Assembly (NCBI RefSeq): GCF_011683915.1
Contig: NZ_JAAQPH010000002.1
Location: forward strand, 1-64,000
Origin: Pelagibius litoralis
GTDB lineage: Bacteria > Pseudomonadota > Alphaproteobacteria > Kiloniellales > Kiloniellaceae
Direction of reading: 5' to 3'
Length of the DNA: 64,000 nucleotides
Part shown: positions 1-64,000 of the stretch, piece by piece
Position numbering within the stretch: position 1 is the first letter of the stretch
How the letters are laid out: every line of letters begins with the position of its first letter
Position numbers and translations under genes: made by a program
The notes under the pieces: model-generated
The model's input: only the letters and a program-made list of their open reading frames with translations
Databases searched by the model: none
Told to the model about the DNA's origin: nothing

Positions 1-1
1 C

Positions 2-70
2 TGGGCCTTCACCCTCACCGCCACCGCCTGCAATCTTGTGCGAATACCAAAGCTCCTGGCCCAAACATGA
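2..70 (+). mobile_element. C-terminal end of an IS1182-like transposase (partial)
   Basis: An open frame enters from the left edge and stops at the TGA at 68-70. It reads WAFTLTATACNLVRIPKLLA plus two residues. The pattern W-x-F-T-x-A-x-x-x-N-L-V-R-x-P-K-L-L is the usual last block of IS1182-type (IS5-related) DDE transposases. Only this tail is visible, so it cannot be judged whether the element is intact; the rest lies outside the window. The family call rests on the motif and on the IS-end-like sequence about 100 bases downstream. Confidence 0.65.
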
Positions 71-170
71 GACCAACGCTCCACCAAAGCGCCGATCACC
101 CGGGATAGACCAGCACCCAAAACCACCCTCATAGGGGGCTGACCTCAAACCAAGGCCCAAAACCCTATAC

Positions 171-195
171 GTCAGACTTTTTCAGCAGCCTGTTA
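171..195 (+). mobile_element. Probable right terminal inverted repeat of the IS element
   Basis: The segment GTCAGACTTTTTCAGCAGCC followed by TGTTA resembles the outer end commonly seen on IS1182-like elements (TTTTTCAGCAGCCTG). It lies about 100 bases after the transposase stop, the expected place for the right end. The left end is outside the window, so neither inverted-repeat pairing nor target duplication can be confirmed. Confidence 0.5.
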
Positions 196-255
196 GATCG
201 GATCATGTTTTGACGGAACCACTTCGTGGTTTCGACAAAACATGTGAATCCGATC
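196..255. repeat. Long imperfect palindrome A (about 27-bp arms)
   Basis: The left arm starts GATCGGATCATGTTTTG at 196. The right arm ends with the complement CAAAACATGTGAATCCGATC at 236-255, and the loop is only about three bases (TTC). The hairpin begins exactly where the presumed IS end stops. It is probably a member of a dispersed intergenic palindrome family of this genome, or the IS target. It carries no coding potential. Confidence 0.7.
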
Positions 256-268
256 GACATCAAGTAGT

Positions 269-332
269 TAGAGCAGATTCACCGGGTTGATGGATCGCTT
301 TCAGCGATTCCATCCAACCCGGATCTGCTCTA
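269..332. repeat. Long imperfect palindrome B (about 30-bp arms)
   Basis: The left arm TAGAGCAGATTCACCGGGTT (269-288) pairs with AACCCGGATCTGCTCTA at 316-332. The inner halves GATGGATCGCT and AGCGATTCCATC also pair around a TTC turn. It lies 13 bases after palindrome A and ends 26 bases before the AraC start codon. It could stop transcription coming from the IS, act as an operator, or be a dispersed repeat; the sequence alone does not decide. Confidence 0.7.
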
Positions 333-358
333 GCATGGCTGGGAGGAGTTCTTAAGGC

Positions 359-1195
359 ATGGCAAGACAACAGCAGCAAGCCAACCACTGCGACCTCTGG
401 GGCGATACCGCCATTCCGGGGATGCTGCTGATGCATGCGGACTTCACCAGCCACGAGTTCGCGCCCCACGTCCACGACGAACTGGTGATCGCGGTGACCG
501 AACGGGGCGGTGCGGTCTTCGACTCCAGAGGCGTTTCGGATCAAGCGGAAGAGGGCACGGTACTGGTTTTCAATCCCGGCGAACCCCATGCCGGACGCCT
601 GGGGCGCAGCGACCGCTGGCGTTACCGCGCCTTTTATCTCGATCAACAGGCGCTCGCCCGCATCTCCGAAGGTCTGGAGATGCCGGGCGCGGCGGGCTCT
701 GCTTTTCTGACCAACAAACTTCAGGACCCGGAGCTGTTTTCCACCCTTCATCGCCTGCATGAAGCATCGCAGGGCGATACCTCTCAATTGGCGCGGGAAG
801 CCGGCTTTCTGGATAGCATGGCGGCGCTCTACAGCCGGCATGGCAGTCCGCGCCCGGCAGCCGGCAGGCTTGGGAACGAACGCAGCCGCATCGGCCGGGT
901 GGCGGCTTACCTGGAAACCCACTACGCCGAGGCGGTCAGCCTTGCCCAGTTGTCCGAGCTGGCCGAGATGAGCGCCTTTCACCTTGTCCGCTCTTTCAAG
1001 AAGGAGCGTGGCCTGCCGCCCCATGTCTATCTGACCCAGGTGCGTCTGCAGCAGGCGCGCCGGTTCCTGGCGGAGGGAATGAGCTTGGCTGAAACCGCCA
1101 GCGCCGTCGGCTTTTACGACCAGTCCGCCCTCAACCGCCATTTCAAGCGGGTCTACGGAGTGACCCCGGGCCAGTACGCCCGGGCGCTAACTTAG
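359..1195 (+). CDS. AraC-family transcriptional regulator with cupin sensor domain
   Basis: A 278-residue activator-type regulator. The N-terminal half is an AraC-type cupin: HVHDELVIAVTERGG at about 37-51 is the usual histidine-rich strand pair, and FNPGEPHAG at about 71-79 a second one. The C-terminal hundred residues hold the two helix-turn-helix units, ending in the typical SAVGFYDQSALNRHFKRVYG signature. The ATG at 359 follows a GGGAGGAG ribosome site at about 341-348. The gene converges on the dehydratase gene, overlapping it by 9 bases, so it may control the dehydratase/alcohol dehydrogenase pair. The ligand is unknown; members of this type often sense sugars or small acids. Confidence 0.88.
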   Translation: MARQQQQANHCDLWGDTAIPGMLLMHADFTSHEFAPHVHDELVIAVTERGGAVFDSRGVSDQAEEGTVLVFNPGEPHAGRLGRSDRWRYRAFYLDQQALARISEGLEMPGAAGSAFLTNKLQDPELFSTLHRLHEASQGDTSQLAREAGFLDSMAALYSRHGSPRPAAGRLGNERSRIGRVAAYLETHYAEAVSLAQLSELAEMSAFHLVRSFKKERGLPPHVYLTQVRLQQARRFLAEGMSLAETASAVGFYDQSALNRHFKRVYGVTPGQYARALT

Positions 1196-2296
1196 GCGGG
1201 TTGCAGCCAAGCGTTCTTCGTCCAGCGCTACGCCAAAACCGGGCTGTTCGTCGAGAACGAGCCAGCCGTCCTGATGCTCAAAGGGTGTTGCCATCAGATA
1301 GTCGCGGCGCTCCAGGCTCCACTCCGGCGGGTCGTAGGGGAACTCGATGAACGGTGCTTCGCCGATCCCGGCGGTGAGGTGCGTATTGGCGATCACGCCG
1401 AAGCCGTTGGACCAGGTATGGGGTGTGAAGACCAGACCGAATTCGCGGGCCATGACGGCGATGCGGCGCAGACCGGTGATGCCGCCGACCAGGGCGCAGT
1501 CCGGCTGCACCACATCCAGGCAGCCTTCGGCGATGAGGTCGCGGAACTCGTAGAGTTCGCGGGTCATCTCGCCGCCGGCAACGCGGACATCGACCCGGTC
1601 GCGCAGACGCCGCATGCCGTCACGGTCGGCACGGTGCAGCGGCTCTTCCATCCAATAGACGTTCAGGCGCTCCAGCTCCCGCGCCACGGTCACAGCATCC
1701 TTCAGCGACCAGGGCGCTTCGGTGTCCCAGGGCATGCGCCAGCCCTGATTGCAGTCAACCATCAGTTCCAGACGATGACCGATCCTTTCGCGTACCGCCT
1801 CCAGCGCGCGGATGTCGTCGCGCCAATCGCCGCGGTGAAAGCGGATCTTCATGGCGGCAAAGCCGGCCTCGGCAAAGCGCTCGGCCGTTTCGGCCATGGC
1901 GCCGGGGTCGCGCAGCACGCCGGAGGAGGCATAGGCGCGAACCCGGTCGCAACGCCCGCCGAGCAGCCGCCAGACCGGCTCCCCCATGATCTTTCCGGTC
2001 AGGTCCCAGAGCGCCAGATCCAGCGGCCAGCAGCGGCCGTAGTGGAACTGAATGTGGGACAGTACCTCGTAGTGGCGCTCCAGGTGGCGTGGGTCCTGAC
2101 CGATGAAGAGGTCCTCGTGGCCTTCCAGGCCCAGCATGAGGTCGCCGGAACCGAAACCGACGCGGCCCTCGCTGTCGGTGACCCGCACCACCGTAACGTC
2201 AAAATTCTGCCGCGGGCGGCCGTCCCAAGAGGCGACGAAGGGCGGGTCCAACGGCAGGCGGTGGTGGGTGACGTCGATCTTCTCGATGAGGCTCAT
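1187..2296 (-). CDS. Enolase-superfamily (mandelate racemase/muconate lactonizing) dehydratase-like enzyme
   Basis: A 369-residue enzyme with the MR/MLE layout: N-terminal capping domain, then a modified TIM barrel. Visible catalytic features are K150-x-R152 (MKIRF) on barrel strand 2, metal ligands in VDCN (D181, N183), the EEP motif (E217/E218), GGE (E243) and the general-acid/base strand TPHTW (H293). This set fits acid-sugar dehydratases or racemases of the mandelate racemase subgroup, acting in the cytoplasm with Mg2+. The substrate cannot be read from sequence. The gene starts 36 bases after the stop of the Fe-dependent alcohol dehydrogenase gene and is probably cotranscribed with it. 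A sugar-acid breakdown role is inferred. Confidence 0.85.
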   Translation of the reverse strand: MSLIEKIDVTHHRLPLDPPFVASWDGRPRQNFDVTVVRVTDSEGRVGFGSGDLMLGLEGHEDLFIGQDPRHLERHYEVLSHIQFHYGRCWPLDLALWDLTGKIMGEPVWRLLGGRCDRVRAYASSGVLRDPGAMAETAERFAEAGFAAMKIRFHRGDWRDDIRALEAVRERIGHRLELMVDCNQGWRMPWDTEAPWSLKDAVTVARELERLNVYWMEEPLHRADRDGMRRLRDRVDVRVAGGEMTRELYEFRDLIAEGCLDVVQPDCALVGGITGLRRIAVMAREFGLVFTPHTWSNGFGVIANTHLTAGIGEAPFIEFPYDPPEWSLERRDYLMATPFEHQDGWLVLDEQPGFGVALDEERLAATRLS

Positions 2297-2332
2297 GTCT
2301 CGGCGCTTTCGGGAATTTTCGGGGTCTATCGG

Positions 2333-3526
2333 TCAGGCCAGGGCTATGGTGGCCGCGGCGAAGCGGTCGATGTCGTCTTCGCCCACCGCCCTTGCTGTCG
2401 CCGTCCGCATGGGCTGGTTCTCCTCGCGGCGCATCTCGCGGGCCAGATCGGCGGCGGCGTAGTCGGCGAAGGCTGCCGGCAGGCGGCGCTCCACCCCGCA
2501 GCGGCTCATCAGGGTCGAGAACCAGTCCGGCAGTTCTGCTGCCGCCGCCAAGCCGCAAGATTGCGCCGCCGCGGCGAAGGCCTGCTGTGATGCTTCAGCG
2601 CCATCCTCAACCGACCAGCTCAGGGTCACTTCCAGTGCCAGCGCCGTGGCCAACCCGTGGTGGACGGGCGCGAGCGCCGCCAGGGCGTGGGAAATGTTGT
2701 GGGCCATGGCGGTGCCGCAGTTGTCGATGCCGATACCGGCATAGGCCGAGCCGAGCAGCATGGCGCCTCGGGCTTCGACGCTTCCGGGCTGCTCGACCGC
2801 TTCCGCCAGGGCGCCGGCGATGAGGCGCAGTGCCTGATGGCAGATCGGGGTATTGCCGGCATGGGCCCGGTTGCTGGTGCAGGCCTCCAAGGCATGAACA
2901 AGGGCATCAAGGCCAGTCCAGGCGGTCAGATGCGGCGGCAACGATAGGGTGAGCAGGGGGTCCAGCAGAACCCGGTCGGGTTTGGTTTCCTGCCCCCAGA
3001 TCCATACCTTCTTCCCGGCGTTGTTGGAGAAGATATTGGTGGCGGAGAGTTCCGAACCGGTTCCCGCTGTGGTCGGTATGCAGATCTTCGGCAGGCCTGC
3101 AGCGGGCAGGGGCCGGGCGCCGAGTGCATAGGCCATGGCGTCGGCCTGATCGCCGGCGATGCAGCTTGTCAGCTTGCCGATATCGAGCGCGGAGCCGCCG
3201 CCGATACAGACCAGCGCATCGGCGTGCAGCAGCCGGGCGGCCTCGGCCGCGGCGTCGATCTGGGAAGCCTTGGGCTCACCGGCAATATCGGCGAAAAGGT
3301 CGGTGACGGCGCCGGCTGCTTCCAGATCCCGGCGCAGTGGCGCGACGATACCGAGATCGACCAGCGCGGCATCGGCGACCAGCAGCACCCGGCGACCCTT
3401 GGAAATGGCTTTGATGTCAGCCGCCAGGCCCTGGGCCCGGCCGGCACCGAAATGGATCTCCGGCACGGCATTCAGAGAGAAAGACGCGGCTTTCTCGGGA
3501 TCGGCGATCTCCGCCAGTACGGTCAT
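2333..3526 (-). CDS. Iron-containing alcohol dehydrogenase
   Basis: A 397-residue group III (Fe2+-dependent) dehydrogenase. The nucleotide-binding GGGSALDIGK lies at 109-118 and IPTTAGTGSE at 150-159. The metal ligands fall at family spacing: D207, H211, H276 and H290, with H280 in the position of the accessory histidine of lactaldehyde reductase. The family interconverts alcohols and aldehydes or ketones using NAD(P)H; maleylacetate reductases are close relatives. Being the first gene of the two-gene minus-strand unit with the enolase-superfamily enzyme, it may reduce or oxidise that enzyme's product. The substrate is unknown. Confidence 0.87.
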   Translation of the reverse strand: MTVLAEIADPEKAASFSLNAVPEIHFGAGRAQGLAADIKAISKGRRVLLVADAALVDLGIVAPLRRDLEAAGAVTDLFADIAGEPKASQIDAAAEAARLLHADALVCIGGGSALDIGKLTSCIAGDQADAMAYALGARPLPAAGLPKICIPTTAGTGSELSATNIFSNNAGKKVWIWGQETKPDRVLLDPLLTLSLPPHLTAWTGLDALVHALEACTSNRAHAGNTPICHQALRLIAGALAEAVEQPGSVEARGAMLLGSAYAGIGIDNCGTAMAHNISHALAALAPVHHGLATALALEVTLSWSVEDGAEASQQAFAAAAQSCGLAAAAELPDWFSTLMSRCGVERRLPAAFADYAAADLAREMRREENQPMRTATARAVGEDDIDRFAAATIALA

Positions 3527-3665
3527 AGTGTTCCGCTCATTCTGATAGTCACGGCCTGATGATCAGGGCATGGAAAACCGAGCAGGGGCCTTACCGCACC
3601 GGAGCCCCGGCGGCAAGCCAATCCGCGCCCTGCCGGGGCGCTGACCGGCGGATTGGGAAGACCCC

Positions 3666-4514
3666 TCAGCCAAGCTCGAAGGTGGTGATGCCGAAAATGC
3701 ACTGGAGCGGCAGGTCGGGTGCCGCGCCCCGGTACATCCGGGCGGTTTCGAAAACCGGCTGCAGGCCGTAACGCTCCGCCAGGGCATTCGCTTCCCGGTT
3801 GGGGGCCGGCGGGTCGAGAAAGACCTTGGCGCCTCTGGTGCGCGCGACAAGAGCACGGAACAACAGGTCGGCGTCCTGCGGGGTATCGGCGAAGAGCGGA
3901 CCGATCTTGTAACCCTCCCGACAGCGCCGCAGGACGCCGTAGCCGGCAACCGCGCCCTGATCGACCAGGGCGAAGCCCATCCGGTTCTCACGCGCTTGCA
4001 GCCAGCAGCGGAGAAAGGCCGCCCGGGGCCCGGGAAAGAACGGGCGGTCGTAGGCCAGGATTGCCGCCAACTGATCCGCTGTAATGCGCCGCAGACGCGG
4101 ATCTTCAGGTGCCTCGCAAGCCACGGTTCCGCCGTAGCGGATGTTGCGGTGGGCCAGCACGAAGCCTTCTTTCTGATAGTTTGATTGTTGTTCGACGACG
4201 CCGTCCAGGCCGATGCAGCGCGCACCCAGGCGGGTCAGGCCGGCCTGCCAGAGGCGGTAGCCGATACCCCGGCCACGAACATCCCGGTGGCAGATGTAGA
4301 AGCCGAGAAAGCCGAAGTCCGCCCCGTAGGCGACTACCGAAATGGAAGCGACGGGACGGCCATCCTGGAATGCCATGAGGAAGCCGCCGGGATCGCTCCC
4401 GTGGAAACAATCGGCATCGGCCAACCCCGGGTTCCAACCTTCGTCGCCGGCCCAGCCGATTGCGGTGTCCAGTTCGGCCCGGGTCATCGGCCGGATCTCC
4501 ACGTCGTCGCGCAT
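3666..4514 (-). CDS. GNAT-family N-acetyltransferase (two-domain)
   Basis: A 282-residue protein. The first half carries the GNAT acetyl-CoA loop RGRGIGYRLWQAG at about 80-92, preceded by the expected strand GFLGFYICHRDV. The second half (about 140-282) is a further alpha/beta region, as in the YitI-like acetyltransferases with an extra C-terminal domain. The acceptor is unknown. It is transcribed away from the acetylpolyamine deacetylase gene, 142 bases apart, so the pair might act on related acetylated amines; that link is only positional. Confidence 0.82.
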   Translation of the reverse strand: MRDDVEIRPMTRAELDTAIGWAGDEGWNPGLADADCFHGSDPGGFLMAFQDGRPVASISVVAYGADFGFLGFYICHRDVRGRGIGYRLWQAGLTRLGARCIGLDGVVEQQSNYQKEGFVLAHRNIRYGGTVACEAPEDPRLRRITADQLAAILAYDRPFFPGPRAAFLRCWLQARENRMGFALVDQGAVAGYGVLRRCREGYKIGPLFADTPQDADLLFRALVARTRGAKVFLDPPAPNREANALAERYGLQPVFETARMYRGAAPDLPLQCIFGITTFELG

Positions 4515-4656
4515 ACAGCCTCTCTGAATTCCTGGGCCGGTTCGCCCGGCCTGTTTCGGCTTGACGGGCCGCCGGGCGGACGAACACAGTCCTTACGTCG
4601 GGCAACAACCATAACGCAAGCGGCAGTCTTGGCGGCGATAAACGGGGGGCAGTGTC

Positions 4657-5676
4657 ATGAAGGCCTATTACGATCCGCAACACAGCCTGCACCACCCGCA
4701 GTTCTTTCTGGTGCGCGGCGAACGCCGGGACAGCACCGAGGTGCCGGAGCGTGCCGCGGTGTTCCACGAAGCCCTTAAGCAAGCCGGTCATGAGATCCTT
4801 GCGCCCCGGCGCTTTGGCCGCGATCCGGTCGCGGCAGTGCACAGCGGGGATTGTCTTCGTTTCCTGGAAGAGGCCCCGGCGGCCTGGGCCGCCTTGGGGG
4901 AGACCTCCGCCGAGATCGTCGCCAACGTCCATCCCAACCGCTATGAAGCCGGCGGTTACCCGGAGAGCATCGTGGGCCGTGCCGGCTGGCACATGGCCGA
5001 CACAGCTTGTCCCATCGGGCCGAACACGTTTGAGGCGGCGTTGGCCGCGGCGAATGTTGCGCTCTCTGCCGCCGATGCGGTGCTGGGCGGCGAACGCGCT
5101 GCCTATGCGCTCTGCCGTCCGCCGGGCCATCATGCCTATGCCGATATGGCGGGCGGGTTCTGCTTCCTGAACAACGCGGCGATTGCGGCGCAGTATCTCC
5201 GCAAACGTGTGGGGCCGGTCGCCATTCTCGACGTCGATGTGCACCACGGCAATGGCAATCAGGGGATTTTCTGGCAGCGCGGGGATGTGTTGACCGTCTC
5301 GATCCATGCCGATCCGGCCAACTTCTATCCGTTTTTCTGGGGCCATGCGGGCGAGCGCGGCGGTGGCGAGGGGGAGGGCGCCAACCTTAACCTGCCGCTG
5401 CCTCTCGGCGCCGGCGACGAGGATTTCCTGACGGCATTGGAAGTGGCGGCGGAGGCTCTGCGTGCCTTCCAACCGAAGGCCCTGATCGTCGCCCTCGGCC
5501 TCGATGCGTCGGAGCAAGACCCGCTTAAAGGCTTGGCGATCACCACCAGCGGTTTCGCGCGGATCGGCGCGGCCATCGACAGCCTGGGCTTTCCCAGCGT
5601 GCTGGTGCAGGAAGGCGGCTACCTCTCACCCGCGCTGGGCCCGAACCTGGCGGCGGTGCTGGGCGCTTTTGACTGA
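4657..5676 (+). CDS. aphA: Acetylpolyamine amidohydrolase / class II histone-deacetylase-like enzyme
   Basis: A 339-residue zinc deacetylase of the arginase-deacetylase fold. The motifs are all present: RPPGHHA (154-160, H158/H159 the charge-relay pair), FLNNAA, DVDVHHGNG (192-200) with zinc ligands D194 and H196, GLDASEQDP with the third ligand D283, and EGGY with the transition-state tyrosine Y322. Length and the early insertion YYDPQHSLHHPQFF match bacterial acetylpolyamine amidohydrolases, which remove acetyl groups from acetylputrescine, acetylcadaverine and related amines. It stands alone on the plus strand, divergent from a GNAT gene. The substrate assignment is by family resemblance. 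Confidence 0.9.
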   Translation: MKAYYDPQHSLHHPQFFLVRGERRDSTEVPERAAVFHEALKQAGHEILAPRRFGRDPVAAVHSGDCLRFLEEAPAAWAALGETSAEIVANVHPNRYEAGGYPESIVGRAGWHMADTACPIGPNTFEAALAAANVALSAADAVLGGERAAYALCRPPGHHAYADMAGGFCFLNNAAIAAQYLRKRVGPVAILDVDVHHGNGNQGIFWQRGDVLTVSIHADPANFYPFFWGHAGERGGGEGEGANLNLPLPLGAGDEDFLTALEVAAEALRAFQPKALIVALGLDASEQDPLKGLAITTSGFARIGAAIDSLGFPSVLVQEGGYLSPALGPNLAAVLGAFD

Positions 5677-5796
5677 GCCATACGACCGACCATCAGCGCG
5701 AAAGAATTTTTAAGAATTTCGATGATAGGTTGAGCGAACTGGGTTTGAGAACTATCTGCCCCATGAGTGAATTTGGCGTGATTAGGCGAGAATGAG

Positions 5797-6222
5797 ATGA
5801 AAGAGGAGCGCGCTCTAATAGGTAACTCGATATTTATGATAGTAATTTTTTGCTTTTTTAGAGGGATTGTATTTCCAGATTTTAGGTACGGCGAAGTATC
5901 GATTGTTATTATTCAATTTCTGTTTCCGATCTCTATCAGCTTCATGTGTGTTTGGTATTGGGGTACGCAGAGGGGTGTTTTGTACGCCAATATCGTGGGC
6001 ACGGCAGGAATCACATTGGGGCAGATTGTTTCGCTGATCGTTTACTTCTTGAGGACTGGTCCGGTTCAAATGAGCGATCCTCTGACAACCTCTATATTTC
6101 TGGGGTCGTTTTGTTGCGCAGGTACTGCTTTTCGTGACCCTGACAAGCGTCTTGTCTGTGTTCTGGCAGCGTGGCAGCAGCCTAAAGAACTAAGCACCAT
6201 GTATCCGACGGTGCGCGGATAA
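5797..6222 (+). CDS. Hypothetical membrane protein in an AT-rich island
   Basis: A 141-residue protein of unknown family. It has about four hydrophobic stretches: IFMIVIFCFFRGIVF near 12-26, VIIQFLFPISISFMCVWYW near 36-55, ILYAN-like and TLGQIVSLIVYFL near 72-85, and SIFLGSFCCAGTAF near 98-111, then a short polar tail. The DNA is much richer in A and T than the surrounding backbone and codon choice differs, suggesting recent acquisition. The ATG at 5797 is preceded by a weak AGGCGAG. It is the first of three orphan genes on the same strand. No function can be assigned. Confidence 0.55.
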   Translation: MKEERALIGNSIFMIVIFCFFRGIVFPDFRYGEVSIVIIQFLFPISISFMCVWYWGTQRGVLYANIVGTAGITLGQIVSLIVYFLRTGPVQMSDPLTTSIFLGSFCCAGTAFRDPDKRLVCVLAAWQQPKELSTMYPTVRG

Positions 6223-6434
6223 ATGTAGAGTAGAGGTTTGTTCTACACACTGGCTTGCTTGCTATGCCTTTCACCTTTCACAAGCAACGTACCTGAACGG
6301 CACTTCACAGCTCTGCCGCCGCAACGTTTTTTGTTTCAAGCGAGATAGGGTCGGACCCCGTTCGATTAAGGCGTGAGCATGCTGATGCGGCCCGGCCAAG
6401 CCCGTGCCGATGAATGCGATTTGGAGAGTTGACG

Positions 6435-6986
6435 ATGCGTATATTGTCGCAAGTAGAGGCCGATGAATTGTTGCGGCCGCTCCAACTGAAGATCGGTGAG
6501 TGGAACAGGTTGAATGACCTGGCATCGGATGATGTCCCATACAAGGTGTATCATCCCTCACGCGACACGCGGGAGCTCTACGTCCTTGCTGGATATCTGC
6601 TGGACTGGTTCGCGCCCGAGGGTTGGGTCCTTTTGCAGGTCGACAATTCGACGTGGCCTTCGGATGATGAGACTGGAGTTTTTGAGCGGCTAGCTTTCGC
6701 TGCTAAGCAGCGCTGGGATATTGACACACAAAGGTCGTTCCTGTTTGGCGATTCATCGGAAGACGAGTTCGATATTGATCGACATCAACTTATTTTGTTG
6801 ATCTTCTTTTCGCTGATGTTCGAGTGGCATGTGTATCTGACTTGTGAGAAAGCGACTCCTGGCCAACGCCTGGGGTTGCAGGATGGCGTGGTGTACTTCA
6901 TCGGTGAGGCGAAGCTGATCGATGCCGCCGATGCGACGCTTCAGCAGATTGCGGAAAACCCGCTGCGATTTTCTCGACCCGCGTAA
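6435..6986 (+). CDS. Hypothetical acidic protein, possibly immunity-like
   Basis: A 183-residue cytoplasmic protein of unrecognised family. I chose the ATG at 6435 (MRILSQVEAD) because GGAG lies 10 bases upstream; an in-frame ATG at 6414 would add 7 residues without a good ribosome site. The protein is acidic and tryptophan-rich (GEWNRLND, GWVLLQVDNSTWPSDDE, SLMFEWHVYL) with a central hydrophobic helix near ILLIFFSLMFEWHVYL. Small, acidic, orphan proteins in AT-rich patches are often immunity proteins of polymorphic toxin systems, but no toxin gene is visible here, so that reading is speculative. Confidence 0.6.
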   Translation: MRILSQVEADELLRPLQLKIGEWNRLNDLASDDVPYKVYHPSRDTRELYVLAGYLLDWFAPEGWVLLQVDNSTWPSDDETGVFERLAFAAKQRWDIDTQRSFLFGDSSEDEFDIDRHQLILLIFFSLMFEWHVYLTCEKATPGQRLGLQDGVVYFIGEAKLIDAADATLQQIAENPLRFSRPA

Positions 6987-7226
6987 CCCGCACGGTATTT
7001 GAAGCGCCCGCATTGGATGGGAGGTGAGCACTAGGTAGGCGCGCAGATCCTCTTGTGGGGCGACCAGATGCCCTTTGGCTAGAACAATTGCAACGGCTGT
7101 CATTGTCGGCGGCGCAGCCTATGTCGCTTATCGTTGCGTTAGAGTGTTTCCTTCACTAATCCGGGTGTTCTGGCCGAGTATACCCACTAATTTAGCAGTT
7201 CCCTGACAGGACGAGAGTAGTGGCGG

Positions 7227-7583
7227 ATGCCTAGAATTAATGATCCGAAGTCCTATTTTGAGAATCTAGGAGGATTGCATGATGCTCGTGTGAAAGGACT
7301 CAAGTGGCTTAAAGAGTGTCATCAGCTGTCCATGTATATTGATGACATAAACAGCAATTTTTTGGGGACGCCAGAGTACCAGGGAGCACTGCCTGCTGAA
7401 ATTGTGTTTGAGGGCATTGAAGTGTTGGATATCGGCCTCGAGATAAAATCTGATTCGTTTTCGATTTATGACATAGGCATAGAAAGTGGGAAAAGCGGAT
7501 TTAGTGTTTCCATTAAGTTTGCGCCGGGCGGGCGCATGTCATTTGTCTGTGCAAATGTCACTGTGAATGCGGACGTAAAGTAG
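7227..7583 (+). CDS. Hypothetical protein, possibly immunity-like (HDARV motif)
   Basis: A 118-residue protein rich in beta-strand patterns. The N-terminal LGGLHDARVKGLKWL followed by LSMYIDDI resembles small immunity or sensor domains built around an H-D-A-x-x motif (Imm50-like, from memory). The remainder (IVFEGIEVLDIGLEI, FSIYDIGIE, FSVSIKFAPGG) alternates hydrophobic and polar residues as in a beta-barrel or sandwich. The AT-rich codon use matches the first island gene. A 240-base stretch without an obvious gene separates it from the preceding gene. Function is unknown; the immunity idea is inference. Confidence 0.6.
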   Translation: MPRINDPKSYFENLGGLHDARVKGLKWLKECHQLSMYIDDINSNFLGTPEYQGALPAEIVFEGIEVLDIGLEIKSDSFSIYDIGIESGKSGFSVSIKFAPGGRMSFVCANVTVNADVK

Positions 7584-7832
7584 GCCATTATGCTTAGCCA
7601 ATTTTTTGATTAGTGGATCGCGCGCCTAGACTGCGCAGCCTCCTAACAAGAAGTGCCGCTCCTGATCGGGAAGGCAATGTTGCCGCTGTCCGCTTACCAA
7701 CTGAGCACCAAGCCCGCCTTTGGTGAGCGGATGTTCAGTCCACGCGATCTGGACGGCGGAAGGGATGTGGGTGAGCGGCGCAAGCTGCAGGCAATGCCGG
7801 TGCCTCAGCCAAGTCCCCCGGTGGCGCTTCCG

Positions 7833-9038
7833 TCAGACCTCGCCGGCGCTGCTGCGGTTGGCGGCCAGAACGAGAACCAGCGAGAGTGCCCCGGCGAGGA
7901 TGAAGCCCACAGCCAGGGGGATCACGGTCTGGTCGTAGAAGCGCCCGACCGAGACCGACAGCGCCACGGCCAGCAGGCTTGAGACGGAAGCGATCACCGA
8001 GGCGCCGAGCCCGGCGACCCGGCCGAGGGATTCCATGGCCATGGCATTCAGGTTCCCGAAGAGCAGGCCGAAGTTGAAGAACATCAGGAAAAAGAGGCCC
8101 ATGAAGACCGGAAAGCTGGGTATGCCCTCGGTTTGAGAGGCCACGACCAACAGCGCGCCGGCAAAGAAGATCAGGCCGCCCAGGGCGATGACCGTCAGAC
8201 GGTGCATGCCGTAGCGCATCACCAATTGTCCGTTTGAGAAGGAGGCCACGCCGACACCCGATGCCAGCATCGCGAAATAGAGGGGAAAGCGGTCGCCGGC
8301 GTCGTAGAGGTCGATGAAGATCGCCTGCGCGGTGCTGACGTAAAGCAGCAACGCCCCGAAGATGAGGCCGGCTGAAAGGGTGTAGGCCATCACCTTGGCA
8401 TGCCTGACGATCAGAACCGCGTTGCTGAAAAGAGTTGATGGAGACAGGCGTATCCGGCGCTCCGGCGTCAGGGTCTCCGGCTGCCGCAGGCCCAACCAAA
8501 GGGCAACCACCGCGGCCAGGACCAGGAAGAGAATAAAAATCGCGCGCCAGCCGGCGACGAGCATGACGCCCTGGCCCAGGGCGGGCGCCAGCATGGGGAC
8601 CAGAATGAACACCATGAAGATGAAGGACATGATCCGGGCCATGGCACGGCCCTCATAGAGATCGCGGATCAACGCGCGCGAGGCGATCTTGGGGCCGGAG
8701 ACCCCGATCCCCTGGATGATCCGGCCGATGATCACCTGCTCGAAGGAGAAGGCCGCCATCGCGACCAGGGTGCCGATGCAGTAGATCAGCAGGCCGGCGA
8801 GGATCGCGCGCTTGCGGCCGATGGCATCGGAAAGTGGGCCGAAAAGGATTTCGCCGAAAACCATGCCCAGGATGAACAGGGTGACGATGAACTGGGTGTC
8901 GTTGGCGTTGGCGACCGTAAAGGCCTGCCCGATGGCTTGCAGGGCCGGCAGAATGGCATCGATGCTGAGGGCGGTCAGCGAGGTGGTGAGCGAGAGCAGG
9001 GCGACGAATTCTGTCCGGCTCAGCGGCGATTTCGACAT
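7833..9038 (-). CDS. Bcr/CflA-family multidrug efflux MFS transporter
   Basis: A 401-residue inner-membrane protein with twelve predicted hydrophobic helices. MFS motif A is present between helices 2 and 3 as GPLSDAIGRKRAI, and the drug/H+ antiporter motif C region reads LVPMLAPALGQ in helix 5, both typical of the Bcr/CflA subfamily that exports drugs, sulfonamides or amino acids by proton exchange. The N-terminal SKSPLSRTEFVALLSLTTSLTALSID also fits. It is monocistronic as far as can be seen: convergent with the AT-rich island and separated from the gene behind it by the hairpin at 9171-9200. The exported compound is unknown. Confidence 0.88.
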   Translation of the reverse strand: MSKSPLSRTEFVALLSLTTSLTALSIDAILPALQAIGQAFTVANANDTQFIVTLFILGMVFGEILFGPLSDAIGRKRAILAGLLIYCIGTLVAMAAFSFEQVIIGRIIQGIGVSGPKIASRALIRDLYEGRAMARIMSFIFMVFILVPMLAPALGQGVMLVAGWRAIFILFLVLAAVVALWLGLRQPETLTPERRIRLSPSTLFSNAVLIVRHAKVMAYTLSAGLIFGALLLYVSTAQAIFIDLYDAGDRFPLYFAMLASGVGVASFSNGQLVMRYGMHRLTVIALGGLIFFAGALLVVASQTEGIPSFPVFMGLFFLMFFNFGLLFGNLNAMAMESLGRVAGLGASVIASVSSLLAVALSVSVGRFYDQTVIPLAVGFILAGALSLVLVLAANRSSAGEV

Positions 9039-9170
9039 TCGGGAAGCCAGTCGGGATGCGATTGTGTGTGGGGCTGCGAGTGCAGCCGGGGCACAGTCGC
9101 AGCTTCACGCTGGCTTGGCCACCCAAGATTTGGCCTCTGGTGGCTACTCGATAGGGGCTGGCCAGTCAGC

Positions 9171-9200
9171 AAAAACGCCCCATCATCGATGGGGCGTTTT
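9171..9200 (-). terminator. Rho-independent terminator of the 9239-10489 gene
   Basis: On the minus strand AAAACGCCCC and GGGGCGTTTT form a 10-bp stem around a 9-base loop and run into TTTTT. It lies 39 bases after the stop codon of the secreted-protein gene and would insulate the exporter gene downstream. The A/T symmetry of the stem may let it work in both directions. Confidence 0.85.
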
Positions 9201-9238
9201 GCCGGCCTGAGGGCCTGAACAAGAAGGCTGAAGCGGGA

Positions 9239-10489
9239 TTAGTTGGGTGCCCGCCGGGCCGGTCTGGGCTCCACGGGTGCTGCTTTGAGCCTCAGCTTCG
9301 GCGCTACCGCCGGCTTGGCCTGTTGGCCGCCCTGCTGGTAGCCGCCGGCCTTACCGCCGACGTTACCGCCGAGGACCGGATTGAGGGTCGGGGTGCAGCG
9401 ATGCTTCCAGAGCGCCGAGTCCATTTGCTGATAGTTCCCCGGCCAGACCTGGTCCTCCTCGCCTTTGCCGCGGACATAGACCTTCAGATTGTGGTTCTTG
9501 GTCTGGTTCAGCTGGTGCTGGGGCGGCTTCGGCACGGCGATTTCGAAGTCGTGGTGCTGTTTGCCGTTCTTGGCATCGAAGGCGATCTTCGGCGAGTTGT
9601 AGATGGTCAGGCCACCGTCGTTCACGCGGATTCTAATCTCGCCCTTGCCCTGGCCCTGGTAGTTCACGCGGATCGTGGTTTCAGCCGGGCAGCCGCCGAC
9701 GTGGTGCGGCATGTTGGGCTGGAAGTCCATGTCGGTAATCTTGAAGGGCTGGTCGCCGACCTGGATTTGGTTCGCCATGCCGCCGCCCTGGGCCAACTGC
9801 GCGTTGACGTTGACTTCAAAGAGCTGCGGATCCCCTTGATACTTGATTTTAAGGGACACGTCCTTGGTCAGGTATGATGTCTCCGCCGCTTCGACGATCG
9901 TGTTCTTGATGACCTTGTTGCGGATGTATGGGGCACAGTCGGCTTCCCAGCGAATGGGGATCTTCACTACAATGTCATGGTCTTGGCGCAGGTAGCCGAC
10001 TTTGCTGGGTGCTTGCTCGGCTGCGGCCATGACGATGGCGGCCGGGTCGATGTTGATCTGCGGATTGGCGAGCAAGGCGACCGGCACCTGGAAGGTATGC
10101 GCGTCCATATCGCTCACATGATTGATATCGCTGGAGTTCGGCAGGTTTTCCGACATCAATAGGCTGGTACGTCCGATCCCGAAAGCGCCCCCTGATAGGA
10201 AGTGCCCTTCCCGGAAGGTCCAGTTCTCAACTTGTACGCCGGTGCACTCGACGTAGCCTCCAACGCCGACGGCGAAGCTGTTACCTTGCACGGCGAGGTT
10301 CAGATTGTCGATGTGATGGTTGCCGGCGAAATTGCGCACGACGATCTGCGGTCCGGGCGGGGTTGCGTGGACGTCGATATCGGCGACGCCATAAAGCTGA
10401 CTGTCGTCTGCAAGGGCAGACGAGGCCACGGCGCAGAGTCCAAGGCAAAGGGCGCTTGCGCCCAAGGAAAGGGTTTTAAACGGTTGCAT
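9239..10489 (-). CDS. Secreted protein of unknown function with low-complexity basic tail
   Basis: A 416-residue protein with a clear Sec signal peptide (about 1-28, ending SSALA before DDSQ). The mature part looks beta-rich, with four isolated cysteines (in VECTG, ADCAP, GGCPAE and HRCTP) that could make two disulfides. The segments KIKYQGDPQLFEVNVN and GEIRIRVNDGGLTIY suggest Ig-like or sandwich domains. The last 50 residues are glycine/glutamine-rich and then Pro/Arg/Lys-rich (GGNVGGKAGGYQQGGQQ). It is a single-gene unit closed by a strong terminator. I recognise no family; a periplasmic or surface role is inferred from the signal peptide only. Confidence 0.75.
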   Translation of the reverse strand: MQPFKTLSLGASALCLGLCAVASSALADDSQLYGVADIDVHATPPGPQIVVRNFAGNHHIDNLNLAVQGNSFAVGVGGYVECTGVQVENWTFREGHFLSGGAFGIGRTSLLMSENLPNSSDINHVSDMDAHTFQVPVALLANPQINIDPAAIVMAAAEQAPSKVGYLRQDHDIVVKIPIRWEADCAPYIRNKVIKNTIVEAAETSYLTKDVSLKIKYQGDPQLFEVNVNAQLAQGGGMANQIQVGDQPFKITDMDFQPNMPHHVGGCPAETTIRVNYQGQGKGEIRIRVNDGGLTIYNSPKIAFDAKNGKQHHDFEIAVPKPPQHQLNQTKNHNLKVYVRGKGEEDQVWPGNYQQMDSALWKHRCTPTLNPVLGGNVGGKAGGYQQGGQQAKPAVAPKLRLKAAPVEPRPARRAPN

Positions 10490-10667
10490 GACATACTCCC
10501 CACACTGATGTCTGATTAAGCTTCAGGCCGCCCACAGCGGCCCATCCCCCATCAGTCGCAGCACCATAGCGGAAGGTTCAAAGAGTAGTCAGGGTAGAAT
10601 TAAAGTTGATGTATTCCAATGCTTTGAGTCTGGAAACTCAGGGTTTGCTGAGGCCGAGAGGCATCCC

Positions 10668-11828
10668 TTAACCGGCCGGTTCCAGCCTTATCAGCATGCC
10701 GTCGCTGCTGTCGGTCAGGACATAGAGATAGCCATCGGGGCCGGAGCGCACGTCGCGGATGCGCTCTCCCAGATCGACCAGCAGGGATTCCTGCCCAACG
10801 ACCTTGTCGCCCTCCATCTCAAGCCGGCGCAGGTGAAGGTGGGCCAGGGCGCCGACGAAGAGATCACCCTGCCACTGCGGGAACATCTCGCCGTCGTAGA
10901 AGGCCATGCCGCTGGGCGCGATGGAGGGGTCCCAGTAGACCACCGGCTGTTCCATGCCCTCGGCCTCTGTCTTGTCGGAGATGATCGCACCGCTGTAGTC
11001 GATGCCATGGGTGATGACCGGCCAGCCGTAGTTGGCCGCGGCTTTCAGAAGGTTCAGCTCGTCGCCGCCGCGCGGACCGTGCTCATGGGCCCAGAGCTGG
11101 CCGCTCTCCGGGTGCAGCGTCATGCCCTGCACGTTGCGATGACCGTAGGAGAAGATCTCCGGAAGTGCATCCGCCTGCCCGACGAAGGGATTGTCTTCCG
11201 GCACGCTGCCATCGTCGTTCAGCCGGACCACGGTGCCGATATGATTGCCCAGGTTCTGGGGTTCGCGGATCTGACGGCGGTCGCCGAGGCTGATGAACAG
11301 TTTGCCGTCTCCGTCGAACACGAGGCGCGAACCGAAATGGCCGGTGCCGCCTGACTTCGGAACGGCGCGGAAAAGGACTTCGACATCCTGAAGCGCCATT
11401 CCGTCGAGTCGACCGCGCGCAACCTCGGTGCTGGCGCCGCCCTCGCCGGGCCCGGCGTAGGAGAGATAGACGAGGCGGTTTTCCGCGAAGCCGGGATGAA
11501 CCGCCACGTCGAGCAGGCCGCCCTGGCCGCGGGCGGCAACCGCGGGCGTGCCGTCAATCGGGCCGTCTTGTAGTTTGCCGTCTGTGAACAGGCGAAGCGT
11601 GCCGCTGCGCTCCGTGATCAGGATGCCGCCGTCCGGCAGGAACGCCATCCCCCAGGGATGGTCCAGGCCGTCGGCCAGGGTGACGATGCGGAAATCGGCC
11701 TGGGCCGAGCGTTCCACCGGATCGGCGGCCTTGGCCGGGGCCGCCAGATCATCTGCATACGCATAAAGAAGTCCGCCTGAGAGGACGGCCATCATTGTCC
11801 GCCGCAAAACCGTCGCTTGTTTTTGCAT
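10668..11828 (-). CDS. PQQ-dependent soluble aldose sugar dehydrogenase (GSDH family, YliI-like)
   Basis: A 386-residue periplasmic beta-propeller with a signal peptide or N-terminal anchor in the first 35 residues (ending AKA-ADP). Family blocks are HPWGMAFLPDGG (57-68), GGLLDVAVHPGF (103-114), TGHFGSRLVF (about 162-171, with H164 as the likely catalytic base), SYGHRNVQGM, AHEHGPRGGDELN and NYGWP. This is the aldose sugar dehydrogenase branch, which oxidises aldoses in the periplasm and passes electrons on from PQQ and Ca2+. No pqq biosynthesis gene is in the window. It lies back to back with the Entner-Doudoroff genes, which suggests a shared hexose theme. Substrate range is unknown. Confidence 0.87.
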   Translation of the reverse strand: MQKQATVLRRTMMAVLSGGLLYAYADDLAAPAKAADPVERSAQADFRIVTLADGLDHPWGMAFLPDGGILITERSGTLRLFTDGKLQDGPIDGTPAVAARGQGGLLDVAVHPGFAENRLVYLSYAGPGEGGASTEVARGRLDGMALQDVEVLFRAVPKSGGTGHFGSRLVFDGDGKLFISLGDRRQIREPQNLGNHIGTVVRLNDDGSVPEDNPFVGQADALPEIFSYGHRNVQGMTLHPESGQLWAHEHGPRGGDELNLLKAAANYGWPVITHGIDYSGAIISDKTEAEGMEQPVVYWDPSIAPSGMAFYDGEMFPQWQGDLFVGALAHLHLRRLEMEGDKVVGQESLLVDLGERIRDVRSGPDGYLYVLTDSSDGMLIRLEPAG

Positions 11829-11960
11829 GTCACCCGCCCTTGGCTTGCCTGTCTAACCTGTTGAAAAGGACATGGTTCCTCGCGGGCTTTGCATCAACAG
11901 CCGGTTTCTTTTTTTGTGCGTTGCGAAAACCATCGTTGGCAAGCGGCGCCTCAATCGGGT

Positions 11961-11978
11961 ATGAAAGGGCGGTTTCAT
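11961..11978. promoter_or_regulatory. Inverted repeat upstream of zwf, candidate operator
   Basis: ATGAAAGGGCGGTTTCAT is a perfect 6-bp inverted repeat with a 6-base spacer, in the 271-base gap between the divergent aldose dehydrogenase gene and zwf. No HexR-type TGTAATTAAATTACA site is visible. The palindrome is a plausible regulator site for the sugar genes, but no cognate regulator is encoded nearby. Confidence 0.35.
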
Positions 11979-12099
11979 CAACAAGATTGAGTTAGTGGCC
12001 GTGGCTGGCGCGAATCCTCTGGAAATCCTATAGAGGCCCTTGAGGCACTCATCGTCAGGCTGGCCAGCCGCTTTCCTTTGTCTAATCCGGAATCCTGTT

Positions 12100-13578
12100 T
12101 TGACCGCACAGACCATTCCCGTCGATCCCTTTGAGCTGGTCGTCTTCGGTGGTACCGGCGACCTGTCCTACCGCAAGCTGCTGCCGGCGCTGTTTCAACG
12201 CGATCGGGCCGGCCAGATCGTCGGGCCAAGCCGGATTCTGGCGGTTTCCCGCCGTGACCTGTCGGAAGATGCCTTCCGCAACGCAACCCGAGATGCCATC
12301 GAGCGCTTCGTCGCGCCGGCGGATCGGGACCCCGGCGGTGTGGAGGCGTTCTTGAAGCGCGTCTGTTATACCGCCGTCGACGGCAACGGCGATGCGGGCT
12401 GGACCGACCTGAAGGATAAGCTGTCGAAGGACAGCGACTTCGTACGGGCCTTCTATCTGGCAGTGAACCCGGAGCTTTTCGGGCCGATCTGTGCCGGTGC
12501 CGGCCGTCACGGTCTGATCACCGACGAAAGCCGGGTCGTCATCGAAAAGCCGATCGGCAAGGATTTCGCCACCGCCCAGACCGTCAACGAGGCGGTCGGT
12601 GCCGTATTCGATGAACATCAGATCTATCGCATCGACCATTACCTGGGGAAGGAAACGGTCCAGAACCTGATGGCGCTGCGTTTCGCCAACGCGCTCTTCG
12701 AGCCGCTGTGGAACGCCGCCCACATCGATCACGTGCAGATCACGGTGGCCGAGAGTATCGGTGTCGAGGGGCGGGGGGGCTACTACGACACCGCCGGCGC
12801 CCTGCGCGACATGGTGCAGAATCATATTCTGCAGTTGCTCTGCCTCGTCGCCATGGAGGCACCGATGTCGATGGATGCCGATGCCGTGCGCGACGAGAAG
12901 CTGAAGGTCCTGAAGGCGCTGGTGCCGATCGACAGCCACAACATCGACCGCATGACGGTGCGCGGCCAGTACGCCGCCGGCGCCTCTGCCGGTGGGGCCG
13001 TGAATGCCTATGCCGATGAGATCAAGGGCGAAAGCTCGACAACCGAGACCTTCGTCGCCCTCAAGGCCGAGATCGCCAACTGGCGCTGGGCCGGCGTGCC
13101 CTTTTATCTGCGCACCGGCAAACGCCTGGCCGAACGTGTGTCGGAGATCGTGATCGCCTTCCGCCCCATTCCCCATTCGATCTTCGGCGGTGGGGCGGGC
13201 AGCATCGTGGCCAATCATCTGGTGATCCGCCTGCAGCCCGACGAGGGCGTGAAGCTCTGGCTGATGATCAAGGACCCGGGGCCCGGCGGTATGCGCCTGA
13301 AGCACGTCCCCCTGGATATGAGCTTTGCCCAGACTTTCGCCGCGCGTAATCCCGATGCTTATGAGCGCCTTTTGATGGACGTGATCCGCGGCAATCCCAC
13401 TCTATTCATGCGCCGCGACGAGGTCGATGCCGCCTGGGGTTGGATCGACCCGATCCTGTCGACCTGGCGGGCGGGCGGGGATATGCCGAAGTCCTATACC
13501 TCCGGCACCTGGGGGCCCAGCGCCTCGGTCGCGCTGATCGAACGGGACGGGCGGACCTGGCACGAGGAAGCCCTGTGA
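12100..13578 (+). CDS. zwf: Glucose-6-phosphate 1-dehydrogenase
   Basis: Oxidises glucose 6-phosphate to 6-phosphogluconolactone with NADP+, the entry to the Entner-Doudoroff and pentose phosphate routes. I place the start at the TTG at 12100, giving 492 residues as usual; the frame extends to a TTG at 12040 but those 20 extra residues look non-homologous. The cofactor motif VVFGGTGDLSYRKL is at 14-27, EKPIGKD at 149-155 and the catalytic RIDHYLGKE at 177-185. The stop overlaps the pgl start by four bases (GTGA). It is first in a five-gene operon that carries hexose phosphates to pyruvate and glyceraldehyde 3-phosphate. Confidence 0.95.
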   Translation: MTAQTIPVDPFELVVFGGTGDLSYRKLLPALFQRDRAGQIVGPSRILAVSRRDLSEDAFRNATRDAIERFVAPADRDPGGVEAFLKRVCYTAVDGNGDAGWTDLKDKLSKDSDFVRAFYLAVNPELFGPICAGAGRHGLITDESRVVIEKPIGKDFATAQTVNEAVGAVFDEHQIYRIDHYLGKETVQNLMALRFANALFEPLWNAAHIDHVQITVAESIGVEGRGGYYDTAGALRDMVQNHILQLLCLVAMEAPMSMDADAVRDEKLKVLKALVPIDSHNIDRMTVRGQYAAGASAGGAVNAYADEIKGESSTTETFVALKAEIANWRWAGVPFYLRTGKRLAERVSEIVIAFRPIPHSIFGGGAGSIVANHLVIRLQPDEGVKLWLMIKDPGPGGMRLKHVPLDMSFAQTFAARNPDAYERLLMDVIRGNPTLFMRRDEVDAAWGWIDPILSTWRAGGDMPKSYTSGTWGPSASVALIERDGRTWHEEAL

Positions 13579-14294
13579 ACACGGCGACGCTCCGACGAAC
13601 CGACTTTGCCGATGGGGACAGCTTGGCCGCGGGTCTGGCCGAGACCGTTGCCGAAAGACTGCGTGCCGGGATTGCGGCGCGGGGGGCGGCATCCCTTGCG
13701 GTTTCCGGAGGGCGCACGCCGGGCCGTTTCTTCGCCGCGCTGGCCATTCAGGATCTCGACTGGGCCAAGGTCACGGTCACCCTGGTGGACGAGCGCTGGG
13801 TGAGGGCGGACGATCAGCGGTCCAACGAGGGTTTCGTCCGGCGCGGTCTGTTGCAGGACAAGGCGGCTGTGGCCGGCTTCGTTGGGCTGGTCAGCGACCC
13901 GGAAACCCTGGAGGAAACCCCGGAGGCGGGCCTCGCCGCCGTTGCCTCGCGGGTTGCGGCCCTGCCACGGCCCCTGGATGCGGTCGTCCTGGGGATGGGG
14001 GCGGACGGTCACACGGCCTCTTTCTTCCCCGCTGGAGATCGCCTGAAGGAGGCGCTGGACCCTGCAGGCGATGCGCTGGTGCTGCCGATGCGGGCCGCCG
14101 GCGCCGGGGAACCGCGAATAACCCTGACTTTGCCCGTGGTGGCCGGGGCGCGGGCCGCCTATCTTCATATCGAGGGCGACGAGAAAGCCGGGGTCCTGGC
14201 CGAGGCTCTTGAGGCCGGAGATGCCGAAACGCTGCCGATCCGTGCCGTGCTGCGGCACCCCGACGTCAATCTGCAAGTATTCTGGTGCCCGTGA
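13575..14294 (+). CDS. pgl: 6-phosphogluconolactonase
   Basis: Hydrolyses 6-phosphogluconolactone to 6-phosphogluconate. The GTG start at 13575 overlaps the zwf TGA by four bases, giving 239 residues, the usual DevB/SOL-type length; longer frames upstream merely read antisense-like zwf sequence. SGGRTPG (44-50), the catalytic-site strand VTLVDERWV (68-76) and [13 protein letters not shown] are the family signatures. Translational coupling with zwf makes sense because the two reactions are consecutive. A 43-base gap leads to edd. Confidence 0.94.
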
Positions 14295-14337
14295 GTTCAC
14301 GACGGTCCGGAACAACCGAAAGGTAAGGAGAGGTGCG

Positions 14338-16167
14338 ATGACCCTGCACGATCGCGTGGCCGAGGTGACCGGGCGCCTGCAACAGCGCAGCAAGGCAAAG
14401 CGGTCCGTCTATCTCGAGCGGATCCGGCGCGCAGGCGAGGAGGGGCCACGCCGCTCCACACTTTCCTGCGGCAATCTCGCCCACGGCTTTGCCGCCTGCG
14501 GCCTGTCCGACAAGGCGGCGCTGAAAGGCGGCGAGGTCGCCAATCTGGCCATCGTCACCGCCTACAACGACATGCTCTCCGCCCATCAGCCCTTCGAGCG
14601 TTTCCCCGAGGTCATCAAGCAGGCGGCCCGCGATGCCGGTGGCGTGGCCCAGGTCGCGGCCGGGGTGCCGGCGATGTGCGACGGCGTCACCCAGGGCCAG
14701 CCGGGCATGGAGCTCTCGCTCTTTTCGCGTGACGTGATCGCCATGTCGGCGGCCGTCGGCCTGTCGCACAATATGTTCGATGCCGTTGTGTTCCTGGGGG
14801 TCTGCGACAAGATCGTGCCGGGTCTGATGATCGCGGCGCTGTCCTTCGGGCATCTGCCGGCGATCTTCGTGCCTGCCGGCCCCATGACATCGGGCATGGC
14901 CAACGACGAGAAGGCGCGCATCCGCCAGCTCTACGCCGAAGGCAAGATCGGCCGCGACGAACTGCTGGAGGCGGAGTCCCAGTCCTATCACGGCCCCGGT
15001 ACCTGCACTTTCTACGGCACCGCGAATTCGAACCAGATGCTGATGGAGATCATGGGGCTGCATCTGCCCGGCGCCTCCTTCGTCAATCCCAACACGCCGC
15101 TGCGCGACGCCCTGACGGTGGAGGCGACCAAGCGTGCCCTGGCGATCACCGCCCTGGGCAATGCCTACACGCCGATTGGGGAGATGATCGACGAGCGCGC
15201 CATCGTGAACGGCGTGGTCGGCCTGCACGCCACGGGCGGTTCCACCAATCACGCCATGCATCTGGTGGCGATGGCCGCGGCGGCGGGGATCGACCTGACC
15301 TGGCAGGATCTTTCGGATCTTTCCGATGTGGTGCCGCTGCTCTGCCGCATCTATCCCAATGGCCTGGCCGACGTGAACCACTTCCAGGCGGCCGGCGGCA
15401 TGGGCTTTCTGATTTCCGAACTTCTGGACGCCGGTTTCCTGCACGGTGACGTGACCACGGTCTGGGGGCAGGGGCTCGATCTCTATCGCCAGGAACCCAA
15501 GCTGGGCGACGACGGCGCAGTCACTTGGCAGGCGGGGGCGTCGAAAAGCCACGATGAGGCTGTGCTGGCGCCGGTGGCTCAGGCCTTTTCGCCGAACGGC
15601 GGACTGAAGATGCTGACCGGCGATCTTGGCCAGGCTGTGATCAAGGTTTCCGCCGTGAAGCCGGAGCGCCATGTGATCGAAGCGCCCGCCGTGATCTTTC
15701 ATTCCCAGGACGCCCTTATGGATGCCTTCAAGGCCGGGCAGTTGGAGAAGGACTTCATCGCCGTCGTGCGCTTTCAGGGGCCGCAGGCTATCGGCATGCC
15801 GGAGTTGCACAAGCTGACGCCGCCGCTGGGCGTGCTGCAGGATCGCGGCTTCAAGGTCGCCCTGGTGACCGACGGGCGCATGTCCGGTGCTTCGGGCAAA
15901 GTGCCGGCGGCGATCCACGTGACGCCGGAAGCGGCAGCGGGCGGTCCGATTGCCAGGCTGCGCGACGGCGACATGCTGCGCCTCGATGCGGTGGCGGGCC
16001 GCCTGAGCGTGGTGGGTGTTCCGCCGGAGGTCTGGCAGGCGCGCGAGGTCGTGACCGAGGACCTTTCGGCAAGTCATTTTGGTTTGGGGCGCGAACTCTT
16101 CGCACCCTTCCGGGCGGCGGCGGGAACAGCCGATCTGGGCGCCCATGTTTTTGGAGCTGGTTTATGA
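14338..16167 (+). CDS. edd: Phosphogluconate dehydratase
   Basis: Converts 6-phosphogluconate to 2-keto-3-deoxy-6-phosphogluconate (KDPG). The protein has 609 residues from the ATG at 14338, preceded by AAGGAGAGGT; a longer frame from 14209 overlaps pgl and is not credible. It belongs to the IlvD/Edd iron-sulfur dehydratases: [19 protein letters not shown] spans the first signature, and cysteines C156 (GVCDKIVPG) and C223 ([10 protein letters not shown]) sit where cluster ligands are found. The late signature [23 protein letters not shown] is intact. It overlaps eda by four bases (ATGA), so the two defining Entner-Doudoroff enzymes are coupled. Confidence 0.95.
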
Positions 16168-16802
16168 ATGAGAAGCAGGCGGGGATCGAAGCGGTCCTCG
16201 AACTGGCGCCGGTGGTGCCGGTGCTGGTGATCGATGACGTGGCGACCGCGGTGCCGCTGGCCCGCGCCCTGGTCGCCGGTGGGCTGAAAGCCATCGAAGT
16301 CACTTTCCGCACAGCTGCGGCGCTGGAATCGATCCGCGCGATTGCTGCCGAGGTCGAGGGGGCGGTTGTCGGGGCCGGCACGGTGCTGACGTCCGATCAG
16401 GTCTCCCAGGCCGTGGACGCCGGTTGCCGTTTCATGGTCTCGCCCGGCGCGTCGCCGGGTCTGCTGGCCGCCGTTGCCGATTGCCCGGTGCCGCTGCTGC
16501 CCGGATCGGCCTCCGCTTCCGAGGCCATGACGCTGCTGGAGCAGGGCTACCGCTTCCAGAAGTTCTTTCCGGCCGAGCCCGCCGGCGGCGCGGCCTATCT
16601 GAAGTCGCTGGCTTCGCCCCTGGCGGCGATCCGGTTCTGCCCGACCGGGGGCATCAGCCGGGACAGCGCCGGGCGCTATCTCGCCCTGCCCAACGTGGTC
16701 TGCGTCGGCGGGTCCTGGGTGGCGCCGGGCGATAAGGTCGCGGCGGGTGACTGGGCCGGGATCGAAGATCTGGCGCGCGATGCGGCGACGATGAAAGTAT
16801 AA
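16164..16802 (+). CDS. eda: KDPG/KHG aldolase
   Basis: Splits KDPG to pyruvate and glyceraldehyde 3-phosphate; the family can also cleave 4-hydroxy-2-oxoglutarate. The 212 residues have the class I aldolase residues at the same numbers as the Escherichia coli enzyme: E45 and R49 in AIEVTFRT, and the Schiff-base lysine K133 in FQKFFPAE. The phosphate-binding loops CPTGGIS and VGGSWV are also present. The start ATG lies inside the edd stop (ATGA), and pgi follows 14 bases later with AAGGAAAAG as ribosome site. Confidence 0.95.
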
Positions 16803-16816
16803 GGAAAAGCAGCGTT

Positions 16817-18457
16817 ATGGCGGCATCAGTTAAGTCAGCATTTAAGGCTCTCCGTGCTCATCGGACAGAGATCGAGGATCGGCCCCTGCGCGATCTCTTT
16901 GCCGAGGATGCCGGGCGCTTCGAGCGTTTCTCGCTGCGCCTCGACGACCTGCTGCTCGACTATTCAAAGAACCGCATTGTCGCGGAGACCCTGGAGAAGT
17001 TAGTTGCGCTGGCGCGGGCGGCGGGCGTGGAGGCTGCGCGCGACGCCATGTTCGCGGGCGAGAAGATCAATGTCACCGAGGGTCGTGCGGTGCTGCACAC
17101 GGCTCTGCGCAACCGCTCCGACCGTCCGGTCCTGGTCGACGGGCGCGACGTGATGCCCGATGTCCGGGGCGTGCTGGATGCCATGGCGGCCTTTGCCGAG
17201 GGCGTACGGTCCGGTGCTATTGTTGGTGCGGGTGGGGAGCGTTTCACCGACATCGTGAACATCGGTATCGGCGGCTCGGACCTGGGGCCGGCGATGGTGA
17301 CCCGCGCGCTGAGCCCCTACATCCAGAAAGGCTTGCGCTGCCACTTCGTTTCCAACGTCGACGGCGCCCACCTGCACGACACGCTGAAGGGTCTCGATCC
17401 GCGGACGACGCTGTTTCTTGTCGCCTCCAAGACCTTCACGACCCAGGAGACCATGACCAATGCCCGCTCGGCGCGGGCCTGGCTGGTCGCGGCCCTGGGC
17501 GAGGCGGCGGTGGGGGCGCATTTCGCGGCGATCTCCACCAACCTGGAAGCCGTGGCGGCCTTTGGCATCGCTGCGGAGCGGACCTTCGGGTTCTGGGATT
17601 GGGTCGGCGGGCGCTACTCCGTCTGGTCGGCCATCGGTCTGCCGGTGATGATCGCCATCGGTGGCGCGCGCTTCACCGAGTTCCTGCAGGGCGCTCACGC
17701 GATGGACGAGCATTTCCGCTCCGCGCCCCTGGCCGCGAATATGCCGGTGATCCTGGCCCTGCTGGGGGTCTGGTATCGCAACGTCTGGGGCTTTGGGTCG
17801 CACGCGGTACTGCCCTACGATCAGCGACTGGAACGCTTTGCCGCCTATCTGCAGCAGCTCGACATGGAGTCCAACGGCAAGGGCGTGACCCTTTTCGGCG
17901 AGCCGGCGGCGGGCGCTACCGGCCCCCTGGTCTGGGGCGAGCCGGGGACCAACGGCCAGCACGCCTTCTATCAGCTGATCCACCAGGGCAGCGACGTCAT
18001 CCCCTGCGACTTTCTGGCGGCGGCGCAGCCGCAGGAACAGATGGGCGATCATCATCCAATCCTGCTGGCCAACTGCTTGGCCCAGAGCGAGGCGTTGATG
18101 CGCGGCAAGACGGCGGAGGAGGCCGGTGCAGAACTGGTCGCTGCCGGCAAGTCTGCGGCGGAAGTCGCGGCCTTAACGCCGCACAAGGTTTTCCCCGGCA
18201 ACCGCCCCAGCAACACCCTGCTCTATCGCCGCCTCGACCCCGGCACGCTGGGCCGCCTGATCGCCCTCTACGAGCACAAGGTCTTCGTCCAGGGCCGCAT
18301 CTGGAACATCAATTCCTTCGACCAGTGGGGCGTGGAACTGGGCAAGCAACTGGCCGGCGAATTGCTGCCGATGGTGAAGGACGAAGCCGCCATCGAAGGC
18401 CGCGATGCTTCGACGCTGGGCCTGCTCACGGAAATCACCCGGCTGCGCGACGGCTGA
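16817..18457 (+). CDS. pgi: Glucose-6-phosphate isomerase
   Basis: Interconverts glucose 6-phosphate and fructose 6-phosphate in the cytoplasm. The 546 residues match the long bacterial PGI form. Signatures seen are [10 protein letters not shown] near 149-158, [16 protein letters not shown] near 263-278, the catalytic glutamate in MESNGKG, the histidine in [12 protein letters not shown] and the lysine in [10 protein letters not shown]. As last gene of the zwf-pgl-edd-eda-pgi run it lets fructose 6-phosphate made by gluconeogenesis be recycled through the Entner-Doudoroff cycle, common in Alphaproteobacteria that lack a working phosphofructokinase. A repeat element follows the stop. Confidence 0.95.
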
Positions 18458-18469
18458 GATTTTTTACTT

Positions 18470-18580
18470 GTCACCCTCGGGCTTGTCCCGAGGGTCCATC
18501 TATCCGACGGGTGGTATCTCCTGGAAGACTGTGGTGCCTGCCACAGCCATGGATGCTCGCGACGAGCCCGAGCATGACGA
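18470..18580. repeat. Composite palindromic intergenic repeat (REP/BIME-like)
   Basis: The left arm (18470-18499) contains the hairpin ACCCTCGGGCTTGTCCCGAGGG. The right arm (18548-18580) is its inverted, diverged copy, ATGGATGCTCGCGACGAGCC and onward. So each arm is a hairpin and the two arms also pair with each other, enclosing about 50 bases. This arrangement, with GTCAYxCTCGGGCTYGTCxCGAG arms, is a dispersed repeat type frequent in Alphaproteobacteria. It lies between convergent pgi and VOC genes, where it may also act as a transcription barrier. Confidence 0.75.
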
Positions 18581-18607
18581 GTGTGCGTTGTCTTGATCTG
18601 TGTGTTG

Positions 18608-18979
18608 TTACGCAGCCGGGCTGGAGAAGGTGAGGCGGTTGCCGAAGGGATCGGTCAGAGCGATTTCCCGCGTGCCCCAGGGTTTGTCCTCCGGCTCTCC
18701 GGGCTTGGCGTACTTATAGTCCTTGGCCCGCAGCGCGGCGGCCAAGCCGTCGATATCGTCGCATTCAGTACGCAGGTGGCCGCCCGGCGTGGCGTCGCCG
18801 TGGTGCTCGGAAAGATGGATCACGCAGTCGCCCCGGGAAACTTGCAGATAGATCGGAAAGTCGTCGCCGAAGCGATGCTCCCAGTCGACGGAGAAACCAA
18901 GCCAGTCGACATAGAATTCCCGCGCCTTGGCCTCGTCGAAGATCCGCAGGACCGGGATCGGGTGGGAAAGTCTGGTCAA
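18608..18979 (-). CDS. VOC-family (glyoxalase/bleomycin-resistance fold) protein
   Basis: A 123-residue single VOC domain with two beta-alpha-beta3 halves: IPVLRIFDEAKAREFYVDWLGF opens the first and the acidic DPFGNRLTF closes the second, the usual metal-side signature. The ligands HPIPVL, DCVIHLSEH and REIALTDPFGN are consistent with glyoxalase-superfamily proteins, some of which protect against bleomycin-like compounds and others of which are lyases or dioxygenases. It is the last gene behind soxBDAG and the SDR gene, 24 bases after the latter, so likely in the same transcript. A specific reaction cannot be given. Confidence 0.82.
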   Translation of the reverse strand: MTRLSHPIPVLRIFDEAKAREFYVDWLGFSVDWEHRFGDDFPIYLQVSRGDCVIHLSEHHGDATPGGHLRTECDDIDGLAAALRAKDYKYAKPGEPEDKPWGTREIALTDPFGNRLTFSSPAA

Positions 18980-19003
18980 GCTATCGGTTCCTTTGCCGGT
19001 CGG

Positions 19004-19759
19004 CTAGAACGCGCAGGCGCCGCTGTCGACGGGGATGATTGCGCCGTTCACCAGGCTGGCCTGGTCGGAAGCCAGGAACAGCGCCATCTCCGCCACTTCG
19101 ATGGGCCGTCCGGTACGGATCGGGCGCGCCGGGTTGGTGCCGTCGTCGTCGCCGGTCATGCCGAAGACGGAACGGGTGCGTTCGGTCAGCACCGCGCCGG
19201 GTGAGATTGCATTCACGCGGATCTTCATCGCCGCACACTGCAGCGCCATGGCCTTGGTCAGGGTGATAATGCCGCCCTTGGCCGAGGTATAGGCATCGGC
19301 GCCGCGGGTGCCTTTCATGGCACGGATCGAGGAGGTGTTGATCACCGAGCCGCCGCCGGCATCGCGGATGTGCGGCACGGCGAAACGGCTGGTCAGGAAG
19401 GTGCCGTAGAGATCGACGGAGATGGTGCGCCAGAATTCGTCCAGCGGGATATCGAGGAAACTGCCGTCTTGCGCTGTGGCCCCGCCGGCGTTGTTGTAGA
19501 GCACTTCCAGCCCGCCGAAGTGATTGACGGATCTGGTGACGGCGGCCTCCACTGCTTCGGGCTTGGTGATGTCGCATTCCAGGAACAGACACGCGCCCCC
19601 GGCGGCTTCCACGGCGGCGGCGCTGCGTTCCCCGGCGTCCTTCTTGATTTCCAGGATAGTGACCTTGGCGCCTTCCTGCGCGAAGCGCAGCGCGGCTGCC
19701 GCGCCGATCCCGTTGCCGCCACCGGTGATGATGGCGCGCTTTCCTTCCAGTCGTCCCAT
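19004..19759 (-). CDS. SDR-family NAD(P)-dependent oxidoreductase
   Basis: A 251-residue classical short-chain dehydrogenase. The cofactor loop TGGGNGIG lies at 12-19, NNAG near 88-91, the catalytic serine in INTSSIRA near 139-146 and YTSAK with tyrosine and lysine near 156-160. After these come NAISPGAV and the C-terminal IPVDSGACAF. It probably prefers NAD+, since an acidic residue (E37 in ILEIKK) ends strand 2. It starts 20 bases after soxG and is probably cotranscribed. Its substrate is unknown; the position suggests metabolism of a product or precursor of N-methylglycine breakdown. Confidence 0.87.
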   Translation of the reverse strand: MGRLEGKRAIITGGGNGIGAAAALRFAQEGAKVTILEIKKDAGERSAAAVEAAGGACLFLECDITKPEAVEAAVTRSVNHFGGLEVLYNNAGGATAQDGSFLDIPLDEFWRTISVDLYGTFLTSRFAVPHIRDAGGGSVINTSSIRAMKGTRGADAYTSAKGGIITLTKAMALQCAAMKIRVNAISPGAVLTERTRSVFGMTGDDDGTNPARPIRTGRPIEVAEMALFLASDQASLVNGAIIPVDSGACAF

Positions 19760-19779
19760 GCTGGCTTCCTCGGTCGTGT

Positions 19780-20382
19780 TCAGGCGCTACCGGGCGGGTC
19801 GACACGGTAGCCGGTTTCGGCGGCAGCTTCGGTAAGCCACGCCCAGAAGGATAGCGCGAAGCCGCGGAAGACATAAAGGTCGAAGCTGTCTTCAGCGATA
19901 CGCCGCACCAGCACGCCGACCTCGTGGATCGCGGTCTGTGCCACGTCCAGCGGCGGAAAGGCTGCCGGGTCCAGATCGATGGCGAGACCCTTGGACAGCA
20001 CCCAGGTCGCTTTGGGACCATTGATTCGAACAACGCTGCGGGCCTGACTCAGGTTGGTCACCGCGCCCAGATCGGGGCCGATGACCGCCGTCAGCTTCTT
20101 TGCCAGCTCCGGGTCGGCACTCTCCACAAGATAGCGCCCGGGCCCGATGGCCATGATGGTGGTGGTTTCACGCAGGCTGGAGCCACGCGGGCGCTGCGGC
20201 GGCGTGCAGTGGGTCACGGCGGCGACGGCGTCTTCGACCTGCGCCAGCCTATCGGACCAGGCCGCGACCTGCACCAGGCTGACGATCCGGCGTTCTGTAA
20301 GGGCCACGCCGGCTTCGCCCTGAGCAGCGACGGCGACCCGGGGCTCGCTGTGGCCCTGAAGCGGTGAGAGAAGATCAGACAT
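19780..20382 (-). CDS. soxG: Sarcosine oxidase gamma subunit
   Basis: The small gamma chain of heterotetrameric sarcosine oxidase, 200 residues. I start at the ATG at 20382 (MSDLLSPLQG), which follows GGAGGGGAG and overlaps the soxA end by eight bases; a longer frame from 20433 has no support. It resembles a shrunken GcvT-like fold (ARSVVRINGPKATWVLSKGLAIDL and YVFRGFALSFWAWLTEAAAETG near the end), as known for SoxG. It assembles with SoxB, SoxD and SoxA, contributing no cofactor of its own. Confidence 0.9.
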   Translation of the reverse strand: MSDLLSPLQGHSEPRVAVAAQGEAGVALTERRIVSLVQVAAWSDRLAQVEDAVAAVTHCTPPQRPRGSSLRETTTIMAIGPGRYLVESADPELAKKLTAVIGPDLGAVTNLSQARSVVRINGPKATWVLSKGLAIDLDPAAFPPLDVAQTAIHEVGVLVRRIAEDSFDLYVFRGFALSFWAWLTEAAAETGYRVDPPGSA

Positions 20383-23368
20383 GCATGCGGCTCCCCTCCG
20401 GATCGAAGAAGTGGGAGGACACCACCTCGACATCGACGTTGTGTCCCTTCAGCGGGTAGGTTGCCACCAGCGCCTCGCCGATGCGGTTGCGTCCGTCTTC
20501 CAGCAGGCCGAGGGCGATGTATTTCTCCAGCGCCGGGCTGTAGGTCGAGGAGGTGACATGGCCAAGGCTGCGCGGCGGGCTCTCGCCGTTGGGAACGATG
20601 AGGTGGGAGCCGGAGCGTACCGGTTGTCCGTCACGGGAGATCAGGCCGACCAGCTTCATCCTGTTGTCGTCGACCAGACCCTCGCGGTCCATCATGGCGC
20701 TGCCGATGTAGTCTTTCCTGCGCGATGTCATGCCGCCGAGGCCCAGGTCTTCCGCCGTCGTGCGGCCGTCGAGTTCCGGACCCGCCACATGGCCCTTTTC
20801 GATGCGCAGGGTGCCCAGCGCTTCCAGGCCATAGGCGACGACGTCGAAGGCTTCGCCCGCCGCCATGATCCGGCGCCAGACGGCCTCGCCGCTATGCGCC
20901 CCGGCGTAGACCTCGTAGGCCAGTTCGCCGGAGAAACTGAGGCGGGCGACCAGTACCGGGACGCCGTCCAGATGCCCTTCGCGCACGCCCATGAAAGGGA
21001 AGGCCTCGTTCGACATGCCGATATCGTCGAGCACCGCCGCCAGCAGGTCGCGCGCCTTGGGCCCGGAGACCGCCATGGCGGCCCATTGATCGCTGACCGA
21101 GGTCACGGCCACCTTCATCTCGGGCCAGACCGCCGCCAGCAGGAACTCGAGCTGCGCCAGCACCGGGGCCGCATTGGCGGTCGTGGTGGTCATCAGGAAA
21201 CGGTGTTCGCCGAGGCGCCAGGTGGTGCCGTCGTCCCAGAGGAAACCGTCCTCGCGCAGCATCAGGCCGTAGCGCGCTTTGCCCTCCGGTAGCTTCAGGA
21301 AGCCGTTCGAGTAGACCCGGTTCAGGAACTCGGCTGCATCGGGGCCTTGGACGTCGATCTTGCCGAGGGTCGAGACATCGACGATGCCGACGCTTTGGCG
21401 CACCTGACGTGCTTCTCGAATGTAAGCTTGTTCGACGGTTTCGCCGTCGCGTCGGTAGACGCGCGGGCGCTGCCAGAGCCCGACCTCCATCATGTCGGCA
21501 CCCTCAGCGACGTGCCAGTCGTGCATCGGGGTGCGCCTGAGGGGGCGGAAGTGGGCGCCGCGGGCCTGCCCGGCCAGGGCGCCCAGGGCGATCGGCGTAT
21601 AGGGCGGGCGGAAGCGGGTGGTGCCGACCTCGGGGATCGACAAACCGCGCTCCTGCGCCATGAGGGCGAGGCCGGCCATGTTGGAAGTCTTGCCCTGGTC
21701 GGTCGCCATGCCGAGGGTGGTGTAGCGTTTCAGATGCTCGACGGAGCGAAAGCCCTCACGGTGGGCGAGGCTGACGTCTGATGCCGTCACGTCGTGCTGC
21801 AGGTCGACGAAGGCCTTGCCTTTGCCGCCGGCAGGCCGCGCGTCCCAAAGCGGCAGGATGGCATCGCAGGTGATCTCCGGCCCGACGGCCGGAACCGAGA
21901 TCGGGCTGGGCGCGAAGCCGCAGGCGCGGGCCGCCTCCGCGCCGGCCTGGATGCCGGCGGTGAGGCAGGCGGCGGTGGACAGTTCACCGCTGCAGGCCCC
22001 GGCGGCCTGCCAGGGCTGTGTCGGTTCGCCCGGCAGGAAAGCGGCCAGGGCCTCGTCCCAGCGCGCCGGGCCGCTGGCCTGGCTGGCCAGGTGTATCGTC
22101 GGGGTCCAGCCGCCGCTGACCGCCAGGCAGTCAACCGGGATACTGCGGTGCAAACGGTCCTGCACGCCGTTGGCCGGATCGTAGGGCGTCACTTCAATAG
22201 CGGCGAGCCGCCGCCCGCCGCGGGCGCGGGTCACGACATGACCGGTCAGCAGTTCGGCGCCGCAGCCCTCGACCACCGAACGGGCCTCGGCGCCGATCTC
22301 CGGGCGCGGATCGACCACCGCCACCACGGTGACCCCGGCTTTGGCCAGGGCGGCGACAGTACGGTAGGCGCCGTCGTTGTTGGCGAAGAGCGCGATCCGC
22401 TGGCCCGGCGAAACACCATAGCGTTCGACATAGATCCTGATCGCATCGGCCAGCATCACGCCGGGTGTATCGTTGCCGGCGAAGATCAGCGGGCGTTCGA
22501 TGGCGCCGGCGGCGATCACCAGTTGTTTGGCGCGGATGGTCCAGTGGCGCTGGCGTGGCGTTGCCTCCGGCGGTACCGGCAGATGGTCGGACACCCGCTC
22601 GACAGCACCGAAGGTGTTGTCGTCGTAGTAGCCGTAGACCGTGGTGCGGGGCAGCAGCGTCACGTTGGGCAGGGCCGAGAGAACCGCCAGCGCTGAGCGG
22701 CACCAGATATCGCCGGCGGCTTCGCCCACCGTCAGGCTCGTGCCGCGCAGGCTGCCGCCCATCTCGGCCTGGTCGTCGACCAGGACAATCCGCGCACCGC
22801 TCTGTGCCGCCGCCAGGGCCGCCATAAGGCCTGTGGGCCCGGCCCCGGCGATCAGCACATCGCAGAAGGCGTTGGTTTCCTCGTAGCGGTCCGGGTCCCG
22901 CAGTTGGGTGCCGGCGCCCATGCCCGCCGCCTTGCGGATGAAGTGTTCGTAGAACATCCAGGCCTTACGGGTCGGTCCCATGAAGGTCTTGTAGTAGAAG
23001 CCGGCGGATAACAGCGGGCCGGCCAGGCCGTTCAGGGCCATGATGTCGAGGCCGAGGGAGGGCCAGCGGTTCTGGCTCTTAGCCTCCAGTCCTTCAAAAA
23101 GCTCCACCATGGGCGCCTTGCAGTTGGGCTCGGTCCGGGCGCTGCTGCGCAGGGTGACCATGGCGTTGGGTTCCTCCACCCCGGCGGAGAACAGGCCGCG
23201 CGGGCGGTGGTACTTGAAGCTGCGGCCCAGGATGTCGACGCCGTTCGCCAGCAGCGCAGAGGCCAGACTGTCGCCGGCGAAGCCCTGGTAACGCTTTCCG
23301 TCAAAGGTGAAGTGCAGGGGCCGGCTGCGGTCGATCAGGCCGCAGGAGGGGAGGCGAAAGCCGCTCAT
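20375..23368 (-). CDS. soxA: Sarcosine oxidase alpha subunit
   Basis: A 997-residue chain, the usual size. Residues 15-100 form the N-terminal ferredoxin-like domain (FAGDSLASALLANGV, FKYHRPRGLFSAG) without cluster cysteines. From about 168 a two-dinucleotide domain begins (VLIAGAGPTGLMAALAAAQ) that binds NAD+. The last 380 residues are an aminomethyltransferase (GcvT-type) domain (DWHVAEGADMMEVGLWQRPR near its start) that captures the methylene group on tetrahydrofolate as 5,10-methylene-THF. The tetramer oxidises sarcosine to glycine, formaldehyde equivalents and H2O2. It overlaps soxD by four bases and soxG by eight. Confidence 0.95.
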   Translation of the reverse strand: MSGFRLPSCGLIDRSRPLHFTFDGKRYQGFAGDSLASALLANGVDILGRSFKYHRPRGLFSAGVEEPNAMVTLRSSARTEPNCKAPMVELFEGLEAKSQNRWPSLGLDIMALNGLAGPLLSAGFYYKTFMGPTRKAWMFYEHFIRKAAGMGAGTQLRDPDRYEETNAFCDVLIAGAGPTGLMAALAAAQSGARIVLVDDQAEMGGSLRGTSLTVGEAAGDIWCRSALAVLSALPNVTLLPRTTVYGYYDDNTFGAVERVSDHLPVPPEATPRQRHWTIRAKQLVIAAGAIERPLIFAGNDTPGVMLADAIRIYVERYGVSPGQRIALFANNDGAYRTVAALAKAGVTVVAVVDPRPEIGAEARSVVEGCGAELLTGHVVTRARGGRRLAAIEVTPYDPANGVQDRLHRSIPVDCLAVSGGWTPTIHLASQASGPARWDEALAAFLPGEPTQPWQAAGACSGELSTAACLTAGIQAGAEAARACGFAPSPISVPAVGPEITCDAILPLWDARPAGGKGKAFVDLQHDVTASDVSLAHREGFRSVEHLKRYTTLGMATDQGKTSNMAGLALMAQERGLSIPEVGTTRFRPPYTPIALGALAGQARGAHFRPLRRTPMHDWHVAEGADMMEVGLWQRPRVYRRDGETVEQAYIREARQVRQSVGIVDVSTLGKIDVQGPDAAEFLNRVYSNGFLKLPEGKARYGLMLREDGFLWDDGTTWRLGEHRFLMTTTTANAAPVLAQLEFLLAAVWPEMKVAVTSVSDQWAAMAVSGPKARDLLAAVLDDIGMSNEAFPFMGVREGHLDGVPVLVARLSFSGELAYEVYAGAHSGEAVWRRIMAAGEAFDVVAYGLEALGTLRIEKGHVAGPELDGRTTAEDLGLGGMTSRRKDYIGSAMMDREGLVDDNRMKLVGLISRDGQPVRSGSHLIVPNGESPPRSLGHVTSSTYSPALEKYIALGLLEDGRNRIGEALVATYPLKGHNVDVEVVSSHFFDPEGSRMHV

Positions 23369-23673
23369 GCCACGTCCTGTCCTTCGCCGCTGTCGCTTTC
23401 GCGCGCTTCCGCTCCAGCCCAGGGGCCGGCGATCTCTGCCCCCTCGATCCTGTGGGTGGCGGTGTCACGGCGCACCTTCAGCCAGAGCCGGCAGCCCTGG
23501 GCGTGGTGCCAGTATTCAAGATGGGGCCCGCGCGGGTTTTCGCGCTGGAAGACGTAGTCGCACCAGTCGGCGGCGGCGGCGCTGCCGGGGTCCGGCCGCT
23601 CCTTGGTGGCGTCGCCGCCGTAAGTGAATTCGCCGACGTCGCGCGGGCCGCAGTGGGGGCAGGGGATCAGCAT
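23365..23673 (-). CDS. soxD: Sarcosine oxidase delta subunit
   Basis: The 102-residue zinc-binding delta chain. CPHCG (C5, C8) with later H and C residues (HHAQGCRLW) forms the zinc site, and the family block ADWCDYVFQRENPRGPHLEYW is intact. The tail ESDSGEGQDVA overlaps the soxA start by four bases (ATGA). Lying between soxB and soxA is the classical position in soxBDAG operons. Confidence 0.94.
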   Translation of the reverse strand: MLIPCPHCGPRDVGEFTYGGDATKERPDPGSAAAADWCDYVFQRENPRGPHLEYWHHAQGCRLWLKVRRDTATHRIEGAEIAGPWAGAEARESDSGEGQDVA

Positions 23674-23692
23674 GGTTCTTTTCCTTTGCCCG

Positions 23693-24952
23693 TTAGTGCA
23701 GGCGCGGCTGCGGGCCGGCGCCGCGCTCGTCGATGACGCGGCCTTGGCAGAAGCGCTCCAGGGTGAAGGCGGCGTTCAGCGCGTGGGCCCGGTCGTTGGC
23801 GATGGTGGAGGCGAAACACCAGCCCGAGGCCGGGGTCGCCTTGAAGCCGCCGTAGCACCAGCCGGCGTTGATGTAGAGTCCTTCGACGGGTCCCTTGCAG
23901 ATGATCGGGCTGCCGTCCATGGACATGTCCATGACACCGCCCCAATGACGCACCAGACGCAGGCGCGCCAGATTGGGGAACATGGCCAGGGCCTCGGCGG
24001 CGACGTGCTTGATGATCGGCAGGTTGCCACGCTGGGCGTAGGAGTTGTAGCCGTCGAGATCGCCGCCGAAGACCAGCCCGCCCTTGTCGGACTGGGAGAT
24101 GTAGAGATGCCCGGCCCCGAAGGTGACAACGGTGTCGATCAGCGGTTTCAGGGGTTCGGAGACGAAGGCCTGCAGCACATGGCTCTCGATCGGCAGGTCG
24201 CGCAGCCCGGCTTTTGCCAGCACCACGGAGGAACTGCCGGCCACGGCGACCCCGACCTTGCCGGCCCGGATCGTGCCGCGGCTGGTCTCGACCCCGGTGA
24301 CGGCGCCACCCTCGCGCAGGAAGCCGGTGACCTCGCAGTTCTCGATGATGTCGACGCCGCGGCTGTCGGCGCCGTAAGCATAGCCCCAGACCACGGCATC
24401 GTGGCGCGCGGTGCCGCCGCGCGGCTGCAACAGGCCGCCCTCGACGGGAAAGCGTGCCTTGCGCGAGGTATCCAGGCCGGGCACGAACTTGGCCACCTCG
24501 CGGTTGTCCAGCAGTTCGGCGTCGATGCCGTGCAGGCGCATGGCGTTGCCGCGCCGGGCGTAGCTGTCCATCTGGCCGGGCGTATGGGCCAGGTTGAGGA
24601 CACCGCGCGAGGAGAACATGACGTTGTAGTTCAGATCCTGGGAGAGGCCCTCCCAGAGTTTCATGGAATGCTCGTAGAAATGAGCATTCGGCGGCAGCAG
24701 GTAGTTGGAGCGCACGATGGTGGTGTTGCGCCCGATGTTGCCGCTGCCCAGCCAGCCCTTTTCCAGCACCGCCACATTGGTGATGCCGTGTTCCTTGGCC
24801 AGGTAATAGGCCGTCGCGAGGCCATGCCCGCCGCCGCCGACGATGATCACGTCATAGGCGGGCTTGGGCTCCGGGGAGCGCCAGACCCGCGCCCAGTTGC
24901 GGTTGCCGGTCAGCGCGTTGCTGAGCAGGGAAAAGATCGAATAACGGGCCAT
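23693..24952 (-). CDS. soxB: Sarcosine oxidase beta subunit
   Basis: The 419-residue flavoprotein chain that carries FAD and covalently bound FMN and performs the sarcosine oxidation. The dinucleotide loop VIIVGGGGHGLATAYYLA lies at about 35-52 after the typical N-terminal region MARYSIFSLLSNALTG, and the GSGNIGRNTTIVRSNYL block is typical of DAO-family beta subunits. It is the first gene of the soxB-D-A-G-SDR-VOC unit. The leader region upstream (24953-25179) shows no glycine-riboswitch-like fold that I can recognise, and the ribosome site is weak. Confidence 0.94.
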   Translation of the reverse strand: MARYSIFSLLSNALTGNRNWARVWRSPEPKPAYDVIIVGGGGHGLATAYYLAKEHGITNVAVLEKGWLGSGNIGRNTTIVRSNYLLPPNAHFYEHSMKLWEGLSQDLNYNVMFSSRGVLNLAHTPGQMDSYARRGNAMRLHGIDAELLDNREVAKFVPGLDTSRKARFPVEGGLLQPRGGTARHDAVVWGYAYGADSRGVDIIENCEVTGFLREGGAVTGVETSRGTIRAGKVGVAVAGSSSVVLAKAGLRDLPIESHVLQAFVSEPLKPLIDTVVTFGAGHLYISQSDKGGLVFGGDLDGYNSYAQRGNLPIIKHVAAEALAMFPNLARLRLVRHWGGVMDMSMDGSPIICKGPVEGLYINAGWCYGGFKATPASGWCFASTIANDRAHALNAAFTLERFCQGRVIDERGAGPQPRLH

Positions 24953-25179
24953 GACGGGACTTTAGGGCGGTTGAACCAGCCCTATTTATGCCGATACGAC
25001 AGCCACAGTCCAGAAAACGTCTGCGGGGGACCGGAATTCAAGCGGGACCATTGATGAAAGATCCCTTTTTTGGGCTGGGCCGGGCGTTGCCGGGCCAAAG
25101 GTAAACAGCTATGACAAGCCTTTAGGCCGAAGGGGAGGCGGGCGGTTTGCCCCACTTGGCGCATTGCGGAACGTCCCAG

Positions 25180-25539
25180 ATGACCTACGACGAATTCAAC
25201 GCCTTCTGCCGGAAACTTCTGGCCACGAGCTACGTGGTTCAGTGGGGCGGATCGCACGTCTGGAAAGTGGGCGGCAAGGTCTTCGCCATCGGCGGTTGGG
25301 CGGACACCGAGCCGGCCTATACCTTCAAAGTGAGCGAGCTTTCCTATGAGATCCTGAAGGATCAGCCCGGCCTGCGCCCGGCACCCTATCTCGCGTCACG
25401 GGGCATGAAGTGGATCCAGCACTACGCGCGGCCGGGCTTGTCGGACGGCGACCTGAGAGACTATCTGCGCCAGTCCCATTACATAGTCTCGCTCGGCCTC
25501 TCCAAGAAGAAGCAGCGGGAGCTGGGCCTGCACCAGTAG
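25180..25539 (+). CDS. MmcQ/YjbR-family protein
   Basis: A 119-residue protein of the YjbR/CyaY-like fold: TYDEFNAFCRKLLATSY opens it, HVWKVGGKVFAIGGW and YTFKVSELSYEILKDQPGL form the core, and ASRGMKWIQHYARPGLSDGDLRDYLRQSHYIVSLGLSKKK is the family's C-terminal signature. I use the ATG at 25180; an upstream TTG at 25147 would add 11 residues. Family members are called DNA-binding, but their role is not settled. It lies between the divergent sox operon and the decayed iolB copy. Confidence 0.85.
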   Translation: MTYDEFNAFCRKLLATSYVVQWGGSHVWKVGGKVFAIGGWADTEPAYTFKVSELSYEILKDQPGLRPAPYLASRGMKWIQHYARPGLSDGDLRDYLRQSHYIVSLGLSKKKQRELGLHQ

Positions 25540-25595
25540 GCCCGCGTCTTCCGCCGTTCATTCGGCGCTAGCGCGGGATTGGCCGGTCATGACTT

Positions 25596-25838
25596 CTACT
25601 TCTTCACGATCCACTCGTGGGCCGGGTCGTTGTTGAAGTGCCACTGTCGAACAGGGCCGGCCATGACTTTGAGATAGTAGAGGTCGTAGCCGTGGGGCGC
25701 CCCGACGGGGTGATAGCCACGCGGCACCATAACGCAGGTGCCGTCCTCTACCGCCATGGTCTCGTCGAGGGAGCGGTCGTCGGTTTAGACCCGCTGGAAG
25801 GCGAAGCCCTGGGCGGGTTCATCCTCCGGCGCGATCAG
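25596..25838 (-). pseudogene. iolB: Decayed second copy of the iolB 3' end
   Basis: On the minus strand this segment aligns with the last 227 bases of intact iolB (29154-29380) with about 20 substitutions and a one-base deletion by my hand alignment, roughly 91 percent identical. Several features show decay. There is an in-frame TAA at 25785-25787 where iolB has a tyrosine TAC, one G is missing in the CCCTGGGG run near 25810, and a 200-base deletion joins iolB-equivalent positions 29380 and 29581. Only 17 bases of match remain beyond that junction, ending at 25838. The start region is absent. It was not created by a very recent duplication; many changes are at third codon positions. Confidence 0.9.
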
Positions 25839-26803
25839 TCGTCCAGGGTCACCGGGGTCACGAAGCCCGGCGGCTTGATCGCCAGCACCGAACAGTTGAT
25901 CCGGTAGAGCACGTTTTCGGCTGTGTTGCCGATGATCAAGCCCGGGATACCGGTGCGGGCCACCGTTCCCATGACGAGGACATCGATGCGCAGCTCATGC
26001 GCCAGTCTGGGAATGATGTCGCTGGCCCGGCCTTTGGGCACATGCGTCTTCGGATCAACGGCGTCGTAGGTCTCGAGTCCGATCCACTCTCTCGCCTTGT
26101 GCAGCAGCTGGCAGAGCCAATGACGATGCTCCAGGCGCACTTCGTTGATGTAGCGGTCCACCTCTTCCTCGTCGGCGCCGGCCCGCGTACCTCTCATGAG
26201 CGCTTCGCCGATGGCATCCCAGGCATGAACAACATGGAACTCGCTTTGCTCGACAAAGGCGAGCGACCCGGCCATCTCCAGGACCATCCGGTTCAGAGGT
26301 TCGGCTGTATCGGCGCCGGCGTGATCGAGATCGCTGAAGTCGACACAGGCCATCACCCGCCGGATCGGCAGCGGGCCGTTCGCCTTGATGAGCCACACCG
26401 GGCAGGGGCACTTGCGCAGCAGATTCATGTCAAGAGAGCCAAAAAGCCAGTCCACGGCGCCGGCGTCGCTGCCCACCGACTTGATGACCAGGTCGTGGCG
26501 GTTCCGCAGCACCGCGCGAATGACCTCCAGGAAGGGCGTTCCCTCAATGATCCTGGACTCAATCTCCACCCGACCCGCCGCCCATGCGGCTAGCCGTTCC
26601 ACGGTGGCCTGCAGTTCCTTGACCTGGGCCTCCCTTAGCGTCGGGGAGGTCAGCCGGGTCAGATAGGCGGGGATCCTTTCCATCACCAGGATCACCGTCA
26701 GCCGCGCTTTGTTCCGCTCCGCGAGGCCGACGGCATGATGAAACGCCTGCAGGACGATCCCAGAAGAATCGGCTACGTAGAGAATGTTCTTGAACCGCTT
26801 CAT
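25835..26803 (-). CDS. Tandem-domain universal stress protein
   Basis: A 322-residue protein with two UspA folds, UspE-like. Domain 1 spans about 1-142 (KNILYVADSS, ending PCPVWLIKANG) and domain 2 about 148-315. Domain 2 has the ATP-binding signature G-T-V-A-R-T-G-I-P-G followed by nine residues and NTAENVLYRINCSVLAIKPPGF; domain 1 lacks a full copy of it. The TGA stop at 25835-25837 lies inside the residual iolB match, where a G-to-C difference makes the stop. It is divergent from the small HTH gene and antiporter, forming a stress or ion-homeostasis module. No ligand can be inferred. Confidence 0.87.
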   Translation of the reverse strand: MKRFKNILYVADSSGIVLQAFHHAVGLAERNKARLTVILVMERIPAYLTRLTSPTLREAQVKELQATVERLAAWAAGRVEIESRIIEGTPFLEVIRAVLRNRHDLVIKSVGSDAGAVDWLFGSLDMNLLRKCPCPVWLIKANGPLPIRRVMACVDFSDLDHAGADTAEPLNRMVLEMAGSLAFVEQSEFHVVHAWDAIGEALMRGTRAGADEEEVDRYINEVRLEHRHWLCQLLHKAREWIGLETYDAVDPKTHVPKGRASDIIPRLAHELRIDVLVMGTVARTGIPGLIIGNTAENVLYRINCSVLAIKPPGFVTPVTLDD

Positions 26804-27029
26804 TCAGTGCTTTCCCTCTGGCCGGAACCAGTTTCCCGATGTCATTTGCCATCCGAAGGCTCATCGTCGGGCTTCTCGGCTTCGGCCTATCCGATCATCG
26901 AAGGGCGATGTCGCAACTTTGGTTAGCTTGCGCCCAACATGGATTAATGGCATTGATTTGGGTCAAAGACGCTTAGATGGCATTCAACGATGCTTAAAAG
27001 CGTCAGCTTGAACTATAAGGCGCTTAGGA

Positions 27030-27227
27030 ATGCTAAGCAGACCGTTCTTCACCACTCATGAGATTGCGGAGCTTCTGAAGGTCAGCGAAGCGACCGTCCG
27101 CAACTGGATTCATGAGGGTGAGTTGCGGGCCGTCAGGTTCGGCCGCGATTTCCGGGTGGCCGCCACGGACCTTGAGGCCTTCGTGAACGCGCACGCAACG
27201 CAGCCGGCGCCGGACCAAAAAGACTGA
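27030..27227 (+). CDS. Small MerR/excisionase-type helix-turn-helix protein
   Basis: A 65-residue protein that is almost only a winged helix-turn-helix of the DNA-binding excisionase/BldC type: FTTHEIAELLKVSEATVRNWIHEGELRAVRFGRDFRV followed by the LEAFV helix. It has no effector domain and is short for a MerR regulator. It lies between the divergent Usp gene and the antiporter gene with no recombinase nearby, so it is more likely a local regulator than an excisionase. No clear ribosome site is seen in front of the ATG. Confidence 0.75.
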   Translation: MLSRPFFTTHEIAELLKVSEATVRNWIHEGELRAVRFGRDFRVAATDLEAFVNAHATQPAPDQKD

Positions 27228-27299
27228 TCGAGCTGACAGTGTCGGGGCCCGACTTCGTAAGCCGGCCCCTGGATCGCGAACTTGAGAGGGCGCGACGTC

Positions 27300-27476
27300 A
27301 TGTCAGCTATCGAACATCAGAACCTGCCGGCCGCACCGGCGATCCAACAGACCGGGACACATCCCTGCCACGCTCTGAACGCCGATGAGACCCCGGCCGG
27401 CCGGGAGAGCGGTTCCAACAGTGCCACGCCAGGCGCGACGCGAGAGAGGGCGCCGGCTGACCGGCGCGGTGTTTGA
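27300..27476 (+). CDS. Possible small leader ORF coupled to the antiporter gene
   Basis: A 58-codon frame from the ATG at 27300 (MSAIEHQNLPAAPAIQQTG) ends in a TGA at 27474-27476 that shares its A with the ATG of the antiporter gene (TGATG), an arrangement that permits translational coupling. The composition is polar, Ala/Thr/Pro-rich and disordered-looking, and there is no homology that I recognise. It may simply be untranslated leader DNA. Confidence 0.25.
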   Translation: MSAIEHQNLPAAPAIQQTGTHPCHALNADETPAGRESGSNSATPGATRERAPADRRGV

Positions 27477-29194
27477 TGCTGGAAATCGTTTCCATTTCCG
27501 TTTTCTACGAGGTCGCCGCGCTTCTCGTCCTGGCGGCGGCGGTGGGTCTGGTCGGTGTCCTGCTGAGGCAGCCGCTGATCGTGAGCTTCATTGCCGTGGG
27601 CATTCTCGCCGGACCGTCGCTGCTCGACATCGCGCGTTCGGACGAGCAGATAAATCTGTTGGCGGAATTGGGGATCGCGGTGCTGCTGTTCCTGGTCGGC
27701 CTCAAGCTCGACGTGAAGCTGGTGCGGACCCTGGGGGCGGTGGCGCTCACCACTGGGCTCGGGCAGGTTGCCTTCACCTCGGTAGTCGGGTTCGGTCTCG
27801 GCCTGGCGCTCGGGCTTGGCGTCGTTACCAGCCTCTACGTAGCCGTCGCCCTGACCTTCTCCAGCACCATCATCATCGTCAAGCTGCTCTCCGATAAACG
27901 GGAGATCGATTCGCTCCACGGGCGTGTGGCGCTCGGCTTTCTGATCGTTCAGGATCTGGTTGTGGTGTTGGCCATGCTCGTGATGTCGGGGATCGGCGCC
28001 GGCGCCCAGAGCGATTCGGCGATCACGGACGTGGCGCTGGTCTTCGGCTATGGGGCGCTCATGCTGCTGGCCGTGGGTCTCTTTATCCGCTTTGCTGCCG
28101 AGCGTCTGGTGGAGCGCCTTGCCCGGGCCCCGGAACTTATGGTCTGCTTTGCGATCGGCTGGGCCGCCCTGTTCGCCGCGGCGGGCGACTATCTCGGTTT
28201 CAGCAAGGAACTCGGCGGGCTGCTCGCCGGCGTCTCGCTGGCTTCGACTCAGTTTCGCGAGGCGCTGGCGGCGCGGCTGGCGCCGCTGCGCGATTTCCTG
28301 CTGCTGTTCTTCTTCATTGCCCTGGGGGCGGGGCTCGACCTCTCCCTCCTGGACGAGCAGATCCCGGCGGCGCTGATGCTCTCGCTGTTTGTCCTGATCG
28401 GCAACCCTCTGATCGTCCTCGTGATCATGGGGGCCATGGGATACCGCAAGCGCACCGGTTTCCTCGCCGGCCTCACGGTTGCCCAGATCAGCGAGTTCTC
28501 GTTGATCTTCGCGGCGGTTGGTGTGTCGCTTGGGCATATCGGGGCCGAGACTCTCGGCCTGGTGACGTTGGTCGGGCTGATCACGATTTCGCTTTCGACC
28601 TACATGATCACCTACTCGCACCACCTCTTTGCCTTGCTGGAGCCCTTTCTGGGCGTCTTCGAACGCCGCAACACGCCGCGTGAGGCTGTCGCCGACCTGG
28701 GCGAGGCATCCGGGCGCTACGATGTCCTGCTGTTCGGTCTCGGCCGATACGGCAGCGCCATCGCGCACCGTCTCCGCCACCGCGGCCTTCTTGTGCTTGG
28801 CGTCGACTTCAATCCGGCCGTGGTGAAGGAGTGGCGGCAGCAGGGGCTGGATGTTGCCTACGGTGACGCCACCGATCCTGAGTTCGTTGCCAGTCTGCCC
28901 CTCAAGGGTGCAAGCTGGGCGGTGTCCGCCGTGCCGGAACATGAAACCGGGGTGACCCACGAGGACGCGCGCCTGGGACTGATCGATGGGCTGCGGGTCG
29001 CCGGTTTTGCCGGCCGCGTTGCGGTAACGGTGCAACGCGGATCGGACACCGAGCCGTTGGCAACCCGTGGCGCCGACCTGATTCTGCAGCCCTTCCGCGA
29101 TGCCGCCGATCAGGCCGCCCGGCTTATTCTCGACGAGGGCCCGCCCGCAAAGCCTACCTCTTCACAATCCAGTCGTGGGCCGGATCGTTCTTGA
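27476..29194 (+). CDS. CPA2-type cation:proton antiporter with TrkA-N domain
   Basis: A 572-residue inner-membrane protein (start ATG at 27476; an adjacent TTG at 27473 is less likely). Residues 1-385 hold about twelve helices of the Na+/H+ exchanger fold, with LIVQDLVVVLAMLVM and AQISEFSLIFAAVGVSLG as Kef/YbaL-like motifs. At about 417-545 follows a Rossmann RCK domain (LLFGLGRYGSAIAHRL, GxGxxG) that gates potassium efflux in relatives. Its last 13 codons and stop read antisense into the 3' end of iolB (41-base convergent overlap), so the tail SSQSSRGPDRS is borrowed from iolB DNA. Potassium or sodium export for stress tolerance is the family role. Confidence 0.87.
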   Translation: MLEIVSISVFYEVAALLVLAAAVGLVGVLLRQPLIVSFIAVGILAGPSLLDIARSDEQINLLAELGIAVLLFLVGLKLDVKLVRTLGAVALTTGLGQVAFTSVVGFGLGLALGLGVVTSLYVAVALTFSSTIIIVKLLSDKREIDSLHGRVALGFLIVQDLVVVLAMLVMSGIGAGAQSDSAITDVALVFGYGALMLLAVGLFIRFAAERLVERLARAPELMVCFAIGWAALFAAAGDYLGFSKELGGLLAGVSLASTQFREALAARLAPLRDFLLLFFFIALGAGLDLSLLDEQIPAALMLSLFVLIGNPLIVLVIMGAMGYRKRTGFLAGLTVAQISEFSLIFAAVGVSLGHIGAETLGLVTLVGLITISLSTYMITYSHHLFALLEPFLGVFERRNTPREAVADLGEASGRYDVLLFGLGRYGSAIAHRLRHRGLLVLGVDFNPAVVKEWRQQGLDVAYGDATDPEFVASLPLKGASWAVSAVPEHETGVTHEDARLGLIDGLRVAGFAGRVAVTVQRGSDTEPLATRGADLILQPFRDAADQAARLILDEGPPAKPTSSQSSRGPDRS

Positions 29195-29957
29195 AATACC
29201 ACTGGCGGACGGGGCCGGCCATGACGTTGAGGTAGTAGAGGTCGTAGCCGTGGGGCGCCCCGACCGGGTGGTAGCCGCGCGGTACCATCACGCAGGTGCC
29301 GTCCTCCACCGCCATGGTTTCGTCGAGGGAGCGGTCGTCGGTGTAGACCCGCTGGAAGGCGAAGCCCTGGGGCGGGTTCAGGTGGTGGTAGTAGGTTTCC
29401 TCCAGGCTCGATTCCGTCGGAATGTTGTCGCTGTCGTGCTTGTGCGGGGGATAACTCGACCAGTTGCCGTTGGGGGTGATGACCTCCACGACCAAGAGAC
29501 TGTCGGCGGGCTCGGTCTCCGGCAGAATGTTGTAGATGAGGCGTCGGTTGGTGCCGCTGCCGCGCTCCTCGAAGCCGACATCCTCCGGCGCGATGAGGCG
29601 GACCGGATGGCCGCCCTTGCCGGGCGCTGAACAGACCGCCAGTTCCACCTCGGTCGTCGCGGTGACGCTGTAGGTCTCGCCGTTGGGCACATAGACGGAG
29701 TAGGGGGCCTTGTCCTCGAAGACCGACATGCGCTCGCCGAGATCGGGGAAGCTCTGGCCGGCGGCCTCGATGTCCGCCTTGCCGGTCACCAGCACCAGGC
29801 AGACCTCTTCCGAGCCGGTCTCGCGGGCGAGGCTCTGGCCCGGCTTCAGCTTGAAGACCTTGAAGCCGACATGACGCCAGCCGGCACTCTCGGGAGAGAC
29901 GGAAAGCACCTCGCCGTCGGCATCGGGGGTTCGCGGTTTCACCAGAAGGTTTGGCAT
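29154..29957 (-). CDS. iolB: 5-deoxy-glucuronate isomerase
   Basis: Isomerises 5-deoxy-D-glucuronate to 5-dehydro-2-deoxy-D-gluconate, the fourth step of myo-inositol breakdown. The 267 residues match the bicupin IolB family: AGWRHVGFKVFKLKPGQS near the start, the metal-site region YPPHKHDSDN (H-x-H) around 168-177, and the C-terminal block MVPRGYHPVGAPHGYDLYYLNVMAGP. It is the last gene of the minus-strand iolC-D-E-x-B run. Its 3' end exists a second time, decayed, at 25596-25838. Confidence 0.95.
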   Translation of the reverse strand: MPNLLVKPRTPDADGEVLSVSPESAGWRHVGFKVFKLKPGQSLARETGSEEVCLVLVTGKADIEAAGQSFPDLGERMSVFEDKAPYSVYVPNGETYSVTATTEVELAVCSAPGKGGHPVRLIAPEDVGFEERGSGTNRRLIYNILPETEPADSLLVVEVITPNGNWSSYPPHKHDSDNIPTESSLEETYYHHLNPPQGFAFQRVYTDDRSLDETMAVEDGTCVMVPRGYHPVGAPHGYDLYYLNVMAGPVRQWYFKNDPAHDWIVKR

Positions 29958-29994
29958 GCTCGGTCTCTCTTCGTCGGGGTCGTACGGTTGGGCG

Positions 29995-30198
29995 TCAATC
30001 TTGTTTACCGCTGGTATTTTCCGGCGGTTCGTAAGTGTAGAGGAAGGTCCAGATGGCGTAGATCAGGACGGCAAAAGAGATGATCTGCCAGAACGGCTGG
30101 TTGGCGATGCTCTCCACCACCAGCCAGAGGAAGCAGACCGCGATGATCAGCACCCGGCGGTAGAGCGGTACGAACCAGGGGTGCTTGTTATCGAACAT
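29995..30198 (-). CDS. Small two-helix membrane protein between iolE and iolB
   Basis: A 67-residue protein: MFDNKHPWFVPLYRR, then two hydrophobic segments VLIIAVCFLWLVVE (about 16-30) and FWQIISFAVLIYAIWTFLY (about 36-54), and a short polar tail. The stop of iolE lies at its start (one-base TGATG-type overlap), so it is certainly in the operon. No family that I can name. It may be a transport accessory protein or a membrane tether. Confidence 0.75.
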   Translation of the reverse strand: MFDNKHPWFVPLYRRVLIIAVCFLWLVVESIANQPFWQIISFAVLIYAIWTFLYTYEPPENTSGKQD

Positions 30199-31088
30199 CA
30201 GGCCAGCCCCGCCTCTGCCGCGAAGCGCGCCAGATTCTGGTGGCCCATGGCGGCATAGATGCCGGGGTTGGCTTTCTTCGGGTCCTGTTCGGCCTCGACT
30301 ACCAGCCAGCCCTGGTATCTCGGCTCGCTGAGGGCGTCCAGCACCGCGGCGAAATCGATGCAGCCGTCACCCGGTACGGTGAAAATGCCCGCGATCACGG
30401 CGTCCAGGAAGCTCATGTTCTGGGCGCGGACCTGATCCCTTACGTCGGCGCGCAGGTCCTTGCAGTGCACATGGGTGATGCGCGGCCCGTAGCGGCGGGC
30501 GATGGCGGCCGGGTCGGCCCCGGCCAGAACCGCATGGCCGGTGTCGAGCAGCAGGCCCACGGCATCGCCGGCGGCGGCCATGAAGGCTTCGATCTCGACG
30601 CCGGTTTCCACCACCGTGCCGGCGTGGTGGTGATAGGCCAACTGCAGCCCGGCGGCGCGGACGTGCTCGGCTACTTCGGTGACCCGCCGGGCGAAGGTTT
30701 CCATTTCCGCCGCGCCGATGCTCGGGCTCTGCGATAGCGGTACCTCCTGGCGCCCGTGAATGGCATTGCTGGTTTCAGCGAAGATCAACTGATCGCAGCC
30801 CATTTCCTTCAGCAGCGCCATGTGCGGCGCCAGGGCCTCGATTTCCGCCTCGGCGTCACGGGTCAGCAGGTGGCTGGAGTACCAGCCGGATACCAGAGAG
30901 AGATCGAAGTCCTTCAACAGCGCGCCCAGGGTCGCGGCATCGCGGGGAAACTTGTTGCCCATCTCAATGCCGACGAAGCCGGCGGCGCGGGCCTCGCGCA
31001 GGCAGGTTTCCAGGGGTGTCTCGCCGCCCAGGCTTTCAAGGTCGTCGTTCGACCAGGCGATGGGGTTGGTGCCGAGTTTTACGGTCAT
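30198..31088 (-). CDS. iolE: Myo-inosose-2 dehydratase
   Basis: Dehydrates scyllo-inosose (2-keto-myo-inositol) to 3D-trihydroxycyclohexane-1,2-dione. The 296 residues form a xylose isomerase-like TIM barrel: KLGTNPIAWSNDDL is the standard IolE opening, with metal-ligand regions GFVGIEMGNKFP, LAYHHHAGTVVET, LLLDTGHAV, HVHCKD and GWLVVEAEQDP as in characterised relatives. It starts 21 bases after iolD ends. Pathway position is firm because iolB, C and D are adjacent. Confidence 0.94.
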   Translation of the reverse strand: MTVKLGTNPIAWSNDDLESLGGETPLETCLREARAAGFVGIEMGNKFPRDAATLGALLKDFDLSLVSGWYSSHLLTRDAEAEIEALAPHMALLKEMGCDQLIFAETSNAIHGRQEVPLSQSPSIGAAEMETFARRVTEVAEHVRAAGLQLAYHHHAGTVVETGVEIEAFMAAAGDAVGLLLDTGHAVLAGADPAAIARRYGPRITHVHCKDLRADVRDQVRAQNMSFLDAVIAGIFTVPGDGCIDFAAVLDALSEPRYQGWLVVEAEQDPKKANPGIYAAMGHQNLARFAAEAGLA

Positions 31089-31109
31089 TGCTTTTACTCT
31101 TCAGTTCAT

Positions 31110-32957
31110 TCAGTCGGCCAGGCGCTGCGCGGCCTTGGCGGCGACATAGGTTTCGTGAGCCTCGCGCACCGCGCCGCGCTCTGAAACCTCCGGCACCGCC
31201 ACATCCCACCAGGTTCCACCGGCTTCGGTGGAAATCAAGGGGTCGGTGTCGATCACGATGACCCGCGGCCCGGCGGTTTCGTAGGGTTCGGCAAGCGCGC
31301 TTTCCAGCGCTGCCAGCGTCTCGGCCTTCACCGCCTTGGCGCCCAGGCTTTCGGCATGGGCGCGGAAGTCGATATCAGGCAGGCTTTCATGGCGCGTGTG
31401 CTGCAACAGGTTGTTGAAGGACTCGCCGCCGGTGCCGCGCTGCAGACGGTTGATGCAGCCGAAACCCCTGTTGTCCAGCACCACGATGGTGAGCTTCACG
31501 CCCAGCATGGCAGCGGTGGCGATCTCGGAATTCATCATCAGGTAACTGCCGTCGCCGAGCATGACGATCACATCGCGTTCCGGCTGGGCCAGTTTCACGC
31601 CGATGCCGCCGGCGATTTCATAGCCCATGCAGGAATAGCCGTACTCCATGTGGTAGCCCCCGGTCTCGCCGTTGCGCCAGAGCTTGTGCAGCTCACCGGG
31701 CAGACCGCCGGCGGCGCCGACGACGATGGCCTGCGCGTCGGCGGCCCGGTTGACGGCGCCGATCACCTGGGCGTCGCTGGGCGGGCCGGCCCCTTCAGGC
31801 GCACGCACGGCTTCCGCCGCCTGGGTCCAGCCGCCGACCCGGGCCCGGGCGCTGTCCTGCCACTCAGCCGGGCTGCGGTATTGGGACAGCTGGGCGGAGA
31901 GGGTGTCCAGACCCTCGCGGGCATCGGCGACCAGCGGTTCTGCCTGGTGCTTGCCGGCATCGAAGGCGGCCGTGTTCAGCTGAATGATCCTGCGCACCGG
32001 GTTCTTGAACAGCGCCCGGGAGCCGGTGGTGAAATCCTGCAATCGAGTGCCGGCGGCGAGGATCACGTCGGCTTCCTCAGCGGTTTCATTGGCTGCCGAG
32101 GTTCCGGTCACGCCGAGGGCGCCGAGGTTCAATGGATGATCCCAGGGCAGGGCGCTCTTGCCGGCCTGGGTTTCCGCCACCGGCACGCCGTGGCGCTCGG
32201 CAAAGGCGCGCAGGCTGTCGGTCGCCAGACTGTAGTGGACGCCGCCGCCGGCCACGATCATCGGTTTTTGGGCCTGGGACAGCAGCGCCGCGGCCTTCGC
32301 CAGTTCCTGCTGGTCCGGGCGGGGGCGGCGGAACCGCCAGACCTTTTCCGCGAAAAAGCTCTCCGGATAGTCGCAGGCCTCGGCCTGCACGTCCTGGCAG
32401 AGTGCCAGGGTGACCGGGCCGCAGTCCGCCGGATCGGTCAGCACCGCCATGGCACGGGGCAGGGCCACCAGGATCTGCTCTGGCCGGGTGATGCGGTCCC
32501 AATAGCGCGAGACCGGCCGGAAGCAGTCATTGGCGCTGACGGTCGCATCCTGGAAGCTCTCGATCTGCTGCAGCACGGGGTCGGGCCGCCGGGTGGCAAA
32601 GACGTCGCCGGGCAGCAGCAACAAGGGCAGGCGGTTCACGTGGGCGACCGCCGCCGCTGTCACCATGTTGGTGGCGCCGGGTCCGATGGAGGTGGTGCAG
32701 GCCATGACCCGCTGGCGGTTGCTGGCCTTGGCGTAGGCGATGGCGGCGTGGGCCATGGCTTGCTCGTTGTGGCCGCGATAGGTCGGCAGGCGGTCCTGAA
32801 CGCCGTAGAGCGCTTCGCCCAGGCCGGCGACATTGCCGTGGCCGAAAATCGCCCAGACACCGCCGAAGAGCGGTCGCTGCTGCCCATCGATTTCGATCTT
32901 CTGCGCCGCGAGGTAGCGCACCAGCGCCTGGGCCATGGTCAAACGAAGGGTGGACAT
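31110..32957 (-). CDS. iolD: 3D-(3,5/4)-trihydroxycyclohexane-1,2-dione hydrolase
   Basis: A thiamine-diphosphate enzyme that opens the inositol ring to 5-deoxy-glucuronate. I start at the ATG at 32957 (MSTLRLTMAQALVRYLAAQK), giving 615 residues; longer frames intrude into iolC. N-terminal Pyr domain includes FGHGNVAGLGEALY and the catalytic glutamate region THRGHNEQAMAHAAIAYAKA-like; the PP domain has MEYGYSCMGYEIAGGIG and GDGSYLMMNSEI with the metal-binding GDG. The gene order iolC-iolD-iolE-x-iolB is compact, with a 44-base gap after iolC. Confidence 0.94.
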   Translation of the reverse strand: MSTLRLTMAQALVRYLAAQKIEIDGQQRPLFGGVWAIFGHGNVAGLGEALYGVQDRLPTYRGHNEQAMAHAAIAYAKASNRQRVMACTTSIGPGATNMVTAAAVAHVNRLPLLLLPGDVFATRRPDPVLQQIESFQDATVSANDCFRPVSRYWDRITRPEQILVALPRAMAVLTDPADCGPVTLALCQDVQAEACDYPESFFAEKVWRFRRPRPDQQELAKAAALLSQAQKPMIVAGGGVHYSLATDSLRAFAERHGVPVAETQAGKSALPWDHPLNLGALGVTGTSAANETAEEADVILAAGTRLQDFTTGSRALFKNPVRRIIQLNTAAFDAGKHQAEPLVADAREGLDTLSAQLSQYRSPAEWQDSARARVGGWTQAAEAVRAPEGAGPPSDAQVIGAVNRAADAQAIVVGAAGGLPGELHKLWRNGETGGYHMEYGYSCMGYEIAGGIGVKLAQPERDVIVMLGDGSYLMMNSEIATAAMLGVKLTIVVLDNRGFGCINRLQRGTGGESFNNLLQHTRHESLPDIDFRAHAESLGAKAVKAETLAALESALAEPYETAGPRVIVIDTDPLISTEAGGTWWDVAVPEVSERGAVREAHETYVAAKAAQRLAD

Positions 32958-33001
32958 GGTCTTGCTCTCGATCCGTCGTAACGCTTCACGGGTTTTCTTT
33001 T

Positions 33002-34918
33002 TCAGGCGGCTTTCACTGCCGCAGCATGTTCCCAGCCCGAAACCAGCTCGCTGAAGCGCTTTGCCATCTGCTCGGTTGCTTCCGTGTCGTCGATCTCGCC
33101 TTTCAGCCAGGCGCGGGCCGGCTCGGCGAAGATGCTGCGGCCGACCGCGAAACCTTTCACCAGGGGATGACGCGCGGCAAGAACGAAAGAGGCGTTCAGT
33201 TCCTCCAACGGCCGCTCCAGGCCCAGCAGCAGGATCCCCCGGCAATGCGGATCGCGTGCCTCAATGGTTGTGCAGACGGCCTGCCAGGCGGCCTCGTCTG
33301 CCAGGGGTTCCAGCTTCCACCAGTCCGGTGCGACCCCCAGGTCATAGAAACGCGCGATGGCCTTGGCGAGGGTGTTCTGGTCGACCGGCCCGTGGCGGCT
33401 GGCGATGATTTCCAGCAGCAACTCGTGGCCGGTCCGGCGGCAGGCGTCGTAAAGACGCAGCACCTGGCTCTCCTGCGTCCGCCGCAGGTCTTCCGGATCG
33501 TCGGGATGGTAGAACACCAGGCATTTGACGCAGTTGGTCAGAGGCCATTCGGCCAGGGCACCGCCCAGATCCGGGCCTTCCTCGAAGGCGAGGGGGCGTG
33601 AGCCGGGCAGTTCGATGGGCCGGCCGATCCAGAGGTCGCCGTCGGCGGCGGCATGGAGGGAGTCGCGGCCCAGGCGGTCGTCGACCAGAACGCCGAAGCC
33701 CTCGCGGCCCGCCGCTACCTTGCGGGCGGCGGTCAGGGCCAGGGCCTTGAAATAGCCGACCCGGGCGATGTCAGCGCCGCAGTCCCGCGCCAACTCCTCG
33801 AACTGGCTGCGGTGATCGAAGGCGAGAATGCGCAGGCTGTCGTAGTGCCGCCGCCGGGTTGTCGACCAATGGATGCGGTTCAGGTCCGGGTCCTCGCGCA
33901 GCGCATGGTGATCGCTGCTGTTTTCCAGGTAGTAAGTCAGCTCGGTCCAGGAGGGGACGGCGGGCGCGCAGCCGTGACGCGACACCGCAAAGGCGCCGCA
34001 GGCGTTGGCAAACTTGCAGCAGGTCTCCAGCGGCTCGTCGCGCAGCCAGCCGCGCAGGAAGCCGCTCATGAAGGCATCGCCGGCACCCAGCACGTTATAG
34101 ACTTCGACCGGGAAGCCAGGGCCCTTGATCCCGTCTTCGATGGAGGCTGGAACTTCGCCGGGGAAGACCACACAGCCCATGGGGCCGCGTTTGCAGACGA
34201 TCGTGGCCTCGCTCAGTTCGCGGACCTTGCGGATCGCCGCCAGGGTGTCGGTGGTGCCGCCGGCGATGTGCAACTCTTCTTCAGTGCCGACGATCAGATC
34301 GCAGAGCGGCAGGATGGTCTGCAGGTGTTTGGAGACGGCGTCGTTCTCGATGAAGCGTTCCTCGCCCAGGCCGTGGCCGGTCAGGCCCCAGAGGACCGGG
34401 CGGTAGTCGATATCCAATACGACCTTGCGGCCGGCTTCGCGGGCCAGGCGGGCGGCCTTGCGGGAGGCTGCCTCGACCCCCGGCGTCGTGAAGTGGGTGC
34501 CGGTCACCACCACCGCTTTGGCCGAGGCGATGTAGTCCGGGTCGATGTCGTCCTCGCAGATCGCCATGTCGGCGCAGTTTTCGCGATAGAAGATCAGCGG
34601 AAAACTGTCCTCGTCGCGGATGCCGAGAATGACCAGTGCCGTCAGGCGCTCCGGGTCGGTCTTCAACCGGCTGGTATCGACCCCTTCGTCGATAAGGATC
34701 TCGCGGACGAAACGGCCCATGTGCTCGTCGCCGACACGGCTCAGGAAACCGGCTTTCAAACCCAGGCGGGCCGAGCCCACGGCAATGTTGGCTGGACAGC
34801 CGCCAATGTACTTGGCAAAGCTGCCCATGTCTTCCAGGCGTCCGCCGACCTGTTGGCCATAGAGATCCACCGAACAGCGTCCGATGGTGATGAGGTCGAG
34901 CGCAGCAGCATTGCCCAT
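33002..34918 (-). CDS. iolC: Bifunctional 5-dehydro-2-deoxygluconokinase / DUF2090 aldolase-like protein
   Basis: A 638-residue fusion. Residues 1-330 are a PfkB-type kinase: GGCPANIAVGSARLG near 38-52, VYNVLGAGDAFMSGFLRG near 285-302 with the catalytic GAGD. Residues 345-638 are a DUF2090 domain (RILAFDHRSQFEELA, VKCLVFYHPDD, RGILLLGLERPLEEL, KGFAVGRSIF), a class I aldolase-like TIM barrel. The kinase makes the 6-phosphate; the second half probably splits it to malonate semialdehyde and dihydroxyacetone phosphate, replacing a separate IolJ. This fused form is known in Proteobacteria. It is the first gene of the minus-strand iol operon. Confidence 0.93.
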   Translation of the reverse strand: MGNAAALDLITIGRCSVDLYGQQVGGRLEDMGSFAKYIGGCPANIAVGSARLGLKAGFLSRVGDEHMGRFVREILIDEGVDTSRLKTDPERLTALVILGIRDEDSFPLIFYRENCADMAICEDDIDPDYIASAKAVVVTGTHFTTPGVEAASRKAARLAREAGRKVVLDIDYRPVLWGLTGHGLGEERFIENDAVSKHLQTILPLCDLIVGTEEELHIAGGTTDTLAAIRKVRELSEATIVCKRGPMGCVVFPGEVPASIEDGIKGPGFPVEVYNVLGAGDAFMSGFLRGWLRDEPLETCCKFANACGAFAVSRHGCAPAVPSWTELTYYLENSSDHHALREDPDLNRIHWSTTRRRHYDSLRILAFDHRSQFEELARDCGADIARVGYFKALALTAARKVAAGREGFGVLVDDRLGRDSLHAAADGDLWIGRPIELPGSRPLAFEEGPDLGGALAEWPLTNCVKCLVFYHPDDPEDLRRTQESQVLRLYDACRRTGHELLLEIIASRHGPVDQNTLAKAIARFYDLGVAPDWWKLEPLADEAAWQAVCTTIEARDPHCRGILLLGLERPLEELNASFVLAARHPLVKGFAVGRSIFAEPARAWLKGEIDDTEATEQMAKRFSELVSGWEHAAAVKAA

Positions 34919-35025
34919 GGTTCGGCCGTCTCCCGTATCTGCTGACCTGAGGTCGTATTTTTATTGAAGGCCGCGCTTTGCAATCGCTTGGAAGAATGAA
35001 ACATAACATCTATTAATGGGTCAAT

Positions 35026-35043
35026 ATGGAATTCGAATTCCAT
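35026..35043. promoter_or_regulatory. Perfect 18-bp palindrome between iolC and iolG, probable RpiR/IolR operator
   Basis: ATGGAATTCGAATTCCAT is fully symmetrical and contains GGAA-N6-TTCC. It lies 25 bases before the iolG ATG and about 110 bases before the iolC ATG, so one bound protein could block both promoters; a TTGACC-like -35 for iolC (minus strand) lies beside it. The divergent position and the RpiR gene next door point to autologous control by that regulator. A looser version (AGAA-N6-TTCT) lies upstream of the regulator gene. Confidence 0.65.
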
Positions 35044-35068
35044 TTCAACTTGGCAGAAGGATTCTCGC

Positions 35069-36055
35069 ATGCTGCGGATCGGATTGTTGGGGGCGGGCCG
35101 TATCGGCCAGATCCACGGAGGCAACATCGCCGCGCAGCCCGCGGCCGGGCTGGTTGCGATTGCCGATGCCCTGCCCGCGGCGGCAGCGGCGCTGGCGGCC
35201 GAGACCGGCGCCGCCGTCGCGTCGATCGAAGAGATTCTCGAGGATCGCAGCATCGATGCGGTGGTGATCGCAACGCCGACCGACACCCATGCGGATCTGA
35301 TCGAGGCCGCCGTGCGGTCCGGCAAAGCGGTGTTCTGTGAGAAGCCGGTGGATCTGGACGCGGCGCGCATTCGCGCCTGCCTGGCCGTTGTGGCCGAAGC
35401 GGGCGTGCCGCTGATGATCGGTTTCAACCGGCGCTTCGATCCCAGCTTCGCGGCGCTGAAGGCCCGTCTCGACGCCGGGGAGATCGGGGCGCTGGAGATG
35501 GTGACGATTCTGTCGCGCGACCCCGCGCCGCCACCGCTTTCCTATATCGAGCGTTCCGGCGGTCTGTTCCGCGACATGATGATCCACGATTTCGACATGG
35601 CGCGCTTTCTTCTTGGCGAGGAACCGGTTGAAGTCTACGCGCTGGGCTCCTCACTGGTCGATCCGGCAATCGGCGAGGCTGGCGATGTGGATACCGCGGC
35701 TGTCGTGCTGAAGACCGGGGGCGGGCGGATCGTGCAGATCTCCAATTCCCGCCGCGCGCCTTATGGCTATGACCAGCGGGTGGAGGTGCACGGCGAAAAG
35801 GGGATGCTGCGCGCCGGCAACCATCACACTACGACGGTGGAGGCGGCAACGGCGACCGGCTACAGCCGCGACCCTGCGCTCGCGTTTTTCCTGGACCGCT
35901 ATCGCGAGGCCTACCAGGCCGAACTCTCGGTCTTCATCGAGGGTGTGGTGGAAGGCCGTGCGTTGACACCTTCGGGGGAGGACGGCCTGAAGGCGCAGAT
36001 CCTGGCCGATGCGGCGACCCTGTCCTGGGAAAGCGACAAGCCGGTCAGGCTCTAG
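35069..36055 (+). CDS. iolG: Inositol 2-dehydrogenase
   Basis: Oxidises myo-inositol to scyllo-inosose with NAD+, first step of the pathway. The 328 residues are a Gfo/Idh/MocA protein: GLLGAGRIGQIHGGNIA at 5-21, CEKPVDLD near 91-98 with the catalytic lysine, IGFNRRFDPSF and the active-site DMMIHDFDMARFLLG. The start is supported by AGAAGGA-type sequence just upstream. It is transcribed alone, divergent from iolCDE-x-B, and converges with the RpiR gene (four-base overlap of stops). Confidence 0.92.
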   Translation: MLRIGLLGAGRIGQIHGGNIAAQPAAGLVAIADALPAAAAALAAETGAAVASIEEILEDRSIDAVVIATPTDTHADLIEAAVRSGKAVFCEKPVDLDAARIRACLAVVAEAGVPLMIGFNRRFDPSFAALKARLDAGEIGALEMVTILSRDPAPPPLSYIERSGGLFRDMMIHDFDMARFLLGEEPVEVYALGSSLVDPAIGEAGDVDTAAVVLKTGGGRIVQISNSRRAPYGYDQRVEVHGEKGMLRAGNHHTTTVEAATATGYSRDPALAFFLDRYREAYQAELSVFIEGVVEGRALTPSGEDGLKAQILADAATLSWESDKPVRL

Positions 36056-36906
36056 CCACCCCGCCTCTTTTCGGCAATGGAAACGGAGAGCGCCATGGCA
36101 AGGCAGAAGCAGGCGGAGAGGGATCGGAAGGCGGCGAAATCGGCTTCGACCACTTCGAACCAGGCGTCGGCCAGTTCTGTCAGCGGGCTGAAAGGACTGT
36201 CGGTAATGGCGACCAGCGGAACGCCGCGGGCGGCCGTCGCCTTGGTCAGCTCAATGGTGGCCGGGGCATAGGGCGTAAAGCTTATGGAGATCAGCGCGTC
36301 CTTTTTGCCGGCGAAGGCCGACTGCTCCTGGCCCAGCGTGCCGACATTGTCGATGAGAATGCTCTTCACCCCCAGCTTTCCAAGGGCGTAGGCCATATAG
36401 GCCGTGATCGGAAAGGCCCGGCGCTGGCCGAGCAGGTAGATGGTATCGGCGGCGGCGAGCAGTGCCGCGGCTTTGTCCAACTGTGCTGCGTCGATAGAAT
36501 CGCGCAGGCGCATCAGCGACGTGACACCGGCCTGGGCAAAGCCGTCCAGCAGACCGGGCAGGCCTTCGCGATCCCGGTCCTGATGACTGAGGCTTTCCAA
36601 CCGCTCTTCGTAGTCAGGCCAGCGATCCCGAAGACGCGCGCGGAAGATTTCCTGGAGATCGGAGAACCCCTGGTAGCCGATGGTCTGGGCGAAGCGGACC
36701 AGGGTCGAGGGTTGCACCGAGGCTTGCTCGGCGATGCTGGCGGCGGTTCCGAAGGCCATTTCGTCGGGATGGGCGACCGCGAAGCGGGCCACCTGGGCCA
36801 GGCGTTTGGGCAGTGTCTGGTGGCGTTCCATCAGAAGGCTGCGCAGTCCCACAAAGTCGCGCGGCGGATCGCCGAGGTCCTCTGCGACTGTCTCCATTTT
36901 TGACAT
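36052..36906 (-). CDS. RpiR-family transcriptional regulator (probable IolR)
   Basis: A 284-residue repressor-type regulator. I use the ATG at 36906 (MSKMETVAED) behind AGGAGAAAGGCAGAAGG; the frame is open further upstream but reads leader DNA. An N-terminal RpiR helix-turn-helix (PKRLAQVARFAVAHPDEMAFGTAASIAEQASVQPSTLVRFAQTIGY) is followed by a SIS sugar-phosphate domain at about 120-270 (TIYLLGQRRAFPITAYMAYAL, SISFTPYAPATIELTKAAA-like). SIS domains bind phosphosugars, here plausibly the 5-dehydro-2-deoxygluconate 6-phosphate made by IolC. It is flanked by iolG and the ABC importer. Confidence 0.87.
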   Translation of the reverse strand: MSKMETVAEDLGDPPRDFVGLRSLLMERHQTLPKRLAQVARFAVAHPDEMAFGTAASIAEQASVQPSTLVRFAQTIGYQGFSDLQEIFRARLRDRWPDYEERLESLSHQDRDREGLPGLLDGFAQAGVTSLMRLRDSIDAAQLDKAAALLAAADTIYLLGQRRAFPITAYMAYALGKLGVKSILIDNVGTLGQEQSAFAGKKDALISISFTPYAPATIELTKATAARGVPLVAITDSPFSPLTELADAWFEVVEADFAAFRSLSACFCLAMALSVSIAEKRRGG

Positions 36907-37349
36907 CACCTTCTGCCTTTCTCCTGACCGCCGGCATTCCCGGACCGGCCCCTCATAAGCGGCCAAATCTAGCGGTTCGATCCAAGTGAACCAAAAGGAG
37001 AATAAAAATTCTAGAAAAAACGGCCCGGTCGGTTTATTCTGTTGGCTATCACAATCTGAGATAATCAGAGCGAACCCGGCCGAAGGTCCGGATTCTTGCC
37101 TAGGGAAGGCGATATGCTGCGATGGACGATGGCTGAAAGCCAAAGACATCCATTCATCCAGACCTGGAAAACACCAGTGTCTGTGAGGCCTTCCCTTGTG
37201 TGGTCCGGGTGCCGGCCTTCGCTTTCAGCGGTGCGGCGGCAATCCTGGCGGCGGTCTTGGCGGTCGAATTCGGCAGGGCGCTTTTTCAGAGCACAGAACC
37301 TCAGCGCACAAAACCTCAACAAAGAGAACCTCAACAAGGGGAGGATTGA
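36907..37349. promoter_or_regulatory. Control region between RpiR gene and ABC importer, with inverted repeats
   Basis: This 443-base gap carries no convincing gene. AGAATAAAAATTCT (36999-37012) is an inverted repeat of the form AGAA-N6-TTCT, resembling the iolC-iolG palindrome, and lies 93 bases upstream of the RpiR start, suiting autoregulation. TCTGAGATAATCAGA at 37055-37069 is a second inverted repeat. Both importer and regulator promoters must lie here; no consensus -35/-10 pair stands out. Confidence 0.45.
37297..37341 (+). repeat. Three 15-base tandem repeats in the importer leader
   Basis: AACCTCA begins at 37297, 37312 and 37327, exactly 15 bases apart; the last two units (AACCTCAACAAAGAG and AACCTCAACAAGGGG) differ in a few bases only. 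The third unit merges into the GGGGAGGA ribosome site of the solute-binding protein gene. Copy number changes here would alter the distance from promoter to ribosome site. Confidence 0.7.
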
Positions 37350-38282
37350 ATGAAAGCTTTTCATCGTTTGGCGGTTGCCGCTGCGTTCCTGGGTGCAGCC
37401 ACGGCGGCCCAGGCGCAGGACGTCAACATTATCGTCGTCAGCCATGGCCAGGCCAACGACCCATTCTGGTCGGTGGTCAAGAACGGGGTCGATGCCGCTG
37501 CCAAGGATATGGCGGTGAACGTCGACTACCGCGCGCCGGAGACCTTTGACATGGTGGTCATGTCGCAGTTGATCGACGCGGCCGTCAATCAGGAGCCCGA
37601 CGGATTGATCGTCTCCATCCCCGATGCCGATGCTTTGGGCCCATCGATTGAAAAGGCCGTCGCCGCCGGAATTCCGGTGATCTCGATGAACTCCGGGTCG
37701 GATGTTTCCAAGAAGCTGGGCGCATTGCTGCATGTGGGTCAGGAAGAATACGACGCCGGCAAGGCGGCGGGCGAGAAGATGGCGTCTCTCGGCGGCTCTT
37801 CGGCCATCTGCATCAACCAGGAGGTCGGCAATGTGGCGCTGGATCAACGTTGTCAGGGCTTTTCCGACGGATTTGGCGGCAAGGTTGTCGTGTTGCCGGT
37901 CTCGCAGGATCCTTCTGAGATAAAGGCAAAGGTCAAGGCGGCGCTGGAATCCGATGACTCCGTCGATACCGTGATGGCGCTGGGCGCCGGCACGGCGGGC
38001 GAGCCGGCTCTGGCTGCGGCCGACGAAGTCGGCAAAGGTGATTCGGTCCAGATCGGAACTTTCGATCTTTCTTCCGATTTCCTGAAGGCAATCGCCTCCG
38101 GCAAGGCGGCCTTCGCCATTGACCAGCAGCAGTACCTGCAAGGCTATCTGCCGGTCGTGTTCCTGGCGAACCATGCGAAGTTCGGCCTCATTCCGGGCGG
38201 CAACGTTCCCTCGGGTCCGAACCTCATCACCCAGGACAAGGCGGCGCAGGTCGTCGACCTGTCAGCCAAGGGCATTCGCTAG
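37350..38282 (+). CDS. Periplasmic sugar/inositol-binding protein of CUT2-type ABC importer
   Basis: A 310-residue periplasmic protein with a Sec signal peptide (1-22, ATAAQA before QD). It is Peripla_BP_4 type: NIIVVSHGQANDPFWSVVKNGVDAAAKD opens the first lobe, SIPDADALGPSIEKAVAAGIPVISMNSG the hinge region, and FDLSSDFLKAIASGKAAFAIDQQQYLQGYLP the ligand-binding end, as in FrcB/IbpA-like receptors. The start has a GGGGAGGA site. With iol genes immediately upstream, myo-inositol is the likely ligand, but fructose- or ribose-type receptors look similar. Confidence 0.86.
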   Translation: MKAFHRLAVAAAFLGAATAAQAQDVNIIVVSHGQANDPFWSVVKNGVDAAAKDMAVNVDYRAPETFDMVVMSQLIDAAVNQEPDGLIVSIPDADALGPSIEKAVAAGIPVISMNSGSDVSKKLGALLHVGQEEYDAGKAAGEKMASLGGSSAICINQEVGNVALDQRCQGFSDGFGGKVVVLPVSQDPSEIKAKVKAALESDDSVDTVMALGAGTAGEPALAAADEVGKGDSVQIGTFDLSSDFLKAIASGKAAFAIDQQQYLQGYLPVVFLANHAKFGLIPGGNVPSGPNLITQDKAAQVVDLSAKGIR

Positions 38283-38303
38283 AGATAGAACCAAGACAGG
38301 GGT

Positions 38304-38345
38304 ACCGGTGCTGTTTCTTGCGCGGCGCCGGTCCCCGGCCCGGGG
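38304..38345 (+). promoter_or_regulatory. Stem-loops between binding-protein and permease genes
   Basis: ACCGGTGC (38304-38311) pairs with GCGCCGGT (38325-38332, one G-U pair). It is followed at once by CCCCGGCCCGGGG (38333-38345). No U-run follows, so this looks like an mRNA stabiliser or partial terminator that keeps the binding protein in excess over the permease, common in ABC sugar operons. Confidence 0.5.
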
Positions 38346-38473
38346 TTTTGGCCCCGATCAGCAGCAGGGCAGGCGAAGCCGCTTGCCCCTTTTGATACCG
38401 TGGAACTCGGTGCAAAGAAGCCGGCGCAAGAGCGGCTATGACTAGCAGGAAAATCTGCTAGGGAGGAGCAACA

Positions 38474-39625
38474 ATGGTCGATAAGACAGCCCAAAGCGGC
38501 GGTGAGGCCGCTGCCGAACCCCCAGACACGACACCTGCCCAGGCCGACGAGCGGATTCGCGAAGTCTCGGCGATGACCAAGATTCTGCGGCGGCCCGAAT
38601 TGGGTGCCATCGCCGGCTTGATCCTGGTCACCGTGTTTTTCCTTATAACGGCCAATGCCAATATGTTCACACTGGCGGGCATCATGAACTTCATGGCGCC
38701 GGCAGCGCAGCTGGGCATCCTGGCGATTGGGGCGGCCCTGCTGATGGTCGGCGGGGAGTTCGACCTCTCCGTCGGGTCGATGGTCGCCTTCGCGGGTCTG
38801 GTTTTCGGGACCTGTCTGGTGGTGCTGGGTATCCCGCTGCCGGGTGCCATTGTCATCACCTTCATCGTGGCTGGGGCCATGGGCGCGCTCAACGGCCAGA
38901 TTGTGCTGCGCACCGGGCTGCCGTCCTTCATCGTTACCCTGGCATTCCTGTTCATTCTGCGCGGCATGACACTGGTCGGCTTGAAGTGGGCGACCGGCGG
39001 ATCGACCCAGCTGCGCGGTGTGAAGGAAGCCGTGGAAGGCTCCTGGCTTGCCGGGTTCTTTTCCGGTGATGCGCTTGAGGGGCTCTTTGCCTGGTTTGCC
39101 TCCATGGGCTGGGTCGATACCTTCAAAAACGGCCTGCCGAAGGTCCAGGGCGTTCCGGTCGAGGTGATCTGGTTCGTGATTTTCGCCGCGGTTGCCACTT
39201 GGGTTCTGGTGCGCACGCGCTTCGGCAACTGGATCTTCGCTGCCGGCGGCGATGCCAATGCCGCCCGGAATTCCGGTGTTGCGGTAAACCGGGTGAAGAC
39301 CATTCTGTTCATACTGACGGCCTGTTGCGCGGCCCTGGTGGCGATCCTGACCGTGCTCGACGCCGGCTCGACCGATGCGCGCCGCGGCTTTCAGAAAGAG
39401 TTCGAGGCGATCATTGCCGCGGTCATCGGCGGCTGCCTGCTGACCGGCGGTTACGGCTCGGCCATCGGCGCGGCCATCGGTGCGGTCATCTTCGGCATGG
39501 TGTTGATCGGCCTGACCTACACCACCATCGACCAGGACTGGTATCTTGTGTTCCTGGGCGGCATGTTGCTGACTGCCGTGTTGTTCAATAACTTCATTCG
39601 CAAGCGCGCAACGGGGGAGCGGTGA
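38474..39625 (+). CDS. CUT2-type ABC importer permease
   Basis: A 383-residue inner-membrane protein of the FrcC/RbsC family. A 40-residue cytoplasmic N-terminus precedes about ten helices; [31 protein letters not shown] (about 77-107) is the strongly conserved family block, and [31 protein letters not shown] the coupling-loop region. GGGAGGAG precedes the ATG. It is 191 bases after the binding-protein gene and one base from the ATPase gene, so the three work as one importer. Confidence 0.9.
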
Positions 39626-39626
39626 G

Positions 39627-40454
39627 ATGACCGATAACAGCTCTACGAATGGCGCGTCCAATGGGGCCGCGAATGGATCGGACGTGCTGATCGATGTTCG
39701 CGATGTCGTCAAGCATTTCGGATCGGTGATCGCCCTGAACGGCGTTTCCATGGCGGTCAACCGTGGCCAGGTCCTTTGCCTTCTCGGCGATAACGGGGCG
39801 GGCAAGTCGACCCTGATCAAAACCCTGGCGGGGGTCCATAAACCGACCGCCGGCGAATTCCGGGTCGAAGGCAGGGCGGTCGACTTCAACAGTCCTCGCG
39901 ATGCCCTGGACGCGGGCATCGCCACGGTCTACCAGGACCTGGCGATGATCCCGCTGATGTCGGTGACCCGCAATTTCTTCATGGGGCGCGAACCGGTCAA
40001 AAGACTTGGCCCGTTTCGCTTCATCAATTTCGACGAGGCGGACAAGACGACCCGCGAAGAAATGCAGAAGATCGGTATCGACGTGCGCGATCCCCAGCAG
40101 GCGGTCGGTACGCTGTCGGGCGGCGAACGTCAGTGCGTCGCCATCGCAAGGGCGGTTTACTTCGGCGCCAAGGTCCTGATCCTGGACGAGCCGACCTCGG
40201 CGCTTGGTGTCGCGCAGACCTCCATGGTGCTGAAATATGTCGATCAGGTTCGCAATAAGGGCTTGGGGGTGATCTTCATCACCCATAACGTTCGCCATGC
40301 CATGGCTGTGGGGGATCGTTTCACGGTGTTGAACCGCGGCAAGACCCTGGGTAACTTCGCCAGGGATGAGATTAACATGGACGAGCTGCAGAACCTGATG
40401 GCCGGCGGCAAGGAACTGCAGCAGCTCTCCGCCTCGCTCGGCGGCACGGTTTAG
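39627..40454 (+). CDS. CUT2-type ABC importer ATP-binding protein (single domain)
   Basis: A 275-residue ATPase with Walker [10 protein letters not shown] (about 54-62), Q-loop YQD, signature LSGGERQ, Walker [13 protein letters not shown] and H-loop FITHN. Most CUT2 ATPases (RbsA, MglA, IatA) have two fused domains; this one has one, like FrcA, so the importer must use a homodimer. The first 20 residues are a Asn/Ser/Ala-rich linker. The ATG follows the permease TGA by one base. Confidence 0.92.
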
Positions 40455-40527
40455 GTTTCCCGAACCGCCCGCTGTCTTGATGCCGCCCCCGGCTGGTCCC
40501 GGCTGGTCTGGGCCGATGTGAAGGAAG

Positions 40528-41661
40528 ATGTGCTTGGACTCAGTTGGGGTAGGCCTGATCGGCACGGGCTACATGGGAAAGTGCCACGCCATCGCCTATA
40601 GCGCGGTGGCGACCGTTTTCGGGCTCTCGACGCGGCCGCGGCTCGAGTTGCTTTGCGACCTCGGCGCCGAGCAGGCGGCGGCCGCGGCGGCGGCTTTCGG
40701 TTTTGCCCGCTCGACTGACGACTGGCACAAACTGGTAAGCGACCCGGCGGTCGATGTTGTCTCCATCACCACGCCCAATGGCCTGCACCCGGCCATGGCC
40801 ATCGAGGCGGCGCGCAACGGCAAACACGTCTACTGTGAGAAGCCGCTGGCGCTGACCCTGGAGAAGGCGGAAGCCATGGCGGCGGCGGTGCGCGAAGCCG
40901 GTGTCAAGTCGCTGGTCGGCTACAACTACACAAAGAACCCGGCGGTTTCCCACGCCAAACGCCTGGTCGAGCAGGGGGCTATCGGGCGCTTGCTGCATTT
41001 TCGCGGCTGTTTCGACGAGGACTATCTTGCCGATCCGGCGCTGCCCCACAGTTGGCGCATGCAGAAGGAAAAAGCCGGCGCCGGTGCCCTCGCCGATATG
41101 GCGAGCCATCTGATCCATATGGCCCAGCACCTCTGCGGGCCCATCGGTGCCGTGATGGCGGACCTGACCACCATGCATGCCGAGCGCCCGATAAATGACG
41201 GCTCCCACGCCGCGACGGGGCGGGTGGAAAACGACGATACCGTCTCTGCCCTGGTGCGGTTTCGCGCCGGTTTTTCAGGCAGTCTGGATTCAAGCAGAAT
41301 TGCCTGGGGCCGCAAGTCCCGCTTTGCCTGGGAACTGCATGGCAGTGCCGGCATGATTGCCTTCGACCAGGAACGCATGAACGAACTGCAGCTCTATCAG
41401 GCGAAGGGCCCAAAGGCCGAGCAGGGCTTCAAGACGATTTTGAGCGGCCCGGCCCATCCGCCCTACGGGAACTTCGTACCGGCGCCCGGTCACAGTCTCG
41501 GCTACAACGATATCAAGACGGTGGAAGTCGCCCACCTGATGCGCGGGCTGGCGGGTGAGGAGACGCTGTATCCGAATTTTACCGATGCCCTGGATACGGA
41601 GCGGGTCATGCATGCCATGCTGCGCTCCGCCAAAGAGGGGCAGTGGGTCAGTCTGGATTAG
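40528..41661 (+). CDS. Gfo/Idh/MocA-family dehydrogenase in the inositol importer operon
   Basis: A 377-residue NAD(P)-dependent oxidoreductase: GLIGTGYMGKCHAIAY near 10-25, YCEKPLALTLEKAEAM near 93-108 with the catalytic lysine, GYNYTKNPAV and DMASHLIHMAQHLCG with the active-site histidine. The ATG at 40528 abuts AAGGAAG with no spacing; the TTG at 40534, six bases from that site, may be the real start. Being 73 bases after the ATPase gene, it probably acts on a sugar or inositol isomer imported by the same system (for example scyllo- or chiro-inositol); this is inference. Confidence 0.85.
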   Translation: MCLDSVGVGLIGTGYMGKCHAIAYSAVATVFGLSTRPRLELLCDLGAEQAAAAAAAFGFARSTDDWHKLVSDPAVDVVSITTPNGLHPAMAIEAARNGKHVYCEKPLALTLEKAEAMAAAVREAGVKSLVGYNYTKNPAVSHAKRLVEQGAIGRLLHFRGCFDEDYLADPALPHSWRMQKEKAGAGALADMASHLIHMAQHLCGPIGAVMADLTTMHAERPINDGSHAATGRVENDDTVSALVRFRAGFSGSLDSSRIAWGRKSRFAWELHGSAGMIAFDQERMNELQLYQAKGPKAEQGFKTILSGPAHPPYGNFVPAPGHSLGYNDIKTVEVAHLMRGLAGEETLYPNFTDALDTERVMHAMLRSAKEGQWVSLD

Positions 41662-41669
41662 AGGAAAAT

Positions 41670-41687
41670 TCTCCGTTATAATGGAGA
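41670..41687. promoter_or_regulatory. Operator-like inverted repeat before the XRE gene
   Basis: TCTCCGTTATAATGGAGA has matching TCTCC/GGAGA ends and near-symmetrical CCRTTAT halves. It ends one base before the XRE start ATG and its GGAG right arm doubles as ribosome site, so binding would block translation initiation DNA as well as transcription. Related half-sites recur upstream of kbl. Confidence 0.6.
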
Positions 41688-41688
41688 A

Positions 41689-42282
41689 ATGATCAAACAA
41701 AGTCCTATTGATGCTGAAAGTATCGTCTCCAAGGTTGCCGAAATGCTGCGCTCGGTGCGCAAGCAGCAGCAACTGACGCTGGATGATCTCGCCCAGCGTT
41801 CTGGCGTGTCGCGCTCCATGCTGTCCCAGATCGAGCGTGGCGAGAGCAATCCGACCCTGGCCACGCTCTGGAACCTCACCCAGGCCCTGGGGGTCGACTT
41901 CGCCGGCCTGTTGGGCAGTGAGCCCGCCGCCGAGCCGAGCAGCGGTCAGGTAGAGCGGCTGCCGGCCCAGCGCACCCCCACCATCGATAGCCGGGGGGAG
42001 CGTTGTCGCCTTAGAATCCTAAGCCCGCCGGACCTCGCCGGGAAGGTCGAGTGGTACGAGCTTCAGCTCGAAGCCGGTGGCGCCCTGGTCAGCGATGCCC
42101 ATGCGCCGGGCAGCATGGAACACCTGACGGTTCTGGAAGGGCGGATCGGCGTGCAGTCCGGCCTGCGCGAAGAAGAGGGCGGCGCGGGGGATACACTGCG
42201 CTACCGGGCCGATGTCGCCCATCGTATTGCCGCCCTGGCCGGGGAACCGGCGAAGGCCCTGCTGATCGTTCTCACGGATTAA
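41689..42282 (+). CDS. XRE-cupin transcriptional regulator
   Basis: A 197-residue regulator. Residues 13-70 are a Cro/C1 helix-turn-helix (LRSVRKQQQLTLDDLAQRSGVSRSMLSQIERGESNPTLATLWNLTQALG) and the C-terminal half (about 100-197) a single cupin domain with YELQLEAGGALVSDAHAPGSMEHLTVLEGRIGV. Such proteins usually respond to amino acids or small acids. The gene sits 114 bases before kbl, same strand, and shares an operator motif with it, so control of threonine breakdown is the best guess. Confidence 0.87.
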   Translation: MIKQSPIDAESIVSKVAEMLRSVRKQQQLTLDDLAQRSGVSRSMLSQIERGESNPTLATLWNLTQALGVDFAGLLGSEPAAEPSSGQVERLPAQRTPTIDSRGERCRLRILSPPDLAGKVEWYELQLEAGGALVSDAHAPGSMEHLTVLEGRIGVQSGLREEEGGAGDTLRYRADVAHRIAALAGEPAKALLIVLTD

Positions 42283-42340
42283 TCGGCTTTCGGGCTGATC
42301 GGCTTCCCGGGTAAGTGCTGGCCGGAAATCGGTTGAAAAA

Positions 42341-42381
42341 TCCGTAATAACGGAATACGGTCCATTATCACATAATAATGG
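42341..42381. promoter_or_regulatory. Two operator-like palindromes before kbl
   Basis: TCCGTAATAACGGA (42341-42354) and CCATTATCACATAATAATGG (42362-42381) carry the same CCRTTAT half-sites as the element at 41670-41687. The second ends 15 bases before the kbl ATG. Two sites before the target operon and one before the regulator gene is what would be expected for a small local regulon. Confidence 0.6.
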
Positions 42382-42396
42382 TGAGGCGGCGGCATT

Positions 42397-43581
42397 ATGC
42401 TGGACGACATTCGCAAGGAGCTCGACGGCATTCGGGCGGCTCATCTCTACAAGGTCGAGCGGCCGATCACCTCGCCGCAAAGCGCCGCGATCCGCGTTGC
42501 GGAGGACGGCGGGGAGCGTGCCGAACTCAATCTCTGCGCCAACAACTATCTCGGCCTGGCCGATCATCCGGCCCTTGTTGCTGCGGCCAAGGAGGCGTTG
42601 GATCACTATGGCCTCGGCATGGCCTCCGTGCGCTTCATCTGCGGCACCCAGGACCAGCACCGCCTGCTGGAGCAGGAGATCGCGGCCTTTCTGGGCCAGG
42701 AGGACGCGATCCTCTATGCCGCCTGTTTCGACGCGAACGGCGGGGTTTTCGAGCCGTTGCTCGGCGCCGAAGATGCGGTCATCTCCGATGCCCTCAATCA
42801 CGCCTCGATCATCGACGGCATCCGTCTTTGCAAGGCGCGGCGCTATCGTTATGCCAACGGCGACATGGCGGAGCTGGAGGACCGGCTCCGCGAAGCGCGG
42901 GAAGCCGGCGCACGGCGCATCGTCATCGCGACCGACGGCGTTTTCTCGATGGATGGCTATCTGGCCGACCTGCCGGCCATCCGGCGCCTGGCGGATCGCT
43001 ACGAGGCTTTCCTCCTAGTTGACGACTGCCACGCCACCGGTGTTCTGGGACCGGAGGGCAGGGGCACTGGTGCGCATTTCGGTGTCGAGGTCGACATCCT
43101 CACCGGCACCCTGGGCAAGGCCCTCGGCGGCTCTGCCGGCGGTTACGTCGCAGCGGCCGGGCCTGTCGTCGAGCTGCTGCGCCAGCGCTCCCGGCCCTAT
43201 CTCTTCTCCAATTCCCTGCCGCCGCCGATCGTCGGCGCGGCGCGCAGGGCCCTTGAACTGGTCCGGGCCGGCGACGATCTGCGCGCCCGCCTGCGCGACA
43301 ATGCCACACGTTTTCGCGCCGGTTTGACGGCCGCGGGCTTCAACCTGCTGGACGGCGAACATCCCATCATTCCGGTGATGCTGGGCGAAGCGGGTATCGC
43401 GCAGGAGATGGCCGCAAGGCTTTACCAGCGCGGAGTCTATGTGACCGGCTTTTTCTTTCCCGTCGTGCCCCAGGGGCAGGCGCGCATCCGCACGCAGATG
43501 TCTGCGGCGCATACGCCGGAACAAATCGATCAGGCAATCGATGCCTTTACCCGGACCGGTCGCGAACTGGGTGTGATCTGA
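42397..43581 (+). CDS. kbl: Glycine C-acetyltransferase (2-amino-3-ketobutyrate CoA ligase)
   Basis: Splits 2-amino-3-ketobutyrate with CoA to glycine and acetyl-CoA, the second step of threonine breakdown. The 394 residues belong to the alpha-oxoamine synthase family: [10 protein letters not shown] near 49-58, the PLP lysine K241 in [23 protein letters not shown] near 208-215 holding the aspartate and histidine that contact PLP, and [19 protein letters not shown] lies before the ATG. It precedes tdh by 46 bases and is under the probable XRE operators. Confidence 0.95.
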
Positions 43582-43610
43582 ACGCCGCTCTTTTGAGAGA
43601 GGAAGTTGCT

Positions 43611-43631
43611 ATGAAGGTCCTGATTCCATGA
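43611..43631 (+). CDS. Six-codon mini-ORF overlapping the tdh start
   Basis: ATGAAGGTCCTGATT followed by CCATGA encodes MKVLIP and stops inside the tdh ATG (ATGA overlap). The first 15 bases nearly repeat the true tdh start, ATGAAGGCCCTGATT at 43628. The ribosome site GAGAGAGGAAG sits correctly for the mini-ORF, so tdh would be reached by termination-reinitiation. It probably arose by a 17-base tandem duplication. Confidence 0.5.
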
Positions 43632-44659
43632 AGGCCCTGATTAAGGAAAAGCCGCAGCCCGGCATCTGGCTGGGCGATCAGCCGCTGCCGGCGGTGGGCC
43701 CCGACGACGTGCTGATCAAGATCCGCAAGACGGCGATCTGCGGAACCGATGTTCATATCTTCAATTGGGATGCCTGGGCGGCGAAGACGGTGCCGACACC
43801 GCTGACCATCGGTCACGAGTACTGTGGCGAGATTGCCGAGCTTGGCGGCAATGTCCGTCATCTTGCGCTTGGCCAGCGGGTCACCGGTGAAGGCCACATC
43901 GTTGGCGGCAAGAGCCGGATGGCCAGGGCGGGGCGTTATCACCTGGACCCGGATACCCGTGGCGTCGGCGTGAACCTGCCGGGCGCCTTTGCCGAGTATC
44001 TTGTCATACCCGCCTTCAACGTGGTGCCGCTGCCCGATCATCTCTCGGACGATATCGGGGCGATCCTCGATCCCCTGGGCAATGCGGTGCACACGGCGCT
44101 GGCTTTCGATCTGGTCGGCGAGGATGTCCTGATCACCGGCGCCGGCCCGATCGGCATCATGGCGGCTGCGGTAGCCCGTCATATCGGTGCGCGCCATGTG
44201 GTCCTGACGGACGTGAACGACTACCGCCTTGCCCTGGCGGAGCAGATCACCGACCTGCGGACGGTCAACGTTGCCAAGGAAGACCTGCGCGACGTCATGG
44301 CCGAGCTGAAGATGAACGAGGGTTTCGACATCGGGTTTGAGATGTCCGGGGTGCCCAGCGCCTTCGACCAGATGGTCGATGCCATGATCATGGGCGGACG
44401 CATCGCCCTGCTTGGCATCCCCGCCGAGGCACGGCCTTTTGATTGGAGCCGGATCATCTTCAAGGCCCTGACCCTGAAGGCGATCTATGGCCGGGAGATG
44501 TTCGAGACCTGGTACAAGATGATCGCCATGCTGGAATCAGGCCTGGCGGTGGAGCCTATCGTCACCCATCGTTTCGCGGTCGACGACTATGAGCAGGCTT
44601 TCGCCGTCATGCGCTCCGGAGAAAGCGGAAAGGTCGTGCTGGACTGGGCCGCCGCGTGA
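43628..44659 (+). CDS. tdh: L-threonine 3-dehydrogenase without structural-zinc cysteines
   Basis: Oxidises threonine to 2-amino-3-ketobutyrate with NAD+. The 343 residues align with the E. coli enzyme without gaps through the first 120: catalytic zinc ligands C38, H63 and E64 (GHEYCGE) are kept, as are T40 and H43. The structural-zinc cysteines at E. coli positions 93, 96, 99 and 107 are G93, S96, A99 and D107 here, so that site is absent. The Rossmann motif [14 protein letters not shown] is intact. It forms a two-gene unit with kbl. Confidence 0.93.
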
Positions 44660-44670
44660 CCACCCATTTA

Positions 44671-45408
44671 CTAGAGCTGGGTGATGCCGTGCAGTTCCAG
44701 GATCTCGACCAGCATGGCACCGGCGCGCACGCGGTGCTGATGGTGGATGCGGCGGGCAGCTTCCGCATCGCGCTTCTCGATGGCTTCGACGACGGCCGCA
44801 TGGTCCTTGTTTGAGTCGACCGGCTTGGGCCGCAGGCGCAGCGTCGCCATGCGCGCCCGATGCGCCTGATCGCGGCAGGTGTTCACCCAGGTGCGCAGCC
44901 GCTCGTTACCGCTGAACTCGACCAGCAGGTTGTGAAAGCGTTCGTCCGCGCCGGCCCAGCCCGGCAGGTCGTCTTCTGCCAGGGCGATATCCATATCGCT
45001 GACCGCCGCGTGCAGGGCGGCGAGCTGCTGCTGGTTCACGCCGCGTGTTGCCACGATCTCTGCCGCAGTGGATTCGAGCCCGGTCAGGATCTCGTAAATC
45101 TCGCGCATGTCAGCCACCGAGATCGGTAGAATGCGCATGCCGTGGCGCGGCCGGATTTCCACGATGCCTTCGTCGGCAAGGCGTATCAGCGCTTCGCGCA
45201 CCGGCGTGCGGCTCATGCCCAGCAGCTCGGCAAGCTCCTGCTCCAGGGCCTGAAAGCCGGCCGGCATCTCGTTGTCCAGGATTCGTTTTTTCAGATCCTG
45301 GTAGGCCCGCTCCGACTGAGAGAGGCGCGGGTTGCCGCGACCGGCGGTTTTGTTCTCAGGCAAGGCAGCCACCGGGGCCGCTTCGCCGGCCCGATCGATC
45401 TCCGTCAC
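44671..45408 (-). CDS. GntR-family regulator (FCD/FadR branch)
   Basis: A 245-residue regulator. The winged helix spans about 31-95 (SERAYQDLKKRILDNEMPAG, LAELLGMSRTPVREALIRLADEGIVEIRPRHGMRI) and an FCD ligand domain follows with its metal-binding aspartate and histidines (AGADERFHNLL, HAAVVEAIEKRD, HHQHRVRAG). FCD regulators usually sense carboxylic or sugar acids. It lies last in a minus-strand run with the Gfo/Idh and decarboxylating dehydrogenase genes, facing tdh, and probably controls the acid-sugar locus. Confidence 0.87.
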   Translation of the reverse strand: MTEIDRAGEAAPVAALPENKTAGRGNPRLSQSERAYQDLKKRILDNEMPAGFQALEQELAELLGMSRTPVREALIRLADEGIVEIRPRHGMRILPISVADMREIYEILTGLESTAAEIVATRGVNQQQLAALHAAVSDMDIALAEDDLPGWAGADERFHNLLVEFSGNERLRTWVNTCRDQAHRARMATLRLRPKPVDSNKDHAAVVEAIEKRDAEAARRIHHQHRVRAGAMLVEILELHGITQL

Positions 45409-45533
45409 TATGTCTCCACCTGTCGGCCTTTGATGCTGGGCGGAATTCTAACCCAGTCCTAAGGCAGAACACCACACGGCTGGCAGGCGCCGTGGAACGA
45501 CCGGCGCGAAGACGGTACAAGCCCCGGAAAGGC

Positions 45534-46550
45534 TCACAGGAATAGGCGGCGTCCCTGGCTGTTGGACTCATAGACGGCCTTCTCAATCCTCAGATTGGCC
45601 AGATAGTCGCTGGCTTGGTTCATAATTGGGCCATGGCCCTGCAGGTGGTCGACGACGTGGCGCTGCAGCTTGAAGACGCAGTCGCCGCCAAATCCACGAT
45701 TTTCCCAGTCATAGGCTACTTCCCGCTCGTCGTTGCCGCCGTGGGGGCGCAGGAACAACCGCCCGTCGCCGTCCAGCCGCAGTGTCGCCTTGGAGCCGTC
45801 GATCAGCATCTCGCCCATGGTCAGGCGGCGGTTCTCCGCTGCGTGGTCGGCAAGGCGGTTGCCGTCGAACAGGCCGCGGGCGCCGTTCTCGAAGTCCAGT
45901 AGGATGAAGCCGGCATCCTCGCCGGCAATGGCCGGATTGAGGCGGTTCAAGCGGGCATAGACCTCGGTTGCTTCGCCCAGGAGGAAGCGGAAAACATCAA
46001 TCAGATGGATCGCCGTTTCGTGGACCAGGAAGCGTTCCATCTTCTGAAAGTACGGCTGGCGGTCCAGGTAAGCTTGTGGCCCCTGGCCGTCGCCGGGCCG
46101 CAGACGAAAGCTTGCCTGATAGACTTCGCCCAACGTGCCGTCATCCAGCAGGGCCTTGGTCCTTTGATGCCAGGGCTGGAAGCGGAAGTTCTCATGCACC
46201 ACCAGCAGGACGCCGGCCTGTTCGCAGAGCGCCACCGCTTCTTCGGCTTCTTCCAGCGATTGGCAGAAGGGCTTCTGGCAGATGATTGCGACCTTTTGGG
46301 TCGCGGCCGTGCGGATCATCTCAAGGTGGGTGACCGGCGGGGTGATGATATCCAGGAGATCCAGCTTCTCCGCCGCCAGCATCTCGGCAAGATCGCTATA
46401 GGTCGCCGGTACGCTGTAGGCTTCAGCCGTGCGGCGGGCGCCCTCGGCGCCACGGTTGCACAGGGCGACGAGATCGACGTCCGCCATGCGGCTCCAGGCT
46501 TCGTATTGGAACTGGCTGAAATAACCGGTTCCGACAGTTCCCACTCTCAT
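45534..46550 (-). CDS. Gfo/Idh/MocA-family dehydrogenase of the acid-sugar locus
   Basis: A 338-residue NAD(P)-dependent oxidoreductase: GTVGTGYFSQFQYEAW near 4-19, ICQKPFCQSLEEAEEA near 90-105 (with Gln replacing the usual Glu before the catalytic lysine), FRFQPWHQRTKALL and ETAIHLIDVFRFLLGEA with the active-site histidine. The substrate is unknown. It lies 43 bases from the isopropylmalate-dehydrogenase-like gene in the same transcript and may supply the 3-oxo acid-sugar intermediate used by OtnK. Confidence 0.82.
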   Translation of the reverse strand: MRVGTVGTGYFSQFQYEAWSRMADVDLVALCNRGAEGARRTAEAYSVPATYSDLAEMLAAEKLDLLDIITPPVTHLEMIRTAATQKVAIICQKPFCQSLEEAEEAVALCEQAGVLLVVHENFRFQPWHQRTKALLDDGTLGEVYQASFRLRPGDGQGPQAYLDRQPYFQKMERFLVHETAIHLIDVFRFLLGEATEVYARLNRLNPAIAGEDAGFILLDFENGARGLFDGNRLADHAAENRRLTMGEMLIDGSKATLRLDGDGRLFLRPHGGNDEREVAYDWENRGFGGDCVFKLQRHVVDHLQGHGPIMNQASDYLANLRIEKAVYESNSQGRRLFL

Positions 46551-46593
46551 CGCTGCTGGGCTCTCTGAATCATCGTTGCTTGGATTCCTGCGC

Positions 46594-47715
46594 TCAGATC
46601 GCTGTGGCCACCGGTACCCGGGGGGTCCGCAAGGCGGTCATCACCGCCTGGGTGACCTGCACGGTGCCGGCCGAACCGCCCAGATCCGCCGGGATCAGCC
46701 CGCCGTCGCCAAAGGCCTGATCGACCGCGCTGCGGATCGCCGCGCCGGCACGGGCGCAGTCGGCGATCGAATGCCGCTCGGCAAGCCACTCCAGCATCAT
46801 CGCCGCCGAGAGGAACATGGCGGTGGGGTTGGCTTTGCCTTGCCCGACGATGTCGGGGGCACTGCCGTGACAGGGCTGAAAGACCGCGTGCTCGTCGCCG
46901 ATGTCGGCGGAGGGGGCCAAGCCCATGCCGCCGATCAGGCCGGCAGCGAGGTCGGAGAGGATGTCGCCGAACATGTTCTCGGTGACCAGCACATCAAGAT
47001 CCCAGGGCCGTCTGATCATGTTGAGCGCGGTGGCGTCGACGTAGGCGCGGTCAGCGTCGATATCGCTGTGCAGGGCGGCGCGCTCGTCGAAAATCTGCCG
47101 GAAGAAGGCAAAAGAGGTAAAGACGTTCGCTTTGTCGACGCAGGTCACACCGCCTGGCCGGCCCGCAGCCCGGCGCTTGGCCGCCAGGTCGAAAGCGAAG
47201 TCGAAGAGGCGCTCGCAGACTGGGCGGGTGATGACCTGGGTATCGCGCGCCTCCTGATCATTTTCCACGACTCCCTTGCCGCGGGAGGCGAAGAGTCCTT
47301 CGGTCGACTCGCGGATCAGAACGAAATCCAGGGCGGCGGCACGTGGATCGGCCAGGACCGGCGGCAGGCCCGCGACGCTGCGCACCGGGCGGACCCCGGC
47401 ATAGAGGTTGAATTCGAACCGCAGATCCAACTGTGGCGCCACCTCGGTACCGTCGGGATAGCGCACATCGGGCAGGCCCATGGCCGCCAGAAAGATCGCG
47501 TCGGCAGCGCGGGCGGCATTGAGAGATTCTTTGGGAAGGGCAATACCTTCCTGGCGGTAGGTACCGGCCCCTGCGGGCAGCCGTTTGAAAGTCAGCTCGA
47601 AGCCGCCGGTTTGTTCGCTGGCGGCACTCAGCAGATCAAGGCTGGGTTCGGTGATCTCGTTGCCGATGCCGTCGCCCTCGAACACGGCGATGTCGAGCTT
47701 GGGCAGATTGCTCAT
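46594..47715 (-). CDS. Isocitrate/isopropylmalate dehydrogenase-family enzyme
   Basis: A 373-residue decarboxylating dehydrogenase (start ATG at 47715 behind GAGGAA; the open frame reaches further but without homology). FEGDGIGNEITEPSLDLL near 12-29, the substrate-binding YAGVRPVRS, CVDKANVF (catalytic lysine) and TENMFGDILSDLAAGLIGGMGLAPSADIG are present. The usual RENTEGEY is RESTEGLFAS, which departs from LeuB and resembles tartrate dehydrogenase-like branches. Residual context (kinase OtnK, aldolase OtnC) suggests it oxidises a C4 acid sugar, not isopropylmalate. Confidence 0.82.
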   Translation of the reverse strand: MSNLPKLDIAVFEGDGIGNEITEPSLDLLSAASEQTGGFELTFKRLPAGAGTYRQEGIALPKESLNAARAADAIFLAAMGLPDVRYPDGTEVAPQLDLRFEFNLYAGVRPVRSVAGLPPVLADPRAAALDFVLIRESTEGLFASRGKGVVENDQEARDTQVITRPVCERLFDFAFDLAAKRRAAGRPGGVTCVDKANVFTSFAFFRQIFDERAALHSDIDADRAYVDATALNMIRRPWDLDVLVTENMFGDILSDLAAGLIGGMGLAPSADIGDEHAVFQPCHGSAPDIVGQGKANPTAMFLSAAMMLEWLAERHSIADCARAGAAIRSAVDQAFGDGGLIPADLGGSAGTVQVTQAVMTALRTPRVPVATAI

Positions 47716-48066
47716 TGCGGTTCCTCGCAGGTCCTTTGCAGGCACTGGCCGATCCACCTGGCCTTTCCGGCAGACATCCTCTTTTAACAGGAGCGTCAGC
47801 CGGGGGGAGGCGGGGCCAAGCGATTTTATCATTCGCTGCCAATTGAATAGACTTGAACGTATACATTAATGAATGCATTTTGGCCAGTGCCAATCGCTCT
47901 CTGCCCGGCCGGTTTCCTGCACCTCTTTTTTGGCGATTTGGGTTTCCGGCGGTTTGGGACGAGTTGAGGGGCGGGCGGCGCATTGGCGGTCAGTCTGCTT
48001 GTCCGGCTTTGCGATCCTGCGTAGCTTCGCGTCGAACGTGATGACAGGTGACGAGGGTGAGGGACG
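47716..48066. promoter_or_regulatory. Divergent control region of the acid-sugar locus, with GntR-type site
   Basis: The region has no gene. The sequence around 47855-47875, GAACGTATACATTAATGAAT, is conspicuously AT-rich against GC-rich surroundings and contains the symmetric core GTATAC (47859-47864), the type of core bound by FCD GntR proteins, and the palindrome CATTAATG. It lies between the divergent dehydrogenase and kinase genes and so could control both arms. Confidence 0.4.
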
Positions 48067-49332
48067 ATGCTGCTGGGATGTATTGCGGATGATTTGACGG
48101 GGGCAACCGATCTTGCCCTGATGCTGGTGCGCGGCGGTATGCGTACGGTCCAGGTTGTCGGTGTGCCCGAAGATCCGGCGCGCCTGCCGGAAGCTGATGC
48201 AATCGTGGTCGCCCTGAAGTCGCGCACCACGCCGCCGGAGGAGGCTGTTGCCGAGTCTCTGGCCAGCGCGGAAGCCTTGCTGGCCGCCGGCGCCAGGCAG
48301 CTCTTTTTCAAGTACTGCTCAACCTTTGATTCGACTGACCGCGGCAACATAGGCCCGGTCACCGATGCGCTGATGGAGCGTCTGGGCTGTGCCTTTACGC
48401 TGGCCTGCCCGGCCTTTCCGGGCAATCAGCGGACTGTCTACCAGGGGCATCTTTTCGTTGGTTCTACATTGCTGTCCGACAGTCCCCTGAAAGATCATCC
48501 CCTGACGCCGATGCATGATTCCAATCTGGTCTCGGTCCTCAGCCGGCAGACAAGGCATAAAGTGAGCCTGGTGCCCTTCGAGACCGTCGAAGCCGGGCCG
48601 GAGAGCATCGCCGAGGGCTTCGACCGCGCCCGGGCCGAGGGGGCCGGGATTGCCATCGTCGATGCGGTCAGCGACCGGCACCTCTTTGCCATCGGTGCGG
48701 CGGCGGCGGACCTGCCGCTGGTCACCGGGGGCTCCGGCGTGGCCATTGGCCTGCCGGAGAACTTTCGCCGCCAAGGCCTGCTCACCGAGAGCGATCCGCT
48801 GGCGGGCTTTGCCGCGCCACCGGGTAAGGCGGCGATCCTGGCAGGCAGCTGTTCGGCGGCAACGCGCGGCCAGGTGGCGCAGGCCAGGGCGGCGGGTATT
48901 CCTGCCTACCAGATCGACCCCCTGGAACTGTCGAGCGGCGTGGTTTCGCCGCGGACCATGCTGGATTGGGCAAGCCAACAGGACGGCGAGCGGCCCTTCA
49001 TGATCTTCTCGACGGCGACGCCGGACAGCATTCGCCAGGTGCAGGACGCCTTGGGCAGGGACAAGGCGGGCAGCCTGGTCGAGGATGCGCTGGCCGAGGT
49101 GGCGGCCGGACTGGTCGGGCAGGGTGTGCGCCGCTTCATCGTGGCCGGCGGCGAAACCTCCGGCGCCGTGGTCAACGGCCTGAAGCTGCAGGCCTTGGAA
49201 ATCGGGCCGGAAATCGATCCCGGCGTGCCCTGGACCCGCAGCGGCGGCGAGACACCGCTGGCCCTGGCGTTGAAGTCGGGCAATTTCGGCGCGCCGGACT
49301 TCTTCGTCAAAGCCTGGGACCTTCTGTTATGA
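48067..49332 (+). CDS. otnK: 3-oxo-tetronate kinase (four-carbon acid sugar kinase, DUF1537)
   Basis: A 421-residue kinase of the DUF1537 family that phosphorylates 3-oxo-tetronates or threonate/erythronate at O-4. LGCIADDLTGATDLALMLVRGG (3-24) is the N-terminal signature, FKYCSTFDSTDRGNIGPVTDAL follows, and the C-terminal nucleotide-binding GGETSGAVVNGLKLQALEIGPEIDPGVPW is intact. It overlaps otnC by four bases (ATGA), matching the known OtnK-OtnC pair. The exact tetronate cannot be decided from sequence. Confidence 0.9.
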   Translation: MLLGCIADDLTGATDLALMLVRGGMRTVQVVGVPEDPARLPEADAIVVALKSRTTPPEEAVAESLASAEALLAAGARQLFFKYCSTFDSTDRGNIGPVTDALMERLGCAFTLACPAFPGNQRTVYQGHLFVGSTLLSDSPLKDHPLTPMHDSNLVSVLSRQTRHKVSLVPFETVEAGPESIAEGFDRARAEGAGIAIVDAVSDRHLFAIGAAAADLPLVTGGSGVAIGLPENFRRQGLLTESDPLAGFAAPPGKAAILAGSCSAATRGQVAQARAAGIPAYQIDPLELSSGVVSPRTMLDWASQQDGERPFMIFSTATPDSIRQVQDALGRDKAGSLVEDALAEVAAGLVGQGVRRFIVAGGETSGAVVNGLKLQALEIGPEIDPGVPWTRSGGETPLALALKSGNFGAPDFFVKAWDLLL

Positions 49333-49965
49333 GTGCTGAAAACCAACTGCGTGATGCCATCTGCGCGACCGGGCGTTCGCTCTATGACCGCGGCCTGACC
49401 TTCGGCAGCACCGGCAACATCAGCCAGCGCCTGGAGGACGGGGGGGTGGCTGATGACGCCGACCAACGCTTCTTTGGGGACGCTGGATCCGGCGCGGCTG
49501 TCGCGCCTGGACGCAGAGGGAGCCTGGCTGTCCGGTGACAAACCGACCAAGGAGACTTTTCTCCACATCGCCATGTACCGCGAACGCCAGGACGCACGGG
49601 CGGTGGTCCACCTGCATTCGACCCACTCGGTTGCGGTGAGCTGCCTGGACGGGATCGATGCGGCGGATGTTCTGCCGCCGATGACTGCCTACTATGTGAT
49701 GCGGGTCGGGCGGCTGCCGCTGGTGCCGTACTTCCCGCCGGGTGACGAGGCCTTGGCCAAGGCGGTCGGCAAGCTGGCGGGTAAGCACCATGCGGTTCTG
49801 CTGGCCAACCATGGGCCGGTGGTGGCCGGCAACAGCCTGGAAACCGCCCTCTATGCGACCGAAGAGCTGGAAGAGACGGCCAAGCTCTTTCTCATGCTGC
49901 AGGGGGCTGCGGTGCGTTGTCTGACCGCCCAACAGGTTGCAGAACTGCGCAAACGTTTTGGATAG
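49329..49965 (+). pseudogene. otnC: Frameshifted class II aldolase, 3-oxo-tetronate 4-phosphate decarboxylase
   Basis: The ATG at 49329 (MSAENQLRDAICATGRSLYDRG) opens a class II aldolase with FGSTGNISQRLEDGG. The frame then breaks at a run of seven G (49440-49446): as written it continues VADDADQRFFGD and stops at 49538. The true continuation WLMTPTNASLGTLDPARLSR, with the zinc-site VVHLHSTHSVAV and LLANHGPVV, lies in the next frame to 49965. Removing one G restores a 211-residue protein of normal length. It could be a mutation, a phase-variable tract or a sequencing error. Confidence 0.85.
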
Positions 49966-49976
49966 GGGGACTCGCC

Positions 49977-50261
49977 ATGTTTGTCGTCACAGTGATTTTC
50001 GAAGTGCAGGCGTCTGCCGCTGACGCGTTCCGCTCTGCCGTCCTTCAGCAGGCGGAGAACTCCCTGACGCGGGAGAAAGCCTGCAGCCGATTCGACGTCT
50101 GTTTCGATCCCCAACGTCCGGAGCGCGTTTTCCTCTACGAGATTTACGACGACCGGGCGGCTTTCGACGAACATCTCGCCAGCGACCATTTTGCCGACTT
50201 CGACCGGCGGGTTGCCCCCTGGGTGGTCGACAAGACGGTCAATACCTGGGTTCAAAGCTAG
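49977..50261 (+). CDS. Antibiotic biosynthesis monooxygenase (ABM)-domain protein
   Basis: A 94-residue ferredoxin-like protein starting at the ATG at 49977 behind GGGGGA. FVVTVIFEVQASAADAFRSAVLQQAENSLTREKACSRFDV and FLYEIYDDRAAFDEHLASDHF are the ABM/quinol-monooxygenase hallmarks. Small ABM proteins follow many sugar operons, often as heme- or quinol-linked or mutarotase-like proteins; the role here is unknown. It is 11 bases from the otnC end, same operon. Confidence 0.83.
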   Translation: MFVVTVIFEVQASAADAFRSAVLQQAENSLTREKACSRFDVCFDPQRPERVFLYEIYDDRAAFDEHLASDHFADFDRRVAPWVVDKTVNTWVQS

Positions 50262-50434
50262 GTTGCCCCGCGTTTGCAGGCCTAAGCGCAGAGAGCACGG
50301 TACCCCACCGCAGCGGGAATAAAGCCGGTGATCGGACCGTCTATTCCCCAGGGCAGGCCCATTCTTGACTCTCGCCTTCGGGCCGACAGCCCTCTACGTA
50401 ACTTTTCCATCTCAAGACTGGAAAGGCCGACGCT

Positions 50435-51877
50435 TTGGCTATTGGCTTGTCTTCGCAGACCGCAACGCAACCGCAAGATAGAAAAACGCCGGGCTCGGCC
50501 TATCCCCATCGGCCGGAGCCGTCGTCGCTGATCGACCGGATCGCCTTTCCGGCCTTTATCGTTGCGCTGCTCTTCCTCAGTTTCCTGGGCGGCGCTTTCG
50601 TCATGCTGAGCAACGTATTCCCGGCCGGCAAGTTGAGCGATGCCTACCGTGGGGGTGAGGCGCTGGTCGCCAAGATGCAGCAGTCGCGCAATCCCCTTGC
50701 GTCGGATTTCTGGGCCCCGGAACGCCGCCCGGAAGAGGGCGTGACGATCCATAATCCGGCGGAGGCCTATCCCGGTTACACGCTTTACACCTCGGGCCAC
50801 GGCAGTGAAGCCCTGCTGTTCTCCATGGATGGCCTTCTGGTGCATTCCTGGCAGTTGCCCTACAGCGCAATCTGGTCGGAGGAATCGCCGGTAGAGAAAC
50901 CGCAGCCCGACGAGTTCCAGTACTGGCGCAAGGCGATGATGTTGCCGAACGGCGATCTGCTGGCGATCTTCGTTGCCACCGGCGACACGCCCTGGGGTTA
51001 CGGCATGGTCAAGCTGGATCGCGATTCCAATGTGATCTGGTCCTACCTCGGCCAGACCCATCACGACCTGGACGTGGCTGCTGATGGCCGCGTCTATACC
51101 CTGATCCATCAGATGCGGAACAAGACCTTCGACGGTTTTCCGCAGCTGACGGTGCCGCGGCTCGACGACTTCGTCGTGGTTCTTTCGCCCGATGGAAAAG
51201 AAGAGAAGCGGGTTTCGATCCTGGATGCACTGGTGAATTCGGACTACGCGCGTCTGCTCGACCGGGTAACCTGGTTCAACAAGCACGACTTTATTCATAC
51301 CAACAATATCGACGTGATCGACGCCCAGGACGCCGCTGTCCTGCCGTTCGCGAAGGAAGGCCAGGTGCTGCTGTCGTTCCGCGATATCGACACCATCGCC
51401 GTGCTGGACCTGGAACAGGAAAAGATCGTCTGGGCCCTGCGCGGCACCTGGTTGGGCCAGCACGATCCCGATGTGCTGCCCAATGGCAACATTCTGCTGT
51501 TCGACAACGTCGGCAACTTCGGCCCCGGCGGGCGTTCGCGGGTGATCGAGATCGATCCGCTGAGCGCAGAGGAAGTCTGGCGTTACGCCGGCAGCGCCGA
51601 GCAGCCCTTCGAAAGCAACGTAAGGGCCGCCCAGCAAAGGCTTCCCAACGGCAACACCCTGATCACCGAGTCGACCGGTGGGCGTCTTTTCGAGGTCACC
51701 GACGACGGGCGCATCGTTTGGGAGTTCATCAATCCGATCCGGGCACGCCACCCGGAAAGGCCCGACGAGGTCATCGTCCCCGTGGTTTCCTGGGGGCAGC
51801 GGATTGCTGCCGATGGCCTGGATACGGACTTCCGTGAAGACCTGTCGCGACAAGAACAAGAGAGGAGCGTGCAATGA
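50435..51877 (+). CDS. Membrane-anchored arylsulfotransferase-like (ASST) beta-propeller protein
   Basis: A 480-residue protein, TTG start at 50435 behind GGAAAGG. After a 35-residue cytoplasmic segment there is one helix (about 38-60), then a periplasmic propeller of arylsulfotransferase type: ALLFSMDGLLVHSWQLP, MMLPNGDLLAIF, THHDLDVAADGRVYTL, GQHDPDVLPNGNILLFDN and RLPNGNTLITESTGGRLFEV are the successive blades. The histidines in THHD and GQHD are candidates for sulfate transfer. ASSTs move sulfate between phenolic esters without PAPS. It overlaps the next gene by four bases and leads a four-gene operon with a PAPS-type sulfotransferase. Confidence 0.8.
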   Translation: MAIGLSSQTATQPQDRKTPGSAYPHRPEPSSLIDRIAFPAFIVALLFLSFLGGAFVMLSNVFPAGKLSDAYRGGEALVAKMQQSRNPLASDFWAPERRPEEGVTIHNPAEAYPGYTLYTSGHGSEALLFSMDGLLVHSWQLPYSAIWSEESPVEKPQPDEFQYWRKAMMLPNGDLLAIFVATGDTPWGYGMVKLDRDSNVIWSYLGQTHHDLDVAADGRVYTLIHQMRNKTFDGFPQLTVPRLDDFVVVLSPDGKEEKRVSILDALVNSDYARLLDRVTWFNKHDFIHTNNIDVIDAQDAAVLPFAKEGQVLLSFRDIDTIAVLDLEQEKIVWALRGTWLGQHDPDVLPNGNILLFDNVGNFGPGGRSRVIEIDPLSAEEVWRYAGSAEQPFESNVRAAQQRLPNGNTLITESTGGRLFEVTDDGRIVWEFINPIRARHPERPDEVIVPVVSWGQRIAADGLDTDFREDLSRQEQERSVQ

Positions 51878-52146
51878 CTGGAAAGAAACGGCTCGTTGCC
51901 GGGCTGGGACTGGTGCTGACCTTTGCCTGGGTGGCCCCGGCCGCTGCCTATATCGGGCCGGGTGCGGGGCTTTCCCTGCTCGGCGCGCTCTGGGGCGTTT
52001 TCGCCGCCATTTTCGCCGCGCTGCTGTTCCTGTTGATCTGGCCTCTCCGGCGACTGCTGCGCCGCAATCGCCAGGCCCCGATTGCCCGGCAGCAAAGCGT
52101 CGAGACAGAGCTGGGGCAGGGATCCAAGAACCCTCGGATCGATTGA
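51874..52146 (+). CDS. Small membrane protein in the sulfotransferase cassette
   Basis: A 90-residue protein: an N-terminal signal or helix (about 6-25, AWVAPAAAYIGPGAG), a second glycine/alanine-rich helix LLGALWGVFAAIFAALLFLLIW (about 36-57), then a basic arginine-rich tail. The motif AAAYIGPGAGLSLLGALWGVF recurs in short bacterial proteins of unknown role. It overlaps the ASST-like gene by four bases (ATGA), so translation is coupled. Confidence 0.75.
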   Translation: MTGKKRLVAGLGLVLTFAWVAPAAAYIGPGAGLSLLGALWGVFAAIFAALLFLLIWPLRRLLRRNRQAPIARQQSVETELGQGSKNPRID

Positions 52147-52198
52147 TGGCGGAGCAGGTATCTCAAGGTGGATGGCAGTCTACGGCGCTTGAGGTTCG

Positions 52199-52960
52199 AT
52201 GACCGGCCTGCTTGATCTCACATCGCCCTTTCTGTCGACCTTGGACCAACCGCTCGCGGCGCTTCTGCCGGCCGCCGGCCGTTTGGCTGTCTGGGGTCTG
52301 GTTGCGGCCTCGCTCTCCATGGCGCTCTATGCATTGCTTTCCCCGCAAAGGCGCCTGCGGGGCGTGAAGGCCGCAGCGGCGGAGGCGAGGCAGGCGCTGG
52401 ACGATCATGAAGGCGGCGTTGCCGAGGCGATGCCGTTGATCGGCCGTATGTTCCGCAGCGCCCTGGCGCAGCTTGGGCTGGTCCTGGGCCCTGCGGTTCT
52501 GGCGTCCCTGCCGGTTCTTTTCATGATCGTCTGGTTGAGCGGCACTTACGGCCATTTTCTTCCTGACAGCATCACCGCTGTCGATCTTCGTGTCGAGCCG
52601 AGTGGCCTTGCGGCACGCTGGCTGCCGGAGGAGGGTGGCGAAGTTGGTAACCCGCCGTCCACGGCGCCGCGTATTCAGGTCATCGATGCGGCCGATCAGG
52701 TGATTGAGACGGTCGAGATCGATGCGGCGGTTACCAGTCTTCACAAGCGGCAGTGGTGGAACAGCCTCATCGCCAACCCGCTCGGCTACCTGCCGGCGGA
52801 GGGCGTGTTGGAGCGGATCGACATCGATCTGCCACGCCAGGAGGTGTTGAGCCTCGGGTCCGATTGGTTGCCCGGCTGGATGCGCGGTTGGGAAGCTGTT
52901 TTCTTCGCCGCCCTGCTTGCCGCCTCCCTGGCGATCAAGTTTATCTTCCGGTTGGTTTAG
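52199..52960 (+). CDS. Three-helix membrane protein, DUF106/EMC3-like layout
   Basis: A 253-residue protein with helices at about 27-47, 93-114 and 231-251. The first is followed by a charged, helical stretch containing SPQRRLRGVKAAAAEARQAL (48-90) that looks like a cytoplasmic coiled coil, then PLIGRMFRSALAQLG before helix 2. About 115 residues between helices 2 and 3 would be periplasmic. Helix-coil-helix-loop-helix with that SPQ+RL motif resembles the DUF106/EMC3/TMCO1 branch of the Oxa1/YidC superfamily. This is fold-pattern inference, not homology that I can prove. Confidence 0.7.
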   Translation: MTGLLDLTSPFLSTLDQPLAALLPAAGRLAVWGLVAASLSMALYALLSPQRRLRGVKAAAAEARQALDDHEGGVAEAMPLIGRMFRSALAQLGLVLGPAVLASLPVLFMIVWLSGTYGHFLPDSITAVDLRVEPSGLAARWLPEEGGEVGNPPSTAPRIQVIDAADQVIETVEIDAAVTSLHKRQWWNSLIANPLGYLPAEGVLERIDIDLPRQEVLSLGSDWLPGWMRGWEAVFFAALLAASLAIKFIFRLV

Positions 52961-52963
52961 ATC

Positions 52964-54103
52964 ATGAGCATGAGAAGCGCGGCGACAGAGGATCGCTATG
53001 CCGGCTTCCGGGTGACCCCCTGGGTCCATCACTGCGGACGTTTCGTGGCCCGGCACCGTGACTTCTGGATCCGGCTGGGCGAAGGGGAAACGCGCCTCAG
53101 AGCGGACGACATCGCCGAAACGACGATCGACCGGCCGATCTTCGTTTCCGGTCTGGCGCGGTCCGGCACCACCATCCTTCTGGAGGTTCTGGCCCGGCAC
53201 CGGGACGTGGCCAGCCACCGCTACAAGGACTATCCGTTCCTCTTTACGCCCTTTCTGTGGAACCGCTTTTTAAAGTACATGCCGCAGAAACGCGGGGTCG
53301 CCGTCGAGCGCAGTCATGCCGACGGTATCGCCGTTTCCCCCGACAGCCCGGAGGCCTTTGAGGAGGTGCTCTGGATGGCTTTCTTCGAAGGGCTGCACGA
53401 CCCCGCAGTTCGCAACGTTCTGGATGCCGCGACTGACAATCCCGCCTTTGAGCGCTTCTACGGTGATCACATTCGCAAGCTGCTCACGGTGCGCAGCCGC
53501 GCCCGCTACCTGGCGAAAGCCAACTACAACGTGACGCGGCTTGAGTATCTGCTGAAGGTGTTTCCGGACGCGCGCTTCGTCCTGCCCCTGCGCGCACCGG
53601 TCGGGCAGATTGCTTCGCTGGTCAAGCAGCACCGCTTGTTCTGCGAGGGCGAGCGGCGGCATCCGCGCGCGCTCGACCATATGCGCCGCATCGGCCATTT
53701 CGAATTCGGCCTCGACCGGCGGCCGGTGAACGTGGGCGACGGTGCGATGGACCAGGTGCTCGCGGCCTGGGACCGTGGTGCGGAAGCGGAAGGCTGGGCA
53801 ATCTATTGGGCGAGCCTGCATGGCTATCTGGCAGATCGCCTCGCGGCCAATCCGGCATTGGCGGCTGCGGTTAAGGTCGTGCGCTTCGAAGACCTCTGCA
53901 ACAGCCCTTTCGAGGTGCTGGGGGAGGTCTGTGCCCACTGCCGCCTGCCGGACTCCGCCCATCTCGTGGCTGAGGCAGCGGAGCTGATGCGTATGCCCAG
54001 CTACTACCGCCCGGATTTCACCGAGGCCGAACTTGCCCGGATCGACACGCTTGCCGCCCCGGTGGCCCGGCGTTTCGGCTATGCCGATGCGGTGGGGCTC
54101 TAG
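52964..54103 (+). CDS. PAPS-type sulfotransferase-family protein
   Basis: A 379-residue cytoplasmic protein. The 5'-phosphosulfate loop is FVSGLARSGTTILLEVLARH (60-79), followed by YKDYPFLFTPFLW, the 3'-phosphate block around FVLPLRAPVGQIASLVKQHRL (Arg and Ser positions as in sulfotransferases) and VKVVRFEDLCNSPFEVL near 306-322. It starts three bases after the three-helix gene. The substrate is unknown; in this cassette it may make the sulfated donor or product handled by the periplasmic ASST-like protein. Confidence 0.85.
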   Translation: MSMRSAATEDRYAGFRVTPWVHHCGRFVARHRDFWIRLGEGETRLRADDIAETTIDRPIFVSGLARSGTTILLEVLARHRDVASHRYKDYPFLFTPFLWNRFLKYMPQKRGVAVERSHADGIAVSPDSPEAFEEVLWMAFFEGLHDPAVRNVLDAATDNPAFERFYGDHIRKLLTVRSRARYLAKANYNVTRLEYLLKVFPDARFVLPLRAPVGQIASLVKQHRLFCEGERRHPRALDHMRRIGHFEFGLDRRPVNVGDGAMDQVLAAWDRGAEAEGWAIYWASLHGYLADRLAANPALAAAVKVVRFEDLCNSPFEVLGEVCAHCRLPDSAHLVAEAAELMRMPSYYRPDFTEAELARIDTLAAPVARRFGYADAVGL

Positions 54104-54307
54104 TCACGGCGCTGATCTCCGCCCAAAATCCCAGCCAGCATCCCAGTCCGGTCCCCGTCTGCCGGTGAATCGGTCACCCGGCGTCATTGCTTGTCGCTGG
54201 CGGGCCTGAAACTCACCGCTTAGCCCGCTAAGTCTCAAACCAGTATCGCGGAAGGGCCGCAAGAGCCCACGGTGCTTAGACGGTTTTCTTGGTACAGGGA
54301 CAAGCTG

Positions 54308-56731
54308 ATGAAATCTCATGCTCAGGTCGTCGTGATCGGCGGCGGCGTTGTCGGTTGCAGCGTGCTCTATCACCTGACGAAGGCGGGCTGGAAAGACGTC
54401 GTCCTGCTGGAGCGCGATGAGCTTACCTCCGGTTCCACCTGGCACGCCGCGGGCGGGATGCACACCCTGAACGGCGATCCGAACGTCGCCAAGCTGCAGC
54501 GCTACACCATCGATCTTTATAAAGAGATCGAGGAGATCTCCGGCCAGTCCTGCGGCGTCCACATGACCGGCGGCTTCATGCTGGCGGATTCCCAGGGTTG
54601 GCTGGACTACCTGAAGGTTGCCCAGGGGCGCTCCCGGGTGCTGGGGCTGCACAGCGAGTTCGTGTCCGTCGCCGAAGCCAAGGAAAAACACCCGCTGCTG
54701 AATGAGAAATGTTTCGTCGGCGCGCTCTATGACCCCCTGGAGGGGCATATCGACCCCTCCGGCGTCACCCACGCCTACGCCAAATCGGCCCGCATCGGCG
54801 GTGCGGAGATCGAGCGCTTTACCCGGGTTACCGACCTGCAGCCACGGCCAGACGGCGGCTGGGACGTGATCACCGACAAGGGCAATATTCAGGCCGAACA
54901 CGTGGTGAATGCCGGCGGGCTCTGGGCGCGGGAGGTGGGCCGCATGGTCGGCCTGGAACTGCCGATCCTGGCGATGGAACACCAGTATCTGGTGACCGAC
55001 GAGATGCCGGAGGTGGCGAGCCGCGAAACCGAGCTGCCGCACTGCATCGATTTCGGCGGCGAGATCTATATGCGCCAGGAGCGCGGCGGCCTGGTCATGG
55101 GCACCTACGAGCAGGGCGGCGTGCCTTGGTCGGAAAAGCAGACGCCCTGGAATTTCGGGCATGAACTGCTGCAGCCGGATCTCGACCGCATTTCCGACAA
55201 CCTGGCGGTCGCCTTCGATCACTTCCCGGCGCTGGAGAGCGCCGGCATCAAGCAGGTGATCAACGGCCCCTTCACCTTCGCGCCCGACGGCAACCCCCTG
55301 GTGGGCCCGGTGCGCGGCCTGAAGAACTTCTGGGTCGCCTGCGGCGTGATGGCGGGCTTCAGCCAGGGCGGCGGTGTGGGCCTGGCCCTGACGAGCTGGA
55401 TGACGGACGGCGATCCGGGCCTGGACATCTTCGCGATGGATGTGGCGCGCTATGGCGACTTCGCCACCATGGCTTACACCAATGCCAAGGTGCGCGAGAA
55501 CTATGGCCGGCGCTTCAAGATCACCTTTCCCAATGAGGAACTGCCCGCCGCCCGGCCGCTGCGCACGACACCTGTTTATGAGCGGCTGAAGGCGGAGAAT
55601 GCGGTCTTCGGTGCCGGTTATGGCCTGGAGTCCGCGCTGTGGTTCGCGCCGGAAGGGGCGGAGCCGGTCGAGGAGCCGAGCTATCGCCGCTCCAATGCCT
55701 TCGCGCCGGTGAAGGCGGAATGCAAGGCGGTGCGCGAAGCCGTTGGTCTCATAGAGACTTCGGGCTTTGCCAAGTATGAGGTGACCGGTGCGGGTGCCGA
55801 GGCCTGGCTGGGTGAGATCCTGGCCAATCGCATGCCGCGTCAGGGGCGCATCGTGCTCTCGCCCATGTTGAACCACTTCGGCAAGCTGATCGGCGACTTC
55901 ACCGTGGCCAAGGCCGGGCCTGAGCACTTTTTCATCTTCGGCTCCGGTATTGCCGAAGATTATCACCTGCGCTGGTTTGAACAGTATCTGCCGGACAGCG
56001 GCGTGAGCCTGAGGTCGCTGCGCAACGAGATGGTCGGTTTCTCAATCGCTGGCCCCCGATCCCGCGAATTGCTGGCCCGGCTGACCGACGATGACGTATC
56101 GAATGCTGCTTTTCCCTTCATGTCTTTCCGCCGGATGGACCTGGGAATGGTGCCGGCCTGGGTCGGGCGGATCTCCTTCACCGGCGATCTGGGCTATGAG
56201 ATCTGGATTTCGCCGGACTACCAGATCGGGCTCTACGACCAAATCCTGGCGGCCGGTGGTGACTTGGGTCTGCGCCAGTTCGGGCTCCGCGCCCTCGATT
56301 CCCTGCGCCTGGAAAAGGGCTTCGGGACCTGGGCGCGCGAATTCCGGCCGATCTATACGCCGGTCGAAGCGGGGCTCGATCGCTTCGTCGATCTGCGCAA
56401 GAACGCCTTCGTCGGCCGCGACGCGGTCCTGCAGGACCGGGAGAACGGCCCCAAGGTGCGTCTTGTGACGCTGACTGTCGACGCCAAGGGTGCCGATGTC
56501 AGCGGCGACGAGACGGTCTGGCACGACGGTGAGGTCATCGGCTGGGTCACCTCCGGCGGTTATGCCCACTTCGCGGAGCGGTCGGTTGCCCTGGCCTATG
56601 TCCCGAGCGAGCTTGCCGGCCGGAACGGCGGCAACGGCAGCTTTGAGATTGAAATCATGGGCGACCGCCGCGCGGCGCAACTTCAAACCGGGCCGTTGTT
56701 CGACCCGCAGCGCGCACGCATGCTGGGCTGA
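54308..56731 (+). CDS. FAD-dependent dimethylglycine/sarcosine dehydrogenase-like enzyme
   Basis: An 807-residue two-domain flavoenzyme; I use the ATG at 54308 behind AGGGA, not the GTG at 54272. Residues 4-390 are a DAO-type FAD domain (VVVIGGGVVGCSVLYHL at 7-23) with H46 in GSTWHAAGG, the histidine that binds FAD covalently in dimethylglycine dehydrogenase. About 440-807 is a GcvT-type folate domain (YEVTGAGAEAWLGEILANR, GLRALDSLRLEKGFGTW). The reaction would give an N-demethylated glycine and methylene-THF. It precedes the TRAP transporter by about 630 bases, not obviously in the same operon. Confidence 0.88.
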   Translation: MKSHAQVVVIGGGVVGCSVLYHLTKAGWKDVVLLERDELTSGSTWHAAGGMHTLNGDPNVAKLQRYTIDLYKEIEEISGQSCGVHMTGGFMLADSQGWLDYLKVAQGRSRVLGLHSEFVSVAEAKEKHPLLNEKCFVGALYDPLEGHIDPSGVTHAYAKSARIGGAEIERFTRVTDLQPRPDGGWDVITDKGNIQAEHVVNAGGLWAREVGRMVGLELPILAMEHQYLVTDEMPEVASRETELPHCIDFGGEIYMRQERGGLVMGTYEQGGVPWSEKQTPWNFGHELLQPDLDRISDNLAVAFDHFPALESAGIKQVINGPFTFAPDGNPLVGPVRGLKNFWVACGVMAGFSQGGGVGLALTSWMTDGDPGLDIFAMDVARYGDFATMAYTNAKVRENYGRRFKITFPNEELPAARPLRTTPVYERLKAENAVFGAGYGLESALWFAPEGAEPVEEPSYRRSNAFAPVKAECKAVREAVGLIETSGFAKYEVTGAGAEAWLGEILANRMPRQGRIVLSPMLNHFGKLIGDFTVAKAGPEHFFIFGSGIAEDYHLRWFEQYLPDSGVSLRSLRNEMVGFSIAGPRSRELLARLTDDDVSNAAFPFMSFRRMDLGMVPAWVGRISFTGDLGYEIWISPDYQIGLYDQILAAGGDLGLRQFGLRALDSLRLEKGFGTWAREFRPIYTPVEAGLDRFVDLRKNAFVGRDAVLQDRENGPKVRLVTLTVDAKGADVSGDETVWHDGEVIGWVTSGGYAHFAERSVALAYVPSELAGRNGGNGSFEIEIMGDRRAAQLQTGPLFDPQRARMLG

Positions 56732-57358
56732 CCGGCGGGCAGGGGCGGTTCCCTTCGCGCAAGCGTGATTTGGATAGTGCCGCCGGATCTGGCCTAGTAT
56801 CAGCATGATAGAGGGAAAGCAAAGGCTGGCAGGCACGCGCGGCGAGCCTCTTTTTGGTCGGCTTTGCATAATTGGTATGCCCGGCAAACCATTGACTTCA
56901 CGAATTTTTTCCGTGACCCTTTAACGGATTTGTGCATAATGGAAATCGTTTCCGCATTGTGGTATGGCACCTTTGAGGTTGTCGGCCATGAATGCGCTGA
57001 GAAAAGCGAAGGCCGCGTTTAAGCGGTCCGCCGATCGAACATTGGGAGGTAGAGGCTGGGGCGAGCATCTCGGCAAATCGGTTCTGCGAACCGGTTGCCT
57101 TGTCGGCCACTGAAGCATCATTATAATTACCGGCGCTACGAGCTGCCCGGCAAGACTGTCTCCATGCGCTCTGCACTGCGCTTGGCAGCGGTTTTGACGA
57201 GCCCGTTGCGACTTCGCTGAAAGAGGTGACGCCAAGAAGGCCGAAAACGTCTCATGGACAAACGACACTACCGAATTTTGAATGGTGCCTAGTTGAAGGG
57301 GCCGGTTTTGCCGGAACATCAAGACCCTTCGGAATTGTCGAAAACAGGGAGGAAGTTC
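56732..57358 (+). promoter_or_regulatory. Leader of the TRAP operon with LacI-like operator
   Basis: This 627-base gap holds no firm gene. A frame 56988-57113 would give a 41-residue basic peptide (MNALRKAKAAFKRSADRTLG) but has no ribosome site or recognised relative. GGAAATCGTTTCC at 56941-56953 is a near-perfect palindrome of LacI-operator type, directly after CATAAT (56935-56940), a possible -10. GGTTCTGCGAACC near 57080 is a small hairpin. Confidence 0.4.
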
Positions 57359-58495
57359 GTGGAAAAGAATTCGAAGACAAAGAACGTATCGCGCCGCAAG
57401 TTGCTGACGGGTGGCGCCGTTGCCGCTGGCGCGGCGGCTGGCGCGATCGCCATGCCACAGGTATCGCGGGCGCAGACCGTAACCCTGAAGATGCAGGGTT
57501 CATGGGGCGCCGCTTCGATCTTCAGCGACATGGCAAAGCAGTATACCGAGCGCGTCGACAAGATGTCGGGCGGCCGTCTGAAGATCGACTACCTGCCGGC
57601 CGGCGCGGTTGTGAAGGCCTTCCAGGTGCAGGATGCCTGCCATGACGGTATTCTGGACGCCGCTCATACGGTGACCGCCTACTGGTATGGCAAGAACAAA
57701 TCGGCCTCCCTGTTCGGCACCGGCCCGGTGTTCGGCGCCAATGCGTCGCAGATTCTGGCCTGGATCCACTACGGCGGTGGTAAGGAGCTTTACCAGGAAC
57801 TGGTCCAGGACGTTCTGAAGCTCGATCTTGTCGGCTTCTTTGCCATGCCGATGCCGACTCAGCCGCTTGGTTGGTTCAAACGGCACGTGAAGAGCGCCGA
57901 AGAAATGCAGGGCCTGAAGTACCGCACCGTCGGTCTGGCCACCGACATCATGCAGGGCATGGGCCTGAAAGTGACCCAGCTGCCGGGCGGTGAAATCGTG
58001 CCGGCGCTGGAGCGCGGCGTGATCGAGGCTTTCGAGTTCAACAATCCGACGGCGGACAGCGAGTTCGGCGCCCAGGATGTCTCGAAGCACTATCACATGG
58101 GCTCCTACCATCAGGCGGCCGAGTTCTTCGAGATCATCTTCAACAAGCGCCGCTTCGACTCACTGCCGGACGAGCAGAAAGCGATCCTGGAGTATGCGGC
58201 CGAGGCGACCAATACAGCGAACTACGGCCTCGCCATGGACGCTTATTCGCGCGATCTGCAGAAACTGATCAACGAGGACGGCGTGAATGTTTACCGCACC
58301 GACACCTCGATCATGAAGGCGCAGCTGGAATCCTGGGATAAGGTTCTGGAGGGTCTGGTAGAAGATCCCTTCTTCAAGAAGATTGTGGATAGTCAGAAGG
58401 CCTGGGCGGAGCGTGTTGCGTTCTACGACCTGATGAACTCAGCCGACTACAAGCTGGCCTACCAGCACTACTTCCCGGGCAAGATCGACTTCTAA
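57359..58495 (+). CDS. TRAP transporter solute receptor (DctP/TakP type), TAT-exported
   Basis: The 378-residue receptor starts at the GTG at 57359, which has GGGAGG at the right distance. SRRKLLTGG at 11-19 is a twin-arginine signal, cleaved near PQVSRAQ (about 31-37). The mature part is a DctP fold: KMQGSWGAASIFSDMAKQYTERVDKMSGGRLKIDYLPAGAVV, TVGLATDIMQGMGLKVTQLPGGEIVPALERGVIEAFE and YHMGSYHQAAEFFEIIFNK match the TakP (2-oxo acid) branch. Substrate could be a carboxylate or amino acid derivative. A strong hairpin follows, then dctQ-like and dctM-like genes. Confidence 0.88.
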   Translation: MEKNSKTKNVSRRKLLTGGAVAAGAAAGAIAMPQVSRAQTVTLKMQGSWGAASIFSDMAKQYTERVDKMSGGRLKIDYLPAGAVVKAFQVQDACHDGILDAAHTVTAYWYGKNKSASLFGTGPVFGANASQILAWIHYGGGKELYQELVQDVLKLDLVGFFAMPMPTQPLGWFKRHVKSAEEMQGLKYRTVGLATDIMQGMGLKVTQLPGGEIVPALERGVIEAFEFNNPTADSEFGAQDVSKHYHMGSYHQAAEFFEIIFNKRRFDSLPDEQKAILEYAAEATNTANYGLAMDAYSRDLQKLINEDGVNVYRTDTSIMKAQLESWDKVLEGLVEDPFFKKIVDSQKAWAERVAFYDLMNSADYKLAYQHYFPGKIDF

Positions 58496-58523
58496 GCGAA
58501 GGCGATCAGACTCGTCAGGTCAA

Positions 58524-58552
58524 GAGGGCGGCACTCTTTGCGTGCCGCCCTC
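58524..58552 (+). promoter_or_regulatory. Stable stem-loop after the TRAP receptor gene
   Basis: GAGGGCGGCAC and GTGCCGCCCTC pair perfectly (11 bp) around a 7-base loop, 28 bases after the receptor stop. No U-run follows, so it is more likely an mRNA stabiliser or weak attenuator that raises receptor over permease levels than a full terminator. Confidence 0.65.
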
Positions 58553-58598
58553 GCCATAACCTGCCGTCATCCCGGCTGATAACCTTCTGGGGCGCTCT

Positions 58599-59228
58599 AT
58601 GGAAAGCTACATCATCTTTGCTGATAAGGTTTCGGCCTGGTTCGGCAAGGCCTTTGCCTGGCTGATCCTGGTCATGACGTTCGGTGTCGGCTACGAGGTC
58701 TTCGTGCGCTACGTGCTGCGCGATCCGACATCCTGGGCCTTTGATGTCAGCTATATGATGTATGGCACGCTGTTCATGATGGCGGGCGCTTATACCTTGT
58801 CGCGCGACGGTCACGTACGCGGCGACTTCGTCTATCGCCTCCTGAAGCCCAGGACTCAGGCGACGATAGAACTGGTCCTGTATTTCCTGTTCTTTTTCCC
58901 AGGCGTTCTCGCGCTGATCATCGCCGGTTGGAAGTACGCGGCGCGATCATGGAGCTACACCGAGGTGAGCGTCATGAGCCCGGCGAACGTGCCGATCTTT
59001 CAGTTCAAGAGCGTGATCATCGCCGCCGGTATTCTGCTGCTGATTCAAGGGGTGGCCCAGGTGTTCCGTTGCATCATCTGCATGCGCAACAACGAGTGGC
59101 CGAAACACACAGAGGATGACGTCGAAGAAATGGAGGATCTGCTTTTGCGGGAGCATGAACGGGACATCTTGCACCATTCCTCCGAAGCAATCGATATTGT
59201 AAAGCCGCTGGAGCGCCGCGATGACTGA
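58599..59228 (+). CDS. TRAP transporter small permease (DctQ type)
   Basis: A 209-residue membrane protein with four helices (about 17-36, 52-72, 92-112 and 142-163) and the family block YMMYGTLFMMAGAYTLSRDGHVRGDFVYRLL. A longer than usual C-terminal tail (MEDLLLREHERDILHH) is acidic and cytoplasmic. It overlaps the large permease gene by eight bases, and partners with it and the receptor for sodium- or proton-driven uptake. Confidence 0.9.
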   Translation: MESYIIFADKVSAWFGKAFAWLILVMTFGVGYEVFVRYVLRDPTSWAFDVSYMMYGTLFMMAGAYTLSRDGHVRGDFVYRLLKPRTQATIELVLYFLFFFPGVLALIIAGWKYAARSWSYTEVSVMSPANVPIFQFKSVIIAAGILLLIQGVAQVFRCIICMRNNEWPKHTEDDVEEMEDLLLREHERDILHHSSEAIDIVKPLERRDD

Positions 59229-60576
59229 TCCTCAAGTTGCGGTGATGATGCTGGGCATCTTCATCATTGTCATTCTGCTCGGATTTCCCATCGCCTTCAC
59301 GCTGATGGCCATGGGTGTGGGCTTTGGTTACTACGCCTATTACGACGCAGAGCGGATGCGCTCGGTCTTCGACAATCAGATCTTCGATCTCTTCGTCAAC
59401 CAGACCTATTCGGTCATGGCCAATGATGTGCTGACCGCGGTGCCGCTGTTCCTCTTTATGGGCTACATAGTGGAACGGGCGAACATCGTCGATCGCTTGT
59501 TCCATACGCTCTATATCTCGGCGCGGCGGATTCCCGGTTCCATGGCTGTGGCGGCCCTGCTCACCTGCGCCATGTTCGCGACCGCGACCGGCATCGTTGG
59601 TGCGGTGGTCACGCTGATGGGCATGCTGGCCTTTCCGGCGATGTTGAAGGCGCGTTACGACACCAGCTTTGCCTCCGGCGTGATCTGTGCGGGCGGTTGC
59701 CTGGGCATTCTGATCCCGCCCAGCATCATGCTGATCGTCTATGCCGCGACGTCGAATGTTTCCATCGTCAAGCTCTATGCCGGCGCCATTATCCCGGGCT
59801 TTATGCTGGCGGGGCTTTACATGGCCTATGTGATCGGCCGTGCCATGCTCAATCCCAAGCTGGCGCCCAAGCCGCGCGAGGAGGATATCGAGCAGGTAAG
59901 CGTGTTCCAGCTCGTTATCATGCTGCTGACCTCTTTCTTCCCTCTGGCATTCCTGATTCTCTCGGTGCTCGGGGCAATCCTCTTCGGGCTCGCGACGCCC
60001 TCCGAGGCGGCGTCCATCGGCGCTCTCGGCGGTCTTGGTCTGGCGGCTGCCTATCGCTCGCTGACTTGGGAGCGCTTGCGCGAGTCGGTCTATCTGACGG
60101 TGCGGACCTCGGCGATGGTGTGCTGGCTTTTCGTCGGATCCTGGGTCTTTTCTTCGGTTTTCTCCTACCTCGGCGGAGAGGCCCTGATCAGCGAGTTCGT
60201 GCTCGGCCTGAATTTGTCGCCGCTGGCTTTTTTGCTGATGGCGCAGTTGATCATCTTCCTGCTGGGCTGGCCGCTGGAATGGTCGGAGATCATCATCATC
60301 TTCGTGCCGATTTTCCTGCCGCTGCTGCCCTTCTTCGGTATCGACCCGCTGTTTTTCGGCATCCTGGTGGCGCTCAACCTGCAAACCTCTTTCCTCACGC
60401 CACCCATGGCGATGGCGGCCTACTATCTGAAGGGCGTGGCGCCGCCGCATGTCCAGCTTGTGACCATCTTCAAGGGCGTGCTGCCCTTCCTGTCGATGAT
60501 CTTGGTGGCCATGGTCATCATGTACAACTTCCCGGGCGTCGCGCTGTTCCTGCCTGAGTATTTCTACGGACATTGA
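59221..60576 (+). CDS. TRAP transporter large permease (DctM type)
   Basis: A 451-residue, about 12-helix protein of the DctM superfamily: VMMLGIFIIVILLGFPIAFTLMAMGVGFG, CAGGCLGILIPPSIMLIVYAATSNVSIVKLYAGAIIPGFML and FGLATPSEAASIGALGGLGLAA are the conserved blocks. The proline-rich ILIPPSIM element is the DctM/TRAP hallmark. The gene overlaps dctQ-like by eight bases and is followed 16 bases later by an amidase, in the same direction. Confidence 0.92.
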   Translation: MTDPQVAVMMLGIFIIVILLGFPIAFTLMAMGVGFGYYAYYDAERMRSVFDNQIFDLFVNQTYSVMANDVLTAVPLFLFMGYIVERANIVDRLFHTLYISARRIPGSMAVAALLTCAMFATATGIVGAVVTLMGMLAFPAMLKARYDTSFASGVICAGGCLGILIPPSIMLIVYAATSNVSIVKLYAGAIIPGFMLAGLYMAYVIGRAMLNPKLAPKPREEDIEQVSVFQLVIMLLTSFFPLAFLILSVLGAILFGLATPSEAASIGALGGLGLAAAYRSLTWERLRESVYLTVRTSAMVCWLFVGSWVFSSVFSYLGGEALISEFVLGLNLSPLAFLLMAQLIIFLLGWPLEWSEIIIIFVPIFLPLLPFFGIDPLFFGILVALNLQTSFLTPPMAMAAYYLKGVAPPHVQLVTIFKGVLPFLSMILVAMVIMYNFPGVALFLPEYFYGH

Positions 60577-60592
60577 TCGGAGTAACCCGGCA

Positions 60593-61939
60593 TTGGATCA
60601 GCTGATCGCAGAAGAGAGCGCAAGCGCGGCGGAGCAGGCGGCGGCGATTGCGGCCGGCAGTCTGCGGTCGGTGGATCTTGTGAAGCGTTTTCTCGACCGC
60701 ATCGCCGCGGGCGACGAGGCGGTGCAGGCCTGGGCGCACCTGGACCCGGACTATGCCCTGCGCCAGGCGCAGCAGCGCGATGACCAACGGGGCTCCGGCC
60801 TGCCGCTCGGGCCGCTGCACGGGGTGCCTGTCGGCCTGAAGGACATCGTCGATACGGCGGACATGCCGACCGAGAACGGCACGCCGCTCGACGCCGGGCG
60901 GCAGCCGCGTCAGGACGCGACGCTGGTATCGCGCCTGCGCGCGGCGGGGGCGGTTATTCTGGGCAAGACCGTCAGCACCGAGCTGGCCTTCTATGCGCCG
61001 GGCAAGACCCGTAATCCGCATGACCCCGAGCGCACCCCGGGGGGATCCTCCAGTGGCTCGGCTGCCGCGGTGGCGGCGGGGCAGGTGCCGCTGGCGGTGG
61101 GTACCCAGACCAACGGTTCGGTCATCCGTCCGGCCTCTTTCTGCGGTGTGGTCGGCTACAAGCCAAGCCACGGTTTGGTTTCACGCCACGGCCTGCTGTC
61201 CCAGTCGCCGCCCCTGGATACCGTCGGGGCGTTTGCCCGGACGGTCGAAGATGCGGCGTTGATTGTCGATGCCATGGCCGGCCATGATCCGGCCGATGGC
61301 GCGACCCGGCCCATGGCGCGGCCGTGCCTGCTGCAGACGGCCCGTGCTGCGCCGCCGGTGAAGCCTTCCTTCGCCCTGGTGAAGGGCCCGACCTGGGATG
61401 CGGCCGATGCGGATACCAAGGACGGCCTTGCGGAGTTGCGCGACTTCCTGGGGGAGGACTGCGACGAAGTGACATTGCCCTCCGCTTTCGAGCGGGCCCA
61501 CGATCTCCAGCGGCTGCTGATGGTTGCCGGTTTTGCCAAGAACCTGGCACCTTACTACGAAAAGGGCAGGGACCGTCTGAGTGACGTCATGCGCGCGGCG
61601 ATCGAGGAGGGCAGAACGGTGCTCGCCGTGGACTATGCCCTGGCCGAAGAATGGATCGATGTCCTGAATGCCGGCTTGGCGGAGATCTTCGAGCGCTACG
61701 ATGCGATCCTGACGCCGGCGGCTGTCGGAGAGGCTCCGCAGGGGCTTTCGGCCACCGGCGATCCGACTTTCTGCACGCTTTGGACGCTTTGCGGGACACC
61801 GGCGATTACGCTGCCGCTGCTGCAGGGCGCGGCTGGTTTGCCGATCGGTGTGCAGATAGTGGGCGCGCGCGGTGATGACGCACGTCTGCTGCGCAGCGCC
61901 CGCTGGCTGGCCGAGGCCCTGGCTGTGGAGGACGGATGA
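60593..61939 (+). CDS. Amidase-signature family enzyme
   Basis: A 448-residue serine amidase, TTG start at 60593 with CGGAG about ten bases upstream. The Ser-cisSer-Lys triad is visible as K83 (VGLKDIVDTA), the GGSSSGSAAA block (150-159) with the cis-serine, and the nucleophile S176 in GTQTNGSVIRPA. In the signature, GGSSGG is GGSSSG here. Being cotranscribed with the TRAP genes suggests hydrolysis of the imported compound or one made from it, for example an N-acyl or amide; substrate unknown. Confidence 0.86.
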   Translation: MDQLIAEESASAAEQAAAIAAGSLRSVDLVKRFLDRIAAGDEAVQAWAHLDPDYALRQAQQRDDQRGSGLPLGPLHGVPVGLKDIVDTADMPTENGTPLDAGRQPRQDATLVSRLRAAGAVILGKTVSTELAFYAPGKTRNPHDPERTPGGSSSGSAAAVAAGQVPLAVGTQTNGSVIRPASFCGVVGYKPSHGLVSRHGLLSQSPPLDTVGAFARTVEDAALIVDAMAGHDPADGATRPMARPCLLQTARAAPPVKPSFALVKGPTWDAADADTKDGLAELRDFLGEDCDEVTLPSAFERAHDLQRLLMVAGFAKNLAPYYEKGRDRLSDVMRAAIEEGRTVLAVDYALAEEWIDVLNAGLAEIFERYDAILTPAAVGEAPQGLSATGDPTFCTLWTLCGTPAITLPLLQGAAGLPIGVQIVGARGDDARLLRSARWLAEALAVEDG

Positions 61940-62010
61940 ATGGCTATGGTTCTTCCGCCGCCGGGTCTATCATCGATTTTGCCGTTTCGGCTTCTTGAGG
62001 AGACTTTGCG

Positions 62011-62202
62011 ATGCCCCTGATCGATAAGCTGCTGGCATTGCTTGCGATGGCGCTCTTTATCACCTTCCTGGGTATTCTGATCTGGTGGGTGCGTGAGCCC
62101 GATCTGATCATTGTGGTAGGGGTCGTTACGGCGATGGCGCTGTATGACTTCTGGAAGGGTGCGGGCCATGGCAAGGCGATCACCATTCACAAGAAAGACT
62201 AA
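62011..62202 (+). CDS. Small membrane protein
   Basis: A 63-residue protein with two helices (about 5-27, KLLALLAMALFITFLGILIWW, and 32-46, IIVVGVVTAMALY) and a polar end GHGKAITIHKKD. It lies 71 bases after the amidase gene, same strand, so possibly in the TRAP-amidase transcript. No recognised family. Confidence 0.7.
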   Translation: MPLIDKLLALLAMALFITFLGILIWWVREPDLIIVVGVVTAMALYDFWKGAGHGKAITIHKKD

Positions 62203-62288
62203 CCGCCCTTCAAACCGGCCCTGCGGAGATCCGGCCTCGCCGCCGGCGCCAGCAGTGCTGATTTCCCTCAAGCGGCCATAGGATTCAA

Positions 62289-62597
62289 GTGGGCCTCGAC
62301 AATGACAAGTCGGCGGCCATGCGTGCGGCTTTTCAGGCGGACCTTGCCCGGCGCCTGAGCGAGATCGAAGCCGTGATCGATCAACTTCAGACAGGGCGCG
62401 CGAGCTTCGAGGAGGCCTCTGCCGCCTTCTCAGCGCAACTCCATGATATCAAGGGCACCGGCCGGCCCTTCGGCGTGCCGCAGGCCACTGACCTTGCGGC
62501 TGACTTCGAAAGAACCATCAAGACGGAAACCTGGCGTGAGGAGAACGCCCCCGGGCTTGTTCGGCAACTGGTTTCCCGGCTGAGAGCGCTCTGCTGA
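62289..62597 (+). CDS. Stand-alone Hpt-domain phosphotransfer protein
   Basis: A 102-residue single Hpt domain from a GTG at 62289 behind AGGA. The phosphoacceptor block FSAQLHDIKGTGRPFGVPQATDLAADFERT has H52 followed by the L/I-K-G-T-G pattern of histidine phosphotransferases. It carries no kinase or receiver of its own. The nearest signalling partner is the response regulator 450 bases downstream, the same strand. A phosphorelay between an unlinked kinase, this protein and that regulator is the natural guess. Confidence 0.75.
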   Translation: MGLDNDKSAAMRAAFQADLARRLSEIEAVIDQLQTGRASFEEASAAFSAQLHDIKGTGRPFGVPQATDLAADFERTIKTETWREENAPGLVRQLVSRLRALC

Positions 62598-63049
62598 CCC
62601 CGTTCCGGCTTCATGGCCTGAACTTATTGAGTTGATCGTTACGTTCACTTTTTTGCGCGGATTGAATAAAGAAGCGAAAGACCCTGTACTCGGTTCGTCC
62701 AAGACGCTATCGTCAGTAGATATGGGGTTGAATGATAGTCTTTACTATTCAGGGTAGTGGTAGGCCGCAAGGCGCAAATAATCGTGGTGTCCCTCCAAGA
62801 GATTACCAATGTAGTCACGGGGTGATCGTCACACTGGCCATTTGCAGGTTTTATACTGCAGCAGACAGGAAGTCTGAAGTTCGGCGCCTGATCTGTGTGG
62901 TGATGTGACGGGACTGGTCCATTACGGCAGAATTTCTCGTCTGTGACTGTCGCTGGGCCGGTGTGACATCTGCTGCAGTGCAGGTGTCACGAGGCTGCAA
63001 TCGGACTCCACTAGATTAAGATCGTCGCGGTCGAGGGGAGAGAAGACCG
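62598..63049. promoter_or_regulatory. Leader of the response-regulator gene with 28-base palindrome
   Basis: No gene is seen in these 452 bases. The segment 62963-62990 starts GTGACATCTGCTG and ends GCAGGTGTCAC, a nearly perfect inverted repeat centred on CTGCAG. A second CTGCAG with CAG repeats lies near 62854. It may be the operator of the following gene or a small RNA hairpin. The ribosome site GAGGGGAG lies shortly before the ATG at 63050. Confidence 0.45.
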
Positions 63050-63793
63050 ATGAAGATTGCTCTGGCGGATGATCATGCGCTTTTCCGGGCTGGCCTTTGC
63101 AGTGCCCTTAAGGATGCATTCGGTCCGCAAACACAAGTTCTCGAGGCCGCCGACCGGGATGGCCTCGCAGCCACTTTGGAGAACGAAACCTGCATCGACC
63201 TGGTGATCTGCGATCTGCGGATGCCCGGCATGGAGACCGATGACAGCGTTGCAGGTTTGGTGCGCATCAATACAGCCATACCCCTGGTCATGGTCTCTGC
63301 ATCCGATGAACCAGCCGATGCCTGCGGTGCGATCAGGCAAGGGGCTAAAGGATACATCCTGAAGAGCGATAGCATGGCGGTCCTGCAGCATGCCTTGGAA
63401 CTGGTCCTTGCCGGTGGCACCTATGCGCCGGTGGAAGCGCTGATGGCCGGTGGGGACATGGCCGCGGATAGCGGCACGCTCAGGGCATCTCCACGTTCCG
63501 GCCCGCCTTTGCCGGCCCTCAGCGAGCGCCAGAAAATGATTTTTGAGCGCCTCGCCGAAGGAAAATCAAACAAGGTCATTGCCCGGGAACTGGGGATCGC
63601 GGAAGGAACGGTGAAGGCGCAGCTGCGCACGGTTTTCCGCAAACTCGGCGTCGCCAATCGCGTCCAGGCCGCCTTGGCCGCCGCCCAGGTGCTGGAACCC
63701 TCAGCTGCGGAGAGCCGCCCCGCGGGTCTCCAAGTGGCGACCGGTCATGGCGGGGAAGAAGGAAAGATCTATCCCTTCCCGGGTCAGGCGTAG
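63050..63793 (+). CDS. NarL/LuxR-type response regulator
   Basis: A 247-residue regulator. The receiver spans about 1-120 with phosphoacceptor D55 in VICDLRMPG, acidic pair D7-D8, and conserved lysine in KGYILKSDS. The LuxR helix-turn-helix (LSERQKMIFERLAEGKSNKVIARELGIAEGTVKAQLRTVFRKLGVANRVQA) spans about 155-205. A 35-residue disordered tail follows. No histidine kinase is adjacent; the Hpt gene 450 bases upstream may be the phosphate donor. Confidence 0.9.
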   Translation: MKIALADDHALFRAGLCSALKDAFGPQTQVLEAADRDGLAATLENETCIDLVICDLRMPGMETDDSVAGLVRINTAIPLVMVSASDEPADACGAIRQGAKGYILKSDSMAVLQHALELVLAGGTYAPVEALMAGGDMAADSGTLRASPRSGPPLPALSERQKMIFERLAEGKSNKVIARELGIAEGTVKAQLRTVFRKLGVANRVQAALAAAQVLEPSAAESRPAGLQVATGHGGEEGKIYPFPGQA

Positions 63794-63844
63794 CAATTGA
63801 TCGATTTCTTTTTCCTTGATTTGATCTGCAGCTTGATCTGCCAT
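63701..63844 (-). CDS. Possible small gene antisense to the response-regulator end
   Basis: A 47-codon frame from the ATG at 63844 reads MADQAADQIKEKEIDQLLRL at its start, a charged amphipathic helix, with AGGA six to seven bases upstream. Codons 18-47 lie antisense to the response-regulator tail. Short regulatory proteins of this kind exist, but no relative is recognised and the sequence may be unexpressed. Confidence 0.3.
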   Translation of the reverse strand: MADQAADQIKEKEIDQLLRLTREGIDLSFFPAMTGRHLETRGAALRS

Positions 63845-64000
63845 TCGGCATCCTATTAGCCTTGCCGGGATGTCCAAGGCCTTCTTCTAGAGCCTTTCGG
63901 TGCGTGGGTGCCTGCCATGGCATGCCACTTGCTACGGATCTCCGTGGGGATCGGTGTGACTGTCCGGCGTCTGCGACGGGGCGCGCTGACCCGGGCGGGG
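63845..64000. other. Right edge, unresolved
   Basis: A plus-strand frame from an ATG at 63917 (MACHLLRISVGIGV) stays open to the edge, but too little is visible to judge. I see no other feature. Confidence 0.2.

Follow-up and report, generated by a model that had tools for sequence, protein, structure and literature searches.

A conserved four-gene cassette in Pelagibius litoralis that may relay sulfate across the inner membrane

The DNA analysed (the window) comprises 64,000 nucleotides of Pelagibius litoralis contig NZ_JAAQPH010000002.1 and carries the four genes listed in Table 1, referred to below as ASST, sm, mem and ST. An earlier sequence-only reading had described four same-strand genes at 50435-54103, with a 4-base overlap between the first two and a 3-base gap between the last two, and the ORF list bears this out. 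The motif GGAAAGG is found at 50420-50426, 5′ of the TTG start of gene 1. A promoter scan found no sigma-70-like site, and a terminator scan returned 9 terminator-like sites compared with 4.5 (sd 2.4) in shuffles. ORFs antisense to the four genes (e.g. 50282-51874, minus) were not counted as genes; the way in which they recur in relatives fits coding-strand shadows. The cassette is directly flanked by genes for aldolase, ABM and FAD-oxidoreductase/GCV_T proteins (Pfam).

Table 1. Positions of the four genes and of selected features within the window.
Feature	Position	Strand	Basis
Gene 1 (ASST)	50435-51877	+	480 aa, TTG start (ORF list)
Gene 1 predicted signal-anchor helix, residues 32-58	50528..50608	+	AF2 helix 32-58; hydropathy segment 40-58
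Gene 1 H343 codon	51461..51463	+	Profile alignment to Cpz4 QHD histidine
Gene 2 (sm)	51874-52146	+	90 aa, 4-base overlap with gene 1 (ORF list)
sm predicted signal-peptidase site [AV]xA/Y[VI]GPG[AS]G (/, cleavage); Tyr26, predicted mature N-terminus	51940..51969	+	64/64 sm ORFs
Gene 3 (mem)	52199-52960	+	253 aa, 52-base gap after sm (ORF list)
mem beta-rich insert, TM2-TM3, about residues 118-225	52550..52873	+	AF2 strands 129-210; conserved WWN...NP.GYLP stretch
Gene 4 (ST)	52964-54103	+	379 aa, 3-base gap after mem (ORF list)
ST GLARSGTT loop, residues 63-70	53150..53173	+	R66, G68, T70 invariant in 15/15
ST R210...S218	53591..53617	+	Both invariant in 15/15

Gene 1 scores 94.6 bits against PF14269 (cut-off 27) and 31.3 bits against PF05935 (cut-off 24.2), and its AF2 model is a beta-propeller (pLDDT 84.8). 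The best Foldseek matches to the model are the Cpz4 structures 9kf6 (E 1.5e-16) and 9kf4; many other propellers also match, and E. coli AssT is absent among the best 50 matches listed. When aligned by coordinates, H343 corresponds to His436 of E. coli ASST, described as catalytic in a passage of PMC13426309, and the H-x-N spacing equals that of His356/Asn358 in the E. coli enzyme. Residues H209, H210, H288, N290, R316, H343, R369 and R417 are each present in 55 of 56 aligned rows, two partial rows being halves of one split gene (L120); the catalytic histidine on which the sequence-only reading had staked its proposal is therefore retained. From its sequence and model, gene 1 looks like an ASST-type PAPS-independent sulfotransferase with one N-terminal membrane anchor. 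Close ASSTs (42–45%) stand alone, without partners, in two loci (L034 and L035), and among the 10 genomes with a gene 1 match, 5 have no partner within the examined stretch. Two haloarchaeal ASSTs lie near arylsulfatase genes.

The product of gene 2 matches no Pfam family above cut-off, and a comparison with the PDB gave nothing of note. In the alignment, a predicted signal peptide precedes Y-[VI]-GPGAG, which is followed by one TM helix and a basic tail. With the cleavage site placed on the assumption that the -3,-1 rule holds, a tyrosine follows it directly in all 64 sm ORFs. sm looks like a predicted secreted single-pass peptide, whereas mem is predicted to cross the membrane three times and to have a domain outside; the two small membrane proteins of the earlier reading are therefore not equivalent.

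mem also lacks a Pfam family above cut-off. The AF2 model (pLDDT 87.7) and hydropathy give the order amphipathic helix, TM1, cytosolic helical hairpin, TM2, outside beta domain, TM3, in which the three TM helices and the hairpin follow the Oxa1 order as given in part of PMC8675477. A mem profile matched archaeal YidC MJ0480 (5c8j) with an E value of 2e-6, and of 5.3e-8 in a later profile, the next match being at 0.2; the similarity spans profile positions 2-117, and hhalign of mem with MJ0480 gave 73%. Local hydropathy-keeping shuffles do not support a hydropathy artefact as the cause of this match, as 0 of 3000 reached the MJ0480 score. PF01956 found no match in 15 mem members, nor anywhere in the cassette at E<=10; mem matches neither curated Oxa1 model (PF01956 or PF02096) and has no profile relation to the genome's own YidC. 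Foldseek found no solved structure like the mem model (best E 0.45) and no insertase in the best 50 matches listed. By profile comparison, mem is a distant relative of MJ0480, and this relation lends weight to the earlier suggestion of flipping or insertion by a membrane protein.

ST scores 71.8 bits against PF13469 (Sulfotransfer_3; cut-off 27) and has no TM segment by hydropathy. It has both PAPS-binding motifs, the GLARSGTT loop for the 5′-phosphosulfate and R210...S218 for the 3′-phosphate. The best PDB matches of the ST profile include tyrosylprotein sulfotransferases, and 2zq5, a bacterial protein of unknown function, matches equally well. As far as its motifs indicate, ST looks like a soluble PAPS-type sulfotransferase. 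A short three-pass analogue of mem (A5), with no detectable relation to mem, MJ0480 or solved structures, is naturally fused to ST in Tateyamaria, where the short-analogue profile matches the first 135 residues of the fusion with an E value of 1e-7. The short analogue matched in 4 genomes (two profile members and two new), all with the full set side by side. One short-type cassette occurs in a 1.2-Mb alphaproteobacterial genome, and one short-type locus is near a sulfoacetaldehyde acetyltransferase gene.

The four genes are a conserved cassette. Our 67 named loci were collected by a search with gene 3 alone, so all counts are of co-occurrence given gene 3. The order ASST-sm-mem-ST is found in 49 of them, and a variant arrangement with all four genes in 4 further loci; the 53 of 67 that hold ASST, sm, mem and ST answer the concern, raised in the sequence-only reading, that the set might be confined to one strain. 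The four genes occur once each and on a single strand in 51 loci. A gene of the alkaline phosphatase (AlkP) superfamily is present, with ASST absent, in 8/67, and 5/67 carry sm-mem-ST without ASST within the examined stretch. Across the 51 loci, and with shared species history not controlled, pairwise identities of ASST, mem and ST correlate with r of 0.90–0.92, and those of sm with the other three at 0.71–0.75; 500 permutations gave at most 0.24. Gene 3 is present in Thalassospira, Halomonas relatives, Alcanivorax, Pseudomonas and Mesorhizobium, among others. It was found in 1 plasmid record of 72,556, and no phage record was matched by gene 4 at E 1e-5.

In 33 sampled loci, chosen after the pseudomonad APS-kinase cases were already known, an APS-kinase neighbour is found in 6; APS kinase, with the overlapping P-loop AAA_33, is also the commonest Pfam assignment among the 128 flanking ORFs (6 ORFs: pseudomonads account for four, Alphaproteobacteria for two). 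The flanks share little besides, and no conserved acceptor pathway was found in them. The carrier in the Cpz system is a triketide pyrone made by a type III PKS. The contig from which the window comes also encodes a type III PKS, at a distance of about 324 kb. Such an enzyme was rejected as the carrier maker here, its presence not tracking gene 3 (7/15 genomes with gene 3 compared with 19/29 without, one of which, G039, carries the short type).

The cassette looks as if it were built to pass sulfate from the inside of the cell to a target outside the inner membrane. We lean, with modest confidence, towards a two-step relay across that membrane like caprazamycin's Cpz8-Cpz4, in which, as passages of PMC4257720 and PMC6731281 describe, the phenolic sulfate formed by PAPS-dependent Cpz8 serves Cpz4 as donor. 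Inside the cell, ST, probably docked on mem even where unfused, would sulfate a carrier bound to the membrane, aryl or lipid in nature; mem would keep ST at the membrane and aid the sulfated carrier in reaching the outer face. There the anchored ASST would take the sulfate onto H343 and hand it on to an acceptor in the envelope, a glycan being the likeliest, with sm as a small outside partner whose tyrosine may be placed to receive sulfate from ASST or to deliver it there. The relay is favoured by the fixed gene order, the kept ASST residues with Cpz4 as top structural match, the invariant PAPS motifs, the APS-kinase neighbours, the short-analogue–ST fusion, the Cpz8-Cpz4 precedent and the lipid scrambling reported for Oxa1-type insertases in part of PMC10491306. 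Weighing against it are the behaviour of the type III PKS and the lack of a shared acceptor pathway in the flanks, the absence of a Foldseek, PF01956 or own-YidC match for mem, a short analogue unrelated to mem and MJ0480, the lone ASSTs in L034, L035 and other genomes, and the 5 loci with sm-mem-ST but no ASST. The earlier interpretation is partly supported: for a cytoplasmic PAPS enzyme as source of the ASST donor, Cpz8-Cpz4 is a published precedent.

A rather unlikely alternative is that sulfate is accepted or carried by sm itself, on its N-terminal tyrosine, ASST (or ST) making sulfotyrosine at the membrane surface while mem inserts or holds sm. The invariant tyrosine after an AxA-type site and the tyrosylprotein sulfotransferases among the ST matches would fit, as would the tyrosine-containing peptides among the acceptors in a table of PMC13426309 and the insertion of short membrane proteins by Oxa1-type proteins described in part of PMC8675477. 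However, a cytoplasmic ST could not recharge a tyrosine that lies outside, so that as sole carrier this residue would serve a single time; the resemblance of ST to tyrosylprotein sulfotransferases may mean no more than a shared PF13469 fold, given the match to 2zq5, and sm cleavage is a prediction. We also doubt that mem merely anchors ST, with no flipping and with ST and ASST using different substrates on the two faces. The natural fusion of a three-pass protein to ST, the lack of insertases among the best 50 Foldseek matches listed and the 8 loci with mem and an AlkP-superfamily enzyme but no ASST point that way, but divergence runs parallel in ASST, mem and ST (species history not controlled), conserved motifs sit in the outside domain of mem, and its similarity to MJ0480 exceeds that of the shuffles. 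It is very improbable that ASST strips sulfate from environmental aryl sulfates amid a loose sulfur-metabolism group: simple aryl sulfates serve ASSTs as donors (in a passage of PMC13426309), ASSTs occur without partners in several genomes, and arylsulfatase or sulfoacetaldehyde acetyltransferase genes lie near a few loci, but a fixed four-gene order that includes a PAPS-consuming enzyme, and the APS-kinase neighbours in some lineages, point to the making of sulfate esters rather than their removal.

Most ASTs have unidentified natural acceptors and poorly understood roles, according to part of a 2026 review (PMC13426309), and an operon of constant make-up that brings its own PAPS enzyme offers a role for them that can be tested. 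Were mem to move a sulfated lipid, the Oxa1 superfamily would gain a role other than protein insertion, and this would show how molecules beyond the cytoplasm, in a space where no PAPS is expected, come to be sulfated. A bolder version, which we consider improbable, makes mem the founder of a new bacterial Oxa1 branch close to archaeal YidC, switched from protein insertion to moving a sulfated carrier, with ST docked on one face, ASST on the other, and the sm tyrosine as hand-over residue. mem resembles the Oxa1 superfamily (YidC, EMC3, TMCO1, GET1; MJ0480) in helix order and in its similarity to MJ0480, but differs in its outside beta domain, the lack of a PF01956 or YidC match and its sulfotransferase operon partners.

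Among sulfation systems, short-type cassettes (L154 and L155) lie amid glycosyltransferase or flippase genes, as in bacterial sulfated-polysaccharide clusters, whereas genes of these kinds are absent from the immediate flanks of the window cassette. Gene 1 shares the ASST active-site residues of E. coli AssT, but AssT adjoins the dithiol oxidases DsbL/DsbI (as stated in part of PMC13426309) and gene 1 a PAPS sulfotransferase. No report of these four genes together, or of a sulfotransferase joined with an Oxa1 protein, appeared among the open-licence papers listed; for the two-enzyme idea, the earlier reading left a precedent unnamed. That precedent, Cpz8-Cpz4 of Streptomyces, likewise uses a PAPS enzyme and an ASST-type enzyme in sequence, the gene 1 model matches Cpz4 best, and the two enzyme types are encoded together in 53 of our 67 loci. 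In contrast to the Streptomyces pair, which has an antibiotic product and a PKS-made carrier, the cassette in Proteobacteria lacks a PKS link, adds two membrane proteins and has an ASST with a membrane anchor.

The four same-strand genes proposed in the sequence-only reading were confirmed as ORFs of one strand (table below). In a Paroceanicella plasmid relative, the counterparts of genes 2 and 3 carry only the RefSeq label 'hypothetical protein'. The window's genome is 6.0 Mb, and the nearest named loci to its cassette in the gene 3 search are in Pelagibius MAGs. An ORF of 530 aa lies opposite gene 1, with similar antisense ORFs in relatives; such a pattern opposite cassette genes is what coding-strand shadows would give.

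Coordinates of the cassette and of related features in other loci
Feature	Location	Strand	Family match or remark
Cassette, genes 1-4	50435-54103	+	
Gene 1, ASST-type enzyme	50435-51877	+	PF14269, PF05935
Gene 2 (sm)	51874-52146	+	no curated-family match above cut-off
Gene 3 (mem)	52199-52960	+	no curated-family match above cut-off
Gene 4, PAPS-type sulfotransferase (ST)	52964-54103	+	PF13469
ORF opposite gene 1	50282-51874	-	530 aa
Two ASST copies	L058:131-3322		Kiloniellaceae MAG
Split ASST	L120:6038-7605		Pseudomonas sp. PIC25
Fusion CDS, Tateyamaria plasmid	L168:3412-4902		496 aa
Type III polyketide synthase, window's contig	G000:C22:377875-378273		
OpgG/D flank genes	L057, L083, L084, L088, L093, L094, L099, L105	opposite	

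Gene 3 as bait recovered 67 loci from the named-genome collection; these are loci rather than independent events, many sharing a genus, Thalassospira foremost. A search for conserved neighbourhoods had been proposed from the sequence alone, and the four genes do co-occur widely, 49 of the 67 loci keeping the window's order ASST-sm-mem-ST. Single loci have two ASST copies (L058), an ASST split over two overlapping ORFs (L120), or mem-ST alone (L060, on a contig of 3 kb); in two others (L071, L073) ASST is at the opposite end of the cluster, and five (L091, L093, L094, L099, L119) have sm-mem-ST with no ASST in the stretch examined. At eight loci (L078, L086, L109, L111, L113, L114, L116, L118) ASST is absent from the stretch examined and an alkaline-phosphatase-superfamily gene is present, and all six of these genes checked match PF01663; L053 likewise pairs such a gene with mem, with no ASST within the stretch examined. 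The phosphatase-superfamily loci mostly also carry sm and ST beside mem. Overall, sm is found in 64/67 loci (missing from L060, L109, L116) and ST also in 64/67 (missing from L109, L113, L116). Judged by record titles, the hosts belong mainly to the Alpha- and Gammaproteobacteria, joined by one betaproteobacterial and one Desulfobacteraceae MAG, and gene 3 is rare in the phylum sample (8 of 398 genomes, including the window's).

A search with gene 2 (E<=0.001) gave matches in 22 of 398 genomes, eight of them already found via gene 3; one genome matching both (G620) has a phosphatase-superfamily gene and no ASST within the stretch examined. Nine of the remaining 14 were inspected, five weak matches being left out. 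At seven of the nine (L153-L159), ASST and ST adjoin sm, and a three-pass protein of ~125-133 aa, or 234-249 aa with an insert, lies between sm and ST; two weak matches (L160, L161) have neither ASST nor ST. The short three-pass protein, which takes gene 3's place in short-type cassettes, matched 4 of 385 alphaproteobacterial genomes, two through sequences belonging to its own profile (G111, G365) and two anew (G039, G638), and in all four ASST, sm, short protein and ST adjoin one another. In G638 (alphaproteobacterial genome of 1.2 Mb; stretch read, 30% GC; short-type locus L175), a sulfoacetaldehyde acetyltransferase gene lies one gene from the cassette, and a galactarate-dehydratase-like gene, below cut-off, is nearby. 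Gene 1 matched 10 of 190 genomes, including the window's. With G168 left out of the partner check, partner genes accompany the match in G000 (the window's genome), G006, G244 and G111; none was seen beside it in the stretch examined in G098, G225, G243, G183 (match close to a contig end) or G196. Because these five show no partner, an ASST of the gene 1 type can stand alone.

The gene 4 protein has no membrane segment. R66, G68 and T70 of its GLARSGTT motif, with R210 and S218, are invariant in 15/15 sequences, and we take these residues to be PAPS contacts. At 33 of the 67 loci, 128 ORFs flanking the cassette were scanned for Pfam families; APS kinase had already been seen in pseudomonads when these loci were picked, so the sample is not blind. 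The commonest families were APS_kinase and AAA_33, a P-loop family that overlaps it (6 each), and several others, MdoG among them, had 3 each. The APS_kinase ORFs, all six of which match AAA_33 too, are from pseudomonads (L090, L102, L104, L110) and Alphaproteobacteria (L063, L100; weaker, at 63 and 48 bits). An APS kinase motif adjoins ST in 7/7 Pseudomonas and Stutzerimonas loci (L090, L102, L104, L106, L108, L110, L120), four of the seven having been checked by Pfam. On a Tateyamaria plasmid the order is sm, a single fused CDS and ASST, followed by two genes labelled glycosyltransferase family 61, the first without a Pfam match. The fused protein has three hydrophobic segments within residues 1-115 and a sulfotransferase from residue 141 (E 7e-97; PF13469); its N-terminal portion is hit by the profile of the short three-pass protein (E 1e-7) and not by that of gene 3. 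The fusion thus links the sulfotransferase with the short protein, whose C-terminus would lie inside if ST is to meet PAPS.

In the gene 1 model (pLDDT 84.8), strands follow two helices, the N-terminal one spanning 32-58. The model's top solved matches are the Cpz4 structures 9kf6, which shows a reaction intermediate, and 9kf4; numerous other propellers rank below these, E. coli AssT not being among the best 50 matches listed. H343 pairs with the histidine of the Cpz4 QHD stretch in a profile alignment and falls on His436 of E. coli AssT (3elq, E 0.09), as judged from alignment start coordinates only. In PMC13426309, His436 is the sulfated residue, surrounded by His252, His356, Asn358, Arg374 and Thr501; we equated H209/H210, H288, N290 and R316 with these active-site residues by motif, Thr501 staying unpaired. 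The propeller keeps the catalytic histidine whose presence had been a point to check: H343, like H209, H210, H288, N290, R316, R369 and R417, is found in 55/56 ASST rows. Two partial rows are the pieces of the L120 ASST, each with its own half of the residue set.

Gene 2 carries [AV]xA-Y[VI]GPG[AS]G in all 64 copies from gene 3 loci. Short-type copies are more variable (AYMGAGAG, AYSGPGVG and AYLGPGVG, for example), and all those seen have the Tyr. The predicted cleavage ahead of the Tyr would make it the first outside residue, at the membrane; tyrosine-containing peptides are among the AST acceptors in a table of PMC13426309.

The predicted structure of gene 3 (pLDDT 87.7) runs from a helix (9-22) through TM1 (25-47) and a hairpin (50-68, then from 74) to TM2, which ends at 117; strands (129-210) and TM3 (231-250) come next. 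On TM1 and TM2, basic residues mark the inner side. The order of elements is the one described for the Oxa1 superfamily in PMC8675477, where the TM2-TM3 segment is termed hypervariable. Against the PDB, a 15-member gene 3 profile found MJ0480 (5c8j), an archaeal YidC, at E 2e-6 (runner-up 0.69) and a 49-member profile at 5.3e-8 (runner-up 0.2). None of 3000 hydropathy-keeping shuffles in blocks of 6 attained the MJ0480 score (35.8 vs a best of 18.1), and blocks of 10 gave at best 19.8 vs 35.8. By hhalign, gene 3 scored 73% with an MJ0480 fragment and 1.6% with YidC of the window's genome. Foldseek found no like fold for the model, and PF01956 does not match; we therefore call gene 3 a distant relative of archaeal YidC across its first half, and do not assign it to a curated family.

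In the proposed relay, a membrane carrier would receive sulfate from ST inside the cell, gene 3 would assist the charged carrier to the outer face, and ASST would hand the sulfate onward outside. Insertases are reported to scramble lipids (PMC10491306). The phosphatase-superfamily enzyme, present without ASST at 8/67 loci, would fit an exchange of the outside enzyme. Neighbouring genes give weak hints of the acceptor: short-type loci L154 and L155 are set among glycosyltransferase or flippase genes, and an OpgG/D (MdoG) glucan-synthesis gene flanks the cassette at 8/67 loci, in both Pelagibius and Gammaproteobacteria. The OpgG/D periplasmic glucan pathway is a possible acceptor pathway; as any of thousands of gene families might have turned up in this way, its presence in the flanks could be chance. 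The type III polyketide synthase gene on the window's contig is ~324 kb off.

The boldest reading, that an Oxa1-type protein has been put to new use in the cassette, is possible. The sequence-only reading, which is borne out in part, had a cytoplasmic PAPS enzyme make a sulfated carrier that a membrane protein flips or inserts and the propeller uses as donor; its passage of sulfate from PAPS enzyme to ASST has a precedent in caprazamycin sulfation, where, according to PMC4257720 and PMC6731281, Cpz8, a PAPS enzyme, forms the phenolic sulfate that is the donor for Cpz4. This is the nearest known logic, and the cassette is a widely spread, new variation on that two-step sulfation.
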